From Verrucomicrobiia bacterium (lineage in GTDB: Bacteria > Verrucomicrobiota > Verrucomicrobiia > Limisphaerales > DSYF01), in NCBI GenBank assembly GCA_035765895.1, contig DASTWL010000068.1, positions 1-64,000 of the forward strand: a DNA stretch of 64,000 bases, read 5' to 3'. Positions 1 through 64,000 of this stretch are shown here, one piece after another. The notes under the pieces were generated by a model. It was not told where the DNA came from. It was given only the letters and a program-made list of their open reading frames with translations, and ran no database searches. The translations under genes were made by a program, and so were the position numbers. Position 1 is the first letter of the stretch, and each line of letters starts with the position of its first letter.

Positions 1-2
1 CC

Positions 3-3000
3 CTTCAACATTATGGCATGTTCGATTACTCCTTCAGCGGGGACTGGACGGGCACCACGTCAATCGGCGTCGGTGTCTTCAACAACGGCACGCAGGAATA
101 CATGGACGGCCGGCTGGACAACACGGCGCTGACGGGCGGGATTCTGACCCCCGGCGATCTTCAGGCGCGGCTCAACGCGCTTTATCTCAACCTGCCGAGC
201 TGCCAGACGGCGGGCATTGTCAGCGACCCGGTGGACCAGGCCGTGGAGACGCCGAACACGGCCACGTTCTCTGTCGCCGCGACGGGCACCAGCCCTGCCT
301 ACCAATGGCAGGTGAGCACCAACAGCGGTTCGCTGTGGGACAACGTGGTCACGGGCACGGGCGGGACAACCGCCAGCTACACGACCGCCCCGACATCCTT
401 CGCCGACTCGGGCAAGCAATACCGCTGCATCGTCAGCGTGAGCTGCGATTCCAGTTCCGTCACCTCGGCCGTTGCCACCCTGACCGTGACCGGCACCGCC
501 AACTGGACGGGCGGCGGCGGCAATGGTTTGTGGAACGACACGAATAACTGGGACATTCTCCAGGTTCCCGACGCCGCCACCAAGGCGATCATCGGTTTTG
601 ACACCGTCAGCTACAACACGCCGATGGCGGCCGCCAGTTTCCGCGGACTGACGCTTGCGGGCGCCCTCAATGTCAACACCAACGGATTCACGATTGACGC
701 ATCCAGCGCGGTGCCGCTGACCGTTCAGCCGGGCGGTCTGGTGACCATCAATTCCAACGGCGTGGTCACCATCACTGATTCGGGCTCGGTGACGATGCCC
801 ACGCCCACCAGCGGAACGCCGCCGGTCATCGATGTGGAAGGCGGCACGCTGATTCTGACCAACAACGGCAGCGCGTTCTTGATGGGTGACAACACGAGCA
901 GCGACGCCAACATTGGCGCGGCCTTCACCAACAATGGCGGCACGGTGGTGATCGACCAGCCGTTGCGCGTGCGCGGCCGCGACTCTCGCTTCTACATGAG
1001 CGGCGGCACCCTGGATTTGCAGGGCGGCCTCAACCATGACGTGGGCGGCAACGATTCCCGGCAGTTCTTCCGCATCGCGGGCGGCTCGGCCAACCTGAAT
1101 GCGGTCACCATCAATCGCGCGAGCACGTCGGGCGGCCTGTCTGTCGAGGGCGGCGTGGTGAATTCCAGCAGCGTCCGGATTGGCATTGGCATCGCCTCGG
1201 GCTACGCCCGAATGACCGGTGGCGTTTGGACAAACGCCGGCGCGTTCTACGTGGCGGACCGCAACAACGCCGCCAACTCGGGAACGCGCAACGTGACGTT
1301 CCGGATGGACAGCGGCGAGCTGGTCACGCTGGGCAGTGACGGCATTGTCATCAACAATCAAGGTGAACCGGACACTTCCAATCTCTCGAGTGTCGGCGGC
1401 ATCCTGACGGTCAACGGTGGCACCATCAGCACCGAGGGCATTTATTTGAACGGCCCGTCGGTCACGGCGAACGCCTACGCCCGTTTTCAACTGAACGGCG
1501 GCACCATTTATCTGGGGTCGGTCGGATTGGTCGCCAACGCGAACAGCGCAAACAGCCTGACCACCGTCCCGACGTTGACCGGCGGCACGCTCGCGGCGCA
1601 GGCGGACTGGAGCAGTGTGGCCAACCTGCCGTTGAGCGGCGCGGTGACCTTCCAGGCCGCGGATGCGGAGGGAGCGGGACACAACATCACCCTCAACGGG
1701 GTGCTGAGCGGCAGTGGCGGCGTGACGAAAACCGGCGCGGGCACGCTGACCTTGAACGGCGTGAACACCTGTTCAGGCGCAACCACCATCAGCGGAGGCA
1801 CGCTGGCGCTGGGCGCGGGCGCCACTCTTGGGGCAACGCCGCAAATCACACTCGAGAATGGTGCCAGCTTCGATGCCTCGGCGGCCGGCGGTTACACCCT
1901 TGCCGCCGGCAAGGTGCTGGCGGGCTCGGGCAGCGTGGCGGGCAGCTTTACCGCCGCGTCCGGAGCCACCCTCTCGCCCGGCAACAGCGAGGGTGTGATC
2001 GCCTTTGCCAACGGCCTCGTGGAGCAGGGCGGCGTCATCAACAACTTCGAGATTTCCGCCACGTCCAACGACGTGATCCAGGTGGTGGGCGACCTGGATG
2101 TCAGCGGCGGCGCCAACACCGTCACGGTGACCGCGCTCGGTGGCTCGCTGGCGGCCGGCACCTACACCTTGTTCGAATACTCCGGGTCGTTGATCGGCGA
2201 CGTGACCAGTCTGTCCCTCGTCGGTGCGCCGGGTTATTTGACGAACAATGTCGCGGCCAAGGCAATTCAGCTCGTGACCTCCGGCGTGCGCGCCCCGGCG
2301 AGCGTGGTTTGGGTGGGCAACGCCGCGGCCAATGATTGGGACGTGCTGAACCACACCAACTGGCTCAACGGCGGTCTCCTGGATTTCTTTGTGCAGGGCG
2401 ACACCGCCCACTTCGACGCCACGGGCGCGGCCAATCCCATCGTGAAGGTGACGGCGCCGGTCGCTCCGGCTTCGGTGACCGTTGATGCCGCCAATGATTA
2501 TACCTTCACCGGCGCCGGTGCGATTGGCGGAGCGGGCGGCCTGACCAAAACCAACAGCGGCACTTTGCACGTCCAGACTACCAACAGCTACACCGGTCCC
2601 ACGACCATTGGCGGCGGAACGCTGGAGGTGGCCGTCCTCGCCAACGGCGGCATCAACAGCGGCATTGGCGCTTCTCCTGCGGACCCGGCCAATCTCGTCA
2701 TGGACGGCGCCGCATTGAAATACACCGGCCCCACGGTCAGCATCAACCGCGGCGCTACATTGAACCCCGGCGGCGGCACCGTGAGCGTTGATGACCCCGC
2801 GGCCAATCTGACGGTGGGCGGCACGGTGACGGGCACAGGTGCCCTCACGAAGACCGGGGCGGGCGCGCTGACGTTGGGCGCGGCCAACACCTATGCCGGA
2901 GACACGACCGTGAGCAACGGCGTCCTCTCGCTCGTTACGGCGACGAGCGCGGGCAATGGAGCGATCACCCTGCAGGATGGCGCCGCGCTCCGGCTGGCCG

Positions 3001-4232
3001 GGACCTACACACTGAACAACAACCTCAACTTCAACGGCACTTGCGCCATTGATCTGAACAACAACAGCCCCGCCGGCGACCGTCATCTGGTGGGCGAATG
3101 GGCGGGCACCGCAACCATTCTCATCACCAACTTCTACGACAGCAGCCGCACCTTCACCATCGGCGGTAATGGCGGCATGTCCACGCTGGCGGGCACGCTT
3201 GATTTGGTGGACAGCTCGTGCCATCTCCGCTTCAACAACGGCGGCGGCAACCCAAGCACCGGCAGCCCGAATGTGTATTTCAAGCTTGGCTCCGGCAGCA
3301 TCATCATGGAGCCGCGCAACGGCAGCGTGACCATTGACCTCGGCGCCTTGTCCGGCGGTCCCAACACCGTCGTGCGCGGCCGGGCCAGCGGCGGCTCGGG
3401 CACGGTGAATTACTCCGTGGGCGCGCTGAATCTGGACTCCGTTTTCCAGGGCGCCTTCTCCAACAGCACCGTCAGCGGCAACCTGACCTCGCTCGTCAAG
3501 ATCGGCACCGGCAAGCTGACTCTGACCGGCGAAAGCACGCACACCGGCGGCACGACCGTTTACGACGGCACCTTGCAGGTGGACGGCGCCATCGACAACG
3601 GTTCGGTGTTCATCGTGAGCGGCACCCTGGCGGGCTCCGGAACCATCGGCGGGCCGGTGGATGTGGGCGCGGGCGCCTTTTTGACGCCGGGCAGCGCCGT
3701 CGGCACCCTGACGATCAACAACACGCTGACCCTGGAATTCGGCAGCACCACCACCCTGGAAGTGGACGCGGCCGCGGGCACGAACGACCAGATCGCCGGC
3801 GTCACCTCGCTGCTCAACAACGGCGGCGACCTCGTGGTGACCAACGTGAATGGAACGCTTGGCAGCGGCACGGTGTTCAAGTTGTTCAGCGCCGCCAATT
3901 ATCAGGGCACGTTCAACTCCGTCACCCTGCCGCCGCTCACCGGCGGGCTCACCTGGGACACGAACAGCCTGTATGTCGATGGCACCATCCGCATCGCGCC
4001 GTTGACCACGCCGACCACGATGACCGTCGCGCTGAACGGCACCGAGCTGACGCTGGCCTGGCCCGCCGATCACACCGGCTGGAAGCTCCAATCCCAGACC
4101 AACGACCTCGCCACTGGCCTCACCGGCGCCTGGTATGACGTGCCGGATTCGGACTTGAACCATTCGTTCACCACGACGGTGGATCCGGCCAGCCCGACCG
4201 TCTTCTACCGTCTCTACCTGACGGTCCCATAA
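3..4232 (+). CDS. Giant secreted autotransporter-type beta-strand-repeat protein, 5' partial
   Basis: The frame is open to the window edge with in-frame codons before the first Met (position 18), so the true start lies upstream. The visible 1400-odd residues begin with what looks like the end of a LamG/concanavalin-like domain (DGRLDNTALTG), followed by an Ig-like segment (about residues 70-155, YQWQVS and YRCIVSVSC). Long Gly/Asn/Thr-rich beta-helix sequence follows, with at least four copies of the autotransporter-associated strand motif (GAGTLTLNG type) near residues 565, 838, 940 and 1160. The C-terminal ~70 residues form a W/LQSQTN...VFYRL tail also seen in other secreted proteins here. 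No beta-barrel translocator is present. Probably a surface or extracellular adhesin-like protein; the substrate is unknown. Confidence 0.85.
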   Translation, partial: LQHYGMFDYSFSGDWTGTTSIGVGVFNNGTQEYMDGRLDNTALTGGILTPGDLQARLNALYLNLPSCQTAGIVSDPVDQAVETPNTATFSVAATGTSPAYQWQVSTNSGSLWDNVVTGTGGTTASYTTAPTSFADSGKQYRCIVSVSCDSSSVTSAVATLTVTGTANWTGGGGNGLWNDTNNWDILQVPDAATKAIIGFDTVSYNTPMAAASFRGLTLAGALNVNTNGFTIDASSAVPLTVQPGGLVTINSNGVVTITDSGSVTMPTPTSGTPPVIDVEGGTLILTNNGSAFLMGDNTSSDANIGAAFTNNGGTVVIDQPLRVRGRDSRFYMSGGTLDLQGGLNHDVGGNDSRQFFRIAGGSANLNAVTINRASTSGGLSVEGGVVNSSSVRIGIGIASGYARMTGGVWTNAGAFYVADRNNAANSGTRNVTFRMDSGELVTLGSDGIVINNQGEPDTSNLSSVGGILTVNGGTISTEGIYLNGPSVTANAYARFQLNGGTIYLGSVGLVANANSANSLTTVPTLTGGTLAAQADWSSVANLPLSGAVTFQAADAEGAGHNITLNGVLSGSGGVTKTGAGTLTLNGVNTCSGATTISGGTLALGAGATLGATPQITLENGASFDASAAGGYTLAAGKVLAGSGSVAGSFTAASGATLSPGNSEGVIAFANGLVEQGGVINNFEISATSNDVIQVVGDLDVSGGANTVTVTALGGSLAAGTYTLFEYSGSLIGDVTSLSLVGAPGYLTNNVAAKAIQLVTSGVRAPASVVWVGNAAANDWDVLNHTNWLNGGLLDFFVQGDTAHFDATGAANPIVKVTAPVAPASVTVDAANDYTFTGAGAIGGAGGLTKTNSGTLHVQTTNSYTGPTTIGGGTLEVAVLANGGINSGIGASPADPANLVMDGAALKYTGPTVSINRGATLNPGGGTVSVDDPAANLTVGGTVTGTGALTKTGAGALTLGAANTYAGDTTVSNGVLSLVTATSAGNGAITLQDGAALRLAGTYTLNNNLNFNGTCAIDLNNNSPAGDRHLVGEWAGTATILITNFYDSSRTFTIGGNGGMSTLAGTLDLVDSSCHLRFNNGGGNPSTGSPNVYFKLGSGSIIMEPRNGSVTIDLGALSGGPNTVVRGRASGGSGTVNYSVGALNLDSVFQGAFSNSTVSGNLTSLVKIGTGKLTLTGESTHTGGTTVYDGTLQVDGAIDNGSVFIVSGTLAGSGTIGGPVDVGAGAFLTPGSAVGTLTINNTLTLEFGSTTTLEVDAAAGTNDQIAGVTSLLNNGGDLVVTNVNGTLGSGTVFKLFSAANYQGTFNSVTLPPLTGGLTWDTNSLYVDGTIRIAPLTTPTTMTVALNGTELTLAWPADHTGWKLQSQTNDLATGLTGAWYDVPDSDLNHSFTTTVDPASPTVFYRLYLTVP

Positions 4233-4249
4233 CCGGACGAGTCTTGCTA

Positions 4250-4286
4250 GGCCCGGGACTGGCGTGCGCCGGTCCCGGGCTTTTTT
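4250..4286 (+). terminator. Rho-independent terminator of the repeat-protein gene
   Basis: A perfect 9-bp stem (GCCCGGGAC / GTCCCGGGC, arms 4251-4259 and 4272-4280) with a loop of about 12 bases is followed directly by six T residues. It lies 18 bases after the stop codon of the large repeat protein. Confidence 0.9.
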
Positions 4287-4384
4287 ATTGCAGAGGCGCA
4301 GCCTTTCTCCGGGAGCCCGAACATCAGCAACCAACGAACGGCCGCCGGGCATTTCCTGGGAGGTGAATGTCTTCCTCGTTCCGT

Positions 4385-4588
4385 TCAGTCACTCAAGCTG
4401 GCTCGGAGGGTGAACCGGTGTTTTTTCACTTCTTCGCCACCCGGCAGCAGCCGCCAAAGATAGGGCGGCATCGTCGACAACTGCACCGCCTCGATTTCCT
4501 CCATGCCGAGCAGGAACGCCTTGCAGAGGCGGTGCATCCCATCAAGGACGACTCCGACCGGAGACATGAGATGGGAAGGCGAAATAGT
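4385..4588 (-). pseudogene. Remnant of a ParB/sulfiredoxin-like protein
   Basis: The readable segment contains VVLDGMHRLCKAFLLGMEEI, which matches the DG(M/R)HRL core of small ParB-like proteins, followed by EAVQL. The frame is closed by TGA just upstream of position 4588. The sequence immediately before it is protein-like only in another frame (DVNYFAFPSH), so a frameshift or 5' truncation is likely. It lies about 47 bases downstream of the ExK protein gene on the same strand and may once have been the third gene of that operon. A small intact ORF (60 aa from 4567) remains, but the family normally has more N-terminal sequence. Function is not assignable beyond the fold hint. Confidence 0.4.
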
Positions 4589-4635
4589 TCACATCTAAGG
4601 AAGATCGATTCCGTCTAGTTGCAGCGTGGATTGTA

Positions 4636-5085
4636 TCAAAATGAAATGCTCCACGTTGGATAAATGCCGCGCGCTTTCGCAAAAATCTCGTTTAATTGGA
4701 GTTCCAAGTGTGCGCCAGAAACTGTGTTAACGAAGATAAAGCGAAACTGCGCTTTGAGATTCTGTGCAACCAGCACTTCGGCAGCAGTCAATCCGAAGAA
4801 ATAGCCGCGAAAGTCGGCGGCCATGTCCTTCTTCGTGGACTTGATTTCGCACAGCAGCAACTTGCTCAAATGGGTCTCTACTTCATTCACCGAATCCAAG
4901 TTCACAGGCTCCGTTAATCGAATTACGTCAAAGGCCTTACCATAGACAATCATGTCCCGTTTCGCGAAGGCCACGACGATATTCCTCTTCTGCCTGACAG
5001 TGGGAACCAGATAACCAAGTCCTTTCGATGCCAACAGTAATGCGGCCTTTCCTGCCGTGGCGCTCCCAGAATCAAGATTCTTCAC
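4636..5085 (-). CDS. Hypothetical protein with ExK motif, possible PD-(D/E)XK nuclease-like partner of XRE regulator
   Basis: A 149-residue soluble protein with a GTG start. Its stop-start junction with the upstream XRE gene is a 4-base GTGA overlap, indicating translational coupling. The middle shows a hydrophobic strand ending in LLLCEIKSTKK (E80, K82), with acidic residues upstream (D64, E69, E71), then the segment DFRGYFFGLTAAEVLVAQ and a strand FRFIFVN. This resembles the ExK half of PD-(D/E)XK folds, but the first catalytic acid cannot be fixed by eye. The codon use and base composition are more AT-rich than neighbours. I recall similar XRE plus ExK pairs as uncharacterised proteins; nuclease activity is an inference only. 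Confidence 0.7.
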   Translation of the reverse strand: MKNLDSGSATAGKAALLLASKGLGYLVPTVRQKRNIVVAFAKRDMIVYGKAFDVIRLTEPVNLDSVNEVETHLSKLLLCEIKSTKKDMAADFRGYFFGLTAAEVLVAQNLKAQFRFIFVNTVSGAHLELQLNEIFAKARGIYPTWSISF

Positions 5086-5348
5086 TTGGCACCTACCTTC
5101 TTCGCCTCAGGAAGTCTCTCTTCAAACTTCTTTGCGAACGAAACGAGGGTGGCGCCTAGGGATTGGCAAACGTTTCGCAGTTCAATCACGTCGAGCCGTC
5201 TCTCACCGGTTTCGTATTTGCTCACAAAACTCTGGGGCATTCCCAGAGTCTCGGACAATTGAACTTGGGTGAGGCCCTTCTGTGTGCGAAGTTCTCGCAG
5301 AAGCTCCCGAAAGACCGCATACTCAGTTGTGAAAACGGATTTTGACAC
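5082..5348 (-). CDS. XRE-family helix-turn-helix regulator
   Basis: An 88-residue Cro/CI-type DNA-binding protein starting with GTG at 5348. The five-helix HTH spans about residues 12-70: FRELLRELRTQKGLTQVQLS, then the recognition helix region MPQSFVSKYETGERRLD. It is the size of restriction-modification controller (C) proteins and single-domain repressors. It is the first gene of a two-gene unit with the ExK protein and is divergent from the BsuBI/PstI-type endonuclease, with only 45 bp between start codons. It may therefore control both directions. No inducer-binding domain is present. Confidence 0.9.
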   Translation of the reverse strand: MSKSVFTTEYAVFRELLRELRTQKGLTQVQLSETLGMPQSFVSKYETGERRLDVIELRNVCQSLGATLVSFAKKFEERLPEAKKVGAK

Positions 5349-5393
5349 TTGCCAATAGTCAATCCGATTTTAGGATAACCCAAAACAGGATAA
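5338..5393. promoter_or_regulatory. Divergent control region with repeats between XRE gene and endonuclease
   Basis: The short gap holds a direct repeat AGGATAA at 5372-5378 and 5387-5393 (15-base period), the second abutting the endonuclease ATG. An interrupted inverted repeat CGGATT (5338-5343) / AATCCG (5361-5366) spans the GTG start of the XRE gene, and ATCC/GGAT flanks 5362-5376. These are candidate XRE operator half-sites. No convincing sigma-70 promoter pair could be fixed for either direction. Confidence 0.4.
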
Positions 5394-6008
5394 ATGAGCC
5401 GGACCAGACAGCACCAAACACGCACCGATCGTTTCCACGGCTCGTCCTTAGGAGTTGAAGTGCTCGCCCGTTCCTTAGGTGTCCCTCGACGTGAAGTGGA
5501 AGCCAAGCGCTGGCGCATGCCAGACGGATCGTTCTTCTACCATCCGCGATACCGCTGGTGCCTGCTTATCAAGGCCATCATCGAGCACTTCTGCCCCGCC
5601 TTCGCCCCCGGCGGGGTGGTCCTCTACATCGGCGACACCGAAAACAAGTTCGTCCATCTGGAAACCGGAGGTTTGGCCACGCTCGGCGTCTCCCTGGATT
5701 CCGCCGCCAAGATTCCCGATGTCATCGTTCACTTCCGTGCCAAGAACTGGCTCCTGCTCATCGAAGCGGTTACCAGCGCCGGCCCGGTGGACAGCAAGCG
5801 CCGCAAAGAACTCAAAGACCTGTTCGCTGGCTGTAAGGCCGGTCTTGTCTTCGTGACTGCCTTCGAGAACCGCCGCACCATGCAGACCTTCGTCTCGCAG
5901 ATTGCTTGGGAATCTGAAGTCTGGATCGCCGAAGATCCCGACCACATGATTCACTTCAACGGTGAGCGTTTCCTCGGTCCCTATCCGGACGTAATCGGAA
6001 AAAGTTGA
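5394..6008 (+). CDS. BsuBI/PstI-type restriction endonuclease, C-terminal catalytic domain protein
   Basis: A 204-residue protein matching the C-terminal catalytic domain of BsuBI/PstI type II endonucleases, which cut at palindromic DNA sites. Family signatures are SFFYHPRYRW, the PDVIVHF strand (D109), NWLLLIEAVTSAGPVDSKRR (E124 and K135 as the D...E-x-K-like set) and AWESEVWIAEDPDHMIHFNG near the end. BsuBI and PstI are about 320 residues, so the N-terminal region is missing. Here only about 30 residues precede the LARSLGVP segment that opens the conserved domain. No adenine methyltransferase gene occurs within the window. The AGGATAA direct repeat runs into the start codon. It may be a decayed or solitary endonuclease, or use a partner encoded elsewhere. 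Confidence 0.85.
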   Translation: MSRTRQHQTRTDRFHGSSLGVEVLARSLGVPRREVEAKRWRMPDGSFFYHPRYRWCLLIKAIIEHFCPAFAPGGVVLYIGDTENKFVHLETGGLATLGVSLDSAAKIPDVIVHFRAKNWLLLIEAVTSAGPVDSKRRKELKDLFAGCKAGLVFVTAFENRRTMQTFVSQIAWESEVWIAEDPDHMIHFNGERFLGPYPDVIGKS

Positions 6009-6126
6009 TAGCTCCCTCAAATGGGGGATCAAGGGCGAATAATTCGATCAGATACGCTGCTTGGGGGACAGCGCAACTCAATCTTAAACGGCACAAATAG
6101 TTGGTCCCATCTCGCATCTCCGCGCG

Positions 6127-7193
6127 TCAGTAGGAGGTTTTCAGCCAGTTGGTTTTGGCCCAGGTGGGCTGGCCGAGAATCGCGGGAGCGGTGGGCGGCG
6201 GGGTAACGACGTTGCCGCGCAGCAGCCGGTAAAAGCGTTGTGGCTCGGAGAGGAGCAACGGATTCGTGCAGGCGAAGTTGTCGCCGGCATCGAAATGATT
6301 GGTGGCGATGGCCGGCCATTGCGCCAGCGGCGCGGCGACGTTGGTGCTCGACAACACCTGATAAACGCCGCTCGTGGCGCCGTTGGTTCCCCGCAACACG
6401 ATGCCGTCCGGGCCGGCGCTGGCCTCGGTGATGCGCGGTTCGTGCGATCCCGTGTCATCGACTGCGGGCGTCACATCGGCCCAGGTCGTCCCCACGCGCA
6501 GCGTGTCGAAGTTCCATGTGTCGTAGCCGGCGCTGGACTTCAGATAAAGATTCTGGAGGTTGACCGCATCGGTCCCGCCCGTCTGACTGGCGTCCGGCAC
6601 GGCCGGTTCGCTGCCGCCGGGTGTAGGATTGATGAACAGGCTCACCCCGTCGTCGCCCGTTCCGGGGTTGAACGCATACTTCACCACGATGAATTGCGTG
6701 ACGTTGGTGGCGAGCACGTTCGCGGCATAAACCGCGGACGCGCCGGTTTTCCGGATGGCGAGCTGATAGCCGTTGCCGTTGAGACTGAAATACAACGCCA
6801 GGGCGTCGCTGCTGCCGTTGGGTGAGGTGGTGCCGGAGGGCAACAGGCCCGTCAGGTAACCGCTGCCGGTGGCAGCGCGGTGCATTGCAGCAGGAAAGAG
6901 TAGTAAATATTGCCGCAGCTGACGCTGCTGGCGTCAAATGGCCGGCAGTTCGAACCGCCGCTCGTGCCGGCGATGCTGACCAGGTTGCCCGCGGTCGCGG
7001 GCAGTTTGAGCGCGGGTTGGGTCAGATTACCGCTGGCGACTTTGACCTGCGACGAACTGTTGCTCCACGGCGCCACCGAGCCGACGTTTGCGCCCGGCGC
7101 GGCGTTGGTGATGGCGTCCTCCATCGGCAACGCCGCGTGCAGGAGCTGTGCGGTGACAACGACCAGGCTGATGATGGCGGCGCGATGCTTCAG
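6127..7193 (-). pseudogene. Secreted LamG-like/FYRL-tail protein, frame disrupted
   Basis: Two overlapping reading frames together form one protein. The N-terminal frame (to about 6860) carries a signal peptide (KHRAAIISLVVVTAQLLHAA) only if translation begins at CTG 7193, because an in-frame TGA precedes it; the first standard start is TTG at 7130. The second frame (from about 6885) continues GSGYLTGLLPSGT, SLFINPTPGG, and LRVGTTWADV. This is typical of verrucomicrobial secreted proteins with a jelly-roll domain, ending in a QRFYRLL tail. Inserting one base near CTGCC/ACC (about 6876-6882) restores about 355 residues. Rare start plus frameshift means it is broken, or the sequence contains an error. 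Confidence 0.6.
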
Positions 7194-7311
7194 TCAGACT
7201 GTGGCACGCATGGGGTTTCTGAACTGGCGATACGACGGCTGGCCGTTCCGGACTCAACGGGTGCCGCCGGGTCCGCGGGAAAACAACCTTTCGCGCCGCG
7301 AGCGGGCGATG

Positions 7312-8148
7312 TTACCACCACCAGTGGCGGTTGTTGCTCCAGTCCACGTAAACGCGCATTTTTTTGAAGTTGCGCCATTCCACATGGTTGTCCTGGCACA
7401 AAATGTTGCCCCCCTCCGGACGACTGCCCGAACTCATGTGACTGCTGTTGTAGCCCTGCGGAATAATTTGCGGGTTGGAGGTGTAAACGCCGGTGAATTT
7501 GTCGTTCTGCCCGCCCGAACCTTCCGAGACGACCACGCAGGTGACGAGTTCGCTCTGCGCCACCGTGAAGTTCGTCACCGCCACGGAAAGCTTGCTGACG
7601 TAGGGAAGCCCGTCCCGCCGGCGCGAAGGCCGTGAGGCGTCGTAGCCCGCGGTGCCGGGATTGTTCCGTTCAAACAACCATTGGTAGGTCGTCACGCGGT
7701 AGTTGACGCCATTGTCCGAGGGCGGCGTCGTGGCCGAGTTGAAATAATACCAGTTGTCGATGTCCTGCACGGTGGCCTTGGTGGCCGGATCGTAAAGAAT
7801 GCCACGGTTGCCGCCGGACTGAATGATCGCGTCGGCCGTGAGCCGGGGCACGTCCCACAGGGCCGAGCCGGGCGAGTTGCCGGCGCCGACCACGGTCTGC
7901 GGCACCTTGTCATTGTTGTCACCGGCGTAGATGGCGAAGGCGATGCCAATTTGTTTCAGGTTGCTGGTGCACTTGATGCGCTTGGCCTTTTCCTTGGCCA
8001 GACCCAGGGCGGGCAACAGCATGGCGGCGAGGATGGCAATGATGGCGATGACCACCAGCAACTCGATGAGCGTAAAGGCGCGTCCGCCGCGGGGGCCGTG
8101 CGTCGAAGAGGGGCGGCGCAGCGTGGAAATAAACGGAGACTTCATCAT
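7312..8148 (-). CDS. Prepilin-type secreted protein (type II/IV pseudopilin-like, DUF1559-like)
   Basis: A 278-residue protein whose N-terminus has the prepilin peptidase site and transmembrane helix [20 protein letters not shown], followed by [20 protein letters not shown], the standard linker of planctomycete/verrucomicrobial pseudopilins. The C-terminus holds a short H-containing motif ([15 protein letters not shown]) in place of the usual DGHVE. I chose the MMKSPF start (8148), since the 16 residues before it in the open frame look non-coding. It is on the same strand as the disrupted secreted gene downstream. Such proteins are abundant per genome and their role (secretion pseudopilus or surface display) is not proven. 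Confidence 0.85.
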
Positions 8149-8341
8149 GGGACGGGGTTGGGCGTGGCCACGCACGGTGCCGGCGAAGGCAGGCAAATCA
8201 TTGGAACAACACGGTTGTTTTGCATACGCGGCCGGACATGGGTGGCTACCGTGTCAGCCTAACAGTTGCCGTGTGGCTGTCATGTCCTGCGCGTTGCAAA
8301 ACAGCGTGAAAAATGCGCACCGGACGTGCGACCGTGAGGTT

Positions 8342-8358
8342 CGGACCCACTGGGTCCG
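8342..8358. repeat. Short hairpin just after the DUF1080 stop codon
   Basis: CGGACCC and GGGTCCG pair perfectly around a 3-base loop, 3 bases after the DUF1080 stop on the minus strand. No T tract follows, so it may protect or shape the 3' end of the carbohydrate operon transcript rather than terminate it. Confidence 0.35.
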
Positions 8359-8361
8359 GCT

Positions 8362-8970
8362 TCAACGGACCGGGTTTGCGCCGAGGGGACGCACCCGGAT
8401 GTGACGGAACTCGAAGGACTTGTTCTCCGCCTGCAACCCGAGGAAACCGCTGGTGGCATCCAGTTGGTCGTAGTCCCAGAGGTGCCGACCGCCCGCCTCC
8501 ACGCTGATATGCGAACCAGTCACCGTAATGCGGAACTTGCCCCATTCGCCCACGGGCCGGGCCGGCGCGGCGTTGGTCACCAGCGTTTTGGATCCGCGCA
8601 TCAACGTGCCCAGCGCCGTGCCTTTCAGGTTCACCTGCCAGACATTGGTCGGGAACGGCTTGCCCTCGGCCGCGGCCCGGATGAGCAGTCCGCTGTTGTA
8701 ATTCTTTTCCAGCGCGCGCCATTCCGCCTCAAAAATAAAGTTGGTGTATGGTTGCGCGCTGCGCAGCCAGCCGGTGCCCCTGACCAGATGAATGACGCCA
8801 TTCGTGACCGAGAACTCGCCGCCGTTCACCACGGTCCAGCCCGAGAGATCCTTGCCGTTGAACAACGTGGTCCAGCCCGTTTCAGCCGGGTCGGCGGCCT
8901 GCACCGAGGGGCAAACAAAGAGCGCGGTTCCGAGGGCGAGAAGCGCGAGCGCAAGGCGGCGGGGTTTCAT
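8362..8970 (-). CDS. DUF1080 (3-keto-disaccharide hydrolase-like) secreted protein
   Basis: A 202-residue protein with a signal peptide (LALALLALGTALFVCPSVQA) and a concanavalin-like DUF1080 domain. Family motifs are WTTLFNGKDLSGW, YTNFIFEAEWR, NSGLLIRA and the C-terminal FEFRHIRVRPL. Related domains hydrolyse 3-keto-glycosides or bind sugars; which applies here cannot be told from sequence. It is the last gene of a minus-strand carbohydrate operon, 12 bases after the GH28 module, so it likely acts on periplasmic or extracellular glycans. Confidence 0.88.
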   Translation of the reverse strand: MKPRRLALALLALGTALFVCPSVQAADPAETGWTTLFNGKDLSGWTVVNGGEFSVTNGVIHLVRGTGWLRSAQPYTNFIFEAEWRALEKNYNSGLLIRAAAEGKPFPTNVWQVNLKGTALGTLMRGSKTLVTNAAPARPVGEWGKFRITVTGSHISVEAGGRHLWDYDQLDATSGFLGLQAENKSFEFRHIRVRPLGANPVR

Positions 8971-8982
8971 GGTGGGCGCAGC

Positions 8983-10128
8983 TTACGGCTTCGGGGACAC
9001 CGTGCAATCCACCAGTTTGACGTTCGCATCTTTCACCACGTCGGGCTGGGTGAGGCCGGCGAAGGTTGAGTGGTGGAGCCGCACGTCGCTGATTTCCGCC
9101 GCGGGAAAGCCCTGCACGTCCAGCACGCGCCGGGCGTTGGCCACGGTCAGGTTTTCCATCGTCACGTGGCGCACAACCGGGCGTTGCGGACCGTTGGCGC
9201 CTTCTTCGTAGAGAAAATCAATCTGCAACACCGCGTCGCCGACGGTGCCGACCTTCACGTTGCGGACGAACACGTTTTCCACCGTGCCGCCGCGGACGGC
9301 GTTGGACTTGAAGCGCAGCACGCGGTCGAGATTCGGGCTGTCCATCGTGCAATTCTCCACAAACACGTTCCGGCAGCCGCCGGAAATCTCGCTGCCAATG
9401 GTCACGCCGCCGTGGCCGTCCTTCATGGTGCAGCCGCGCACGACGATATTCTCCGCGGGGGCGCCCAGGCGCCGGCCATCCTCGTTGCGGCCGGACTTGA
9501 TGGCGATGCAGTCGTCGCCCGTGTCGAACACCGTGTTCTCAATCAGCACGTCCCGGCAGGCCTCGGGATCACATCCGTCGTTGTTGGGGCCGTGGCTGAC
9601 GATTTGCACGCCGCGCACAATGACGTTTGTGGACAACACCGGGTGCAGTTCCCACATGGGCGAACGCCGGATGCGCACGCCTTCGATCAGCACGTTCCGG
9701 CAGCGGAAGGGCTCGATGAAACTGGGCCGCAGGTAGTCGCCGTCGCCGAACGTCCGCTGGGCCACGGGCGTGCCTTCCGCAACCATTTTCACCAGGCGTT
9801 GGCGGGCGGCGTCCTGTTTGGGCTGGCCGCTGGTCCAGCCGTATTCCTTTTTGCCCTTCCAGGGCCACCAATGCGTTTCGTCGGCCTGACCATCGAGCAC
9901 GCCGTCGCCGGTGATGGCGATGTCCTGCGCCTCGAAAGCGTAAATGAGCGGCGAGTAGTTGAGGCACTCCATGCCTTCAAACCACGTGCGCACGGCCGGC
10001 AGGCAGGCGGAGGGATCGGTCTTGAACTTCAGCGTCGCCCCGCCTTCGAGGTGCAATTCAATCCGGCTTTGCAGGTTAATCGGGCCGGTCAGGTATTCGC
10101 CGGCTGGCACGATGACGCGCCCGCCGCC
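8983..10128 (-). CDS. GH28 polygalacturonase-like module, downstream part of a GH105-GH28 fusion
   Basis: Right-handed beta-helix glycoside hydrolase family 28, which hydrolyses galacturonan or rhamnogalacturonan. Signatures in order: RVIVPAGEYLTGPINL, the catalytic NNDGCDPE and DTGDDCIAIKSGRN, GHGGVTIGSE, and RFKSN. The open frame extends to 10272, but residues before about 10128 are not GH28-like. The missing N-terminal strand (REFSIADFGATGNGQTDS) is found in the overlapping upstream frame of the GH105 gene. One extra base near 10118-10128 would join them into a protein of about 858 residues. As read here the module has no start codon or signal peptide of its own. Confidence 0.85.
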   Translation of the reverse strand, partial: GGGRVIVPAGEYLTGPINLQSRIELHLEGGATLKFKTDPSACLPAVRTWFEGMECLNYSPLIYAFEAQDIAITGDGVLDGQADETHWWPWKGKKEYGWTSGQPKQDAARQRLVKMVAEGTPVAQRTFGDGDYLRPSFIEPFRCRNVLIEGVRIRRSPMWELHPVLSTNVIVRGVQIVSHGPNNDGCDPEACRDVLIENTVFDTGDDCIAIKSGRNEDGRRLGAPAENIVVRGCTMKDGHGGVTIGSEISGGCRNVFVENCTMDSPNLDRVLRFKSNAVRGGTVENVFVRNVKVGTVGDAVLQIDFLYEEGANGPQRPVVRHVTMENLTVANARRVLDVQGFPAAEISDVRLHHSTFAGLTQPDVVKDANVKLVDCTVSPKP

Positions 10129-11558
10129 GTGGCTGCCGCGATGGCCCGGGCGATGGCCGCGCTGCTGTCCGTCTGGCCGTTGCCCGTGGCGCCGAAATCG
10201 GCAATGGAAAATTCCCGCGCTGGAATGACTGGCGGCCGGAGGCGCGCGAGCAGTGCGGGCAATTCCGACCACTCCGGCGCGCCGGATTGCGGTCCGGTCG
10301 CGGTGGCGGTTGACGCGTGTTCCGCCCGCAACGGCAGGTCGATCAGTCGTTGCAATTCGAGACCGGCCAGAATGAACGGGCCGACGCCCTTGAGGTCGTT
10401 GTCAACCACCGGTTCGCGCAGGTAATACGCGTAGGAACCGTCGCGGCCGTAGCCAAGCCCGGCCACGGCGCAGCAATGCGTCAACGAGATTTGGCCGTTC
10501 CCGTCATCGCGCACAAACTCGTGGATGAGGCCGGCGTAGCCTTTGACGATGGCGGGCACGTAAGTGCGCGGGAGATAGCCGCGGTTGACCGCTTTCGCGA
10601 GTGAATAGACGAACATGCTCGACGCCGTTGCTTCGAGGTAATTGCCCGGGCGGCCGCCCTGGTCGAGCACCTGCCACCACAAGCCAGTTGCTGGATCCTG
10701 CCATTTCACAATGCCGCGAGCGGTCTTTTGGAGCATGGCGAGAATCACCGCGCGGCCCGGATGATTCTTCGGCAGATAATCGAGCACATCGACCTGCGCC
10801 ATGGCGAACCAGCCCAGCCCGCGTCCCCAGAAATTCGACGACGTGCCCGTGGTTGGGTTGGCCCATTCCTGCACGTGTTTCGCGTCCCAGCCGTGATAAT
10901 AAAGGCCCGTGCGGGCGTCGTAGAGGTGTGCGTCGGCCAGTTGGAACTGCTTCACCACGTCGTCGAAGCCGGCGGGTTCGTTGAACTGGCGCGCGTATTC
11001 CGCGTAAAACGGGGCGGCCATGTAAAGGCCGTCGAGCCACATCTGCTCCGGATACCGTTCCTTGTGCCAGAAACCGCCCTCGCTGGTGCGCGGCTGCGTG
11101 GTCAATTGCAGGCGCAAGGTCGCGGCGCACTTGCGGTAGCGCGGTTCATGGGTGAGCTGCCACAAGGCCAGCACGGTCTTGCCGGGATTGACGGCGTCGA
11201 GCTGATACTCGCCCGGTTTGTAACCGCGGATATTGCCGTCGTCGGTGATGAACGATCCGATGGCATTTTCGGTGAACGCGACGTAGCCGGGCGTCGGCAC
11301 AGCGCGGTTCAATTTCAGGAGCGACAGCGTGAAGAGGCCGGCCGTGTAATCCCACTTGGCCTTGCCGTCCGCGCGCCACGCGAGTTTGTCGTCGCGCCGC
11401 GTCATTTCCGAATCCGCCATGCGGACGGACCACTGCAACGGCGTGGCGCCGTTGAAGGTGGCCGGTGTGGAACGGGATTCAATTGTGCGGCACGCGGGGA
11501 GCAGAGGGAGCGTCAGCAGGCCCGCGGCGATTTTCAGGGACAGGCGGAAGGACTTCAT
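10089..11558 (-). CDS. GH105 unsaturated rhamnogalacturonyl hydrolase lipoprotein, fused to start of GH28
   Basis: The first ~430 residues are a GH88/GH105 alpha/alpha-barrel that removes unsaturated uronic acids left by pectate or rhamnogalacturonan lyases. Features include MADSEM, EGGFWHKERYPEQMWLDGL (catalytic Asp region), SSNFWGRGLGWFAMA and SSMFVYSLAKAVNRGYL. Start is set at MKSFRLSLKI (11558). The signal ends in LPLLPAC, a plausible lipobox, so an outer-membrane-anchored lipoprotein is likely. After a Pro/Ala linker the sequence enters the GH28 N-terminus (REFSIADFG) and then stops out of frame at TGA 10089. The continuation lies in the overlapping frame of the GH28 feature. Confidence 0.88.
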   Translation of the reverse strand: MKSFRLSLKIAAGLLTLPLLPACRTIESRSTPATFNGATPLQWSVRMADSEMTRRDDKLAWRADGKAKWDYTAGLFTLSLLKLNRAVPTPGYVAFTENAIGSFITDDGNIRGYKPGEYQLDAVNPGKTVLALWQLTHEPRYRKCAATLRLQLTTQPRTSEGGFWHKERYPEQMWLDGLYMAAPFYAEYARQFNEPAGFDDVVKQFQLADAHLYDARTGLYYHGWDAKHVQEWANPTTGTSSNFWGRGLGWFAMAQVDVLDYLPKNHPGRAVILAMLQKTARGIVKWQDPATGLWWQVLDQGGRPGNYLEATASSMFVYSLAKAVNRGYLPRTYVPAIVKGYAGLIHEFVRDDGNGQISLTHCCAVAGLGYGRDGSYAYYLREPVVDNDLKGVGPFILAGLELQRLIDLPLRAEHASTATATGPQSGAPEWSELPALLARLRPPVIPAREFSIADFGATGNGQTDSSAAIARAIAAATAAGASSCQPANT

Positions 11559-11681
11559 GGCGCAATCTCGTATCATCAGGAATGGTTTTAATCCTGACGC
11601 CGTTCCCGCGCGCCTGTCGAGCCCGCGCGCGGTTGAAATTGCGCCTTTGCCCCGCGAAATTGTGCACCGCGCTGGCTTGGT

Positions 11682-12800
11682 TCAGGGCACGATGGGCGCG
11701 GTCTTGAGCACCGCGTCGAAGGCCGGTTTGGGCCGGCCCTGGCGGTCGAACAGGAGCGGATACGAAGTGCGGCCGGGAATGGGCCAGTTGTTGAGCCACG
11801 AATCGCCATCCGTCACGCCCCAGAACGTCACGCGTGCCAGCGTGCCGCGGTGTTCGCGATACACCGTGAAGATGTCGGCGTAACGTTGCGCAAGCGCTTG
11901 TTGCACGTGGTCGGGCAGGCCGTTGGTGTAGGGATTCAACGTCGGATTACCCGTTTGGCGGAGGGAAACTTCCGCGGTGCGGTTCGCGCCGCGGCCCGGC
12001 AGCACGTCCACGTCGAGTTCGGTGACCATGACCTTGATGCCGAGCCGGCCAAACGCGGTCAGCATGTCGTTCACCTGCTGCGGTGTCGGCCAGTCGAGCT
12101 TGATATGCTCCTGCGTGCCGATGCCCGCCACGGGCACACCGGCCGCCTGCAACTGTTTGATGAGCGCGACGGCGCCGTCGCGTTTGGTCGCGTTCTCCAG
12201 TGAGAAATCGTTGTAATACAGTTCCGCCGACGGGTCGGCTTCGTGGGCATACGCGAAGGCCTTCTCGATGTAGTCGTCGCCGATGATGCGCTGCCACGGC
12301 GACTGCCGCCGTGTGCCGTCCTCGTTCAACGCCTCGTTCACCACGTCCCAGCCTTTGATGCGGCCCCGGTAGCGCCCCACGACGGTGTGAATGTGGTCCC
12401 GCATGCGCGCCAGCAACGCCGCCCGGGTCATCGGCCGCCCCTGGTCGTCCTGGAACACCCAGGCCGGCGTCTGGTTGTGCCAGACCAACGTGTGCCCCAC
12501 GATGAACATGCCGTATTTCTCGCCGAAGGCGACGTAACGGTCCGCCGGTCCGAAGTCGTAGCGGTCCGGCGCGGGATGCACGTGCTCCCATTTCAGCACG
12601 TTTTCCGAGGTGGTGGCGTTGAACTGCTGTCGGATGAGCTCGAGACGCGCGGAATTCGTTTCGGCAAACTGGGATTCGTTCAACGCCGCACCGATGAGGA
12701 AGTCATCCTTGAACGCGGTCTTCAACGCCGGTTGGGCGGCGGCACAGCCCGTCAGCGCCGCGAGGGCGAGCGGGACGAGCAGCGAGGTGTGACGTTTCAT
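11682..12800 (-). CDS. GH10 endo-1,4-beta-xylanase, lipoprotein
   Basis: A 372-residue GH10 enzyme that cuts the xylan backbone. Both catalytic glutamates are visible: acid/base in WDVVNEALNE and nucleophile in VMVTELDVD. FIVGHTLVWHNQTPAWVF and VTFWGVTDGDSWLN are also typical of the family. Start ATG 12800 is preferred because an AGGGAG ribosome site lies 6 bases before it; an upstream TTG overlapping the transporter stop is less likely. The signal peptide ends with a lipobox (ALTGC), predicting membrane anchoring. It follows the GPH symporter gene directly and belongs to the same operon as GH3. Confidence 0.95.
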   Translation of the reverse strand: MKRHTSLLVPLALAALTGCAAAQPALKTAFKDDFLIGAALNESQFAETNSARLELIRQQFNATTSENVLKWEHVHPAPDRYDFGPADRYVAFGEKYGMFIVGHTLVWHNQTPAWVFQDDQGRPMTRAALLARMRDHIHTVVGRYRGRIKGWDVVNEALNEDGTRRQSPWQRIIGDDYIEKAFAYAHEADPSAELYYNDFSLENATKRDGAVALIKQLQAAGVPVAGIGTQEHIKLDWPTPQQVNDMLTAFGRLGIKVMVTELDVDVLPGRGANRTAEVSLRQTGNPTLNPYTNGLPDHVQQALAQRYADIFTVYREHRGTLARVTFWGVTDGDSWLNNWPIPGRTSYPLLFDRQGRPKPAFDAVLKTAPIVP

Positions 12801-12811
12801 GGGCGCTCCCT

Positions 12812-14296
12812 TCAAGTCGTCGCAAACCGGCGGCGGCGTTCGGTTAATTCATCCTGGATCTGGAGGTTCAACTGCTTGGTGATGCCGTAGCAAAGCAGGC
12901 AGACAATCACGATGCCGAAGAAGAGGGCCGGATAAACGCTGATGGTCATCCGGATGCCCTGCAACGCCGCGGGCGTCTGCGCCACATTGGGCACGTAGCC
13001 ATAACCGGACAGCAACCAGCCGGCGATGGCACCGCCCAGGCTCAAGCCGACTTTCAGCGCAAAGATGATCGTGGCGTAAATCACGCCGGTAGTGCGCCGG
13101 CCGGTTTTCCATTCCGCGTAATCCACCACGTCGGCGAACATCGCCCAGATGAGCGGGATCGTCGGCGCGTAGCTCAGGGCGCGCAGCCACTCGAGCACGA
13201 ACGTCGCGCCAATCGCGTTCGCCGGCAGGAAGATGAAGCCCGCCATGAACAGCGTCGTCACCGTGAAGCCCGTTACGGCCACGGCCTTCTTGCCGAACCG
13301 GATGGAAAGCCACGTCGAGCACAGCACGCCGAGCACGGTGACAAATTGCGACGACATGTTGAGCAGGCTGAAGCCAACGGCGCCGACGTTCGACTGGTCC
13401 GCGTTGACGACCAGCCCGAAGGTGTTCAGCAGATAATGCCAGGCGCCGCCGGGGCCGCCGGCATTGGTCAGTCCGAGGGTTTGCAGCACGTCCAGCATCC
13501 GCGCCTTGTCCACGTAGTATTGGAAATAATAGAACATCGTGCCGCCGCGCATCGCGAGGACGATGAAATGCGCGAGCGTCAAAATGAACATGGCGATCCA
13601 CGGGCCCGTCTTGAGCAGGTTGCCGAAATCGCGCTTGGGATCGGACTTCTGCTCCGGCGGCGGCGTGATGCGCTCCCGCGTGGTCAGGAAGGTGATGAGG
13701 AACAGCCCCACGCAGATCACAGCCCACAGGCCCATCGTCATCTGCCAGCCCTTGGCGTTGTTGCCCTCGCCGAATTTGGCGACGAGCGGCAGGGTGAAAC
13801 CGCCCACGATGAGCTGCGCCACCATCGCCGCCACGAAACGGAACGACGACAGGCTGGTGCGTTCGTTCACGTCCCCGGTCATCACGCCCGTCATGGCCGA
13901 ATAGGGCGTGTTGTTCATCGAATACAATGTCATGAGCAGGATGTTCGTGGCGGCGGCCCAGACGATTTTCCCCGTCGAACCAAAGCCCGGCACCGTGTAG
14001 GCCAGCACCGTGATGACGCCCCACGGCAGCGCGGTCCACAGGATCCACGGGCGGAATTTGCCCCAGCGCGTCTGCGTGCGGTCGGCGATGACGCCCATCA
14101 GCGGGTCGAAGAAGCCGTCCCAGAGCCGCGCGAGCAGCAGCAGGGTGCCGGCCGCCGAGGCCGTGATGCCGAGGGTGTCGGTGTAAAAGTTGAGCTGGAA
14201 CAGGATCATCGTCATGAAGACGAAGTTCGCCGCGCCGTCGCCCAGGCTGTAACCGGCCTTTTCGGTGAAGGAGAGTTTTTGAATGCGGTCGCTCAT
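12812..14296 (-). CDS. GPH-family (MelB/XylP-like) sugar:cation symporter
   Basis: A 494-residue, about 12-helix MFS protein of the glycoside-pentoside-hexuronide family, which imports oligosaccharides with Na+ or H+. The N-terminal signature GYSLGDGAANFVF and the cytoplasmic loop DRTQTRWGKFRPWILW are diagnostic, as is PTIPLIWAMFADVVDYAEWK in the second half. It sits between GH3 (12 bases upstream) and GH10, so xylo-oligosaccharides or xylosides are the likely cargo. It is somewhat longer than E. coli MelB because of an extended loop around residues 275-310. Confidence 0.92.
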   Translation of the reverse strand: MSDRIQKLSFTEKAGYSLGDGAANFVFMTMILFQLNFYTDTLGITASAAGTLLLLARLWDGFFDPLMGVIADRTQTRWGKFRPWILWTALPWGVITVLAYTVPGFGSTGKIVWAAATNILLMTLYSMNNTPYSAMTGVMTGDVNERTSLSSFRFVAAMVAQLIVGGFTLPLVAKFGEGNNAKGWQMTMGLWAVICVGLFLITFLTTRERITPPPEQKSDPKRDFGNLLKTGPWIAMFILTLAHFIVLAMRGGTMFYYFQYYVDKARMLDVLQTLGLTNAGGPGGAWHYLLNTFGLVVNADQSNVGAVGFSLLNMSSQFVTVLGVLCSTWLSIRFGKKAVAVTGFTVTTLFMAGFIFLPANAIGATFVLEWLRALSYAPTIPLIWAMFADVVDYAEWKTGRRTTGVIYATIIFALKVGLSLGGAIAGWLLSGYGYVPNVAQTPAALQGIRMTISVYPALFFGIVIVCLLCYGITKQLNLQIQDELTERRRRFATT

Positions 14297-14308
14297 GCGG
14301 GGAGGGGT

Positions 14309-16633
14309 CTATTTCGTTACGGTCAACGTGAGTGGGTGGAGATCCGTGTCGCGTGAGGACGTGCCGATGAGGATTTTAAAGTCACCCGGCTCAACGACGT
14401 ATTTCATGTTCACGTTGTAAAACGCCAGTGACGCCGGGGTGATGTCGAGCGCCACGGTCTGGGATTCGCCGGGTTGCAGCGCCACTTTTTTGAAGCCCTT
14501 CAACTCCTTCACCGGCCGCGTCACTGAGCTGACGCAGTCGCGGATGTAAAGCTGCACCACCTCGGTGCCGGCGCGCGGGCCGGTGTTCGTCACGTCCACC
14601 AGCACGCGGGTGGCGCCGTTGGGCTTGATGCGCTTTTTCGTCAGCCGGGCGTTGGTCAGGGCAAAAGTCGTGTAGCTGAGCCCGAGCCCGAACGGGAACA
14701 GCGGCGTGGCCTCGTCCCACAAATAACCGCGGCGCGCCGAGGGCTTGTGGTTGTAGAACACGGGCAGCTGGCCGACCGAGCGCGGAATGCTGATGGGCAG
14801 CTTGCCGCCCGGGTTGAAGTCGCCGAACAAGACGTCCGCCACCGCGTGCCCGCATTCCTGGCCGAGATACCAGCACTCGAAAATGACCGGCACCTTCCGG
14901 GCGACGTTGTTGATCGCGAGGGGCCGGCCGTTGAAGAGCAGGGCGATGACCGGCCTGCCCGTCGCCACCAGCGCGTCCACCAGTTCATCCTGACGCCCGA
15001 TCAAATCGAGACTGGTGCGGTCGCCCTGATGTTTGAGCGACCACGCTTCGCGTGAGGTTTGTTCGTTGCCGCCGATGGCGAGGATGATGACGTCAGCCTG
15101 CCGGGCCACTTTGACCGCCTCGGCAATCTGGCGGCGGTCCTCGGCTGGATCGCTGGGAATCACCTCATCCTGCTGCCACGAACCACCCACAGTGATCCGG
15201 CAGCCTTCCGCGTGCAGCACCTGCACTTGCGGGCCCACGCGGGCGCGGATGCCGTCGAGCACGGTGACGTTGTGTTTGGGCGCGCCGCTGTAACCGCCGA
15301 GCAGCGGCCGGTGCGCGTTCGGGCCGATGACGGCAATCGTCCGGAGCGTTTTGAGGTCCAGCGGCGCAAGGTGATTTTCGTTTTTGAGCAGGGTGATGGT
15401 TTCCCGCGCGGCCTGGCGGGCCAGCGCCCGGTGTTCGTCGCAGCCGACCACCCGTTCGGCTTCGGCCGGATCCACGTAAGGATCGTCGAACAGGCCGAGC
15501 TTGAATTTCCACAACAGCATCGGCGCGATGAGTTCGTCGAGCTGCTTTTCCTTCAGCGCGCCCCGGCGCACGAGTTCGGCCAGATGCAGATAACAGTCGG
15601 GCTCGGGCAGCTCGAGGTTGACGCCGGCCTCGACCGCCAGCCGGCAGGCTTCCTTCTTGTCGTGGGCGACCGCGTGGCCGTGCGTGTCAGGCCGGTGGCC
15701 CAGTTCCCAGATCGCGTAATAATCCGAAACGACGAAGCCTTGGAATCCCCATTCCTGGCGCAGCACGTCACGGAGCAACCACCGGTTCGCGTGGGAGGGC
15801 ACGCCGTCAATTTCGTTGTAGCTGGCCATGACGCTGATGGCGCCGGCCTGCTGGAGGCAGTCCTTGAACGGATGCAGAAAGGTTTCCCGCAGCACCCGTT
15901 CGGACACGTTCACGGGCGCGCAATTCTGGCCAGACTCCGGCTGGCTGTGCGCGGCAAAATGTTTGAGCGTGGCGATGACGCGGCGTTTGTCGCGAAACGA
16001 GCGGTCGCCCTGAAAGCCCCGCACGGCGGCGACGCCGAGTTGCGTGTTGAGAAACGGATCTTCGCCGTAGGTCTCTTCGACGCGGCCCCAACGCGGGTCG
16101 CGCGCCACGTCCACCACGGGCGTCAACGCCTGGTGTGTGCCGCGCACCCGGGCCTCGTAGGCGGTCATCGTGTAGAGCGCTTCCACCAGCGCCGGATTGA
16201 ACGTGGCGCCGAGTCCGATGGGCTGGGGAAAACTCGTGGCGTCGCGCGCGGCGTGCCCGTGGAGGCATTCCTCGTGGAAAATGACCGGAATACCGAGGCG
16301 GGATTCTTCATGAAAGAAACGCTGGATGGCATTGGTCAGTTCGGCCATCTGCCGAGCCGTTCGCCCGAGCCAGGGCGTCGCGGCCGGCGCTCCGGCGTCG
16401 CTCGGCCGGCCCACCTGGCCGAGTCCGTGGCCGGACTTGAAGGCGGCCCGGGCTTTGGCGGGGTCGAAATTGCCCGCGGCATCGACGAGCTTTTGCGCCT
16501 TCTCCTGCCATACACACATCATCTGCGCCGCCTTTTCCGCCAGCGTCATGCGGGCGAGCAGGTCGCGCACCCGCCTTTCGGCCGGGAGTTGGGGGTTTTG
16601 ATAAGCGGGGGCGGGTGAAAGCTTTTTGGCCAT
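14309..16633 (-). CDS. GH3 beta-glycosidase (beta-xylosidase/beta-glucosidase)
   Basis: A 774-residue three-domain GH3 enzyme. The TIM barrel includes HEECLHGHAARDATSFPQPI, VARDPRWGRVEETYGEDPFL and the nucleophile region GFVVSDYYAIWEL. An alpha/beta sandwich follows (ITLLKNENHLAPLDLKTLRT, IGPNAHRPLLGGYSG), then a C-terminal fibronectin-III-like domain. No signal peptide is evident, so it probably acts in the cytoplasm or by another export route on imported xylo-oligosaccharides. It is the first gene of the operon GH3 - symporter - GH10 - GH105/GH28 - DUF1080. The HECLHG set is frequent in xylosidase-type members, but specificity is not certain. Confidence 0.93.
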   Translation of the reverse strand: MAKKLSPAPAYQNPQLPAERRVRDLLARMTLAEKAAQMMCVWQEKAQKLVDAAGNFDPAKARAAFKSGHGLGQVGRPSDAGAPAATPWLGRTARQMAELTNAIQRFFHEESRLGIPVIFHEECLHGHAARDATSFPQPIGLGATFNPALVEALYTMTAYEARVRGTHQALTPVVDVARDPRWGRVEETYGEDPFLNTQLGVAAVRGFQGDRSFRDKRRVIATLKHFAAHSQPESGQNCAPVNVSERVLRETFLHPFKDCLQQAGAISVMASYNEIDGVPSHANRWLLRDVLRQEWGFQGFVVSDYYAIWELGHRPDTHGHAVAHDKKEACRLAVEAGVNLELPEPDCYLHLAELVRRGALKEKQLDELIAPMLLWKFKLGLFDDPYVDPAEAERVVGCDEHRALARQAARETITLLKNENHLAPLDLKTLRTIAVIGPNAHRPLLGGYSGAPKHNVTVLDGIRARVGPQVQVLHAEGCRITVGGSWQQDEVIPSDPAEDRRQIAEAVKVARQADVIILAIGGNEQTSREAWSLKHQGDRTSLDLIGRQDELVDALVATGRPVIALLFNGRPLAINNVARKVPVIFECWYLGQECGHAVADVLFGDFNPGGKLPISIPRSVGQLPVFYNHKPSARRGYLWDEATPLFPFGLGLSYTTFALTNARLTKKRIKPNGATRVLVDVTNTGPRAGTEVVQLYIRDCVSSVTRPVKELKGFKKVALQPGESQTVALDITPASLAFYNVNMKYVVEPGDFKILIGTSSRDTDLHPLTLTVTK

Positions 16634-16771
16634 GTCGAATGGATCGTGTTGGTGGCTTCACGGTAGCAAGCCGGGGCAGGGGGGGACATACGACGAATGG
16701 CGGATTCCCCTGGCCGGTTGGACCGGGTGGTGGAAAATGCATTTCGCCCAGCCGGCGGTGGGGATGCGGAG

Positions 16772-17479
16772 TTATGTCCGGGCCGATGACTTTCCTTCGC
16801 CCTTGGGTATGGAACGCATGTATTTGGCCGCCGCCTCGGCCCGGCAACGCACGTGCAGCTTCTCGAAGATGTGCATGAGATGCGTGCGGACGGTCGAGAA
16901 GCTGATGTCGAGCCGCGCGCCGATTTCCTTGTTGGTCAGCCCCTCGGTGATGAGGGCAAGGATTTCCGATTCGCGGGGCGACAGTTCGGCGGTTTCGTCA
17001 TCGCTGCTGGGGCGTTCCATGAAGGAGCGGACAACCATGCGGGCGATTTCCGCGGTCATGGGCGCGCCGCCCGAGCGGACCTCGGCAATCGCCTTCAAAA
17101 TTTCCGCCTCGTCCGCGCGTTTGAGCACGTAGCCGCAGGCGCCGGCCTTGAGCGCCTGAAAAATCACCTTCGTGTCCTTGTAAACGGTCAGCATGATGAC
17201 CTGCACCTGGGGGAGCTTTTCCCGCAGGCGCGCGGTGCAGACGATGCCCGATTCGCCCGGCAGATGGATGTCCATGAGCACGACATCCGGCTTCAGCGGG
17301 GGAATTTGCGCCAGTGCCTCTTCCGCCGAACGGCAGGTGCACACGCATTGGTAACCCGGCGTGGCCGCGATGTAATCGGCGAGGCACTGCCGCAACATGG
17401 CGTTGTCTTCAACGATGGCGACGCGGGTCGGCATGGCAGTGGTGGCTGCCCGCAATTCTGTGGTCAACAACGTGGACAT
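16772..17479 (-). CDS. NarL/FixJ-family response regulator
   Basis: A receiver domain (VAIVEDN acidic pair, phospho-acceptor Asp in DVVLMDIHLPG, Thr in IMLTVY and Lys in VLKRA) is followed by a LuxR-type HTH (LSPRESEILALITEGLTNKE, recognition helix ISFSTVRTHLMHIFEKL). Start is uncertain: ATG 17479 or ATG 17434, the latter beginning right at the receiver. Sequence further upstream in this frame overlaps the kinase and is not receiver-like. It lies 71 bases after the kinase stop, making a two-component pair, and immediately next to the GH3 operon on the same strand, so it may control xylan use. Confidence 0.93.
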   Translation of the reverse strand: MSTLLTTELRAATTAMPTRVAIVEDNAMLRQCLADYIAATPGYQCVCTCRSAEEALAQIPPLKPDVVLMDIHLPGESGIVCTARLREKLPQVQVIMLTVYKDTKVIFQALKAGACGYVLKRADEAEILKAIAEVRSGGAPMTAEIARMVVRSFMERPSSDDETAELSPRESEILALITEGLTNKEIGARLDISFSTVRTHLMHIFEKLHVRCRAEAAAKYMRSIPKGEGKSSART

Positions 17480-17550
17480 GCGAGTGTAATTCCCGCGCCG
17501 GGGCCGGGCGCAATTCGGAGCATAACCCGCCGCGCGGCAAATCCCATCGG

Positions 17551-20500
17551 TCAGATGGCGGATGCGGCCTGGTCCGGCACCGGCGCGAAGATGGTGACGC
17601 GCGTGCCGGCGCCGGTGCGTGACGCGATTTCGCACGTGCCGCCGGTGCGTGCGAGACGTTCCGGCAGGTTGCGCAGGCCGTGGCCTTCGGCGCCGAGTTC
17701 GCCCGGTTCAAAGCCCCGGCCGTTGTCCGTGATGACAATCCGAATGCCCTGCACGTCCGCTTCCAGTTGGAACTCCACTTCGCTGGCGCCGGAATGCCGC
17801 ACGACGTTGTGCAGCGCCTCTTTGACGGCGAGGAACAGATCGTGGCGGACCTGGCCGTCCAGCATCCGGTCCGGCAGCGACACGGGAATCTTGAACCGGC
17901 AGACGATGCCGGAAGCCGCGAGGTAATCAGCCGCGTAACCACTGAGGTAATCCGCCAGCGATTGCAGGGAATTGGCCTCGGGATTGACCGCCCACACGAT
18001 GACGTCCAGCGCGCTGACGAGGGCGCGCGCCTTTTCGGTGATGGCCTGGAACAGCGTGGGCGTGCGCGCGTCGGTGCCGGGCTGGCGCAGGCCCGTGCTG
18101 GCCAGCACACGGATTTCCGTGAGACTCGAGCCGAGGTCGTCATGCAGGTCGCGCGCGATGCGGGAGCGTTCCATTTCCAGGGCGCGCTCGCGTTCGGCGT
18201 GTTCACGGCGGGCGTGCTCGCGTTCGAACTGCTGCGTGCGGTGGGCCACCTGCCGGCGCAACTGGCTGATCCAGATCGCTGCCATGGCCAGCACCGCGAC
18301 CAGCGAGGCGACGATGTAGAGCAGGCGCCGCAACGTCCACCACGGCGGGCGTTCCAGCAATTGGATGTCCCGGCGCGTGTTCAGCAACAATTCGAAGCCC
18401 GTCAGGTCGCCGTTGCGCTCGTCATCCAGCGTGGCATAAACACCGGCCACCTGCAGGCGGCTGCCGAGGGGAAAATCGTCCGCGAGGTTTTCGGTCGCGT
18501 TCAGCCGGGCGCGGAAGGCGCGCAGCCCGGCTTGCAATTCCAGCACCCATTCCACGCCTGCGCGATGAATGCCGATCAACCGCGCTTCCGTCTGGACGCG
18601 GGTTGCGTCGGGGCTTTGCCGGCCGGGTTCGTCCGAGGTCCACGTCACGGCGGGCGGCAGCGGTGCGGTGCCGGTCTGGCGCGCCACGGCTTCGTGCAGC
18701 CGCGGCACGGGCCCGCTCAATTCCGGGATGCCGACCACTTCCGCCAGGTCCCCCGCCTGCAGCCCGCTGGCGGTGCCGCCCGCCAGCCGGAACCGCAGCC
18801 CCTTGCCGTCCTGCATCAGAAAGTATTCGCCGTTGCGTTCCTGCACGATCTGCCCGGCGATTTTCACACGCTCGAAGCCGCTCGCATTCAGGTCGAACAG
18901 CAGCAAGTCGGAAATGGTTTTCTCCGGCGCTGCGAACGGATCGGCCATGGGCAACTGGTCAATTTCAACCGTCGGATTACGGAAGCGAATTTCACCGACG
19001 CGCACCTGCCGGGTCTGTGAGTCCCATTCAGCCAGCAGGCAGCCGTGAATCCGGACCAGGGTGTTCAACAGACGGCGCAGCGCGGTCTCACCGAGGTTGT
19101 GCAGCGTCACGCGGATTTTCCCGCTCTCGGTCAGCAGCGTGACGCGGTTGCCCGCGACCTCGGTGACGATGCCGCGCACTTCGGCGTATTGGGAATCGAG
19201 GCTGCCGCTCATCAACTGGTTCCAGCTTGGTCGCACCGGTTCCGGCATCTGTCCGGGCCCGAGCACGCGCACGGATTTGGCCTCAATGACCGGCGCGAAA
19301 TCACCGACGGCGGTGACGCCCTGAATCTCCGCGTAATCGCCCGGGGCGAAACCGTTCTGATACGACGGTTCATAGCTGAAGAACACGCCGCGGGTGTCGT
19401 CCTGCACCACGGCGCCGCCCCATTCCACCAGGCAGGTGATGACCCCACGCACGACGACCGGATGCTGCCGCGCGGCTTCCTTGGCGCTCAGTTGCTGCAC
19501 CTGCGCGGCGGTGGTGAACACCTGCGGCGTCGAAGGCTGGGCCGCCACCGGGCGCCACACGGCAAACGTCACCCGGGCGCCGTCGTTGGTGGTCACGGTT
19601 CCGAGCACATCGATTACCAGGCCGTTGGTGAGCCCGGCCAGGTCCGCCGGCTGGATGGCAATCCCACCGCTGGCGTCGTGCAGTTGAAATGTGCCGGCAC
19701 GGTTGAGCTCCTGCACGGTGCCGCGCAGGTGAACGATGCCCGGTTCCCTGCCGCCCGGCGTGAGGGCGCGGGCGATTTCAGTCCGGGCGGCCTTTTCCCA
19801 CTGCTCCGGCGCGACGTCGAGGAGGCGCAGGTGCCCCGCGCCGACGACGGACAGCAAGCGTGATTCGTTTCCGCCGTCCGGACCCAGAACGCGCCGGCAA
19901 ACGCCGGTCGCCCGGACCCGGCCGTTGAGCAGCAGGCCGGGGGGAATGCCCTCGTTGCTGGCAAGCCAGACGCGGGCTGGGTGCAGGCCGTCGTTCAACA
20001 CCAGTTCAAGCCCTTCGCGCCCTTTGCCGGCGAATGTCACGGTGCCTTCCAAAGTCTGCCAGGCACCACGTCCGGACTGTGCCGCGGCCGCGTTGGTCAC
20101 GAGTGTGGCCACGGGCGCCGGGACCGTGCCGAGCTTGGTGATGTCGGGTTGCAATTCGCCGACGTAAAGTTCGGCGCCGTCGTCGGACTTCACGGTGAAT
20201 TCGTATTCCCCCGCATGGGCAATGGCGATGAGCCCGCGGAACTGCATTGCAACGTCTTCCGTCGGCCGGCGCAGCGCGATGTCAAAGTTCGTGGCGAACC
20301 CGCGGTAAATGGGTGCCTGATTGCGCATCTGGTCAAGGGTGGCTGGCGTGTCGTCGTAGCAGAAGAATTCCAATCCCGGGCGGGGTCCGTTCGTGGCCAT
20401 CGCGCTGAGAAAAAGGACGTCATCGGGAATCCGCTGCGGCGCGCCGTCGGGCCCGCGGTAGCTCACCTCCAGCGCGGCGGGATCCTTGACGTTGAAATAA

Positions 20501-20973
20501 TACAGGCGCAGCGGATGCATCCCGGCGGCGAGCGTGATGCGGCCGGAGCTTTCGGAGACCGAGTGAACACCGCCGTTGTCCACCACCGGTGTGGTGGCCA
20601 ATGCCACGCAGTTGGGGCGACGAACCAGTTCGCATTGCGGGGCCACGATGTGGAGCTGGTCGCCGGGGGCAAAATCGCGCCCCGCGAGGTTCAGGGCGCA
20701 GGCTTCGACACTGGTGGCGTCCGCCAACACGAGCAGGCCACGCGCCGGGTCGGTGGCGCAGACCACGGCTTGCAGATCGACGTCGCACACGCGGTGCTGC
20801 TGGGCCTGCACCGCCGCCTGCAATTCCCGCAAGTTGTGCACCACCGTCGCCTCCGCTGCCAGCGCCGCCAGGGAGCGGACCAGCAAGCCAAGCACGAGGA
20901 GCCGGAGGAGGCACCCGGCGCGGCCCTTGTGGGCGTCGTGCGGGAGAACATTTAGGCCGGAAGCAGCGGGCAT
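17551..20973 (-). CDS. HisKA_3 sensor histidine kinase with large periplasmic sensor region
   Basis: A 1140-residue kinase. A signal or anchor segment (CLLRLLVLGLLVRSLAALAA) is followed by about 850 extracytoplasmic residues. These include a PA14-like patch (GFATNFDIALRR, HAGEYEFTVKSDDGAELYVG) and several repeated OB-like strands (VRGVITCLVEW, VRGIVTEVAGNRV, IAGQIVQERNGEYFL). One transmembrane helix (LLYIVASLVAVLAMAAIWI) leads through a coiled coil to the HisKA_3 box RIARDLHDDLGSSL and a HATPase domain (EALHNVVRHSGA, DNGRGF, GHGLRNL). PA14 domains often bind glycans, so sensing of extracellular polysaccharide fragments is a reasonable inference. It pairs with the NarL-type regulator just downstream. 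Confidence 0.92.
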   Translation of the reverse strand: MPAASGLNVLPHDAHKGRAGCLLRLLVLGLLVRSLAALAAEATVVHNLRELQAAVQAQQHRVCDVDLQAVVCATDPARGLLVLADATSVEACALNLAGRDFAPGDQLHIVAPQCELVRRPNCVALATTPVVDNGGVHSVSESSGRITLAAGMHPLRLYYFNVKDPAALEVSYRGPDGAPQRIPDDVLFLSAMATNGPRPGLEFFCYDDTPATLDQMRNQAPIYRGFATNFDIALRRPTEDVAMQFRGLIAIAHAGEYEFTVKSDDGAELYVGELQPDITKLGTVPAPVATLVTNAAAAQSGRGAWQTLEGTVTFAGKGREGLELVLNDGLHPARVWLASNEGIPPGLLLNGRVRATGVCRRVLGPDGGNESRLLSVVGAGHLRLLDVAPEQWEKAARTEIARALTPGGREPGIVHLRGTVQELNRAGTFQLHDASGGIAIQPADLAGLTNGLVIDVLGTVTTNDGARVTFAVWRPVAAQPSTPQVFTTAAQVQQLSAKEAARQHPVVVRGVITCLVEWGGAVVQDDTRGVFFSYEPSYQNGFAPGDYAEIQGVTAVGDFAPVIEAKSVRVLGPGQMPEPVRPSWNQLMSGSLDSQYAEVRGIVTEVAGNRVTLLTESGKIRVTLHNLGETALRRLLNTLVRIHGCLLAEWDSQTRQVRVGEIRFRNPTVEIDQLPMADPFAAPEKTISDLLLFDLNASGFERVKIAGQIVQERNGEYFLMQDGKGLRFRLAGGTASGLQAGDLAEVVGIPELSGPVPRLHEAVARQTGTAPLPPAVTWTSDEPGRQSPDATRVQTEARLIGIHRAGVEWVLELQAGLRAFRARLNATENLADDFPLGSRLQVAGVYATLDDERNGDLTGFELLLNTRRDIQLLERPPWWTLRRLLYIVASLVAVLAMAAIWISQLRRQVAHRTQQFEREHARREHAERERALEMERSRIARDLHDDLGSSLTEIRVLASTGLRQPGTDARTPTLFQAITEKARALVSALDVIVWAVNPEANSLQSLADYLSGYAADYLAASGIVCRFKIPVSLPDRMLDGQVRHDLFLAVKEALHNVVRHSGASEVEFQLEADVQGIRIVITDNGRGFEPGELGAEGHGLRNLPERLARTGGTCEIASRTGAGTRVTIFAPVPDQAASAI

Positions 20974-21133
20974 GCGAGTTGTGGCATTAGCGCCGGTCGT
21001 TCGGTGGTTGAACTGTGTTGGTTTCCCGGCGGATGAACCATCGGTCAGATGTCGTATAGGCGGGTGATGTCGGCACCGGTATGCTTTTGCTCAAGTCAGC
21101 CCCCAAAGCAACATGCGGTGTCATGTGAACACC

Positions 21134-21565
21134 ATGCGACAAGCCATGACTTTTTGGAAAACTATTTCCGTTCCGGATGACGGCGTCGCGCCGCGCATTC
21201 AACGCAGCATTGACTACATGCGGGCGCATCTGAACCGGCCGTTGCAGGTGGCCGAACTGGCGGCGCAGGCAGGCTGCTCGGCGTCGCATTATTTCACGCT
21301 GTTCAAACGCGCCGTCGGCTGTCCGCCGCTGGATTATTTTACACGGCTGCGGATGCAGCACGCCTGCGAATTGCTGGAGCAGGGTGGGCTGTCGGTCAAA
21401 GCCGCGGCGGCCCGGCTGGGCTACGACGATCCGTTTTACTTTTCCCGCGTTTTCAAAGCCACCTGTGGTGTGGCGCCGCGCGATTACCGGGCGTTGCCGG
21501 CGGTTTGTCCGCCCGTGTTGCCGCGCCCGGCCGCACTGTCCGGAACCTCAACCCCCGCTTGCTGA
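21134..21565 (+). CDS. AraC-family transcriptional regulator, HTH domain only
   Basis: About 143 residues consisting almost wholly of the double-HTH AraC DNA-binding domain: [20 protein letters not shown], the first recognition helix [15 protein letters not shown], and the second unit [20 protein letters not shown] followed by the conserved GVAPRDYR. There is no sugar-binding N-terminal domain, so it may respond to level rather than ligand, or to a partner. It is divergent from the sensor kinase and six bases upstream of a prepilin gene start, which suggests it controls or is co-transcribed with the secreted-protein set. ATG 21113 is an alternative start. Confidence 0.9.
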
Positions 21566-21570
21566 CAACC

Positions 21571-22347
21571 ATGTTTCACCCCATCCATCGTCCAGCCCGG
21601 CGGGCGTTCACGCTGATCGAGCTGCTGGTGGTCATTGCCATCATCGCCATTCTCGCGGCCATGCTGCTGCCGGCGCTGGCCAAGGCCAAATTCAAGGCCA
21701 AGGTCATCAACTGCACCTCGAATTACAAGCAGTGGGGCCTCGCGCTCAACATGTATTCCGGGGACAACTCGCGGGGCGCCTATCCTTCGTTCTCGCTCGG
21801 CGGCGGCGCCGGGAACAATGCCTGGGACGTGTCACTCGACATGATCACGGGCATGGAGCCGTATGGGTTGACGGTGCCAATGTGGTTCTGTCCCGTGCGG
21901 CCCAGCAACCTTGAGGACGCCAATGCGAATTCGCGGGCGCGGACCAGTCCGCCGCACGACATTCAAAACCTCAATGACCTCAAGGTGGCCGTGCAATACA
22001 CGGGCCTGAGCTTTGGGGTCATCTATCACGACCTCTGGATTCCGCGGCCCTCGGGCTCGGCCATGTTCCCGAACCAGTGGAACACGATTTTGAACCGGCC
22101 GAATCCCAACGCCAATGAGGACTATCAATGGCCGTCCAAATCCACCGATTCCACCATCAGCCAGGTGCCCGTGCTGTCGGATCGCGTCATCGGCAGTTCC
22201 ACCAGTCTGACCGGCGCGGTCGAAGGCCATTACCAGAACGGCAAAGTGGTCGGCGTGAACGCGCTGTTCGGTGACGGTCACGTCGAGCAGCACAACGCCG
22301 GCATCATGAAGTGGCGCTGGAAGGGCACGTATTACACCTATTACTGA
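21571..22347 (+). CDS. Prepilin-type secreted protein (H-X9-DG family)
   Basis: A 258-residue pseudopilin-like protein with the cleavage and membrane segment [20 protein letters not shown], the [20 protein letters not shown] linker and a canonical C-terminal motif [23 protein letters not shown] 21571 was chosen; the longer open frame upstream overlaps the AraC gene. It may be translated with the AraC regulator and precedes a set of secreted carbohydrate-related proteins. Confidence 0.9.
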
Positions 22348-22420
22348 CTCTCGTCCCACGCCCGTCGACGCGCTTCCTGCAAACACAAAGCAACAAACAA
22401 CACAACCCGACAACCCGCCT

Positions 22421-24070
22421 ATGAAAAACGTTCCCCGTTGGTTCGGCGTTCGCGTGCTGACCGCCGGCGCCCTGCTGCTGGCCGTCTGGAATTCCCGGGC
22501 GCAAACGTCCGTGCTGATCAATGCCTTCGACAATGACACCGAAGTCACCCAGAACAGCGGTCAGCCGTGGCAGAACTGGTATGGCACGGCCTTTTACCAG
22601 GTGTTATGGGACAGCTCCGATGCCAGCAACAATGCCAGTTCCGGCTCGCTCAAAATCGAGGCCTACTTCGGCAACTCCGGCATCGGCGGCTGTTGCGGGC
22701 CGCAGTTTCTCGTCATGGATGGATACAGCGGCATCAACCCGCCACTGATTGGCAATGGCGGGCCCGCCTCGGCGGCGCTGGCCACCAACGTCGAGTTCGA
22801 TGTCCGCTTTGATCCCGCGTCGTTTGCGGTGACCAATGCCAACAGCACGAACTGGCCGACCATCACGGTGGGCACGCGCGGCCTCGATTACGGGGCGGAC
22901 AACTTCGGCAACTTCACCATTCCGGCGTCGCAGACGAACTGGATGCACGTCGTCATTCCCATCGGCCCCAACGCCGCCTGGACCAACATCCCGAACGTCT
23001 TTTTCAATTATTACACCACGACGTATTCCGATACGGATGCCGCGTATCTCGGGCTTTACCTCGACAACATCCGGTTCACCACGGCCGCCGTCCCGGTGGT
23101 GCCGCCCACGATGGCCATCGAGCCGGCCAAACGCGCCCTGCGCGTCTTCGCCGGTTCATCGGGACAATACGACCGGTCGCAGGTCGTCACCGTGGACACG
23201 AACCAGTCGTGGATCGGCGGCACGTATCCGGTGTCCTACTCGTTCACGCTGTCCGACTACAGCCTCAATCCGCCATTAAACCAGGTGCACGTGTTTCTCA
23301 TTCCGCTGGACCACGACGCGGGCGGCGCCATCAACCAATACACGGATTACAGCACCGCTTCGAACAGCGTCTGGCTCCAGATCGTGGGCGGGGCGACCAA
23401 CGTGACGTGCAACATTTCGTGGAAGACCAACCTGGTCAACGCGAACCCCGATCACGTCGCGCTCAACATCACGAACACCACGGCCATCGGCACCTGGACG
23501 CTGACCTTCAGCAATGCTTCGGGCGGCAGCCTGACGGCGCCCGGCGCGGGCCCGGTGCCGTTCACGATTGATGATCCGGACATCGCCACGGATTTCGCCA
23601 ATCCGCTGGTGGCCTTTTTCGGCGTGCAGCCGAACGACCCGGCGGCCATTGGTCAGCACGCGGATTATGCCCGTATCCAGACCGCGGGCGTGGTGGGCGT
23701 GCCGGTGAACGTGGACTTCACCACCGCGACCGCGCTCGACACCAACATTCTCAGCACGAGCGCGGCGGCCAAGCCGGCCAGCGTGGTGCTGGTGGGCGGC
23801 GACGCCGCTTATTGGGTCAATTGGAGCTATCCGGATTATGGCGTGGTGCTCGGCACGAAAGCCGATTTGGGCAATGCGGCGCTGTCGTGGAAAACGCCCG
23901 CGTATTTCACGGGCTACGCGAGCAACGCCGTCTTCCAAAGCCTGATGGGCCCGAGCAAGGTATGGTCCCTGATTCCGAAGTCCGGCCTGCCCACCGTGGA
24001 TGGCCTGTCGAATGGCGTGCGCTCCGCGAACGCCTTCTTCCGGCTCTCCAGTCCGGGACCAGCCGAGTAG
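22421..24070 (+). CDS. Secreted jelly-roll-like protein of unknown function
   Basis: A 549-residue protein with an N-terminal signal peptide (LTAGALLLAVWNSRAQ). The first ~200 residues (VLINAFDNDTEVTQNSGQPW and later YLGLYLDNIRF) have the look of a beta-sandwich carbohydrate-binding module with a terminal DNIRF strand. The rest is a beta-rich region with a PVSYSFTLSDYSLNPP segment and an ending NAFFRLSSPG related to the FYRL tails of neighbouring secreted proteins. No catalytic motif was recognised. Position between a prepilin gene and PEP-CTERM/GH30 genes suggests a surface glycan-binding role. Confidence 0.75.
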   Translation: MKNVPRWFGVRVLTAGALLLAVWNSRAQTSVLINAFDNDTEVTQNSGQPWQNWYGTAFYQVLWDSSDASNNASSGSLKIEAYFGNSGIGGCCGPQFLVMDGYSGINPPLIGNGGPASAALATNVEFDVRFDPASFAVTNANSTNWPTITVGTRGLDYGADNFGNFTIPASQTNWMHVVIPIGPNAAWTNIPNVFFNYYTTTYSDTDAAYLGLYLDNIRFTTAAVPVVPPTMAIEPAKRALRVFAGSSGQYDRSQVVTVDTNQSWIGGTYPVSYSFTLSDYSLNPPLNQVHVFLIPLDHDAGGAINQYTDYSTASNSVWLQIVGGATNVTCNISWKTNLVNANPDHVALNITNTTAIGTWTLTFSNASGGSLTAPGAGPVPFTIDDPDIATDFANPLVAFFGVQPNDPAAIGQHADYARIQTAGVVGVPVNVDFTTATALDTNILSTSAAAKPASVVLVGGDAAYWVNWSYPDYGVVLGTKADLGNAALSWKTPAYFTGYASNAVFQSLMGPSKVWSLIPKSGLPTVDGLSNGVRSANAFFRLSSPGPAE

Positions 24071-24162
24071 CGCGTCGGCATCCCAAGACGACAACGCTTA
24101 AACTGAAAATGGCGGTGGTCGGCGATCCGGCCACCGCCAAGCTTGAACCAAAACCGCAACGC

Positions 24163-24948
24163 ATGAACATCGCCCTCAACCTGCGGACGGCTCTGCTGGC
24201 CATTGCCCTCAGCGCCCTCGCACTGCCGTTATCCAGCCTGGCTGACACCACCATTGGCAGCTGGCAGACTTCCAGCAGCGACGGCTGGATCAACAGTCTG
24301 TCCGGCGGAACTTCGATCACCGACACCGCGATCTCGCCGGGCATTTACAGTTTTGTAGGGGGCGCCGTCAGCGGATACAGCCAGAGCCTCCAGATCAACC
24401 AGGGCGGCTACGGCTCGACGCTGGCGATCAAATTGCAGGACAACGGTTACGTGGACGATTTTCTCGACAACCACCTTTTGTCCTTCACCTTCTCCGTGCC
24501 ATCGGCGGCAGCCTCCGGTTCCACCGCCGGCTATTCACAGGTGTATGCGCTGACCCTCAATGCATCGGGATTTGGCTACAACAACATCGGCTCGGCGGAC
24601 ACCTGGCCCAACACGACCGCCACGGGCGATACCGGCAACAACTCGGCCGGTGGCCAGCCCAACTTCTACTTCTACAGCGGGGCACCGGCGCGGACGGAAA
24701 CCGTCACCATCGACTATTCCAGCCTGCTGCCGGCCATCACGGCCACGCCGACCAACGGCTACATCGAACTGATGTTCACGTTCAACAACGGCGGCGGAGC
24801 GCCGGCCAATTTCTTTCTGAACAACGTGACGTTGTCCGGCGGGCCGGCGGCTGCGCCGGAACCTTCCGCACTGGCTTTGGTTGGGGTGGGTGTTGTGGGC
24901 TTGCTGGCGGCGCGCCGCACGCGCCGCCCGCCGGCTTTGACCGCTTAA
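24163..24948 (+). CDS. PEP-CTERM sorting-domain protein
   Basis: 261 residues with a signal peptide (TALLAIALSALALPLSSLA) and a complete PEP-CTERM tail: the PEPSALAL motif, a hydrophobic helix (LVGVGVVGLLAA) and an RRTRRPP basic end. This tail is recognised by an exosortase of the EpsH/XrtA type, which is not encoded in the window. The body is a Ser/Gly/Asn-rich beta domain (LSFTFSVPSA, YIELMFTFNNGGG, NFFLNNVTLSG) with no known active site. The open frame extends far upstream, but ATG 24163 gives the signal peptide. Confidence 0.88.
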   Translation: MNIALNLRTALLAIALSALALPLSSLADTTIGSWQTSSSDGWINSLSGGTSITDTAISPGIYSFVGGAVSGYSQSLQINQGGYGSTLAIKLQDNGYVDDFLDNHLLSFTFSVPSAAASGSTAGYSQVYALTLNASGFGYNNIGSADTWPNTTATGDTGNNSAGGQPNFYFYSGAPARTETVTIDYSSLLPAITATPTNGYIELMFTFNNGGGAPANFFLNNVTLSGGPAAAPEPSALALVGVGVVGLLAARRTRRPPALTA

Positions 24949-24960
24949 GCTCTGGAACGG

Positions 24961-27234
24961 ATGACTTTCTCTTGTATTTCGCCGGCGCCGTGGAACCGTG
25001 GTTTCTGCGGCGCCTTGCTTTTGGCGGCCCTGATATTTGCCGGCGTTTGCCCGGCCCAAAATCTGGCGTCCAATCCCGGCTTCGAATCCGGTGACACAGC
25101 CGGTTGGACCGGCTTTGGCGCAGTCGCCCTTTCTGTCCAGACAACGACGGTTCACGCCGGCAGCTACGCCGCGCTGGTGCAGAATCGCACGGCCACCTGG
25201 AATGGCCTCGCGCAATCCCTGCAAGCCGCACTGGAGCCCGGACAGGTTTACAATCTTTCGGCCTGGGTGCGCCTTGCGGACGCGGGCAGTGAGACGGTCC
25301 AGTTGACCATGAAAAAAGTGGATGCGGACGGCGACGGCTATGCGGCCATCGCGAGCGGGACGGTGTCCGCCGCCGGCTGGACGCAGTTGAGCGGCCAATA
25401 CGCCCTGACCGTCTCCGGCGTGCTGACGTCGCTGACGTTTTATGTCGAAGTGCCGTCCAGCACCACGGCCTCATTTTATGTGGACGACGTGGACGTGGAG
25501 CCGGTCAATCCGGGAGGGACGGGCACGAACGGTGCAAGCCTCATTGACGCGGCGGAGGTGCATCAGCGGATTGACGGCTTCGGCGCCTCGTCGGCCTGGC
25601 GCAGTTCCTGGTCCGCGAGCGCCGCCGACAAATATTTTTCGACGAACAACGGCATCGGCCTTTCCCTGCTGCGCACCCGCATTGCGCCGGGCGGCACGAC
25701 GGTAGAGGGCAGCATCATGCAAATGGCGCGGGACCGCGGGGCACGGGTTTGGAGCTCGCCGTGGAGTCCGGCCACTCCGTTCAAGAGCAACACGAACGTC
25801 AATGGCGGCAGCTTCGTCGGGAATCCCGCCAACTATCAGGCCTACGCCGCCCAACTGGCCGGCTACGTTGCGAACATGAAAGCACAGCTGGGCGTCACGC
25901 TGTATGCGCTCTCGGTGCAAAACGAGCCCGATGCGAACGTCACCAACTACGAATCCTGCAATTGGACGGCGCAGCAAATTCACGATTTTGTGCCGTATCT
26001 TCGCGCCGCGCTCGTGGCGAGCAATGTGGGCGCCACCCGAATCATGCTGCCGGAAAGCCAGAACTGGACCGATCCACGCGGCCTGGCGGCACTGGCCTTG
26101 AACGACCCCAATGTGCTGCCGGCCGTGGGCATTGTGGCGAATCATAATTACGTGCCCGACAACCAGCACGGCGACCAGGCGCCGCCCGCGGCGTTGGCGA
26201 CGCAGGGCCGGGCCCTCTGGGAAACGGAGGTTTCCACGTTCAACGCCTACGATGGGAGCATCACCAACGGCATCTACTGGGCCGAACGCATTCACGCATT
26301 TCTGACCGTGGCCCAGGCCAACGCGTGGCATTACTGGTGGCTGAGCGCCTACGGCTCCGATAATTCCGGGCTCGCCAACAACAGCGATGTGCTGGCCAAG
26401 CGTGCCTATGTCGTCGGTCAATTCAGCCGGTTCGTCCGCCCGGATTTTTATCGTATCGGCGTGGTGACCAATTCCGGTGGCGCGCTGGTGAGCGCATTCA
26501 AGGATTCCGTCTCGCCGCGCTTTGCCATTGTGGCCATCAATCCCGGAACCAACGCTGTCGAACAAACCTTCACGCTGGCCCATTTGGGCGTCGTGACCAG
26601 TGTGACGCCGTGGATCACCTCGGCGGCATTGTCACTGGCCGGCCAGGCGGCCGTCACGGTCAGCAACGCAACATTCGCGTATTCGCTACCGCCGATGAGC
26701 GTGGTGACTTTTGTGGGCCAGGCCGCGACCAACACGGCCCCGACCCTGGCCGCCGAGACCAACGCGGTCGTCGATGCCGGTGTCAACGTGGTGGTGACCA
26801 ATCTGGCGGTGGACCCCGACGTGCCCCCGCAAACGCTCGCCTATACGCTCGTGCAGGCGCCGACCAACACGGTGCTGAATCCGGTCACGGGCGTGCTGAC
26901 GTGGCGGCCGCCGGTCAGCCGGGCGGACTCGACCAATCTCATCACCATCCGGGTCAGCGACAATGGCTCGCCGAGTTTGAGCGACACGAACAGCTTCACG
27001 GTCATCGTGAAGCCGCTCAGTGAACCAACGCTTGAGCCGGCGGAAGCGGCGGGCGGCGGCGTCCAGTTGCGCGTCAACGGCACGCTGGGGCCGGATTACA
27101 CCTTGCAGACCTCGACCGACTTGGTGAACTGGCTCACGCTGTTTACCACGAACCCGGTCGCCATGCCGTTTGATTTGACCGATACCAACGCGGGAGACGC
27201 CGCGCGTTTTTACCGGCTGCGCCTCGGGCCGTGA
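24961..27234 (+). CDS. GH30 glucuronoxylanase-like hydrolase with CBM and Ig-like domains
   Basis: 757 residues: signal peptide; a CBM4/9-like N-terminal module (NLASNPGFESGDTAGWTGFG to ASFYVDDVDVEP, about residues 35-180); then a GH30 (beta/alpha)8 domain starting IDGFGASSAWRSSW. The acid/base Glu is in YALSVQNEPDANV and the nucleophile Glu in GRALWETEVSTFNAYDG. HYWWLSAYG also fits subfamily 8 glucuronoxylanases, which need a glucuronic-acid branch on xylan. A cadherin/Ig-like domain (NTAPTLAAETNAVVDAG onward) and a YTLQTSTDLVNW...ARFYRLRLG tail end the protein. It couples by GTGA-type overlap or close spacing to the esterase gene downstream. Confidence 0.9.
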   Translation: MTFSCISPAPWNRGFCGALLLAALIFAGVCPAQNLASNPGFESGDTAGWTGFGAVALSVQTTTVHAGSYAALVQNRTATWNGLAQSLQAALEPGQVYNLSAWVRLADAGSETVQLTMKKVDADGDGYAAIASGTVSAAGWTQLSGQYALTVSGVLTSLTFYVEVPSSTTASFYVDDVDVEPVNPGGTGTNGASLIDAAEVHQRIDGFGASSAWRSSWSASAADKYFSTNNGIGLSLLRTRIAPGGTTVEGSIMQMARDRGARVWSSPWSPATPFKSNTNVNGGSFVGNPANYQAYAAQLAGYVANMKAQLGVTLYALSVQNEPDANVTNYESCNWTAQQIHDFVPYLRAALVASNVGATRIMLPESQNWTDPRGLAALALNDPNVLPAVGIVANHNYVPDNQHGDQAPPAALATQGRALWETEVSTFNAYDGSITNGIYWAERIHAFLTVAQANAWHYWWLSAYGSDNSGLANNSDVLAKRAYVVGQFSRFVRPDFYRIGVVTNSGGALVSAFKDSVSPRFAIVAINPGTNAVEQTFTLAHLGVVTSVTPWITSAALSLAGQAAVTVSNATFAYSLPPMSVVTFVGQAATNTAPTLAAETNAVVDAGVNVVVTNLAVDPDVPPQTLAYTLVQAPTNTVLNPVTGVLTWRPPVSRADSTNLITIRVSDNGSPSLSDTNSFTVIVKPLSEPTLEPAEAAGGGVQLRVNGTLGPDYTLQTSTDLVNWLTLFTTNPVAMPFDLTDTNAGDAARFYRLRLGP

Positions 27235-27257
27235 ACGCGGCGATGCCCTCCCATGTC

Positions 27258-29255
27258 ATGAAACGAATCCCAATTTCGCCAGTCCGATGGCTGCGGGCCG
27301 GCGGCGCGTTGTTGGCCGTGCTGTTTGCGGGTGGCGTGGGCGCCGCGGACCAGGCGCCGTTGCCGTTTGTGAGTCCCATGTTTGGCGACAACATGGTCCT
27401 GCAGCGCGGCAAGACGAACACGATCTGGGGCTGGACGCAGCCCGGCCAGGAAGTTCGCGTGGCAGTTGCCGGCCGTTCCACCACGGGCACGGCGGGCGCC
27501 GACGGCCGCTGGCAGGTCCGCTTGCTGCCGCCGGAGTCCGCCGGGCCCCTGACCCTGCGGGTTTCCGGACCGCAAACCGCGACGTTCACGAACGTTCTTG
27601 TCGGCGACGTTTGGCTGTGCGGCGGACAATCGAACATGGAACTGCCGTTGCGCGCCGCCCGGAACGGCGAAGCCGAAAGCAAGGCCGCCCATCATCCCGA
27701 CATCCGGCTGTTCACCGTCGCCCATCACGTCGCCTATGCGCCGGCGGCGGTGGTCGCCGGATCGTGGAAGGTTTGTTCGCCGGAAACGATCGCCGAGAAC
27801 GGCGGCTTTTCGGCAGTGGGATACTTCTTCGGGCGCAAACTGCAAACGGAACTGCACGTGCCCGTCGGCTTGATTCAGGACTGTGTTGGTGGCACGCCTG
27901 CCGAAAGCTGGATGAGCCCGTCGGCCTTGCATGCGTTGGGAGATTTCGAAGCGCCGCTCGCGGAGATGGCCCGCTTGCATGCCCGCGGGGGGCCGGAATA
28001 CGGGAGCTTTCTCATGCACTGGCTTGACGAATACGACCTCGGTTCGGGCACCCACTTCTGGGGCGCATCGGCGCTGGACGAAGCGGACTGGAAACCCGTG
28101 ACGATCCCTGGCGGCTTCCGCGAACTGGGCGTGCCTGAGGTGCCAAGCGTGTGCTGGTTCCGTCGCGAAATCATCCTGCCCGATCCGTTGCCGGCGGGGC
28201 CGGCGATGTTGTTTCTCGGCTCGATCGAGAAAATGGACACGGCCTACGTCAACGGCCAGTGGGTCGGCGCCAGTTCGTGGGTTGAAAACCCGCGCGTGTA
28301 TTTCATCAAGAACGGCGTGCTGCATTCCGGCACGAACACGCTGGCGGTGCGCATCTTCAAATTGAAACCTGACGGCGGATTTCTCGCGAAGCCGGAAACG
28401 CTCCGTCTGAGGCTGGGCGACAAGTCCACGATTCCGCTCGCGGGTGCATGGCGGGGCAGGCTCAGCGTGGACGCCCGGCCGCCGCATCCGTTGCCGATGA
28501 CATTTGAGAATTACCCTACGATGCCGGTGGTATTGTATCACGGCATGTTGCAGCCTGTGGCGCCGCTCGCGCTGCGCGGTGCGATTTGGTATCAGGGCGA
28601 GGCCAACTTCCTGCGCGCCCACCAATACCGGACCCTGTTGCCGGCGTTGATCCGCGACTGGCGTGCGCTCTTCCAGCAGGGTGATTTTCCGTTCTACATC
28701 GTCAGCCTGCCGGCCTTCATGCACCGCCGGGAGCAGCCCGGCGACGACGCGTGGGCCGAACTGCGGGAGGCGCAGGCGTTGACCGCGCAAACGGTGACGA
28801 ACACTGCGCTCGCGGTGACGGTGGACACCGGCGACGCCGACAACATTCATCCACCGGAGAAACAGGTCGTCGGCGAACGGCTCGCGCGGTGCGCTTTGGC
28901 GCAGGAGTTTGCCCGGGTGATTCCGTATCGCGGTCCCGAGTTCGCGTCCATGACCACCCGGCCGGGCGTGTTGGTCCTGCGCTTTCGATATACGGATGGC
29001 GGTCTCGTGGCCAAAAGCGGCGCCTTGGGTGAATTTTCAGTTGCCGGCAAGGACCGCCACTGGCACTGGGCACAGGCGCGTATCGCGGGCGATGCCGTGG
29101 TGGTTTCGTCTCCGGACGTGCCCGAACCGGTGGCCGCGCGTTACGCCTGGCAGGCCAACCCGGCGGCGACGCTGTTCAACGGCGCGGGCCTGCCGGCGGT
29201 TCCGTTCCGCACGGACGACTGGCCCGGTGCCACCGACCACGCCCAACCGTGGTAG
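27258..29255 (+). CDS. SASA-family carbohydrate acetylesterase
   Basis: About 665 residues with a signal peptide (WLRAGGALLAVLFAGGVGAA). The SGNH/SASA fold has the nucleophile Ser in WLCGGQSNMELPLR, the IWYQGEAN block and the Asp/His pair in DNIHPPEKQVVGERL. An inserted beta-sandwich lies between about residues 230 and 390 (FRRE, FLGSIEKMDTAYVNG), as in verrucomicrobial and bacteroidal sialate O-acetylesterase/acetylxylan esterase homologues. Given its position behind GH30, removal of acetyl groups from xylan is more likely than from sialic acid. ATG 27258 is chosen over GTG 27231, which overlaps the GH30 stop. Confidence 0.9.
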   Translation: MKRIPISPVRWLRAGGALLAVLFAGGVGAADQAPLPFVSPMFGDNMVLQRGKTNTIWGWTQPGQEVRVAVAGRSTTGTAGADGRWQVRLLPPESAGPLTLRVSGPQTATFTNVLVGDVWLCGGQSNMELPLRAARNGEAESKAAHHPDIRLFTVAHHVAYAPAAVVAGSWKVCSPETIAENGGFSAVGYFFGRKLQTELHVPVGLIQDCVGGTPAESWMSPSALHALGDFEAPLAEMARLHARGGPEYGSFLMHWLDEYDLGSGTHFWGASALDEADWKPVTIPGGFRELGVPEVPSVCWFRREIILPDPLPAGPAMLFLGSIEKMDTAYVNGQWVGASSWVENPRVYFIKNGVLHSGTNTLAVRIFKLKPDGGFLAKPETLRLRLGDKSTIPLAGAWRGRLSVDARPPHPLPMTFENYPTMPVVLYHGMLQPVAPLALRGAIWYQGEANFLRAHQYRTLLPALIRDWRALFQQGDFPFYIVSLPAFMHRREQPGDDAWAELREAQALTAQTVTNTALAVTVDTGDADNIHPPEKQVVGERLARCALAQEFARVIPYRGPEFASMTTRPGVLVLRFRYTDGGLVAKSGALGEFSVAGKDRHWHWAQARIAGDAVVVSSPDVPEPVAARYAWQANPAATLFNGAGLPAVPFRTDDWPGATDHAQPW

Positions 29256-29287
29256 GTGGCGCGTAGTTTTGTTGAGGTTGAATCGCG

Positions 29288-30373
29288 TCAAGCCGCGCCG
29301 CCCCGCTCGCCGTTGATCAGCTGCAGGCCGGCGCGGATGTAGCCGAGCGCAAAGGCCATGCCGGCGTGCCACGGCGCGGCGCAACTCATCTGCGGCGCGT
29401 GATCCGGAATCAGCACGCCGGTAAAATGGTTCCGCTTCAGGATCCGCAGCACGCGCAGGATGTCCACCGCGCCATCGTCAATGAACGTTTCGCGATAGTG
29501 CGGCACCTTGTCGCGCACGTTGCGCAGGTGCACGTAGGCCAGCCGGCCCTGGCGGCTGTAAGTGTCCACGACGTCGTAAATGTCGCCCTCGGTCATTTCG
29601 GCCAGCGTGCCGACGCAGAATTCGAGCGCGTTGCGCGGGCTGGGCTTGAGATCGATCAACTTCTGGTAAAGGCGCGGCTGGTGGACGAGCCGGGGTTGTG
29701 CGCGGACCGTGGGCATCGGCGGATCGTCGGGATGCGCGGCGAGCGTGACGCCCGCTTCTTCGGCAACCGGAATCAACGCGTCGAGAAAGTCCTTGAGCCG
29801 GGCCCACAATTGTTCGGAGGTGGCCGACGGCACCACGCCGGGCGCGGCGTTCCGGTCGTAAACCATGTTCCAAACCATGCCGTTGGGCAGCGGCTTGTCA
29901 AAAGGGCCATCCATGCCCACGGCCTCGGCGTCGCCGCGGGCGAATGGACCCTTCACGCGGCCGGCCACGCCGGCGATGGAGAAGTTGTAGCCAAAGACCG
30001 GAATGTCCGCCCGGCCGACGCTGCGGATGAGCTGTTTGAGGTTTTCGAGCTGCTGTGTCTTTTTCGGTCCGTCGAGCAGCACGTCGTGCCAGTGCGCGGG
30101 ATCGAAGTTCTCGACGGCTTCGAGTTCGAGTCCGGCCGCGTTGATGTCGCGCTTGATCGCCGCGAGTTCCTCGTAACCCCAGAGGTGGTCCGGGTCGCCG
30201 GCGAGGCCCCAGCCCGAATCATCGCCGACGGGCTGGTCGCCGGGCTGGTTGCTGCGCGAGGAGCGGAAGTAATCCACGAGGTGGATGACCAGATGCGTGC
30301 AGCCGCATTGTTTGGCGAAGCGGTAATGCTCCGCGTCGAGTTGGTGCCGGTAAAGACCAAGTCCCAGTTTCAT
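29288..30373 (-). CDS. uxuA: Mannonate dehydratase
   Basis: A 361-residue TIM-barrel enzyme that turns D-mannonate into 2-keto-3-deoxygluconate in the glucuronate pathway. UxuA features: LGLYRHQLDAEHYRFAKQCG, LELEAVENFDP, GYNFSIAGVAGRV, VTLAAHPDDPP, and VHLRNVRDKVPHYRETFIDD. The internal ATG at 30373 fits better than the earlier in-frame Met. It follows xylA by 42 bases with a hairpin between, so xylose and glucuronate breakdown are probably co-expressed. It converges on the SASA gene with a 32-base gap. Confidence 0.94.
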   Translation of the reverse strand: MKLGLGLYRHQLDAEHYRFAKQCGCTHLVIHLVDYFRSSRSNQPGDQPVGDDSGWGLAGDPDHLWGYEELAAIKRDINAAGLELEAVENFDPAHWHDVLLDGPKKTQQLENLKQLIRSVGRADIPVFGYNFSIAGVAGRVKGPFARGDAEAVGMDGPFDKPLPNGMVWNMVYDRNAAPGVVPSATSEQLWARLKDFLDALIPVAEEAGVTLAAHPDDPPMPTVRAQPRLVHQPRLYQKLIDLKPSPRNALEFCVGTLAEMTEGDIYDVVDTYSRQGRLAYVHLRNVRDKVPHYRETFIDDGAVDILRVLRILKRNHFTGVLIPDHAPQMSCAAPWHAGMAFALGYIRAGLQLINGERGGAA

Positions 30374-30389
30374 GCGCGCCGCTGCTGGT

Positions 30390-30409
30390 GCATCCACCTG
30401 CGTGGATGC
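30390..30409 (-). repeat. Intercistronic hairpin between xylA and uxuA
   Basis: A perfect inverted repeat, GCATCCAC / GTGGATGC around a 4-base loop, sits in the 42-base gap. No T tract follows on either strand. It could set relative message stability or translation of uxuA. Confidence 0.5.
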
Positions 30410-30415
30410 GCGGGT

Positions 30416-31753
30416 TCAGATGAATTCGTTGATGAGGTTTTCGAGCATTTCCTGACGGCCGCTGCGGCTGGGCGCGGCTTCGCCCTTCTGCAACGCATAA
30501 GCTTCCAGCTCCTTCAGGCCGACGCGGCCCTTTTCGATGTCGCGGCCGATGCCCGAGTCCCACGAGGCGTAACGTTGCTGGATGAACTTCGCGAACCGGC
30601 CGTCCTTGCGAATCGCGGCGGCAATCTTCAGCCCGCGCGCGAAGGCGTCCATGCCGCCGATGTGCGCGTGGAACAGGTCCACCGGTTCGAAGCTTTCGCG
30701 GCGCACCTTGGCGTCGAAGTTCAAGCCGCCCTTCTTCAAGCCGCCCATGCCGAGCACGGCGAGCATGATTTGCGTGGTGAGATAAATGTTCGTCGGGAAC
30801 TGGTCCGTGTCCCAGCCCAGCAGCTCGTCGCCAACGTTGGCGTCAATTGAGCCGAGCCTGCCGGCGTTTGCGCACACCTGCAGCTCGTGCCACATCGAAT
30901 GGCCCGCGAGCGTGGCGTGGTTCGTCTCGATGTTGAGCTGGAAATGTTCGAGCAGGCCGAACTCGCGGAGAAAGTTCAGGCACGCCGCCGCATCCGAATC
31001 ATACTGGTGCTTGGTGGGCTCCTTCGGTTTCGGTTCGATGAAGAACTGGCCCTTGAAGCCGATGGCCTTCTTGTGCGCGACGGCCAGGTGCAGCAGCTTC
31101 GCGAGGTGTTCCTGTTCGCGCTTCATGTCGGTGTTGAGCAGCGTGGAATAGCCTTCGCGGCCGCCCCAGAACACGTAGCCCGAGCCGCCCAGCGCGTGCG
31201 TGACTTCGAGGGCCTTCTTCACCTGTGCGGCGGCGAAGGCAAACACGTCGGCGTTGCAGCTCGTGGCCGCACCGTGCACGAAGCGCGGATGCGAGAACAG
31301 ATTGGCCGTGCCCCAGAGCAGCTTGATGCCGGTGCGCCGCTGCTCCTGCTTGAGCACCTTGACCACGGCGTCAAGGTTGGCGTGGCTTTCCGCGAGCGAG
31401 CGGCCTTCGGGGGCCACGTCGCGGTCGTGGAAGCAGTAAAACGGTGCGCCGAGCTTGGCCATGAATTCAAAGGCCACCCGGGCGCGGTGCTGGGCATTTT
31501 CGACGGAGTTGGAGCCGTCGTCCCACGGACGTTGCATCGTGCCCGCGCCGAACGGGTCGGAGCCGGTGCCGCGGAACGTGTGCCAGTAGCTCACGGCAAA
31601 ACGCAGGTGGTCCTCCATGGTCCGGCCCTCGACCTTCTCGCTGGCGTTGTAATGTTTGAACGCGAGTGGATTCTTTGACTTCGGTCCTTCGTAACGAATG
31701 GCTTTGATGCCCTTGAATGCTTCCATGTTGCTGTGGTTTATGTTGGTTGCCAT
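30416..31753 (-). CDS. xylA: Xylose isomerase
   Basis: 445 residues, the usual length for class II xylose isomerases, converting D-xylose to D-xylulose. Motifs: [28 protein letters not shown] (catalytic His-Asp), [26 protein letters not shown] (metal ligands), [13 protein letters not shown], and [23 protein letters not shown] 31753 gives a normal start; the frame stays open further upstream but is not XylA-like. It is first of a pair with uxuA. No xylulokinase was identified; the ROK gene near 40.4 kb is not an obvious one. Confidence 0.97.
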
Positions 31754-32008
31754 TGCTGGCGATTGCTGTTTACGACGTCCGTCCGGCGCGCGGACGGGTT
31801 GCTTGCGAATTGCGGTGGTGGCGCGCGGTGCGGTTCCCGGCCGGAAACGTTCCGGCGGGCCGGCCTCGCTGGGGCGCGCGCCAACCGTGTTCGCGACCCA
31901 TCTTGTCAGGACTGCTCCCCGGTCCACCATCCAGAAATTGAGCGGTAGTGCGGCATCCGGCTTAACGTCGGAAAAGCCTCTCGGGCGGTCTGCCAAGAGC
32001 ACGCGGCC

Positions 32009-33431
32009 TCATGGCTGAACGGGCGGAGCGGATGCCGCGGCGCCGGGTGCGAAATGGCGCGCTGCGAATTGCAGGAATACCGGCCAGTTCGGGGTGTCGC
32101 TGTGGCCGCCCGGATGCTGGCGAAACGCAAGGTCGCCCGACACCAAGGCTGCGCCGATCGGCGGGAATTCAGTCGTGCCCAGGTCGCGTTTGCCGAGCAG
32201 CCGGTAAACCGGACCCGCCGCGGCGGCGGCCATGAACATGCCTTTGGCGTCCGCCCACCCATCGCCTTGCGTGGCGCCGCCGCCGATGAACACGGGGCGG
32301 GGCGCGCAGAGCGCGATCAGTTCATGGGCGTCCACGGGGAGGTCGTTCCAATGCAGTGGCCCGGCGTATTTCAGAAAGTTGCCCGCCATCCAGTGATATT
32401 CGCCGCTGCCAGCGACGTTCTCGACCGTTTCGCCAAAGTCGCGCCGGAACAGTTTCGCGCCGCCTTCGCCGGAGGAGCTGATGTAGGCGATGGCAAAGCG
32501 CGGATCATACGCCATCGCCACCAAGGCCGCCTTGCCGTAACGTGAATGCCCCTCCAGTCCGACGCGCTTCGCGTCCACCGCGGGGTCGGTGGCAAAGTAA
32601 TCGAGCGCCCGGCTTGCCCCCCACGCCCAGGCACGCAGGGCGCCCCAGTCATCGAGCTTCCGGGGCTGCCCGTGGTTGACGAGCCCGATGATGCCACGCA
32701 TCAGCCCCGCGCCGTTGTCGGGCTGGATGCTCGTTGGAATCAGTGATGCGTAACCCCAGCCCCTGGCCAGAACTTGCTGCTGCCATGAGGGCTCGTTGCC
32801 AGCGGGCGCGCCCGGGCGGCGGCCGAAGTTGGGAAAGTTGAAGCTCAACTGCAGGATCACCGGCACCGGCTGTTTGGCGTTGGCCGGCGTGGTCAACGTC
32901 AGCTCGATGTTGACCGCAATGTTCGTGTCGCCGGAATTGTCCACTTGCCCGACGAGCTGCTTGGTTACGACTGGGAAGGTCCCGTTGGTTTCCGGCGTGG
33001 TGCGGAGAACTTTCCACGTGATCGAGGGCGTCACCTGCGGCGCGCGCCCGTAGATTTCGCGGTCGAAGTCCTCCACAATCTCCGGTCGGCGCTGCTCCCA
33101 CCACATGGCGGGTGTCGTGACGGGCCGGCCGTCCTTCAAGGTCAGCGGATCGGGCAGGTCGGGATGAGGATTGGCCCTGGCTTCTTCGTAATTGGCGTAA
33201 AACGGCGACTGCGGATTGTTGCCGTCGCGGCCCCGGCGCAACGTGCTGATGTGCAGCAAATCCATGAGACGCCGGTGATCCTGTTCGGCCAGCGCGCGTT
33301 CATCCGCGGGGGGACGGCGAATGGCCGGACGGGGTGTTTGTGGTGGCCGCCGGTGTGCCTGGAGCAAATACGAGGAGCAGCGCAAGCGCCCCGGTCCGGC
33401 GCGCGATTCGCAACAAAGAGTTCCGCATCAT
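32009..33431 (-). CDS. CE15 glucuronoyl esterase, signal peptide out of frame
   Basis: The main frame (32009-33385) encodes a CE15 alpha/beta hydrolase that splits the ester between glucuronoxylan and lignin. The nucleophile motif is VGLEGHSRYGKAA, and DDWGALRAWAWGASRALDYF, ISSSGEGGAKL and the catalytic His in HPGGHSDTPNW are present. The signal peptide (SLLRIARRTGALALLLVFAP) starts at ATG 33431 or 33428 in a different frame. Removing one base from the run of six G at 33308-33313 fuses it cleanly, giving about 473 residues. As read, the main frame begins with a non-signal segment, so export would fail. Sequencing error or a slippage-prone start region are both possible. Confidence 0.85.
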
Positions 33432-33908
33432 GTCGGGATTCAGTAAAGCCCACGCGCCGTCGGTTTCGGGCCGTAGCGGGGCGTTGACTTTGCCGGCTTC
33501 AAAACTACCAATCCCGCCGTCCGGGTGGAATGGACGATTCTTTGGCCCCTGCTCCCGGCTTAATCCTCCGTGGTGGTGGTGCAAGTGGCCTTCACGACCT
33601 CGCCCCGGCTGACGGCGTTACGCGGGACGCTGTGCGTCCGGAATACCAGTTGATCAACGCCGGCATCACGCGGTCGGCAGGCGCACACAGCCACCGCGTC
33701 GGCGGTGTGGTGATCGAAGCATTTCATTATGTCTGGGCAGGCTTGGAAAAGTTCAGAACCATGCCGGCATCGACGACCCGGTGCGGGGCTGCTGCCGTCA
33801 GGACGGCTACAGTATTTATGAAACTGCTATAGGCAACGCGTCCTCTGCCATCACGGGCTCGTCAGATGTTCGATCATCGCCGGTGGGTCGCCTCTGGTCC
33901 CGGAAACC
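33432..33908. other. 477-bp intergenic region without recognised gene
   Basis: This stretch separates the start of the CE15 gene from the end of the FMN reductase gene. A weak plus-strand frame (33530-33832) has no family resemblance, ribosome site or protein-like composition. No RNA gene, clear promoter or repeat was seen. Confidence 0.5.
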
Positions 33909-34481
33909 TTACTGACACGGTTTGCCCGCTTGCCGCAGTTTCTTCGCTCGCAGGGCTTCGACGAAGCTCACAAACCCGTCGGCCTGTTTGGCCAGGCGTT
34001 TCTCCGTGTCTTCGTTGGCAAGCTGGCCGGATGCATCCAGCAGCTTGCCGATGCCCGGCAGGAAAACACGCTCCGGAAAGATGAACGCATTGCGGTAGCC
34101 GAAGATCGCCTGCAACTGCTCGACCGGCCGCAGCGCGCCCCAGATGCCCGCCGCCAGGCCGACGAAACACACCGGCCGATGCTCGAAGCTTTCCGGAAAG
34201 GGCAGCATGTCAATGAAGTATTTGAGGATGCCGGGCACGCTGCCGTTGTATTCCGGCGTCACGATGACCAGTCCGTCGGACGCGAGCACGGCCTCCGTAA
34301 ATTTGGCAAAAGATGCCGGCTTTTCCGCGTAGGCTGCCGGCGAGAAAATCTCCGGCGGCAACTCTGCCAGATCAAGCGTTTGCATGGCGACGCCGAGCGA
34401 TTGATAAATGGCCTCGAGGCGGGCGGTGACCTTGCGCGTGTTGCTGCCCGGACGGTTGGTGCCGCTGAGAATGACAATCAT
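33909..34481 (-). CDS. NADPH-dependent FMN reductase (flavodoxin-like)
   Basis: 190 residues of the NADPH_dep_red/azoreductase-like flavodoxin fold. The FMN phosphate loop is SGTNRPGSNTRKV, followed by DGLVIVTPEYNGSVPGILKY and the LAAGIWGALRPVEQLQAIFG block. It reduces flavins or quinones in the cytoplasm; the physiological substrate is unknown. It follows ilvB after a terminator, on the same strand, and is likely separate from it. Confidence 0.9.
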   Translation of the reverse strand: MIVILSGTNRPGSNTRKVTARLEAIYQSLGVAMQTLDLAELPPEIFSPAAYAEKPASFAKFTEAVLASDGLVIVTPEYNGSVPGILKYFIDMLPFPESFEHRPVCFVGLAAGIWGALRPVEQLQAIFGYRNAFIFPERVFLPGIGKLLDASGQLANEDTEKRLAKQADGFVSFVEALRAKKLRQAGKPCQ

Positions 34482-34562
34482 GCCCGAACTTCTACGCGGA
34501 CTGGCCCGTGGCGTCCATCAAATCCAAGTGTTTTGGCGCCGGGATTCGCTGCCGGTGGGGGA

Positions 34563-34596
34563 AATAAGAAGCCGGACGGCATTGCGGCCGTCCGGC
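34563..34596 (-). terminator. Terminator downstream of ilvB
   Basis: On the minus strand the 9-bp stem GCCGGACGG / CCGTCCGGC (8-base loop) is followed by a T-rich run (TTCTTATTT). It lies about 19 bases after the ilvB stop codon. Confidence 0.8.
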
Positions 34597-34614
34597 TGAT
34601 GAAATTGACGCGGT

Positions 34615-36498
34615 TTAAGGCTTCCACTTCATGTCCGCCACCGTGCGGCCGGCGGGAATGAACGGCAGCACGTGTTCGCTGTAAGGCGTGCAGACGTCGA
34701 GGACGTAGGCCGTTTTCGCCTCGATGAGGCGTTGCAACGCGGCCTTGAGATCGCGCTTATACATCACGCGTTCGCAGGGCACGTTGAAGCTGTTGCAGAC
34801 GCGGACGTAGTCGGGATAAACCTGTGCGCGCTTCTCCGGATCGCCGAGGTAGGTGTGCCCGCGGTTGCCGCCGTAGAAGCTGTCCTCCCACTGCACCACC
34901 ATGCCGAGGTGCTGGTTGTTCAGGATGATCGCCTTGGCATTAATGCGTTCGATGTGTGCGGTGGCGAGTTCCTGGATGTTCATCAAGAACGAGCCGTCGC
35001 CGTCGATGTCGATCACTTCCTTGTCCGGATGCGCCACCTTCACGCCAAGCGCGGCCGGATAGCCGAAGCCCATCGAGCCGAGGCCGCCGCTGGAGATGAA
35101 CTGGCGCGGGTGTTTGCAGGGATACCATTGGCCGGACCACATCTGGTGCTGGCCGACGCCGGTGGTGATGCAGGCCTCGCCCTTGGTGAGTTCGTGCAAC
35201 ATCTCGATGACCATCTGCGGCAGGATGACCTGGTCTTCCTGGCCCTTCATGTGGTCCTTCATGTGGTCGCTGTTGGCGATCTCGGCGGTGATGCCGTAGG
35301 TGAACGGCGCCTTCTTTTTCCACTCGGCGATCTGGGCGTGCCAGGCATCAAATTTCTTCGTGACCGGGCGCTTGGCGAGCAGCTTGTTCAGCCGCGTCAA
35401 TGCGTCCTTGATGTCGCCCACGACCGGCAGATGTGCCCGTTTGTTTTTGTTCAGCTCGGAGGCGTCCACGTCAATGTGAACGATCGTTGCGCCTTTCGCG
35501 AACTCGCTGAAGGCGCCGGTGACGCGGTCGTCGAAGCGCACGCCGAACGCGAGCAGCAGGTCCGCGCCGTCCTTGAGCTTCACCATCGGATCATTGAAGG
35601 ACTTGCGGTGCTCGTATTCACCGTTCACGGCCCAGTTGGCAAACGCGGCGCCGTGCATGCCGAGCCAGCGGAGCGAGAGTTCATGGTTTTCGGGGAACGC
35701 GCCAATGCCCATCAGCGTGGTCGTGACCGGAATCCCCGTCGCTTCGGCGAACTTTTTCAGGTCCGCCGCCGCGCCGCTGGTGATGATGCCGCCGCCGCAG
35801 TAAAGGACCGGCCGTTCGGCCTTCTGGATGAGCCCGACGACTTCGTTGAGCGCAAGTTCGTCGGCGAAAATGTCGGGGTTGTAGCCCGGCAGCCCGGCGC
35901 GCATTTCCTCGTGCGTAAGCCAGACCGGCTGGGTCCGGGCCTGTTGAATGTTCTTGGGAATGTCAATCACGACGGGTCCGGGCCGGCCGGATTGGGCGAT
36001 GTAGAACGCCTCCTTCACGATGCGCGGAATGTCGTTGATATCAGTGACGAGGTAGCTGTGCTTCACCACGGGCAGCGTCATGCCGATCATGTCGGTTTCC
36101 TGGAACGCGCCGCGGCCGATCATGTTCTGGTTCACCTGGCCGGTGATGGCGACGAGCGGGCAGGAATCCATGTAGGCATCCGCAATGGCGGTGACGAGGT
36201 TGGTCGCGCCGGGGCCGCTGGTGGCCATGCAGACGCCGGCCTTGCCGGTGGCGCGGGCGTAGCCTTCCGCGGCAAAGCTGCCGCCCTGTTCGTGACGGGG
36301 CAGAATAGTGCGGATCTTGGACTTGGTGAGCGACTGGTGAATTTCCATGCTCGCGCCGCCGGGATAGGCAAAAATCACCTCAACGCCTTCGCGTTCGAGG
36401 GCCTCGACGAGGATGTCGCGGCCATACATCAACGGGCCGACCTTGCCGGCGGCGGCTTTGGCAGTTTTCTTCGATTTGGCGGATGTTGCTTTGCTCAT
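34615..36498 (-). CDS. ilvB: Acetolactate synthase large (catalytic) subunit
   Basis: 627 residues of ThDP-dependent acetolactate synthase, first step of valine/leucine/isoleucine synthesis. Features: [15 protein letters not shown] with catalytic Glu in [44 protein letters not shown], and the ThDP motif [17 protein letters not shown] ending in [16 protein letters not shown]. It starts with a Lys/Ala-rich extension ([17 protein letters not shown]) that most family members lack. ATG 36498 was chosen; the frame runs into the leader region upstream. The regulatory subunit gene (ilvN/ilvH) is not adjacent, which is unusual. Expression is probably attenuated by the upstream leader and terminator. 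Confidence 0.95.
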
Positions 36499-36544
36499 GT
36501 TTCTTTCTTGGTTGATGGCCGGCGCAAGTCTGGGGCTGATCGAC

Positions 36545-36576
36545 AAAAAACCCACGACCGTTGCCAGCCGTGGGTT
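36545..36576 (-). terminator. Attenuator terminator in the ilvB leader
   Basis: On the minus strand AACCCACG and CGTGGGTT (8-bp stem, 12-base loop) are followed by a run of T (TTTTTT including the stem end). It sits 47 bases before the ilvB start codon and 17 bases after the stop of a short Val/Leu-rich ORF. That arrangement fits transcription attenuation rather than simple termination of the upstream gene. Confidence 0.75.
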
Positions 36577-36592
36577 CTTGTTAAAACTGGAT

Positions 36593-36676
36593 TCAGTCTC
36601 GACAAGCACCATCGGCGGCGCGGGCTGTTACTACCAGCGCGAGAGCAACGGTGACTTGTTGAACGATACCGAACAT
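36593..36676 (-). CDS. Putative ilvB leader peptide (branched-chain-rich)
   Basis: A 27-codon ORF beginning ATG 36676 whose product [18 protein letters not shown] is followed by nine more residues. Eight of the thirteen residues 4-16 are Ile, Val or Leu, the products regulated by acetolactate synthase. It ends shortly before a T-tailed hairpin ahead of ilvB. This matches the logic of ilv leader peptides: ribosome stalling at branched-chain codons when charged tRNA is short would prevent the terminator. No strong ribosome binding site was seen, so the call rests on codon content and position. Confidence 0.6.
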
Positions 36677-36752
36677 CGGGCGAAAAGCTAGAATTCCGCC
36701 CTGGCCGGGTCAAGCCCGGAATCAGCACCCTGCGGGCCAAAGCGCTAATGAA

Positions 36753-37856
36753 TTACTTGAAAAAGTCTTGAATCACCCCGGCCACGCGGTCGATCTGGGC
36801 GTCGGTCATTTCTGGATAGATCGGCAGGCTGAGGCACTGGTTGGCGGCCTTTTCGGAAACCGGGAACGCGCCCGGCTGGTAACCGAGGTTCGCGTAGCAC
36901 TTTTGCAGGTGCAACGGCAGGGGGTAATGCAGCGCACAGCCGACGCCGTGGGCTTCGAGGTGCTTTTTGAGTTCATCCCGGCGCGGATGGCGCACCACAT
37001 AAAGATGGTAGGCGCTTTCTGCCCAGCTGGCCTCGCGTGGCAATTGCAGCGGCGTTCCGGCGAGCAATTCATGATAACGGTGGGCGACGCGGCGGCGGCC
37101 GGCCGTCCACGCGGGCAGATGCTTCAACTTCACGCCCAGCACGGCGCCCTGGATGCCTTCCATGCGGTAGTTGAAACCCACTTCGTCGTGGTAATACCGG
37201 ACCGTGGAGCCGTGTTCGCGCAGGGCCCGCGCGCGGGCGGCAAGGGCATCGTCGTTGACCAGCAATGCTCCGCCTTCGCCGGCGGCGCCAAGATTCTTGC
37301 CGGGATAAAAACTGTAGCAGGACAGGGCGCCGAACGTGCCGACGGTGCGCCCCTTGTATGTGGCGCAATGCGCCTGCGCGGTGTCCTCGACGAGCGGCAG
37401 GTTGTGCTTTTGGGCGATGGCCAGCAGCGGATCGAGATCCGCCGGATGACCGTAGAGATGCACGGGCATGATGGCCTTGGTGCGGGGCGTGATCGCGCGT
37501 TCGACGAGTTGGGGGTCTAAATTGAACGTCGCGTCGTCAATGTCCACATACACCGGTTTCGCGCCGACATAACTGATGGCCCAGCTGGTGGCCACGAACG
37601 TGAACGGCGTGGTGATGATTTCGTCACCCGGCTTGATGTTGAGCAGCAACAGGGCGATGTGCAGTGCGGACGTGCCGCTGTTCATGCCCACGCAATGCTT
37701 CGTGCCGATCAGCTTGGCGAAGTCCTTCTCGAACTGCGCCACGTCCGGCCCGAGGCAGAACGAGCAGTTATCGAGGGTGCGTGCAATGGCGGCGTCGAGT
37801 TCCGCGCGGAGCGGGCGCATCTGAGCCTTAAGGTCCAAGTAGGGAACGGGTTCCAT
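36753..37856 (-). CDS. DegT/DnrJ/EryC1/StrS-family aminotransferase
   Basis: 367 residues of a PLP-dependent sugar aminotransferase, used for amino-sugars in surface polysaccharides. Signatures: PYLDLKAQ at the start, NSGTSALHIALLLLNIKPGD, ITTPFTFVATSWAISYVGA, VDIDDATFNLDP, and the PLP lysine in SCYSFYPGKNLGAAGEGGAL. The start ATG 37856 has AAAGGA upstream. It lies between a methyltransferase and the ilvB leader on the same strand. The nucleotide-sugar substrate cannot be deduced. Confidence 0.93.
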   Translation of the reverse strand: MEPVPYLDLKAQMRPLRAELDAAIARTLDNCSFCLGPDVAQFEKDFAKLIGTKHCVGMNSGTSALHIALLLLNIKPGDEIITTPFTFVATSWAISYVGAKPVYVDIDDATFNLDPQLVERAITPRTKAIMPVHLYGHPADLDPLLAIAQKHNLPLVEDTAQAHCATYKGRTVGTFGALSCYSFYPGKNLGAAGEGGALLVNDDALAARARALREHGSTVRYYHDEVGFNYRMEGIQGAVLGVKLKHLPAWTAGRRRVAHRYHELLAGTPLQLPREASWAESAYHLYVVRHPRRDELKKHLEAHGVGCALHYPLPLHLQKCYANLGYQPGAFPVSEKAANQCLSLPIYPEMTDAQIDRVAGVIQDFFK

Positions 37857-37937
37857 GAGGATTCCTTTAATTTGAACTGCGGGCGCCAGCGTAGCGCAGG
37901 GGTGACCCGGAGAACAATAGCGCAATACGCGGCGGGA

Positions 37938-38723
37938 TCAGGGCTTCTTCCGGGACGGTTTGGGGACATTGGCCGGGCGGGCCGGCTTGCGGGCCAGCAA
38001 CGCATAACGGGCGTGCGTCAGGCCGTTGAACATCTGGTTGAAGAAGAATTTCATCCCGCTGGAGAGGCTGACGCGTTTGAACTCCACTTCCAGCCCGGCG
38101 GCAGCGAAAAACCGTTCATAGTCGTCGCGCGAATAAAGCCGGCGTCCGGAACGCACCCGGGCCTCGCTGGTTTCTTGGGACTGGAATTTAAGCCAGGGCT
38201 TGACGGGCTCGCGCACGGCCACGAACCAGCCGCCCGGCTTCAGCACGCGCCTGGCCTCGCGCAACGTTTCGCCGATGTTCACCGTCCGGTTCAGCACCGA
38301 GGCGCATACCACGAAATCAAAGTGGCTCGCCGGAAAATCCAGTTCGTGCAGATCGCCGGCGATGCGGGTGATCTTGTCCTCCCGGGCGCCCACACGGGCG
38401 AACACCCGCGGCGCCTCCTCCTTCAACCGCCGGCCGGACAGGTCCGTGGCGATGATCTCCACCACGCCCGGCAGTTTGGACAGTTCGGCGCTCAACCAGG
38501 CCGCGCCCGCGCCGATCTCGAGAATCCGCCCGCGAAAATGCAGTCCGAACCGCTTTGTGAGGTAGGGCGCGATTTGTGCGGCGCGTTCCTGGAGATCGTC
38601 GTTCAGGTGCGCGTCGCGCTCGCGCGCCGCCACGCGCCGGGCGGCGGCCGTTGCCGCCTGCACCGCACTGCGCGGCCGGCGGTTGACGCGCGGTTCGACA
38701 AATTTGGATTCTGGACGGTTCAA
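37938..38723 (-). CDS. Class I SAM-dependent methyltransferase
   Basis: 261 residues with a Rossmann SAM-binding core: motif I ILEIGAGAAWLSAEL, motif II acidic residue in VEIIATDLSG, DFVVCASVLNRTVNIGETL, and ARRVLKPGGWFVAVREP (methyltransferase type 11 style). A Lys/Pro/Arg-rich tail ends the protein. It is divergent from the thymidylate kinase genes and 81 bases upstream of the DegT gene; a small-molecule or sugar substrate is possible. Confidence 0.85.
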   Translation of the reverse strand: MNRPESKFVEPRVNRRPRSAVQAATAAARRVAARERDAHLNDDLQERAAQIAPYLTKRFGLHFRGRILEIGAGAAWLSAELSKLPGVVEIIATDLSGRRLKEEAPRVFARVGAREDKITRIAGDLHELDFPASHFDFVVCASVLNRTVNIGETLREARRVLKPGGWFVAVREPVKPWLKFQSQETSEARVRSGRRLYSRDDYERFFAAAGLEVEFKRVSLSSGMKFFFNQMFNGLTHARYALLARKPARPANVPKPSRKKP

Positions 38724-38827
38724 GCGCCTGCAGCTTAATGAAACCCGCGCGCGGACAAAAGGGGTGATTGCACGAAAAGTGGACGCACCAGAGCCCGAAA
38801 AAAATTGTCTTCGCCGGGGCGCGCCGT

Positions 38828-39541
38828 ATGTTGGCCACGCCGATGACGAAGACCTTCGCGCAACTTGGATTTCCCGGGCGGCTTGTGGCTGTTGAGGGCC
38901 TTGATGGTTCCGGCAAATCCACCCAGATCTACCTGCTGAAGCGCTGGCTGGAATTGCAGGGGCTGAAGGTTTTTTTCAGCGAATGGAACTCGTCGGAACT
39001 CGTCAAGAGCGCGACCAGCAAGGGCAAGAAGCAGACGCTGCTCACGCCGACCACGTTCAGTCTGATCCACGCCACGGACTTTGCCGACCGTTACGAACGG
39101 CAACTGGTGCCCCTGCTCCGGGCCGGTTACATCGTGCTGTGCGACCGTTACATCTTCACCGCCTTTGCGCGGGACACCGTGCGCGGCTGTCCGGCCGAGT
39201 GGGTGCGGGAGCTTTACGGTTTTGCGGCGCACCCCGACCTGACCTTTTTCTTCAAGGCGCACCTTGAGGTGTCCCTCCAACGCATCCTCGCGGGGCGGCC
39301 GCAGTTGAAATTTTTCGAGGCGGGCATGGATTTGAAGCTCTCCAATGATCCCGAGGAAAGTTTTCGCATCTTTCAGGGCCGGTTGCTCGAGCAGTATCTG
39401 GCCATGAGCACCGAATTCAACTTTCACCTTGTGGATGCCAACCAGCCCATCGAGGTCCAGCAATCACTCGTGCGCGAGGTGGTGGCGGCGCGCATCAACC
39501 TGCGGGCCTACGCGGCCGCCAAGCCCATGCTGCGCCTATGA
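38828..39541 (+). CDS. tmk: Thymidylate kinase (first of a tandem pair)
   Basis: 237 residues of dTMP kinase type, phosphorylating dTMP to dTDP. Walker A is intact (VEGLDGSGKSTQ, K30). The DR motif is in VLCDRYIFTAFARD and the dTMP-binding stretch is HATDFADRYERQLVPLLRAG. Start may be ATG 38828 or 38843. The protein is about 25 residues longer than E. coli Tmk because of an inserted LKLSNDPEESF segment. It overlaps the next gene by ATGA, implying coupled synthesis of the two paralogues. Confidence 0.88.
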   Translation: MLATPMTKTFAQLGFPGRLVAVEGLDGSGKSTQIYLLKRWLELQGLKVFFSEWNSSELVKSATSKGKKQTLLTPTTFSLIHATDFADRYERQLVPLLRAGYIVLCDRYIFTAFARDTVRGCPAEWVRELYGFAAHPDLTFFFKAHLEVSLQRILAGRPQLKFFEAGMDLKLSNDPEESFRIFQGRLLEQYLAMSTEFNFHLVDANQPIEVQQSLVREVVAARINLRAYAAAKPMLRL

Positions 39542-40293
39542 AGAAACCCGCCGCCAGCCTCAAACGCAAACCGGCGACCCGCTGCCAGGTGCCAACGCGG
39601 GCACAACGCCGCTTTTACGGCCACGGCCTGCCGGATGTCGAACTGGACAAGCTTTTGGGCAAGCTGATCGTGGTCGAGGGCGCGGATGGCTCGGGCCGGT
39701 CCTCGCAGATCACGTCGCTCGTGCAATGGCTGGAAGGGCGCGGGCACGCCACCGTGCAGGTCGGCCTCAAGCGTTCCACGCTCGTCAGCGAGGAACTGGG
39801 GCGCGCGCAGAATGGAAACATTCTGAGCCATACCACGATGAGCCTGTTCTACGCCACCGACTTTGCCGACCAGCTCGAAAATGTCATCATCCCCGCACTG
39901 CGGGCGGGTTTCATGGTGCTCGCGGACCGTTACATCTACACGCTGATGGCCCGCGACCTTGTCCGGGGCGCGGACGCGGCGTGGTTGAACAATCTTTACG
40001 GCATCGCGCTGGTGCCGGACGCGGTGTTTTACCTCAAGGTGTCGCCCGAGGTGCTGGTGCAGCGGAACTTTGCCAAGAACCACACCCTCGACTATTGGGA
40101 AAGCGGCATGGACCTCGGCCTTTCGCGCGACATGTTTGACAGCTTCCTGAAGTATCAAAAGATGATGATCGAACAGTTCGAGCGGCTGCGGCGCGAGTTT
40201 GATTTCCACATCGTCGATGGCAACCAGTCGATGGACGAAATCAACCTGGAATTGCGTCACAACATCGAAGCCGTGCTGGCCGGCGACCGTTAG
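39538..40293 (+). CDS. Thymidylate kinase-like paralogue with Arg in Walker A
   Basis: 251 residues, clearly paralogous to the preceding kinase: VVEGADGSGRSSQITSLVQW, YATDFADQLENVIIPALRAG, VLADRYIYTLMARD, and LLVQ-type helix spacing. The Walker A lysine is replaced by Arg54 (GSGRSS rather than GSGKST), which in most P-loop kinases impairs catalysis. A ~40-residue basic N-terminal extension (SLKRKPATRC, RAQRRFYGHGL) precedes the fold. The ATGA overlap suggests it works together with the first kinase, perhaps as a regulatory or structural partner, or with a different substrate. Confidence 0.82.
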   Translation: MKKPAASLKRKPATRCQVPTRAQRRFYGHGLPDVELDKLLGKLIVVEGADGSGRSSQITSLVQWLEGRGHATVQVGLKRSTLVSEELGRAQNGNILSHTTMSLFYATDFADQLENVIIPALRAGFMVLADRYIYTLMARDLVRGADAAWLNNLYGIALVPDAVFYLKVSPEVLVQRNFAKNHTLDYWESGMDLGLSRDMFDSFLKYQKMMIEQFERLRREFDFHIVDGNQSMDEINLELRHNIEAVLAGDR

Positions 40294-40363
40294 ATCAGCT
40301 TTGCCGAGGCGGCATGGGGCGTCCGGCCCGTGTCCGGGCGCGGTCGAACAACCATCACCACCA

Positions 40364-41347
40364 ATGCCTGAAGCACCAACCAAAACCGAATACCTCGTGG
40401 GCGTGGATCTGGGCGGAACCAAGATCCTGGCGGGCGTCTTTAACCCCGCGCTGAAATGCCTTGGCAAAGCCAAGCTGAGCACCAAGGCGGAACGCGGTGC
40501 CGACGCCGTGATCGACCGCATCGCGCGCTGTGTCCGCGAAGCCGTGGACGAATGCGATCTGGACCTCAAACACTGCCGGGGCGTGGGTGTCGGGGCGCCG
40601 GGCGCGGTGGACTTCGCGGCGGGCCGGGTGATTTTTGCCCCCAATCTCGGGTGGAAAGACCTGCCCCTGAAAAAGGAGCTCGAAAGGCGGCTCGACCTGC
40701 CGGTCTTTCTCGAAAACGACTGCAACGTCTGCACGCTCGGCGTTCACGAGCGCGAACTCGGCGGCAAACCGCGCCACCTCATCGGCATCTTCGTCGGCAC
40801 CGGCATTGGGGGCGGTTTCATTCTGGACGGCAAACTGTTTTCCGGCGCCAATCACACAGCGGGTGAGGTGGGCCACATGGTTGTGCAGGTCGGCGGGCAA
40901 AAATGCGGTTGTGGCAACAAGGGCTGTCTCGAAGCCATGGCCAGCCGCACCGCCGTCTTCAACCGCATCCAGGCGGCCGTGAAGGACGGCCAGAAGACCG
41001 TGCTGACGGACATGCTCGGCGAAAAGCTCGAGAACATGAAGAGCGGCGATTTGCGCAAGGCGCTGCGGCGGGGCGACAAGCTGGTCGATCAGGTGATCGA
41101 AGAGGCGGCCGAATACATCGGCATCGCCGTCGGCAATCTCATCAACCTGTTCAATCCCGAAGTCATCGTGCTGGGCGGCGGAATGATTGACGCCCTGGAG
41201 GACGAAATGTTCAGCATCATCACCGAAGTGGCACATGATTACGCGATGCCCGGCACGGACAAGGGGCTCGAAATCATTCCCACGAAACTCGGCAACGACG
41301 CCGGCATCACCGGTGCCGCCGTGCTCGCGCGGCAGCAACTCAAATAA
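40364..41347 (+). CDS. ROK-family sugar kinase (glucokinase-like)
   Basis: 327 residues of the ROK family. The ATP phosphate loop is GVDLGGTKILAGVF, the sugar site LENDCNVCTLG with GIFVGTGIGGGFILDG, and the zinc-binding CGCGNKGCLEAMASR and EVIVLGGGMIDALEDE follow. These are typical of glucokinase-like members that phosphorylate glucose or related hexoses. Start ATG 40364 follows the Tmk-like gene by 70 bases; Ppx/GppA begins 8 bases after its stop. Use of polyphosphate as donor is possible but not shown. Confidence 0.92.
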   Translation: MPEAPTKTEYLVGVDLGGTKILAGVFNPALKCLGKAKLSTKAERGADAVIDRIARCVREAVDECDLDLKHCRGVGVGAPGAVDFAAGRVIFAPNLGWKDLPLKKELERRLDLPVFLENDCNVCTLGVHERELGGKPRHLIGIFVGTGIGGGFILDGKLFSGANHTAGEVGHMVVQVGGQKCGCGNKGCLEAMASRTAVFNRIQAAVKDGQKTVLTDMLGEKLENMKSGDLRKALRRGDKLVDQVIEEAAEYIGIAVGNLINLFNPEVIVLGGGMIDALEDEMFSIITEVAHDYAMPGTDKGLEIIPTKLGNDAGITGAAVLARQQLK

Positions 41348-41355
41348 TCCGCCGC

Positions 41356-42315
41356 ATGGGCATTTCGCGCCGCGCCGTCATCGACATCGGCACCAATTCC
41401 GTGAAGCTGCTCGTGGCGGACGTGGGCGGTCCGGATGTGGTGCCCGTCGTCGAACTTGCGGAGCAGACGCGGCTGGGCCGCGGCTTCTACAAAACGCATC
41501 GCCTCCAGTCCGAGGCCGTGACGGCCACCGCGCAGGCCGTGGCGGAGTTCGTCCGGCAGGCCCGCGACCTCGGGGCCGTCACGGTCCGCGTCTTTGCGAC
41601 CAGCGCCGCCCGCGACGCCCACAATCCGGAGGTGTTGCGCGACGCCGTTTGGACCGCCTCCGGCTGCGCGATGGAAATCATTTCCGGCGAGCAGGAGGCA
41701 GAGTGGGCTTTTCGTGGCGTGACCACCGATGTCCGGCTGGCACGGCAGCCGTTGTTGCTGCTGGACGTCGGTGGTGGCAGCACGGAATTCATCCTGGGCG
41801 CGGGCGAGCACAAGCATTTCCGGCAAAGTTTTCCGCTGGGCGTGGTGCGTTTGCTGGAGCACGCGCCGCACTCTGATCCGCCCCGGCCGGCGGAGCTGGC
41901 GGCCTGCCGGCGTTGGGTGCGGGAATTTCTGGCGGCGCAGGTGGCGCCCCAACTGGAGCTGGCGCTGGCCCGGGAACGCAGCCAGGGCGAACTGTTGCTC
42001 GTGGGCACGGGCGGCACGGCCAGCGTCCTCGCCAGCATGGAAACCGGCCTCGGAAAATTTGACCGCCACAAAATCGAGGCGGTGATCCTGAGCGCGGAAC
42101 AGGTGCGGGCCTGGGTGGACCGGCTCTGGAGTCTGCCGCTGGCCGAACGCCGCAAGATTCCCGGTCTGCCGCCGCCGCGCGCCGACGTGATGCTCACCGG
42201 CGCCGCGATTTATGAGGCGGTCATGGAGCAATTCAAGTTTGCCGGACTCCGCGTCACCACGCGCGGGCTGCGCTTCGCCGCGTTGCTGGACGACCCGGCG
42301 ACGGCGGGTTGCTGA
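41356..42315 (+). CDS. Ppx/GppA exopolyphosphatase family protein
   Basis: 319 residues of the sugar-kinase/Hsp70-fold Ppx/GppA family, which hydrolyses polyphosphate or pppGpp. The N-terminal phosphate loop is VIDIGTNSVKLLVADV, the catalytic Glu lies in MEIISGEQEAEWAFRGV, and the second loop is LLLDVGGGSTEFILG with FPLGVVRLLE. It is a short form (about 320 residues) lacking the C-terminal HD-like domain of E. coli Ppx. It is the last clear member of the tmk-rok-ppx run. Confidence 0.9.
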   Translation: MGISRRAVIDIGTNSVKLLVADVGGPDVVPVVELAEQTRLGRGFYKTHRLQSEAVTATAQAVAEFVRQARDLGAVTVRVFATSAARDAHNPEVLRDAVWTASGCAMEIISGEQEAEWAFRGVTTDVRLARQPLLLLDVGGGSTEFILGAGEHKHFRQSFPLGVVRLLEHAPHSDPPRPAELAACRRWVREFLAAQVAPQLELALARERSQGELLLVGTGGTASVLASMETGLGKFDRHKIEAVILSAEQVRAWVDRLWSLPLAERRKIPGLPPPRADVMLTGAAIYEAVMEQFKFAGLRVTTRGLRFAALLDDPATAGC

Positions 42316-42422
42316 AGCGGCTCGCCAGCGGCGGTCAGGCGCCGGCTCGAAGCGCCTCCCGCGCCCGCTGCGGCGTTCGCATCTTTGGCAAAAGCGCGAA
42401 TCGCTGTAATATTCTTCCGCTG

Positions 42423-42971
42423 ATGGCGTCAGCAGGATTGATGAATGACCTGGTCACCCAATTCATGGGCAGCCGCGATGAGTTCCTGGCCTTTGCGCGG
42501 GCGCGCCTTGGCGATCCCGAACTCGCGGCGGATGCGGTTCAGGAGAGCCTGCTCAAGGCCCTGTGCAAGGTTGGTCAGTTGCGCCGGGCGGAAGGCGCAA
42601 AGGCCTGGTTTTACCGCATTCTGCGCCGCACGATCATTGACCTTTACCGGCGGCGCGGCGCGCAGGAGCGGTTGATGGACCAGTGGCAGCGCGCAGCGGC
42701 GGCTGGTCCGGACTCCGCTGCGGAACGTGTCGTTTGCGCCTGCCTCAAACGGCTGCTGCCGGCGTTGAAGCCGGAATACGCCATTCTCCTGCGCCGACTG
42801 GACCTTGCGGGGGAAGACCCGAAGACCGTGGCGGCCAGTCTCGGCATCAGCGCCAACAATCTGGCCGTTCGCCGGCATCGCGCCCGTCAGGAACTCCGAC
42901 GGCAACTGGAGCAAACCTGCCGGTCATGCGCCCGGCACGGTTGCCTGGATTGTTCCTGCGATGAAAATTGA
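42423..42971 (+). CDS. ECF-like sigma factor with Cys-rich C-terminal tail
   Basis: 182 residues with sigma region 2 (DELAFARARLGDPELAADAV-like start, QESLLKALCKV, KAWFYRILRRTIIDLYRRR) and region 4 (LKPEYAILLRRLDLAGEDPK, VAASLGISANNLAVRRHRAR). It ends in five cysteines within about 14 residues (TCRSCARHGCLDCSC). No anti-sigma gene is adjacent, so the Cys cluster may itself bind metal or sense redox state. It lies 21 bases upstream of a P-type copper ATPase, fitting control of metal export. ATG 42423 or 42441 are the candidate starts. Confidence 0.85.
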   Translation: MASAGLMNDLVTQFMGSRDEFLAFARARLGDPELAADAVQESLLKALCKVGQLRRAEGAKAWFYRILRRTIIDLYRRRGAQERLMDQWQRAAAAGPDSAAERVVCACLKRLLPALKPEYAILLRRLDLAGEDPKTVAASLGISANNLAVRRHRARQELRRQLEQTCRSCARHGCLDCSCDEN

Positions 42972-42992
42972 AACCTTTGGCCCCAGTTGGAA

Positions 42993-45332
42993 ATGAACAC
43001 GACAACGATGGAACCTCGACCTTCAGCCCCGTCCGGACGCACGGAATTGCGCGTCACGGGGATGACCTGCAACAACTGCGCGCGGACGGTGACCGGCATC
43101 ATCCAGGATTTTCCGGGAGTGGCCGGCGTGAACGTCGCCCTGGACGAACAACGCGCCACGGTGCGCTGGGCCGCGGCGGTGCCCGCCGACCTCGCGCCGT
43201 TGCTCGGGGCCCTGGAAGACGCGGGCTACGGCTCGCAGGTGATTCAGGCTGGCGCAGCCCAATCAGCGCCCAAGCTGGGTGGCTGGGCGGTGAACTTGCT
43301 CCTCGGCGTGCCGGTGACGGGGCTCTTGATGCTCGGCGAATGGGTGTTTGGCTGGGGCGAAACCCGCTGGTTCGCGTGGTTCGCCTTTGCGCTGGCGGGC
43401 ACCGTCCAGATTTTCGCCGGCGCAAAATTTTATCGCGGCGCCTGGGCCCAGTTGAAGGCGGGCAGTTCCAACATGGACACCCTCGTGGCGTTGGGTTCGA
43501 CGACGGCCTTTGGTTACAGCGCATGGGCCTTGTTGGCCGGCTGGCAAACGCACCTCTATTTCATGGAGGCCGCGGCCATCATCACGTTGATCAGCGTCGG
43601 CCATTGGGTGGAGGCGCGGGTCAGCGCCAAGGCCGCCGGTGCGTTGAAATCCCTGATGACGCTCGCCCCGCAAACCGCCCGCAAATTGACGCGCCCCGCT
43701 GCAACCAGGCCGGCGGCTCCGGCGACGCCATTGCAATTCAATTTCCGCGCCGCCGAAGCACCGGCCCGCCCGGTTGAGACGGAGGTGACGGTGGCGGAAT
43801 TGAACGAGGCGGATCTGGTGGTGTTGCGCCCGGGCGACCGCGTGCCGGTGGATGGCGAAGTGGTCGAGGGCGAATCCACGGTGGACGAAGCCATGCTTAC
43901 CGGCGAATCGAATCCGGTGGAGAAACGCCCCGGCGGACCGCTTTACGCCGGCACCGCAAATCTCAACGGCCGGCTGGTCATGCGCGTGACGGCCACCGGG
44001 GAAGCCACGGCGCTCGCGCACATCATTGCGGCCGTGCAGCGGGCGCAGAACAGCCGTGCCAACATCCAACGGCTGGGCGACCGCGTCAGCAACGTCTTTG
44101 TGCCCATCGTGGTCACGGTGGCCTTGGCCACCGCCCTGTGGTGGGGACTCGCCTTCGAACACGCGTCCCGGGTCATGGCCTGGCTCACGCCCTTCTTGTG
44201 GCACGCGCATCCGCCGACGTCACCGCTGGCGGCGGCGGTCATTGCAGCCGCTGCGGTGCTGATTGTGGCGTGCCCCTGTGCGATGGGCCTCGCCACGCCC
44301 GCGGCCATCATGGCGGCGGCCAACGCGGCGGCCCGGCGCGGCATTTTGATCCGTGACGGCGTTGCGTTGGAAAAGGCCGGCGAGGTCACGGCCGTGCTCT
44401 TTGACAAAACGGGCACGCTGACCGTTGGCAAACCGGTCCTGACCGACGCCTGGGCGGTGGATTCGCAATCCAAGGCGGACGTCACGTCCTGGGCTGCGGC
44501 GTTGGCGAAGCCTTCAAGCCATCCCATCAGCCAGGCGATTGCGGCGGCCGCGCCCGCGGAGGCCGGCGTTGAGGACTGGCGTGAAGTGCGTGGCGCCGGG
44601 GTGGAAGGGAAAATTCGCCTCGCGGATGGCTCCCGCCCAGCCGCGCGTTTGGGGTCGTTGCGCTGGCTGCGGGAGGCGGGCGTTGATCTGACGCCGGGCG
44701 AGGCCTTCATCAAGGCAGGTTCGCAGGCGGGCGCGACGATGGTGGGCCTGGTGTTGGGGAATCAACTGCGCGGCTTGTTCGCGGTGCAGGACGCGTTGAA
44801 GCCGGGCGCCGCGGCGGTCGTGCGCCGGCTTCAGGCACGCGGCCTGCACACGTATCTCGTCACCGGCGACAACGAACTGACGGCGGCGGGCATTGCCAAA
44901 CACGCCGGCATTCCCGGCGAGAACGTGTTCGCCGAAGTGCGTCCGGAACAGAAGGCCGACTTCGTGAAGCAACTCCAGCAGCGGGGCGAAAAGGTCGCGT
45001 TCGTGGGCGACGGCATCAACGACGCGCCGGCGCTGGAGCAGGCGGATTTGGGCGTGGCCGTGAGCCGTGCCAGCGACGTCGCCCGCGAGGCGGCGGACAT
45101 CATCCTGCTCAAATCCGACATCGAAGCCGTGCCGGAAAGCCTGGGGCTGGCGCGGGCGACGCTGCGCACCATCAAACAGAATTTGTTCTGGGCGTTCTTC
45201 TACAACGTTGCCGCAGTGCCGCTGGCCGCGCTGGGTTTCATGAGCCCGGTGCTGTGCGCCGCCACGATGGGGTTCTCCGACTTGATCGTGATTGGCAACG
45301 CACTGCGGTTGCGGCGGGCGAAGGTTCAGTGA
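42993..45332 (+). CDS. copA: Copper-translocating P1B-type ATPase
   Basis: 779 residues. An N-terminal heavy-metal domain (TGMTCNNCARTVTG) precedes eight helices with the metal-binding CPC (VACPCAMGLATP, about residue 425), the phosphorylation site DKTGTLTVGKP (about 470), GDGINDAPAL, and YNVAAVPL in helix 7. This set is Cu(I)-type; helix 8 has MGFSD rather than the usual MSSS, so specificity is less certain. A Pro/Ala-rich insert occurs before the actuator domain (TRPAATRPAAPA). ATG 42993 was chosen over TTG 42987. It follows the Cys-tailed sigma factor and probably removes Cu(I) from the cytoplasm. Confidence 0.92.
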   Translation: MNTTTMEPRPSAPSGRTELRVTGMTCNNCARTVTGIIQDFPGVAGVNVALDEQRATVRWAAAVPADLAPLLGALEDAGYGSQVIQAGAAQSAPKLGGWAVNLLLGVPVTGLLMLGEWVFGWGETRWFAWFAFALAGTVQIFAGAKFYRGAWAQLKAGSSNMDTLVALGSTTAFGYSAWALLAGWQTHLYFMEAAAIITLISVGHWVEARVSAKAAGALKSLMTLAPQTARKLTRPAATRPAAPATPLQFNFRAAEAPARPVETEVTVAELNEADLVVLRPGDRVPVDGEVVEGESTVDEAMLTGESNPVEKRPGGPLYAGTANLNGRLVMRVTATGEATALAHIIAAVQRAQNSRANIQRLGDRVSNVFVPIVVTVALATALWWGLAFEHASRVMAWLTPFLWHAHPPTSPLAAAVIAAAAVLIVACPCAMGLATPAAIMAAANAAARRGILIRDGVALEKAGEVTAVLFDKTGTLTVGKPVLTDAWAVDSQSKADVTSWAAALAKPSSHPISQAIAAAAPAEAGVEDWREVRGAGVEGKIRLADGSRPAARLGSLRWLREAGVDLTPGEAFIKAGSQAGATMVGLVLGNQLRGLFAVQDALKPGAAAVVRRLQARGLHTYLVTGDNELTAAGIAKHAGIPGENVFAEVRPEQKADFVKQLQQRGEKVAFVGDGINDAPALEQADLGVAVSRASDVAREAADIILLKSDIEAVPESLGLARATLRTIKQNLFWAFFYNVAAVPLAALGFMSPVLCAATMGFSDLIVIGNALRLRRAKVQ

Positions 45333-45529
45333 GACGGCCGACGACCTAGTCCGCCCGGCAGGCGGCGGGTGCCGCCGTGGCTTTATTCGGGCAAAACCGG
45401 GTCGGGAAGCCGAAAATCCATAAAAATCGGTGCAATCCGTTCCCGCAGAGGGAGAACAAGGGCGGTTTGACGCTGGAAACGGCCGGGGCTGGACGGAAAA
45501 ACCCCAGGAAATTTCGCTCCAACCCCGGG

Positions 45530-45594
45530 AGCGGAGTCTCCAGCCCGCGGGCTGGTCGCTCCGCTACGCCGGGCAGGCGGGAGAAAATCCCGCC
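45530..45594. repeat. REP-like imperfect inverted repeat plus second hairpin
   Basis: Two hairpins lie in the gap after copA. The first spans 45530-45565: arms AGCGGAG..CCAGCCCG and CGGGCTGG..CTCCGCT pair over about 18 bases with a 3-base mismatch. The second is a perfect GGCGGGA / TCCCGCC with a GAAAA loop (45576-45594). Their compactness in non-coding DNA resembles a REP/BIME-type element. The rest of the 316-base gap (45333-45648) shows no gene. Confidence 0.55.
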
Positions 45595-45648
45595 TTCGGC
45601 GCGGGTTGAGCCGTCCCTTTGGCATGGGTTGTGCCGACCTCAGAGTTC

Positions 45649-46002
45649 ATGAAGCTTTTGCCGGCGGACCGACAAGGATGGTTTGGCCTCCTGCTGTTGC
45701 CCTTTCAGGTTTACGTGGCGCTGGCTCCCTTGGGTTTGGCTGTTTGGTGGAATGTGACGAGCAGGCTCCATGGCCAAAGGTTCTTGTATCGCGAGCAGGA
45801 ACAGCGGTGCCTCAAGGGCTGCGCCATCTGCCTGCTGGTGTTTTTGCTCGCGGCGCTCATCCAATGTTTCGGTGTCACGTTCGCGCGCCGTCATGGTCCG
45901 TCAGACTGGGCGCGCGGCTTGAAAGGGAGCCTCATCTGGGCGGGCATGACGCTGGGTCTGCTCGCGGCTTTTCTGTGGCCTCAACTGTCGGCTGCAAAGT
46001 AG
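45649..46002 (+). CDS. Small integral membrane protein of unknown function
   Basis: 117 residues with three predicted membrane segments: GLLLLPFQVYVALAPLGLAV, LKGCAICLLVFLLAALIQCF and GSLIWAGMTLGLLAAFLWP. The loops are basic (SRLHGQRFLYREQEQR). ATG 45649 follows an upstream open stretch that is not protein-like. A longer alternative frame overlapping it (45606-46079) is a shadow. No family was recognised; it may be unrelated to its neighbours. Confidence 0.6.
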   Translation: MKLLPADRQGWFGLLLLPFQVYVALAPLGLAVWWNVTSRLHGQRFLYREQEQRCLKGCAICLLVFLLAALIQCFGVTFARRHGPSDWARGLKGSLIWAGMTLGLLAAFLWPQLSAAK

Positions 46003-46124
46003 GCTGGGCAGGACTTGCGGCGTGGGGAGCGCGCCACTTGCGTGAAATTGAGCCGTTCGAGAAGGTTTTTTGCGGCTGATTCCGGCGCCATTCTGTCGGC
46101 ACGCGTTATGCAAAGCGATTGACC

Positions 46125-46793
46125 ATGAAAACTCGCCTGCCTCTTTCACGTCGCCCGCTCGTCGCGTTCACGTTGCTGGAGTTGATGGTGGTCGCGCTGA
46201 CGCTTTTCCTGCTGGCGCTGTTGGTGCTGCCCAACATTCAACATTATGGTGGCCGATACCCAGCAACACGCATCCGCTGCGTCACCAACCTGAAGCAAGT
46301 CGGCCTGTCGTTTCTCGTTTGGACAGGTGACAATGGCAATCGGTATCCAATGTATGTGCCGGTGACCAACGGCGGCGCCATGGAACTCGTGGCAGATGGT
46401 TTGGTGGCCCCGATTTTCGGCGTGATGTCAAACGAACTGGGGACGCCCAAAATGCTCTTCTGTCCCGCTGATGCGGAACGCGCACTCGCAACTACTTGGA
46501 ACTCTTTTCACGATGCCAACGTGAGTTACTTCGTGAGCCTGAGTGCGACGAACAATGCCGATCCAGCGATGTGGCTGGCCGGGGACCGGAATCTGACCAA
46601 CGGCACCGCGCGGGTGCGAGGCGTGTTGACCGTGCCCACGAACAGCGTCGTGGGCTGGACCCGGGCGATGCACAATCTGCAAGGCAACGTGTGTTTCGCC
46701 GACGGCAGCGTGCAGCAACTGAGTGCGGCAGGATTGCCGGCATCGTTGCGCACGCAAAGCGTTTCGCCGCTGCGCTTGCTGATGCCGCAGTAG
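46125..46793 (+). CDS. Prepilin-like secreted protein, divergent cleavage site
   Basis: 222 residues with a pseudopilin N-terminus RRPLVAFTLLELMVVALTLF (FTLLE in place of FTLIE) and helix LLALLVLPNIQHYGG, which lacks the usual AAMLLPAL linker. The C-terminal motif NVCFADGSVQQLSAAGLP corresponds to the family's DG(H/S)V box. ATG 46125 is the start; a TTG two codons earlier is less likely. It is an isolated gene convergent with the RND operon. Confidence 0.85.
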   Translation: MKTRLPLSRRPLVAFTLLELMVVALTLFLLALLVLPNIQHYGGRYPATRIRCVTNLKQVGLSFLVWTGDNGNRYPMYVPVTNGGAMELVADGLVAPIFGVMSNELGTPKMLFCPADAERALATTWNSFHDANVSYFVSLSATNNADPAMWLAGDRNLTNGTARVRGVLTVPTNSVVGWTRAMHNLQGNVCFADGSVQQLSAAGLPASLRTQSVSPLRLLMPQ

Positions 46794-46813
46794 GCGCGGC
46801 GGCGCCGCCGGGC

Positions 46814-49800
46814 TTACTTCGCCGGCACCGCGTGCAGGGCGGCTTCCTCCTGGAAATCCCGGCCCAGCGCGCCCGCTGCCTCGCCGGCGTGTTGTTTCGC
46901 GAGCAGCATGTAGAGCGAGGGAATGACCAGCAGCGTGAAGATGGTGCCCAGCGCCATGCCGGCCACAATCACGATGCCGATGGAATTACGGGCCGCGGCG
47001 CCGGCGCCCGACACGAGCGTCAGCGGGAAATGGCCGGCCACCGTGGCCACGCTCGTCATCAACACCGGCCGCAACCGGGTCAGCGACGCGCGGCGCACGG
47101 CCGCGAGCTTTGAGAGGCCGCTGCGTTGCAGTTCATTCGCGAATTCCACGATCAGGATGCCGTTCTTGGAGACGAGGCCGACCAGCGTCACGAGACCGAC
47201 CTGGGAATAGATGTTCAGCGTGGTGGTCCAGCCGTTGGTGAAGAACGGCATGTTCTGCCCAGGCATTTTCAGGAAGCAGAAGGTCAGCGCGCCGAACATG
47301 GCCAGCGGCACGGAGCCCAGCAGGATGATCAGCGGGTCGCGGAAGCTGTTGAACTGCGCGGCCAGCACAAGAAAGATGAGCGTCAGCGCGAGGACGAACG
47401 CGGGCAGGAACTTGCTGCCCTCGACGCGCAACTGGCGCGACTCGCCGGTGTAATCGAGCTTGTAGCCTTCGGGCAGAATCTTTCGCGCCTCGGTTTCCAG
47501 ATAGGTCAGCGCCTCGTCCAGCGGGCGCACGGCCACGCCGCTGATCTTCACGGCGTTGAACTGCTGGAAGCGGTTCAGCGCCCGTGGCGTCGTGGTCTTC
47601 TCGAGCTTCGTGAACGTGCTGAGCGCGACGAGGTGGCCGTCCGGCCCCTTGACGTAGGTGTTTTCCAGTTGCTGCGGGTTCAGGCGATCCACGCGCTTGA
47701 TCTGCGGAATCACCTTGTAGCTGCGGCCGGCGAGGTTGAAGCGGTTGACGTAATTGCCGCCCACCATCGCGGAGAGGTCGGCGCCGACGTTCTGCATGTT
47801 CAGGCCCATCGAGGCCACCTTGTCGCGGTCGAGGACGAGCTTTGTCTCGGGCTGGTCGATTTTGGTGTCGATGATTGGCGGGAACGCAAACATGCCGCTG
47901 GCCGCCGCCTTCTGCTGGAGCTCGTTCGCAAAGCGCATGATGACGTCCGGCTCGGCCGTGGACGCGATGACGAATTCCACCGGGAACTGGCCGCCGCCGG
48001 GCAGCGCGGGCGGGGTGACCGACAGCACGCGAATGCCGGGAATCTTGTTCACCTTCGCCTGCACCTCGGGGGTGATCTGGAACACCGTGCGTTTGCGCTG
48101 GCCCCACGGCTTCAGGACCACGCCGCCCACGCCATTGTCGGGGAAGGTCAGCTGGAAGCTGCGTTCGAATTCCGGCGTGGTCATCCATTCGCGGTTGACC
48201 TCGTCCGTGTAGAATGTCGTCTGGTCAATCGTGGCGTCTGCCGCCGCATCGACCACGCCCAGGATGATGCCCTGGTCCTCCGTGGGCGCGAGTTCCTTGG
48301 GCGCCATCATGAACATTGGGAAGGTGAGCAGGCTCAGCACAATCCAGACGAAATAAACCGCCGGCCGGGCTGAGAGGGTGGCATCCAGAATTTTGGCGTA
48401 GGTGTTCCGCAGCCGGTCGAAGCCGTGATTGATGCGGCCCACCAGGCCTTCCTCCTCGTGGCCGCCCTTGATCAGCTTGGCCGACATTACCGGGGAAAGC
48501 GTCAGCGCCACCACGCCCGAGATGAACACGGCGCCGGCGAGCGTGAAGGCGAATTCGCGGAAGAGCGACCCGGTCAGGCCGCCCTGCAAACCGATCGGCG
48601 CATAAACAGCGGCCAGCGTGATGGTCATCGCAATCACCGGGCCGACGAGTTCGCGCGCGCCAAGGATCGCCGCCTGCGTGGGCGTCTGCCCTTCGCGGAT
48701 GTGACGTTCCACGTTTTCCACGATGACGATTGCGTCATCGACGACCAATCCGACCGAGAGCACGATGGCCAGCAGCGTCAGCAGGTTCAGGGTGAAGCCA
48801 AAAGCCTGCATCAGGAAGATCGCGCCGATCAGCGAAACGGGGATGGCCACCAGCGGCACGAGCACGGACCGCAGCGAGCCGAGGAACAGGAAGATGACGA
48901 TGGCCACGATGATCAGCGTTTCGGTCAGTGTGTGCAGCACTTCGTGGATGGCGTCGTCGATGTATTCCGTGGCGTCGTAGGCGACGCGTCCGGTGAGACC
49001 GGTGGGCAGATCCCTTTGGATCAGGCTCATTTCGTGGCGGACGCGCTTGATGACATCCAGCGAGTTGGCGTTCGGCAGCACCCAGATGCCCATGAACACC
49101 GCGCGTTCGCCGGAAAACCGCACTTCCGAGTTGTAATCCTCCGCGCCCAGCACCACGTCCGCCACGTCGCGCAACCGGATGAGATGGTTGCCCGACTGGC
49201 GCAGCACGAGGTTGCGGAATTCCTCCGCCGAGCGCAGGTCCGTGTTCGCGGTCAAATTGACCTGCACCAGCGAGCCCTTGGTCTGGCCGACGGCGGCGAG
49301 GAAGTTGTTGGCCGCGAGCGCCTCGCGCACCTGGTTGGGGTTGATGTTCAACGCCGCCATGCGGTCCGGCTTGAGCCAGATGCGCATCGCAAACGTGCGG
49401 CCGCCGAGGATGTCCGCCTTCTGCACGCCTTCGATGGCGGTGAGGCGCGGCTGCACCACGCGCACCAGGTAATCCGTGATCTGGTTTGCCTGCAAAATGT
49501 CCGACGTGAAGCTGAGGTAGGCCGAGGCGAATTTGGTGTCCGCCGATTCAATGTTCAGCGTGGGCACCTCGGCTTCCGGCGGCAAATCACCGCGCACCTG
49601 GTCCACCTTGGAGCTGATTTCCGCGAGGGCCTTGGTCGAATCATAGTTCAGCTTGAGGTGAACCGTGATGGTGGAGAGGCCGAGCTTGCTGGATGATTCG
49701 ATGTAATCGATGCCGTCGGCGGCCGCGATGGCGCGTTCAAGCGGCGTGGAAATGAACCCACGCACCAGATCCGCGCTGGCACCAACATACACGGTGGAAA

Positions 49801-49942
49801 CCGTGACCACGGCGTTCTCACTGCGCGGATACTGCCGCACCGTCAACGAGCGGATGGCCTGAAAGCCGGCGATCAAAATCACCAGGTTCACCACGATGGC
49901 GAGCACCGGGCGGCGGATGAAAATATCCGTGAACGACTTCAT
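46814..49942 (-). CDS. RND efflux transporter, HAE1 type
   Basis: 1042 residues, the standard AcrB/MexB length, with 12 transmembrane helices and two large periplasmic loops. The N-terminus is typical (FTDIFIRRPVLAIVVNLVIL) and helix 4 has the proton-relay pair in SVGLVVDDAIVIVENVERH. GSVPLAMFGALTF and VGLVSKNGILIVEFANEL mark the second half. It forms a tripartite pump with the adaptor encoded 13 bases upstream; the outer-membrane TolC-like channel is not in the window. It resembles MdtB/MexF-type drug pumps; the exact substrates are unknown. Confidence 0.95.
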   Translation of the reverse strand: MKSFTDIFIRRPVLAIVVNLVILIAGFQAIRSLTVRQYPRSENAVVTVSTVYVGASADLVRGFISTPLERAIAAADGIDYIESSSKLGLSTITVHLKLNYDSTKALAEISSKVDQVRGDLPPEAEVPTLNIESADTKFASAYLSFTSDILQANQITDYLVRVVQPRLTAIEGVQKADILGGRTFAMRIWLKPDRMAALNINPNQVREALAANNFLAAVGQTKGSLVQVNLTANTDLRSAEEFRNLVLRQSGNHLIRLRDVADVVLGAEDYNSEVRFSGERAVFMGIWVLPNANSLDVIKRVRHEMSLIQRDLPTGLTGRVAYDATEYIDDAIHEVLHTLTETLIIVAIVIFLFLGSLRSVLVPLVAIPVSLIGAIFLMQAFGFTLNLLTLLAIVLSVGLVVDDAIVIVENVERHIREGQTPTQAAILGARELVGPVIAMTITLAAVYAPIGLQGGLTGSLFREFAFTLAGAVFISGVVALTLSPVMSAKLIKGGHEEEGLVGRINHGFDRLRNTYAKILDATLSARPAVYFVWIVLSLLTFPMFMMAPKELAPTEDQGIILGVVDAAADATIDQTTFYTDEVNREWMTTPEFERSFQLTFPDNGVGGVVLKPWGQRKRTVFQITPEVQAKVNKIPGIRVLSVTPPALPGGGQFPVEFVIASTAEPDVIMRFANELQQKAAASGMFAFPPIIDTKIDQPETKLVLDRDKVASMGLNMQNVGADLSAMVGGNYVNRFNLAGRSYKVIPQIKRVDRLNPQQLENTYVKGPDGHLVALSTFTKLEKTTTPRALNRFQQFNAVKISGVAVRPLDEALTYLETEARKILPEGYKLDYTGESRQLRVEGSKFLPAFVLALTLIFLVLAAQFNSFRDPLIILLGSVPLAMFGALTFCFLKMPGQNMPFFTNGWTTTLNIYSQVGLVTLVGLVSKNGILIVEFANELQRSGLSKLAAVRRASLTRLRPVLMTSVATVAGHFPLTLVSGAGAAARNSIGIVIVAGMALGTIFTLLVIPSLYMLLAKQHAGEAAGALGRDFQEEAALHAVPAK

Positions 49943-49955
49943 GGGGGGGAGCGTG

Positions 49956-51080
49956 TTAGCTGTCGGACGGCTGCGGTTTCTCGGAGGCTTTGGGCGCGAT
50001 CTCGTCGTTGATCACGACCGGCATGCCGTTGCGGAGTTTGAACAATCCGGAGCTGACCACGCGTTCGCCCGGTTTGAGGCCGGCCTCGACGCTGACGAAG
50101 TCACCGCGCGCCCGGCCGGTGCGGACAAACTGCTGCCGCACCACGAGTCCGCCGCTGGAGTTGGTGGCGGGTTCGATCAAATACACCGAGTCGCCGTAGG
50201 GCGCGCTCAACACGGCCGGCGCGGGGATGACGAGCACGTCGTTTTCATCCGGCAGCAGGACTTCCACCTGGGCGAACATGCCGGGCCGCAGGAGCTGTTC
50301 CGGGTTCTCAAACGTGGCCTGAAGCCCGATGCTGCGCGTGCTGGGGTCGAGACCGGGATTGAGCGCGGTCAGGATGCCGTCGAAGGTCCGGCCCGGGTAG
50401 GCGTCCGTTGTCAGCCGCACCTTCATGCCGGTCTTCAAACTGGCGAGGTCCTGCTGTGGCAGCGATAACTCGGCGTAAGTCGGCGAGAGCGCCTGCAGCG
50501 AAACAATCACCGTTTTGCCGGCGTCCACATACTCGCCCAGATTCACCTGCCGAATGCCCAGCCGGCCGGCAAACGGGGCGCGGATGGTCTTCTTGGCGAT
50601 GGCCGCGCGGATGGCGTCCGCGCTGGCCTGTGTCTGCTTCAAGGTCGCCTCCGCGGTGTCGAGTTCGGACTGCGCCACGGTGTTGTTCGCGCGCAGTTCG
50701 CGGACGCGCGCGGCATTCACCCGGGCCAGTTCGACCTGCGCGTCGAGGGCCCGCAACTGGGCTTCCTCGGATGACGTGTCGAGGCGCACCAACAAGTCGC
50801 CCTGGGCGACGATGGCGCCGGATTCAAACGCAATCTCCACCACGTTGCCGGAGGCTTCGGCAGTCACGTTGACGCCTTGCACGGCGGTGATGGAACCGAT
50901 TGCGGTCAGGGTGCGCTGCCATTTTTCCTCATGCGCCACGGCGGAGGAAACGGTTTCAGGTGGCTGTTGGTAAGCCTTGCCGGCATCAATCAGCTTGCGG
51001 ATTTGCAGCGCTTTCACGCCGGCCAGTCCGCCCACCACGGCCAGGACGATGACTGCGGAAACAACGATTTTCGATTTCAT
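49956..51080 (-). CDS. RND periplasmic adaptor (membrane fusion protein)
   Basis: 374 residues of the HlyD/AcrA family: an N-terminal membrane helix (IVVSAVIVLAVVGGLAGV), a lipoyl half-motif (VEIAFESGAIVAQGDLLVRL), a coiled-coil hairpin (LRALDAQVELARVNAARV to IRAAIAKKTIRAPFAGRLG) and a beta-barrel/MP domain (RPGMFAQVEVLLP, GLKPGERVVSSGLFKLRNGM). It lacks a lipobox, so it is anchored by its helix. It forms an operon with the RND pump, whose start is 13 bases downstream. Confidence 0.94.
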   Translation of the reverse strand: MKSKIVVSAVIVLAVVGGLAGVKALQIRKLIDAGKAYQQPPETVSSAVAHEEKWQRTLTAIGSITAVQGVNVTAEASGNVVEIAFESGAIVAQGDLLVRLDTSSEEAQLRALDAQVELARVNAARVRELRANNTVAQSELDTAEATLKQTQASADAIRAAIAKKTIRAPFAGRLGIRQVNLGEYVDAGKTVIVSLQALSPTYAELSLPQQDLASLKTGMKVRLTTDAYPGRTFDGILTALNPGLDPSTRSIGLQATFENPEQLLRPGMFAQVEVLLPDENDVLVIPAPAVLSAPYGDSVYLIEPATNSSGGLVVRQQFVRTGRARGDFVSVEAGLKPGERVVSSGLFKLRNGMPVVINDEIAPKASEKPQPSDS

Positions 51081-51171
51081 GCGGAGATACTTCCTGATTC
51101 AAAAACAGCTTTGGGCCCGTTTCGGGGGCGCGCGCCGGCCACCTTCGGCCAGAACCGTTGCCAAGTCAAAA

Positions 51172-51233
51172 GCCGCGCGGCGCGACACCGCCTCAAACCT
51201 GACGAGGGGTGATTTGACCAGGCCGCGCGGCGC
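51172..51233. repeat. Repeated GC palindrome upstream of the RND operon
   Basis: GCCGCGCGGCGC occurs twice, at 51172-51183 and 51222-51233, exactly 50 bases apart. Each copy contains the self-complementary core GCCGCGCGGC. It lies between the adaptor start and the ABC gene. The function is unknown; equal phasing at about five helical turns suggests possible paired protein binding. Confidence 0.35.
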
Positions 51234-51280
51234 CGTTGGCCGTTAAATTCGCGGGACAGTAGGTAAACCGGGGAGAGAAG

Positions 51281-51296
51281 TCAAACACGTGTTTGA
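51281..51296. promoter_or_regulatory. 16-bp perfect palindrome, probable TetR-type operator
   Basis: TCAAACACGTGTTTGA is fully self-complementary and centred on CACGTG. It lies in the gap between the divergently transcribed RND adaptor gene (start 51080) and the ABC ATPase gene (start 51343). Such AAACACGTGTTT sites are common operators for TetR-family repressors of efflux genes, but no regulator gene is present nearby. Confidence 0.6.
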
Positions 51297-51342
51297 ATTG
51301 TGCGGAGTCGTTACGCCGCAAGGTCATGGCGGGTTTGCCGGA

Positions 51343-52128
51343 ATGAAAACCTCGACAGGCCGGCGCTTCCGTTCAAAGCTGCGCGGCGTGGCTGGCATTT
51401 GTATCCGGAACCTGACCAAGACGTTTCGTGCCTTGACCGCGGCGGGCGGCGCCATCACCGCCGTGGCGGGCGTGGATCTGCGGGTGACCGACGGGCAGTT
51501 GCTGACGTTGCTGGGACCGTCGGGTTGCGGCAAAACCACCTTGCTCCGCCTGATTGCCGGGCTGGAGACACCTGATGGCGGCACCATTGTCATCGCGGAC
51601 ATGAATCAGGCCGATGTGCCGCCCGAACGGCGCGACGTCGCAATGGTGTTCCAAACGCTGGCGCTGTTTCCCCACCTGACCGCGCGGCAGAATCTGGCTT
51701 TCGGCCTGACCCTACGGCGCCTGCCGGCGCCCGAAATCGAGGCGGAAGTGGCGACTGCCGCGCAATGGCTGGGGTTGACGGATTGCCTGGCGCGCCGGCC
51801 GGCGGAATTGTCGAGCGGTCAACGCCAGCGGGTCGCCTTGGGCCGCGCATTGATCCGCCGCCCCAAGGTGTTGTTGCTCGACGAGCCCTTTGCCAATCTC
51901 GACGCGCCGTTGCGCCGGGAATTGCGGCGCGAACTGCGGCGGTTGCAGCGCGAACTGCAATTGACCACGCTGCTGGTGACGCATGACCAGGCCGAGGCGC
52001 TGGCGCTGGGCGACCAGGTGGCGGTCATGAATCAGGGGCGGGTGGAGCAGGTGGCGGCTCCGGCCGAACTCCGGGCGCAGCCCGCGTCGGAGTTCGTGCG
52101 TGGCTTCCTCGATGGGGCGGCGATTTGA
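51343..52128 (+). CDS. ABC transporter ATP-binding protein, orphan
   Basis: 261 residues of an importer-type ABC ATPase. Walker A is LLGPSGCGKTTLLRL, the Q-loop VAMVFQTLALFPHLT, the signature LSSGQRQRVALGRALIRRP, Walker B VLLLDEPFANLDAPL, and the His switch LLVTHDQAEALAL. It resembles sugar or polyamine/phosphonate/iron importer subunits (MalK/PotA/FbpC group) but ends after the nucleotide domain, without a TOBE domain. No permease or binding protein is adjacent, so its partners must be encoded elsewhere. Translation may begin at ATG 51343; the open frame upstream crosses the palindrome. Confidence 0.88.
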   Translation: MKTSTGRRFRSKLRGVAGICIRNLTKTFRALTAAGGAITAVAGVDLRVTDGQLLTLLGPSGCGKTTLLRLIAGLETPDGGTIVIADMNQADVPPERRDVAMVFQTLALFPHLTARQNLAFGLTLRRLPAPEIEAEVATAAQWLGLTDCLARRPAELSSGQRQRVALGRALIRRPKVLLLDEPFANLDAPLRRELRRELRRLQRELQLTTLLVTHDQAEALALGDQVAVMNQGRVEQVAAPAELRAQPASEFVRGFLDGAAI

Positions 52129-52165
52129 ACTGGGCCACGGCCGGGCGGTCGCTAAACTTTTCCTC

Positions 52166-53257
52166 ATGAATCAACTCGGGTTGCACGAATTTCATCAAGG
52201 CTTGGGAGCGACGTTCGACGTCGTGGCTGGTGCGGAAGTGGTGCGGGATTACGGCGACGCCGCGGCCGAGGGTGCGGCGCTGCATGGTGCGGCGGGCGTG
52301 CTGGACCTCAGCTTTCGCGGGCGCCTCTGCGTGCTGGGCGCGGATCGCCAGCGCTTCCTGAACGGCCAGGTGACGAACAATGTGAAGGAGCTTCAGCCCG
52401 GCCGGGGCTGTTACGCGGCGTTGACCACCAACAAGGGTCGTTTGCAATCTGATTTGCACATTCATTGTCTGGCGGAGGAACTGTTGCTCGATTTCGAGCC
52501 CGGGCTGATGCCGGTCGTGGTCGAGCGGCTCGAGAAATTCATCGTGGCGGACGACGTGCAAATCGTGGATGTCGCGCCGCATTACGGACTGTTGAGCGTG
52601 CAGGGCCCGCGGGCGGCGGCGGTGGTGACGGCGCTCGGTTTGTTTGCGGCGCTGCCCGACCAGGCTTATCGCTCGGTCCGCGTGACGGATGCCACGCTGG
52701 GTGAGATTTATTTGATGAACCTGCCGCGACTGAGGGCCGCCGGATTTGATTTGTTTGTGCCCGTGGCCGCGCTCGGAGCGGTGGCTGACAAATTGATCGC
52801 AGCCGCGCGGCAAAACGGTGGTGGGGCGTGCGGCTGGGCGGCGCTTGAGGCGGCGCGCATTGAGGCGGGCATCCCGCGGTTTGGAGCGGACATGGACGCA
52901 ACGAATCTGCCGCAGGAAACCGGCATCGAGGCCAGTGCGGTCAGTTACACCAAGGGCTGCTACATCGGGCAGGAAGTCATCAACCGCATCCGCAGCTTTG
53001 GCCAGGTGACGCGCGCGCTGCGCGGGCTGCGACTGCCTGATGATTTGGCGGCATTACCCGAACACGGCGACAAGCTGTTTCACGATGGCAAGGAAGTTGG
53101 CCACGTGACGAGCGCGCTGGCTTCACGGCGATTGCAGGCCAATGTGGCGCTGGGTTACGTGCGCAAGGAGTGCAACGCGCCGGGCACCGAACTGGTCTGG
53201 CGCGGGGCGGCCGGGGAGGCGCCGGTGCGGATTGTGCCGTTGCCCTTTGCCGCGTGA
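52166..53257 (+). CDS. ygfZ: YgfZ/GcvT folate-binding iron-sulfur repair protein
   Basis: 363 residues of the tetrahydrofolate-binding YgfZ/GcvT-like family that supports iron-sulfur enzyme maturation. The diagnostic motif KGCYIGQEVINRI is present (YgfZ signature K-G-C-[YF]-x-G-Q-E), along with NGQVTNNVKEL, GLLSVQGPRAAAV and the C-terminal GHVTSALASRRLQANVALGY. The ATG at 52166 begins MNQLGLHEFH; an upstream extension overlaps the ABC gene in another frame and is not protein-like. Confidence 0.92.
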   Translation: MNQLGLHEFHQGLGATFDVVAGAEVVRDYGDAAAEGAALHGAAGVLDLSFRGRLCVLGADRQRFLNGQVTNNVKELQPGRGCYAALTTNKGRLQSDLHIHCLAEELLLDFEPGLMPVVVERLEKFIVADDVQIVDVAPHYGLLSVQGPRAAAVVTALGLFAALPDQAYRSVRVTDATLGEIYLMNLPRLRAAGFDLFVPVAALGAVADKLIAAARQNGGGACGWAALEAARIEAGIPRFGADMDATNLPQETGIEASAVSYTKGCYIGQEVINRIRSFGQVTRALRGLRLPDDLAALPEHGDKLFHDGKEVGHVTSALASRRLQANVALGYVRKECNAPGTELVWRGAAGEAPVRIVPLPFAA

Positions 53258-53276
53258 AGCCGCGCCGCGGTTTCAT

Positions 53277-55385
53277 TCAGGCGCGCTTGGGGCGGTTGCC
53301 GAGATGTTGCAGGGTTTCGCGGACGCGCAGGCGCATGGCCTCGCGTTCCTCCGCCGTCAGTCCCAGCGGATCGAAGCGCAGCCGGTAGTGGAGCGCGAGC
53401 AGGGCGAGTAACAGTTCCTGCAGCTCGTTGACGTGGCCGTCGCGCACGGCGCGTTGCAAAAACTGCCCCAGCGTTTCGCCCGGCGGCCGGATGAATCCGT
53501 AATCGGCCAGCCGCCGTTCCACGAGATAGAATTCCGAATCAAGTCCGAGCCGCATGGTGGCGGCCGCTTCGGCAGCCTGACGCTTCTTGGCGCGCTGGCC
53601 GGGCTTGTGGCGCAACAGCCGGTAAAGCAGGAACAGCAGCATCGGGCCGACGATCCACCAGATGTAATCGCGGAGATTGCTCTGGCCCCAACGCCACTTC
53701 AGAAACTCGAATTTCAGCCGGTTCCAGCCGTCCGAGAGAAATTGCAGCGGCGACGCGCGCCGGTTCTCCTCCTCGACCCAGGACGCGGGCGTGGTGTCGA
53801 AATCGTGCCACTGGTTGTTGTAGTAGGCGAGGCACCAGGCGTGGGCATGGCGTTCGCGCACCACATAACCCGGGCCGGCGGGTTCCTGCACCGACCAGCC
53901 AACGGCATAGCGCGCCGGAATGCCCAGCTGCCGCAACAACAGGACCGTGGCCGTGGCGAAGTATTCGCAATGGCCGCGGCGCGTTTGGAGGAGGAATTTG
54001 GCCAGCGGCGTGGCGTTGGTGGATTCGCGGCGGTTGTCCCGGCTGCCGAGCCACGTGGTGTAGGTGTAGTGGTCCTGAAAATACGCGCTGATGGTGCGCA
54101 GCTTCTGGTTGATCGATGCGCCCTCCGGGAACGCGAGATTGGTGATGACCTGGTTCAAGGCTGGCGCTTCCCGGTCCGGCACGCCATCTGGTCCGTCCTC
54201 GGCCGTAGGCGGTGCGTCAAAGGTGCCGAAGGGACCAAAGGACGCGTCGAACAGCACCACGCCGGGACCTTCGGCCATGACCATGCCGAGGCCGTTGGTT
54301 TTCACGGCGAACACCGGCAATTCCTCCATGCGGGTTACTCCCGAGGGCAGGGGCAGCAAATCCAGGCCGTCCTCCAGAAACGTTGCGATGTTGACCTTTT
54401 GCAGGGCGGGGGCGTTGCGCAGCACCCAGTTCGCCGTTTTCGGTTCGGGAAACAGCGGGATGAGCGTGGCCATGCCGCCCAGATCGGAGCGGTTGTTGCC
54501 GGCGGCCCAGATGGGGCTGCGATAAATGCGGTAGCTGGCCGTGCGCAACAAGCCGGGCGGCGGGGTGCCGTCCTTGGGCTCCAGGCGGATGACGATGCGG
54601 CCTGAGCTTTGAATTTTGCCGATCTGGCCGATGGCGGTGCTGGTTTCATTCGGGCTCGTGCGCCGGCCGCTCCAGCGCCACGGCCACTGCGGGGCGTAAT
54701 TCTCCACGAAGCGCCGCAGCTCGCTCAACTGTTGCTGGCCGAGAAAACCGATCCCGCACGCGAGCAATCCGCTGATGGCCCAGACGGGCAGCCCGAACCG
54801 CCGGGACCGGCGCGTCCACAGCGCCCAGAGCAGCAATACCGCCAGGCCGATGAAAAAGGTGTTGGTGTCGTTTTGCGTGATGCTGGCTGAAATCAAACAG
54901 ATGCCGAAGAACACCCACACGGCGTTCACGTCGCGATCGGCCAGCGGTCCCGGCGGGCGGCGCCGTTTGTGGCGCCGGGCAATCAGCGAGAAGACCGGCA
55001 GTTTCAGGCGGTCCCGGCGGCTGCACACCAGCGCGGCGGCGAAGGGGAAAAAAACCATCGGCAGCCAGCGAATCAGCGACGCGGCGGTTCGCTGGCTGGT
55101 TTCCCCCACCAGCCGTTGCGTCATGAGATTGGGATCCTCCGCCAGGCGGGTGATGGCAGCGGGCCCCTGATTGGCGGTGAACGCGTAAACGGACGCGGCG
55201 ATGAAAATCAGGGTGCACAGGTTCCAGAGCCGGTTGAAGTCTTCATCCGTCAGCTCCCACCGGAACCGGATCAGCCGGGCGCCTTCGAGCACGATGGCCA
55301 TCGCGCAGCCCATCCCGAACAGGTCGGTTTGCCAGCCCCAAAAAAGGAGCGTGGCGCCGAGCAGCATTGGCGGGAGTTTGATCAT
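53277..55385 (-). CDS. Transglutaminase-like membrane protein (TgpA type)
   Basis: 702 residues. The N-terminal half has several membrane helices (LLGATLLFWGWQTDLFGMG, LCTLIFIAASVYAFTA and others), a DUF3488-like region, then a periplasmic transglutaminase domain with Cys in RRGHCEYFATATVLLL, His in RERHAHAWCLAYY and Asp in WHDFDTTP, the catalytic triad. A further helix (YIWWIVGPMLLFLLYRLL) precedes a cytoplasmic C-terminus. With MoxR and DUF58 upstream it forms the common MoxR-DUF58-TgpA cluster. The start is ATG 55385, five bases after the DUF58 stop. Substrate unknown. Confidence 0.93.
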   Translation of the reverse strand: MIKLPPMLLGATLLFWGWQTDLFGMGCAMAIVLEGARLIRFRWELTDEDFNRLWNLCTLIFIAASVYAFTANQGPAAITRLAEDPNLMTQRLVGETSQRTAASLIRWLPMVFFPFAAALVCSRRDRLKLPVFSLIARRHKRRRPPGPLADRDVNAVWVFFGICLISASITQNDTNTFFIGLAVLLLWALWTRRSRRFGLPVWAISGLLACGIGFLGQQQLSELRRFVENYAPQWPWRWSGRRTSPNETSTAIGQIGKIQSSGRIVIRLEPKDGTPPPGLLRTASYRIYRSPIWAAGNNRSDLGGMATLIPLFPEPKTANWVLRNAPALQKVNIATFLEDGLDLLPLPSGVTRMEELPVFAVKTNGLGMVMAEGPGVVLFDASFGPFGTFDAPPTAEDGPDGVPDREAPALNQVITNLAFPEGASINQKLRTISAYFQDHYTYTTWLGSRDNRRESTNATPLAKFLLQTRRGHCEYFATATVLLLRQLGIPARYAVGWSVQEPAGPGYVVRERHAHAWCLAYYNNQWHDFDTTPASWVEEENRRASPLQFLSDGWNRLKFEFLKWRWGQSNLRDYIWWIVGPMLLFLLYRLLRHKPGQRAKKRQAAEAAATMRLGLDSEFYLVERRLADYGFIRPPGETLGQFLQRAVRDGHVNELQELLLALLALHYRLRFDPLGLTAEEREAMRLRVRETLQHLGNRPKRA

Positions 55386-55389
55386 GGTG

Positions 55390-56736
55390 TCAGAGTCGGG
55401 CCAGACCCTCCTCCATGCGGTTGCATTCGAGCACGTGAAAATGCTCCGGGTCATCGCGCATCGGTCCCGCCTCAATGGTTTTCGCCCCGCCGGGCTCCAC
55501 CACGAGCAGCACCAGCAGCGGCGTGCCCAGCAGGCGCAACTTGCGCACCAGTTCCTGACGCGCGGCATCCCAGTCGATCAGCACACAAATGCAGCCACTA
55601 ACCCGCGCCGCGTGATTCAGCACGAGTTCCTCCAGGGCGCCGAACTGGTCGTGATTCTGGTTGGCCTGCACCGAGGCGAGCACTTCGAGCAGGTGGTCCG
55701 AGCGCGCCAGCCCGCGTCCCGCCGTCATGCAATACGCCTCTGTTCCGGCAAACAACAGGTCGAGCAGCGACTCCTGGGTCTGCACGGTGCACGCGAACGA
55801 GGCGGCCAGGCTCACTGCCTCCTCAAACACTTCGCTGTAAGGGTCCGAGCAAAAGGTGTCGAGCACGAGGGCGTGCCGGACAAAAAATTCATCCTCATAC
55901 TCCTTCACGATGGGCTTGCCGGTCTTGGCCCAGCTCCGCCAGTGAATGTGCCGGTAAGGATCCCCGCGCCGGTAGTCGCGCAGGGACACGAACTCGTCGG
56001 ACTGCCCCACGGAAGACGCCAGCGCCACCCCGCCTTGCTGGTATTTCATCGCGCCCGGCAACGCCACGGCTGGAATGAAGTAGCGCTTCGGCAGCGCCAG
56101 CATGGTTTGTGGCAACGGACGCTTTTTCAGCGCGCGAAACAGCCCCAGCGGATCCGTGCGCGCAATGGTTGCCGAGTGAAACCGGATCAGCCCGCGACGC
56201 AGCGGCGTCAATTGCACCTGCACTTCTGCGGCCTGGTGCGCGGGCAGCGGCGGAATCTCCACTTCGCTCACCCGGGCCATGCGGAACGGATTGCGCGTAT
56301 GCCGCCGCCAGATCGGGATTTTGCGCAGCCGTCTTTCCTCGGCGCGCTGAAAGCCGATCCACTGGGCCAGCGAGGGCCGCACATCGGCCAGGGTTTCAAT
56401 GAAGGTCAGGCCGGCCTGCGGCTGGGGCGTCTGATTGCGGACACTCACGCGGTAGCGGATCGGCGCGCCCACGGTGCAGAAGCGCGGCAGCATCCGTTCA
56501 ATTTCAAACCTGCCGCGCAGCCACCACCCAAAGGCCAGCGCCACGAGCAGCAAGGCCAGCAGCAGGCAGAGCGCCTGGTAGGCCACGTTGTTCTCCGCGT
56601 CGAACGACAGGGGCAGCACGATGGCCAGCGCGGTCAACAATCCCAAACCAGCCGGGCTGAACCGCCGCCACACCCAGTTCCGCACCGCGGCGAACAGCCG
56701 GAAACCGTGGTAAAGCAGTTTGAAGATCGGACCCAC
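55390..56736 (-). CDS. DUF58 domain protein
   Basis: 448 residues. Two membrane helices (GLGLLTALAIVLPLSF, VAYQALCLLLALLLVALAF) are followed by a beta-rich region and the DUF58 signature EFVSLRDYRRGDPYRHIHWR with VKEYEDEFFVRHALVLDTFC, which resembles a von Willebrand A-type fold. DUF58 proteins accompany MoxR AAA ATPases and are thought to act as their partners. It sits between MoxR (16 bases upstream) and the transglutaminase. Confidence 0.94.
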   Translation of the reverse strand: MGPIFKLLYHGFRLFAAVRNWVWRRFSPAGLGLLTALAIVLPLSFDAENNVAYQALCLLLALLLVALAFGWWLRGRFEIERMLPRFCTVGAPIRYRVSVRNQTPQPQAGLTFIETLADVRPSLAQWIGFQRAEERRLRKIPIWRRHTRNPFRMARVSEVEIPPLPAHQAAEVQVQLTPLRRGLIRFHSATIARTDPLGLFRALKKRPLPQTMLALPKRYFIPAVALPGAMKYQQGGVALASSVGQSDEFVSLRDYRRGDPYRHIHWRSWAKTGKPIVKEYEDEFFVRHALVLDTFCSDPYSEVFEEAVSLAASFACTVQTQESLLDLLFAGTEAYCMTAGRGLARSDHLLEVLASVQANQNHDQFGALEELVLNHAARVSGCICVLIDWDAARQELVRKLRLLGTPLLVLLVVEPGGAKTIEAGPMRDDPEHFHVLECNRMEEGLARL

Positions 56737-56751
56737 AGACGGAACGGTGCC

Positions 56752-57702
56752 TCAAGCCGGCACCGGAATTTTTTTGATCACTTCGTTCACCACACCCTCG
56801 GGCGTCTGTCCGGAAAAGCGCGCCTGCGGCTCCATCACCAGCCGGTGCGCAATGACCGGGCTGGCCAGTTCCCGCACCTGCTCCGGGCTGACAAAATCCA
56901 GTCCGTCAAACATGGCCAGCGCCTGGGCGGTCTTCATCAACGCAATCGAGGCGCGTGGGCTGGCGCCCAGTTGCACCCCCGGCATGGACCGCGTCGCGCC
57001 GACCACGTCCACGACGTATCGTTTCAGTTCCTCGCTGATGCGCACGTGCTGGGCCGCCCGCCGGAGGGCAAGCACGTCGTCCAGGGTGACGCACGGCTTG
57101 AGCAAATCCAGCGGATGATGTTCCGCCTGCGCCGTCAGAATGGACACCTCGTCCCCCGCGCTCACGTAGCCCAGCTTGAACTCCATGGCGAAGCGGTCCA
57201 TTTGCGCTTCCGGCAGCGGATAGGTGCCGCGGAATTCGACCGGGTTTTGCGTGGCGATGACGAAGAACAAGCCCGGCAGAAACCGGCGTTCACCATCCAC
57301 GCTCACCTGGTTTTCGCCCATCGCCTCCAGCAACGCTGATTGCGTGCGGGGCGAGGCCCGGTTGATTTCGTCGGCGAGGAGAATGTTCGTGAAGATGGGG
57401 CCTTCATGGAACTGAAACGAGTGGTCCCGCTGATTGAAGATCGAAACACCCAGAATGTCCGACGGCAGCAAATCGGGCGTGAACTGCACCCGCTTGAATT
57501 GCGCGTCGATGGACCGGGCCAGCGCCTTCGCCAGCGTGGTTTTGCCGGTTCCGGGCGAATCTTCGAGGAGCACGTGGCCGCCGGCGGCGAGCGCGGCCAG
57601 CAGTTTGCGGATGGAACCGGATTGTCCCTGCATGACGCGGGCGATGTTTTCGGCGATGCGCTGGAAGGTTTCGCGGGCGGCAGGAATGGTTTTGGGCGTC
57701 AT
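56752..57702 (-). CDS. MoxR-family AAA ATPase
   Basis: 316 residues of MoxR type. Walker A is LLEDSPGTGKTTLAKALARS, the sensor region IFTNILLADEINRASPRTQS, AMGENQVSVDGERRFLP, and IATQNPVEFRGTYPLPEAQMDRF. It is the expected length for MoxR proteins, which act as chaperones for partner complexes, here DUF58 and the transglutaminase. ATG 57702 is chosen; a longer frame upstream is not MoxR-like. It follows the GNAT gene by 89 bases. Confidence 0.96.
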   Translation of the reverse strand: MTPKTIPAARETFQRIAENIARVMQGQSGSIRKLLAALAAGGHVLLEDSPGTGKTTLAKALARSIDAQFKRVQFTPDLLPSDILGVSIFNQRDHSFQFHEGPIFTNILLADEINRASPRTQSALLEAMGENQVSVDGERRFLPGLFFVIATQNPVEFRGTYPLPEAQMDRFAMEFKLGYVSAGDEVSILTAQAEHHPLDLLKPCVTLDDVLALRRAAQHVRISEELKRYVVDVVGATRSMPGVQLGASPRASIALMKTAQALAMFDGLDFVSPEQVRELASPVIAHRLVMEPQARFSGQTPEGVVNEVIKKIPVPA

Positions 57703-57791
57703 GGTGCGGTAACGGACCGTATGCGTTTCAATGCAACTCTTTGCTGCCACGGATTCATCCGGGGTGCAAGGGGTTTGTCGGAAAGGAGGGT

Positions 57792-58370
57792 TCAGGCCGC
57801 GGCGGCCGTTTCATGCAGGCGGCCAGTGGATTTTAACCGGGCCAATACTTTGTCCCACGTCTCCTGCTCGGCCGGGGAATGGATTTCGGGCTGAAAGCCG
57901 AATTGTAGATAGAGGTTGATGGCAGGCAGGCGGCCGGTCGAGGTCACCACGCAGGCCCGGTCGAATCCCAGCTCGCGCAGCCGATGACATACCGCCGCGA
58001 GCAGCGGTTTGCTCAAGCCAAGTCCCTGATAATGACGCATGATGGCCAGCCAGAAGACGCGGCCCCACGGGCCGCCCAGCCGCTCCGGGGCCGACCAGGC
58101 CGTGCCGGTGCCAATGACCCGGCCCGCGGCGTCCTGCAAGTAGCACTGGCAGCGCGCCAGATGCTTGAAGTCCGTGCCGAACTCGTGCGTAAAGAGCACC
58201 GGAGTAATTTCGTTGAACGGATCGGCGTCGTGATGGATGCGCAGCCAGTGGGCGGCGTCGCCCGGGCAAAACCAGCGGAGCGAGTAGCCCGGCGGAGGTT
58301 GCACTTCCGGCAGGCCGTTCAAGTTTGGACGGGCGAGTTCCAACCGGAGATTCTGACAGACAAAATCCAT
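57792..58370 (-). CDS. GNAT-family N-acetyltransferase
   Basis: 192 residues with an acetyl-CoA-binding core: VIGTGTAWSAPE, WGRVFWLAIMRHYQGLGLSK (pyrophosphate loop), and LGFDRACVVTSTGRLPAINL with LQFGFQPE. The N-terminal ~60 residues resemble sugar or protein acetyltransferases but give no specific substrate. It is divergent from glmS, with 114 bases between starts, and is first in the MoxR cluster direction. Confidence 0.88.
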   Translation of the reverse strand: MDFVCQNLRLELARPNLNGLPEVQPPPGYSLRWFCPGDAAHWLRIHHDADPFNEITPVLFTHEFGTDFKHLARCQCYLQDAAGRVIGTGTAWSAPERLGGPWGRVFWLAIMRHYQGLGLSKPLLAAVCHRLRELGFDRACVVTSTGRLPAINLYLQFGFQPEIHSPAEQETWDKVLARLKSTGRLHETAAAA

Positions 58371-58484
58371 GACCTACCCTAGCAGGCTAGCTCACTCACG
58401 CGCGGGCAGCAACGCTTTCCACCGGCGGTTGCCGCTTGTCATCGCTCCGGTGACTCCCCTAAGTTGCAGCGGGTTGAACAAATT

Positions 58485-60341
58485 ATGTGCGGCATCGTAG
58501 GCTACATCGGGAAAAAAAACGCGGCGCCCCTGCTGATTGAGGGTTTGCGCCGGCTTGAATACCGCGGCTACGACTCGGCCGGCGTCTGCACCCTGGCCGA
58601 CGAGATCCTGGAACTGCGCAAATCCGCGGGCCGGGTGGACAAGCTGGCGGAACAGCTCCGGGCCAGGCCGCTGCGCGGTTCGGTGGGCATCAGTCACACG
58701 CGCTGGGCCACGCACGGCGCCCCCACCGACGCAAACGCGCATCCGCATCTGGACGAATCCGGCCGGATTGCCATCGTGCACAACGGCGTGGTGGAGAACT
58801 ACGACCGCCTCAAGCAGCGCCTGATTGCAGCGGGCCATACCTTTCACTCGCAGACCGACACCGAGGTGCTCGCGCACCTGATTGGCGAGCATTACGCCAA
58901 ACTCAAAGGCCAGCCCGCGGAAAATGGTCACCCGCTGACGCAGGCCGTGCTCAATGCGCTCAAGGAGGTCATCGGCACCTACGGCATCGCCGTGATTTGT
59001 CAGGATTTTCCTGGCGTCATGGTGGGGGCGCGGCGCGGCTCGCCACTGATAGTCGGTGTCGGCAATGGAGAAAACTTCCTCGCCAGCGACGCCAGCGCCA
59101 TCGTCGCGCACACCCGGCAGGTCATCTACCTGAATGACTACGACGTGGTGACGTTGACGCCGGAGGGCTATTCGCATGCGAGCCTCGGCACGGACACGCC
59201 GGCGTTGCAGGTGAGCCAGATTGAGTTCGATGCGGACGCGGTGGAGAAGGGTGGGTTCGCGCACTTCATGCTCAAGGAGATTTTCGAGCAGCCGCGTTCG
59301 ATTGAAAACGCGCTGCGGGGCCGCATTGATTACGAAGAGGCGATGCCCAAGTTTGGCGGCTTGAACATGACGCCGGCCGAATTGCGCGCGGTGGACCGTA
59401 TCGTCATCACCGCCTGCGGCACCAGCTGGCACGCCGGCATCGTTGGTGAATACTTGATGGAGGAATTCGCGCAAATCCCGACCGAGGTCGAATACAGCAG
59501 CGAATTCCGCTACCGCAATGCGCCGCTCGACAAGCACACGCTGGTGCTGACCATCACGCAAAGCGGCGAAACCGCCGACACGCTCGCCAGCCTGCGCGAA
59601 GCCCGGCGGCGCGGCCACAAGGTGCTCTCGATCTGCAACGTCGTCGGCAGCACCATCGCCCGCGAAGCCGACGGCGGCATTTACCTGCACGCCGGACCGG
59701 AGATCGGCGTGGCCTCGACGAAGGCATTCACGTCCCAGGTGTCCGTGCTCACCTTGCTGGCGCTCCTCATGGGACGGATTCGCACCTTGTCCCACGCCCG
59801 GGCCGCCGCCGTCATCAAGGCGCTCGAGGCCGTGCCCGGACAGATCCAGCAGATTTTGCAGCAGAACGACGCCATCCAGCGCATCGCCCAAAAATACGCC
59901 CGGGCGGAGGATTTTTTGTTTTTGGGCCGCGGCTACTGTTATCCTGTCGCCCTCGAAGGCGCGCTGAAGCTGAAGGAGATTTCCTACATTCACGCCGAGG
60001 GTTATCCGGCCGCCGAAATGAAGCACGGACCAATCGCGCTGATTGACGAAAAGACGCCGACGGTCTTCCTGGTGCCGCGCGATTCGCTCTACGACAAAAC
60101 CTTCAGCAACGTGGAGGAAATCAAGGCGCGCAAGGGGCCGGTCATTGCCATCGCGACGGAGGGAGACGACCAAATCCGCCGCAAGGCCGACGACGTGATT
60201 TATCTGCCCGCCACCCTCGAATCGATCTTCCCGTTGCTGGCGACCATCCCGCTGCAATTGCTGGCCTACCACACCGCCGTGGCGCGGGGTTGCGATGTGG
60301 ACAAGCCGCGCAATTTGGCCAAGAGTGTCACGGTTGAATGA
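58485..60341 (+). CDS. glmS: Glutamine-fructose-6-phosphate aminotransferase
   Basis: 618 residues (standard length). The N-terminal glutaminase has the nucleophile Cys2 at the mature start (MCGIVGYIGKKNAAP), and RWATHGAPTDANAHPH binds glutamine. Two SIS domains follow: ITACGTSWHAGIVG, ITQSGETADTLASL and FLGRGYCYPVALEGALKLKE, ending in AKSVTVE. It makes glucosamine-6-phosphate for peptidoglycan and lipopolysaccharide. No glmS ribozyme was recognised in the short upstream gap. A longer frame from 58464 would add seven residues and block Cys2, so it is rejected. Confidence 0.98.
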   Translation: MCGIVGYIGKKNAAPLLIEGLRRLEYRGYDSAGVCTLADEILELRKSAGRVDKLAEQLRARPLRGSVGISHTRWATHGAPTDANAHPHLDESGRIAIVHNGVVENYDRLKQRLIAAGHTFHSQTDTEVLAHLIGEHYAKLKGQPAENGHPLTQAVLNALKEVIGTYGIAVICQDFPGVMVGARRGSPLIVGVGNGENFLASDASAIVAHTRQVIYLNDYDVVTLTPEGYSHASLGTDTPALQVSQIEFDADAVEKGGFAHFMLKEIFEQPRSIENALRGRIDYEEAMPKFGGLNMTPAELRAVDRIVITACGTSWHAGIVGEYLMEEFAQIPTEVEYSSEFRYRNAPLDKHTLVLTITQSGETADTLASLREARRRGHKVLSICNVVGSTIAREADGGIYLHAGPEIGVASTKAFTSQVSVLTLLALLMGRIRTLSHARAAAVIKALEAVPGQIQQILQQNDAIQRIAQKYARAEDFLFLGRGYCYPVALEGALKLKEISYIHAEGYPAAEMKHGPIALIDEKTPTVFLVPRDSLYDKTFSNVEEIKARKGPVIAIATEGDDQIRRKADDVIYLPATLESIFPLLATIPLQLLAYHTAVARGCDVDKPRNLAKSVTVE

Positions 60342-60406
60342 CGCGGCCCGCAAAATTCCGGGAACCAACCGGCGGCGCCGCGCTCTTACGCTGGAAGGGT
60401 TGAACC

Positions 60407-60898
60407 ATGAATCTGTTGCCTGAAAATGCGGCTCACTGGCATCTCGTCCTGAACCACCTGCCGGTGGTGGGCAGTCTGGCCGCGCTGCTCCTGCTCGTCT
60501 GGGCGTGGCTCAAGAATGCCGACGACCTCAAGCGCGTGGCGTTGATGGCGCTCGTGCTGGTGGGGCTGGTGGCGGTGCCCGCGTATCTGACCGGCGATCC
60601 CGCCGAGCATTCCCTCAAAGGGCTGCCCGGCATCAGCAGCCGCTGGATGGCCAATCACGAGGACGCCGCCGAATTTGCGCTCTGGGCGGCGATCATTGTG
60701 GGGGTGGCCGCGCTGGCCGCATTGATTGTTTTCCGCAAGAAGCTCTCCCTGCCGCGCTGGGTGATTGGCGTGTTCCTGCTCCTGAGCCTGGGCCTGTGCG
60801 GCATCATGCTGCGCACGGCCAATCTCGGCGGCAAAATTCACCACCCGGAAATCCGCGCCTACGATGCACCCGGCGCGGCGACGGCGGTGGAGTATTGA
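60407..60898 (+). CDS. Four-helix membrane protein with conserved histidines
   Basis: 163 residues with four transmembrane segments and an N-terminal HWHLVLNHLPVVGSLAALL. PAYLTGDPAEHSL, NHEDAAEFALWAAI and TANLGGKIHHPEIRAY follow. The His residues in helices and loops resemble small cytochrome-associated or DUF2231-like membrane proteins, but heme binding is an inference. It follows glmS by 65 bases and may be independently transcribed. Confidence 0.75.
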   Translation: MNLLPENAAHWHLVLNHLPVVGSLAALLLLVWAWLKNADDLKRVALMALVLVGLVAVPAYLTGDPAEHSLKGLPGISSRWMANHEDAAEFALWAAIIVGVAALAALIVFRKKLSLPRWVIGVFLLLSLGLCGIMLRTANLGGKIHHPEIRAYDAPGAATAVEY

Positions 60899-60913
60899 GC
60901 GGCCCGGCGCCGT

Positions 60914-61345
60914 TCAATCCGCCTGCTTCCACTTTTCCGACTCGTCCGTCTGCGGTTGCAGCAATCGGACCATCAGCGGCACGCTTGCAATCGTTTCCTC
61001 GCCCAGCGTCACGTCAATGGCGTAAAGCCCCGGTGCGGCGAACTTGAGTTGCTGGATGTTGATGATGAAATTGCGCGTGCCAAAATGTGTGTCCTCCGGC
61101 ATCGCGACTTCCACGGGGATGTCCATGCTCGGCATGATCGGCCGGCCGTCCGCGTCCACAAAGTGCAGCTTGAGCAGGTGGGCGCCCTCGTCACCGCTGG
61201 TGAAGGTCACGCGCAGGGCGATGGCACATTGCGGATGCACGGCGGGCAACGCCTGCGCATAAATCGTGTCGAAGGCGCCGAGGAGATTCAGTTTGCCGTG
61301 ATCGTCTGTTGCTGCGTCGCACAAGACCGCCACCTGAATGTTCAT
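60914..61345 (-). CDS. Conserved hypothetical beta-sandwich protein (DUF6941-like)
   Basis: 143 residues with an N-terminal IQVAVLCDAATDDHGKLNLL, FDTIYAQ, IALRVTFTSGD and IINIQQLKFAAPGLYAIDV. The pattern resembles small DUF6941-type proteins of unknown role that begin with a short strand and a 'LLG(A/I)FD' motif. It has no signal peptide, catalytic residues or membrane segments. It is convergent with the gene for the four-helix membrane protein. Confidence 0.7.
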   Translation of the reverse strand: MNIQVAVLCDAATDDHGKLNLLGAFDTIYAQALPAVHPQCAIALRVTFTSGDEGAHLLKLHFVDADGRPIMPSMDIPVEVAMPEDTHFGTRNFIINIQQLKFAAPGLYAIDVTLGEETIASVPLMVRLLQPQTDESEKWKQAD

Positions 61346-61391
61346 AAGTCAATAAAGCCACGAATTCCGGCATTCCGCACGAATTTCTTTT

Positions 61392-63083
61392 TTAACCGCC
61401 GGCCTGCTTGGCCGTGTCGTCCGGCGTGATGGGCTGGGTCAGCCGCGCGACGAGAAAGGCCTTCAGTTCGGCGGCGATCTTGCCGCCGAAGCCCGGCACT
61501 TCGGCGATTTGTTCCTCGCTCGCCAGCCGCAGCCGTTGCAGCGAACCAAACTTCTTGAGCAACGCCGCCTTGCGTGATTCACCGATGCCCGGGAACTCGT
61601 CCAGCAGGCTCTCGGAAATTTTCTTCAAGCGCAGTTGCGCGTTGTAGCTGTTGGCCACGCGATGCGATTCGTCGCGGATGCGCTGGAGCAGCTTGAGCGC
61701 GCTGTTGTCCTGGTCCAGCCGCAGCGGCAGGGCCGCGCCGGGGCGGTAAATCTCCTCGAATTCCTTGGCGAGGCCGATGATGGGAATGCGCTCCAGCCCG
61801 AGCTTCTTCAACTCCGCGCAGGCCGCGTTGAGCTGCCCCCTGCCGCCGTCAATCACGATCAAGTCGGGCAGGGCGAGGGCCGAACGCGGGGCCGGACGCG
61901 CCGCGCTGGCCGGCGCTTCCTCGTGGGCTTTGAGTTGTTCGAGGGCCTCGCGCGGATTGGCCATCATTTCGCGGAGTTCCTCGACGATGGCCTGCTTCGC
62001 TTCAAGATCGGGCTCCGTTTCCGCCGCCTGGCCGGGGCCGCGTTCCGCGCCTTCCTTGAGCAGCCGTGCATAGCGGCGCTGGACCGCTTCCGCAATGCAC
62101 GCGAAGTCGTCCTGGCCTTCGACCGTCTTGATGCGCAGGCGGCGGTAGTTGACGCGATCCGGCCGGCCGTTGCGGAAGGCGACCACGCTGGCGACCTTGA
62201 GCGTGCCGCTGATGTTGGAAATGTCGAAGCCCTCGATGCGCACGGGCGCCGCGGGCAGGCCGAGCACCCGGGCGAGTTCCAGATTGTCGCGCTCGGGCAT
62301 GACGGCGACCGGCAGATTCCAAGGCGTCCGCTCAAAGCGCGTGGTCCGCGCGGTGGACTGCTTGAGGGCGGTGATGGTGTCGCGCAGTTCGGCGGCTTTT
62401 TCGTATTGCTGCGCGGCGGCGGCCTTGCGCATTTCGGTTTCGAGTTGCGTGCTCAATTCCTCGCACTGGCCGTCGAGGAACTCACACGCCGCCTGCACTT
62501 GTTCCAGATATTGTTCGCGCGTCACGTTGCCGATGCATGGTGCGGTGCACCACTTGAGGTTGCCGTAGAGGCAGTGTTTGTAGTCCTGCGGTCCGGGCGT
62601 AAGCGGCCGGCAGCCGCGCAGATTGAACTGCCGCCGCATCAACGTCAGCGTGTTGCGGATGGCGCCCGCGTTCGGAAACGGCCCGAAATAACGCGAGCCG
62701 TCGTCGGTGCGGAGGCGCGTGAAGGAAAAGCGCGGGATTGGATCGTGCAGGTTCACCTTCAACATCAGGAAGCGTTTGTCGTCGCGCAGGTCGATGTTGA
62801 ATTTGGGCTGGAGCTCCTTGACGAGTTTGCTTTCGAGCAGCAGCGCCTCCGGTTCGCTGCGGACGACATGCACGTCGAGGTCGTGGATGGCGTCGGTCAG
62901 CGCGCGAAATTTCAAATCCCATCCCATGCGTCGCGACGGCTGGAAATACGTCATCACCCGCTTGCGCAGGTCGCGGGCCTTGCCGACATAGATCACCGTG
63001 CCGAAGCGGTCCTTCATCAGGTAAACGCCCGGTCGATGCGGCAGGTCCGCCAGCTTTTTTCGCACCTGTTCGGTCACGGTCAT
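61392..63083 (-). CDS. uvrC: Excinuclease ABC subunit C
   Basis: 563 residues. The N-terminal GIY-YIG nuclease (RPGVYLMKDRFGTVIYVGKA) is followed by LLLESKLVKELQPKFNIDLR, a UVR motif region (KAAAAQQYEKAAELRDTI), the RNase H-like second nuclease (IEGFDISNISG, PDLIVIDGGRGQLNA) and C-terminal helix-hairpin-helix motifs (FPGIGESRKAALLKKFG). This matches UvrC of nucleotide excision repair, slightly shorter than E. coli. ATG 63083 was chosen over the earlier in-frame Met. Confidence 0.96.
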   Translation of the reverse strand: MTVTEQVRKKLADLPHRPGVYLMKDRFGTVIYVGKARDLRKRVMTYFQPSRRMGWDLKFRALTDAIHDLDVHVVRSEPEALLLESKLVKELQPKFNIDLRDDKRFLMLKVNLHDPIPRFSFTRLRTDDGSRYFGPFPNAGAIRNTLTLMRRQFNLRGCRPLTPGPQDYKHCLYGNLKWCTAPCIGNVTREQYLEQVQAACEFLDGQCEELSTQLETEMRKAAAAQQYEKAAELRDTITALKQSTARTTRFERTPWNLPVAVMPERDNLELARVLGLPAAPVRIEGFDISNISGTLKVASVVAFRNGRPDRVNYRRLRIKTVEGQDDFACIAEAVQRRYARLLKEGAERGPGQAAETEPDLEAKQAIVEELREMMANPREALEQLKAHEEAPASAARPAPRSALALPDLIVIDGGRGQLNAACAELKKLGLERIPIIGLAKEFEEIYRPGAALPLRLDQDNSALKLLQRIRDESHRVANSYNAQLRLKKISESLLDEFPGIGESRKAALLKKFGSLQRLRLASEEQIAEVPGFGGKIAAELKAFLVARLTQPITPDDTAKQAGG

Positions 63084-63264
63084 GCGCAAATTTTGCGCAA
63101 AGTTGCCGCGCCGCAACGCAATTATTTCTCACTGCGCAGATTCACCGGGAAAAACTGAATGAACACTCGCGTTTCGAGTCCAAACGCCTACGTTGTCGCC
63201 GCGGTTGGACGGCGCTGCCAAACCGGCGTCTGGCCAGCCGGCGCCAATTTCAAAATCGCATTGC

Positions 63265-64000
63265 ATGAGCACAAGTTCATCTCGTTGGGGCGGCCGGCTG
63301 CTGCTGGCGCTGGTGGTGGTGGGAGCGGTTCTGGCCGGACTTTGGTTTTGGAAGCGCCCGCGCGAGGCCGCGGTTGAATATCAAACCGCGGCGGTCACGC
63401 GGGGCGACGTCGTGCAGGTGGTCACCGCGACCGGCCAGTTGAATCCCGTCACGAACGTCACCGTTGGCAGCCAGATTTCCGGCATCATTCAGAAGCTCGG
63501 CGCGGACTTCAACACGCGCGTCAAATCCGGTGATGTCATCGCCCAGCTCGACCCGGCCACGTATCAGGCCAACGTCGCTTCGGCACAGGGTGATCTCGCC
63601 AACGCCAATGCCAGCCTCGAACTGGCGCAGGTCAACTTTCGCCGCTCCGACGAGCTGTTCAAGAGCCATCTGATTTCCCAGTCGGATTACGACAATGCCG
63701 TGGCCTCGTTGCATCAGGCCCAGGCCCAGGTGCAAATCAAGGAGGCCGCGTTGCAGCGCGCCAAGGTGGACCTCTCGCGTTGCACGATTTACGCGCCGGT
63801 GGATGGCATCGTGATCTCGCGCAGCGTGGATGTGGGACAGACCGTGGCCGCCAGCTTGAGTGCGCCGACGCTGTTCGTCATTGCCAACGACCTCAGCAAA
63901 ATGCAAATCGACGCGAACGTTGCCGAAGCGGACGTCGGCGGCGTGGAGGTTGGACAGGATGTGGATTTCACGGTGGACGCCTTTCCGTATCGGACCTTTC
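63265..64000 (+). CDS. HlyD/MacA-like membrane fusion protein, 3' partial
   Basis: The frame from ATG 63265 is open to the end of the window. It starts MSTSSSRWGGRLLLALVVVG, an N-terminal membrane helix, then YQTAAVTRGDVVQVVTATGQ, an early lipoyl motif (NPVTNVTVGSQISGIIQKLG), VIAQLDPATYQANVASAQGD and a coiled coil (ANASLELAQVNFRRSDELF). IYAPVDGIVISRSVDVGQTV is the second lipoyl half. This is the layout of MacA-like adaptors, which pair with a MacB-type ABC transporter that would lie downstream of the window. The end of the protein is not visible. Confidence 0.88.
   Translation, partial: MSTSSSRWGGRLLLALVVVGAVLAGLWFWKRPREAAVEYQTAAVTRGDVVQVVTATGQLNPVTNVTVGSQISGIIQKLGADFNTRVKSGDVIAQLDPATYQANVASAQGDLANANASLELAQVNFRRSDELFKSHLISQSDYDNAVASLHQAQAQVQIKEAALQRAKVDLSRCTIYAPVDGIVISRSVDVGQTVAASLSAPTLFVIANDLSKMQIDANVAEADVGGVEVGQDVDFTVDAFPYRTF

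Follow-up and report, generated by a model that had tools for sequence, protein, structure and literature searches.

The closest described relatives of the locus studied here are the type II restriction-modification (R-M) systems of the BsuBI/PstI/SdaI kind, in which a PF07669-type methyltransferase (M) accompanies an endonuclease (R) made up of a PF17728 recognition domain (HTH) and a PF06616 catalytic domain. A PstI enzyme without its methylase is expected to be toxic, whereas an R protein without its recognition domain need not be, and methylase-less type II endonucleases are usually dismissed as fragments or puzzles. Solitary restriction endonucleases, i.e. genes without a cognate methylase, are nonetheless known; in the survey of Ershova et al. 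(2012, PMC3488263) the enzymes that were at least 20% shorter than their homologues (99 of 272) were set aside as probable fragments. Two further groups share features with the locus: the type II R-M systems controlled by a C protein of the XRE type, and the PD-(D/E)XK nucleases such as the SPARDA nuclease domain, Hjc and RecU.

The locus lies in a window (the whole stretch of DNA analysed) of 64,000 nucleotides, and its features are collected in Table 1. A sequence-only reading had described it as a defence-like island of an endonuclease gene (RE), a divergent XRE regulator and a coupled protein with an ExK motif (EXK), in a less GC-rich segment beside a ParB-like remnant. These elements are all there: GC is 0.51 within the segment and 0.64 in the surroundings, EXK overlaps XRE by 4 nt and is translationally coupled to it, RE is divergent to the XRE-EXK pair, and the ParB-like ORF is a fragment, a 128-aa homologue in a relative matching its residues 2-35 only. 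What escaped the reading is that the three genes belong to a conserved cassette replacing parts of both M and R; the M stub and the operator-like motif were overlooked.

Table 1. Features of the locus, with positions in the window.
Feature	Position	Strand	Basis
ParB-like 3' gene fragment, 60 aa, adjoining the M stub	4385-4567	-	without Pfam match
M stub, 14 codons of a PstI-like methyltransferase, with in-frame stop	4582-4623	+	tblastn
EXK, 149-aa D53...E80xK82 protein, probable PD-(D/E)XK fold	4636-5085	-	motif and AF2 model
XRE/HTH_3 regulator, 88 aa; probable repressor for the divergent promoters	5082-5348	-	Pfam HTH_3, E=2e-12
Operator-like site AACCCAAAACAGGATA, 16 bp	5377-5392	+	conservation across lineages
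BsuBI/PstI-type endonuclease RE, 204 aa	5394-6008	+	PF06616 profile match
New RE N-terminus, about 56 residues, where the PF17728 HTH domain stood	5394-5563	+	comparison with canonical R
RE catalytic domain, PF06616, with D109 and E124 conserved	5564-6008	+	nearest relatives are canonical full-length REs

An imperfect 18-nt inverted repeat (window 4559-4576/6105-6122) brackets the conserved block. We rejected the pair as terminal inverted repeats: it is absent in the relatives, and a rough estimate gives about one pair of this kind by chance alone. Farther along the minus strand, an apparent frameshift at 6127-7130 splits a secreted-type protein into the ORFs 6127-6885 and 6852-7130, and the genes at 8983-16633, adjoining the island, look by eye like genes for plant-polysaccharide degradation and uptake (glycoside hydrolases, transporter).

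The assignment of RE to the BsuBI/PstI endonucleases is well founded (PF06616, E=1.1e-54; SdaI, 2ixs, E=3.6e-46). The match to the PF06616 profile begins only at profile position 20, and the PF17728 recognition domain, which the canonical R of locus L042 carries at E=8e-41, is missing from the window RE. In other words, the canonical full-length protein has both domains and the window protein has PF06616 alone. The earlier remark that the enzyme is shorter than BsuBI and PstI is therefore true, but the protein is not merely short: it is a recombinant without PF17728 that retains the catalytic half of a BsuBI/PstI enzyme. Its N-terminus of about 56 residues is found only in the cassette-bearing loci and in locus L041. 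As to the proposed catalytic residues, D109 and E124 are conserved, while K135 is a glutamate in SdaI, so homology gives K135 no support. The AF2 model of RE (pLDDT 50) is too poor for a judgement of the active site and was set aside.

The segment 4385-6008 contains no complete methylase. A tblastn search of window 4234-4650 with the canonical M of L042 found K*FTSKEDRFRLVA (E=0.002), which corresponds to M residues 377-390 with an in-frame stop and has the place and strand that M has in the relatives L035-L038. A deletion has probably joined two truncated genes here, the ParB-like ORF and M. Elsewhere in the genome, which is 96% complete, there is no PstI-like M, the best match having 28% identity (E=6e-4). 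Two DNA methylases with Eco57I-type domains (C34 and C80) were considered as the methylase of RE and rejected, being other enzymes located in other systems. The claimed lack of a methyltransferase is thus borne out, and a methylase elsewhere, one of the explanations offered for it, finds no backing in the genome; decay after a transfer, another of these, does apply to the methylase itself, of which a stub with a stop is left here and a truncated gene stands at the same place in relatives.

The trio of RE, XRE and EXK is not peculiar to the window. With the block 4580-5995, blastn finds 76-82% nucleotide identity in six other genomes (L035-L040), and in all seven close loci, i.e. these six and the window, the three genes are intact and open. 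Besides the window, the trio lies inside PstI-like M-R operons at six close and four more distant loci, so the search for conserved neighbours that the sequence-only reading had proposed gives 11 loci in all. M is complete at none of them. In L035, L036 and L038 M precedes the trio and its homology ends at residues 388-401 of 494; it is frameshifted in L037 (possibly an assembly error) and present only as pieces in L039 and L040. The more distant loci (L129-L132) form a second lineage with the order M, EXK, XRE, mini-RE, in which EXK is 54-57% identical and RE has a short N-terminus differing from the window-type one. Here M breaks off at residue 310 or at about residue 456, or else is left only as a remnant; the L129 and L130 copies, which reach about residue 456, are nearly complete. 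A third set has EXK-XRE next to a PstI-like RE that is full-length but diverged (L127), or among other genes (L101, L128). Intact canonical M-R operons are found at L042 and L046. The sequence-only reading had named two observations that would speak against it, a complete methylase beside the island in relatives and RE homologues always devoid of XRE/ExK neighbours; what we find is that no complete M adjoins the trio at any of the 11 loci and that homologues with XRE/EXK neighbours occur. The trio is not obligatory, since L041 has kept RE with XRE and EXK missing, L131 has its catalytic E changed to Q, and L102 and L128 have EXK or EXK-XRE without a mini-RE.

Judged by its features, the window unit falls outside the BsuBI/PstI R-M systems, since it lacks two that define them, PF17728 and the cognate methyltransferase; it is, however, derived from such a system. 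The likeness lies in the catalytic domain and in the truncated M beside the trio in relatives, and the difference in the want of a complete M at 11 loci, the R protein without PF17728 and the EXK-XRE pair between M and R.

The catalytic domain of RE is 80-90% identical to canonical Verrucomicrobia REs. Measured by synonymous difference, the catalytic domain nearest to that of each of the seven close loci belongs to a canonical full-length RE and not to a fellow member, the two nearest being almost tied in the case of the window. In a 50-row tree of the catalytic domain the seven members require seven changes and their monophyly is rejected (delta lnL 65, AU p=0.0034); a tree of M residues 21-385 likewise rejects a single origin of the close loci (AU p=0.024). 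Since the flanks on both sides go back to several origins, whereas EXK, XRE and the new N-terminus form one family, the cassette has evidently joined different canonical operons repeatedly. The route would most simply be homologous recombination, with exchange within M and within the catalytic part of R.

Signs of other means of mobility were sought. No integrase or transposase accompanies the cassette. Searches of plasmids found no cassette DNA, those of phage records no EXK, and those of viral contigs nothing related to EXK, to RE or to the cassette; the plasmid-borne BsuBI/PstI REs among the matches listed are canonical only. An empty-site comparison with genomes of the same genus or family gave no usable flanking match.

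Several further observations concern the wider group of PstI-like loci. Another kind of methylase-less mini-RE, in which an in-frame fusion joins the first ~30-40 M codons to the catalytic domain of R, occurs in L077 (5986-6582), L079 (5872-6468), L080 (5818-6462), L083 (5872-6468) and L088 (5899-6312). Four of these five fusions are open, dN/dS is about 0.14-0.27 in their C-terminal half, and those included in the tree (L077, L079 and L080 only) form one clade. In L042 (2822-4024) and L084 (5565-5885) the sequence immediately upstream of the PstI-like operon, or of what remains of it, resembles by eye a type I HsdM gene at its 3' end, which suggests that the PstI-like operon was inserted beside or into a type I R-M locus. 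The genes downstream of RE vary (L042 6668-9211, L083 6465-8186, L092 6138-6581, L036 2826-4274, L037 3848-5908, L041 6569-9265) and look defence-like by eye, with TIR-like domains, an AAA ATPase, a reverse transcriptase and SIR2-like genes; because they both differ and look defence-like, the 3' end of RE borders variable defence cargo.

Between XRE and RE lies the motif AACCCAAAACAGGATA, the last base of which is one before the RE start codon. Its core is kept in all three EXK-XRE lineages, and in L127, L128 and L101 it takes the form of the near-palindrome AACCCAAATTGGGATA. The motif is, with at most one mismatch allowed, the sole match in the 4.6-Mb genome, and a longer form, AGGATAACCC-AAAAC-AGGATA at 5372-5392, has 0 occurrences in shuffled sequences. 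We regard AACCCAAAACAGGATA as the obvious candidate for an XRE operator. The small XRE gene beside RE and the conserved, putatively regulatory motif at the RE start recall the C-protein systems; here, however, XRE is divergent from R and drives EXK instead of the restriction or modification gene, and no methylase exists against which a delay could be timed. The similarity of XRE to HipB-type antitoxins is sub-threshold only.

EXK matches no Pfam or NCBIfam family. Its D53, E80 and K82 are invariant across 11 homologues, and its AF2 model has a pLDDT of 82. Foldseek matches to the model are weak (E>0.06) and mostly to PD-(D/E)XK folds, and in VIA-align the SPARDA nuclease domains, Hjc and RecU lead (Z 6.8 to 4.8). 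These structural matches are consistent with a PD-(D/E)XK fold, short of proof, and we consider the fold probable. EXK shares with the known nucleases the predicted fold and the D...ExK motif, but the resemblance is distant and structural only (Z up to 6.8), there is no common sequence family, and the nuclease role is a prediction. An order-wide search found EXK homologues in 13 of 320 genomes. On alphaproteobacterial plasmids, EXK homologues have M-R and Mod-Res genes as neighbours: very distant ones stand beside an M-R pair in Sphingomonas and beside a methyltransferase-helicase pair in Agrobacterium vitis, and for this reason the family appears to be R-M-associated. A C-terminal fragment of EXK is also seen in L133 (6652-6786); immediately downstream of it lies a canonical PstI-like M-R operon that is complete.

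Selection was assessed by dN/dS (Nei-Gojobori) among the seven close loci, at dS values mostly of 0.3-2.5. The ratios are 0.02-0.07 for EXK, 0.05-0.21 for XRE, 0.11-0.47 for the RE N-terminus (57 codons) and 0.03-0.19 for the RE catalytic domain, the low values of the latter being partly inherited via recombination with working REs. The N-terminus shows a nonsynonymous deficit in all four pairs tested (Fisher p 9e-4 to 2e-8). Purifying selection, strong in the seven close loci, acts on EXK, XRE and RE alike, and none of the relatives that keep the trio has a complete M. This favours a different role, the last of the explanations that the sequence-only reading had offered. The window EXK evolves a little faster than its sister sequences (pN 0.302 vs 0.266-0.276), so a recent relaxation in the window genome is possible.

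Our best explanation, to which we would give a little less than an even chance, is that the locus is a methylase-independent, XRE-controlled two-nuclease module, its function being deduced from its parts. The cassette, with EXK and XRE on one strand and the new RE start on the other, fills the middle of an M-R operon, where it has replaced M residues ~391-494 together with the R recognition domain, leaving the catalytic domain with the N-terminus of about 56 aa. In the window, M was later deleted to the 14-codon stub. XRE may keep the expression of RE and EXK low by binding the conserved motif beside the RE start. RE, lacking a recognition domain, would no longer cut the PstI-type sites of the host and so would need no methylase, and EXK could assist it against invading DNA, as a second nuclease or as a subunit for targeting. 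What triggers the module and what it acts on are the least certain points of the proposal. Some members (L129/L130, with M nearly complete) may still be methylase-protected.

The main rival is recent decay of the window copy: the cassette would have damaged the operon, M was deleted, and the three genes of the trio have so far escaped disruption in this genome. The M stub with its stop, the truncated ParB-like gene abutting it, the slight acceleration of the window EXK and the many M-R fusions and fragments at other loci agree with this, and in neutral simulations all three ORFs stay open in 38% of cases at a divergence of 0.02 and in 9% at 0.05. At 0.1, however, the figure falls to 1.3%; moreover, the trio is intact in relatives at dS 0.3-2.5 while M decays, and the operator-like motif is intact in the window itself. 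We hold such a dying remnant to be unlikely, if still a serious contender. The repeated recombination into different canonical operons, the loss of recognition parts from both M and R and the presence of EXK-XRE in other defence contexts could also mean that EXK-XRE is a selfish or anti-restriction element, which disarms resident R-M operons by this loss, the mini-RE being either an accident of its entry or an effector in modified form. This seems improbable to us, as the new RE N-terminus is under selection, i.e. RE seems to be used, and neither an integrase or transposase nor copies on plasmids or viral contigs were found. That the unit is a working R-M system, protected by a methylase in trans or by an unrelated enzyme of the genome, is very improbable indeed: the genome does have the two Eco57I-type methylases, and L129/L130 do keep a nearly complete M beside the trio, but the former belong to other systems, the best PstI-like match is as distant as given above, and for an RE without recognition domain the old specificity cannot be assumed.

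The two-nuclease module resembles the solitary endonucleases (PMC3488263) in that a cognate methylase is lacking; it differs in that selection has preserved the truncated RE, together with its partner genes. By the length criterion of Ershova et al. (PMC3488263), a unit like the window trio would have been set aside. No description of the RE/XRE/EXK arrangement was found in the open literature, most subscription journals lying outside the search; the parts are known and their combination is new.

A broader statement, which we advance tentatively and think rather less likely than not, is that a recombining cassette repeatedly turns PstI-like R-M operons into two-nuclease systems independent of a methylase. 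M and R would lose their recognition parts in the same swap, so that host DNA would be spared without methylation. The origin of the unit can be traced via the intact operons, and a single replacement that took the M parts and the R recognition domain together would avoid self-restriction. The locus thus offers a testable case of an R-M system becoming a different nuclease system, and it yields a compact operon, a candidate operator and, in EXK, an uncharacterised nuclease-like family that appears to be associated with R-M genes.
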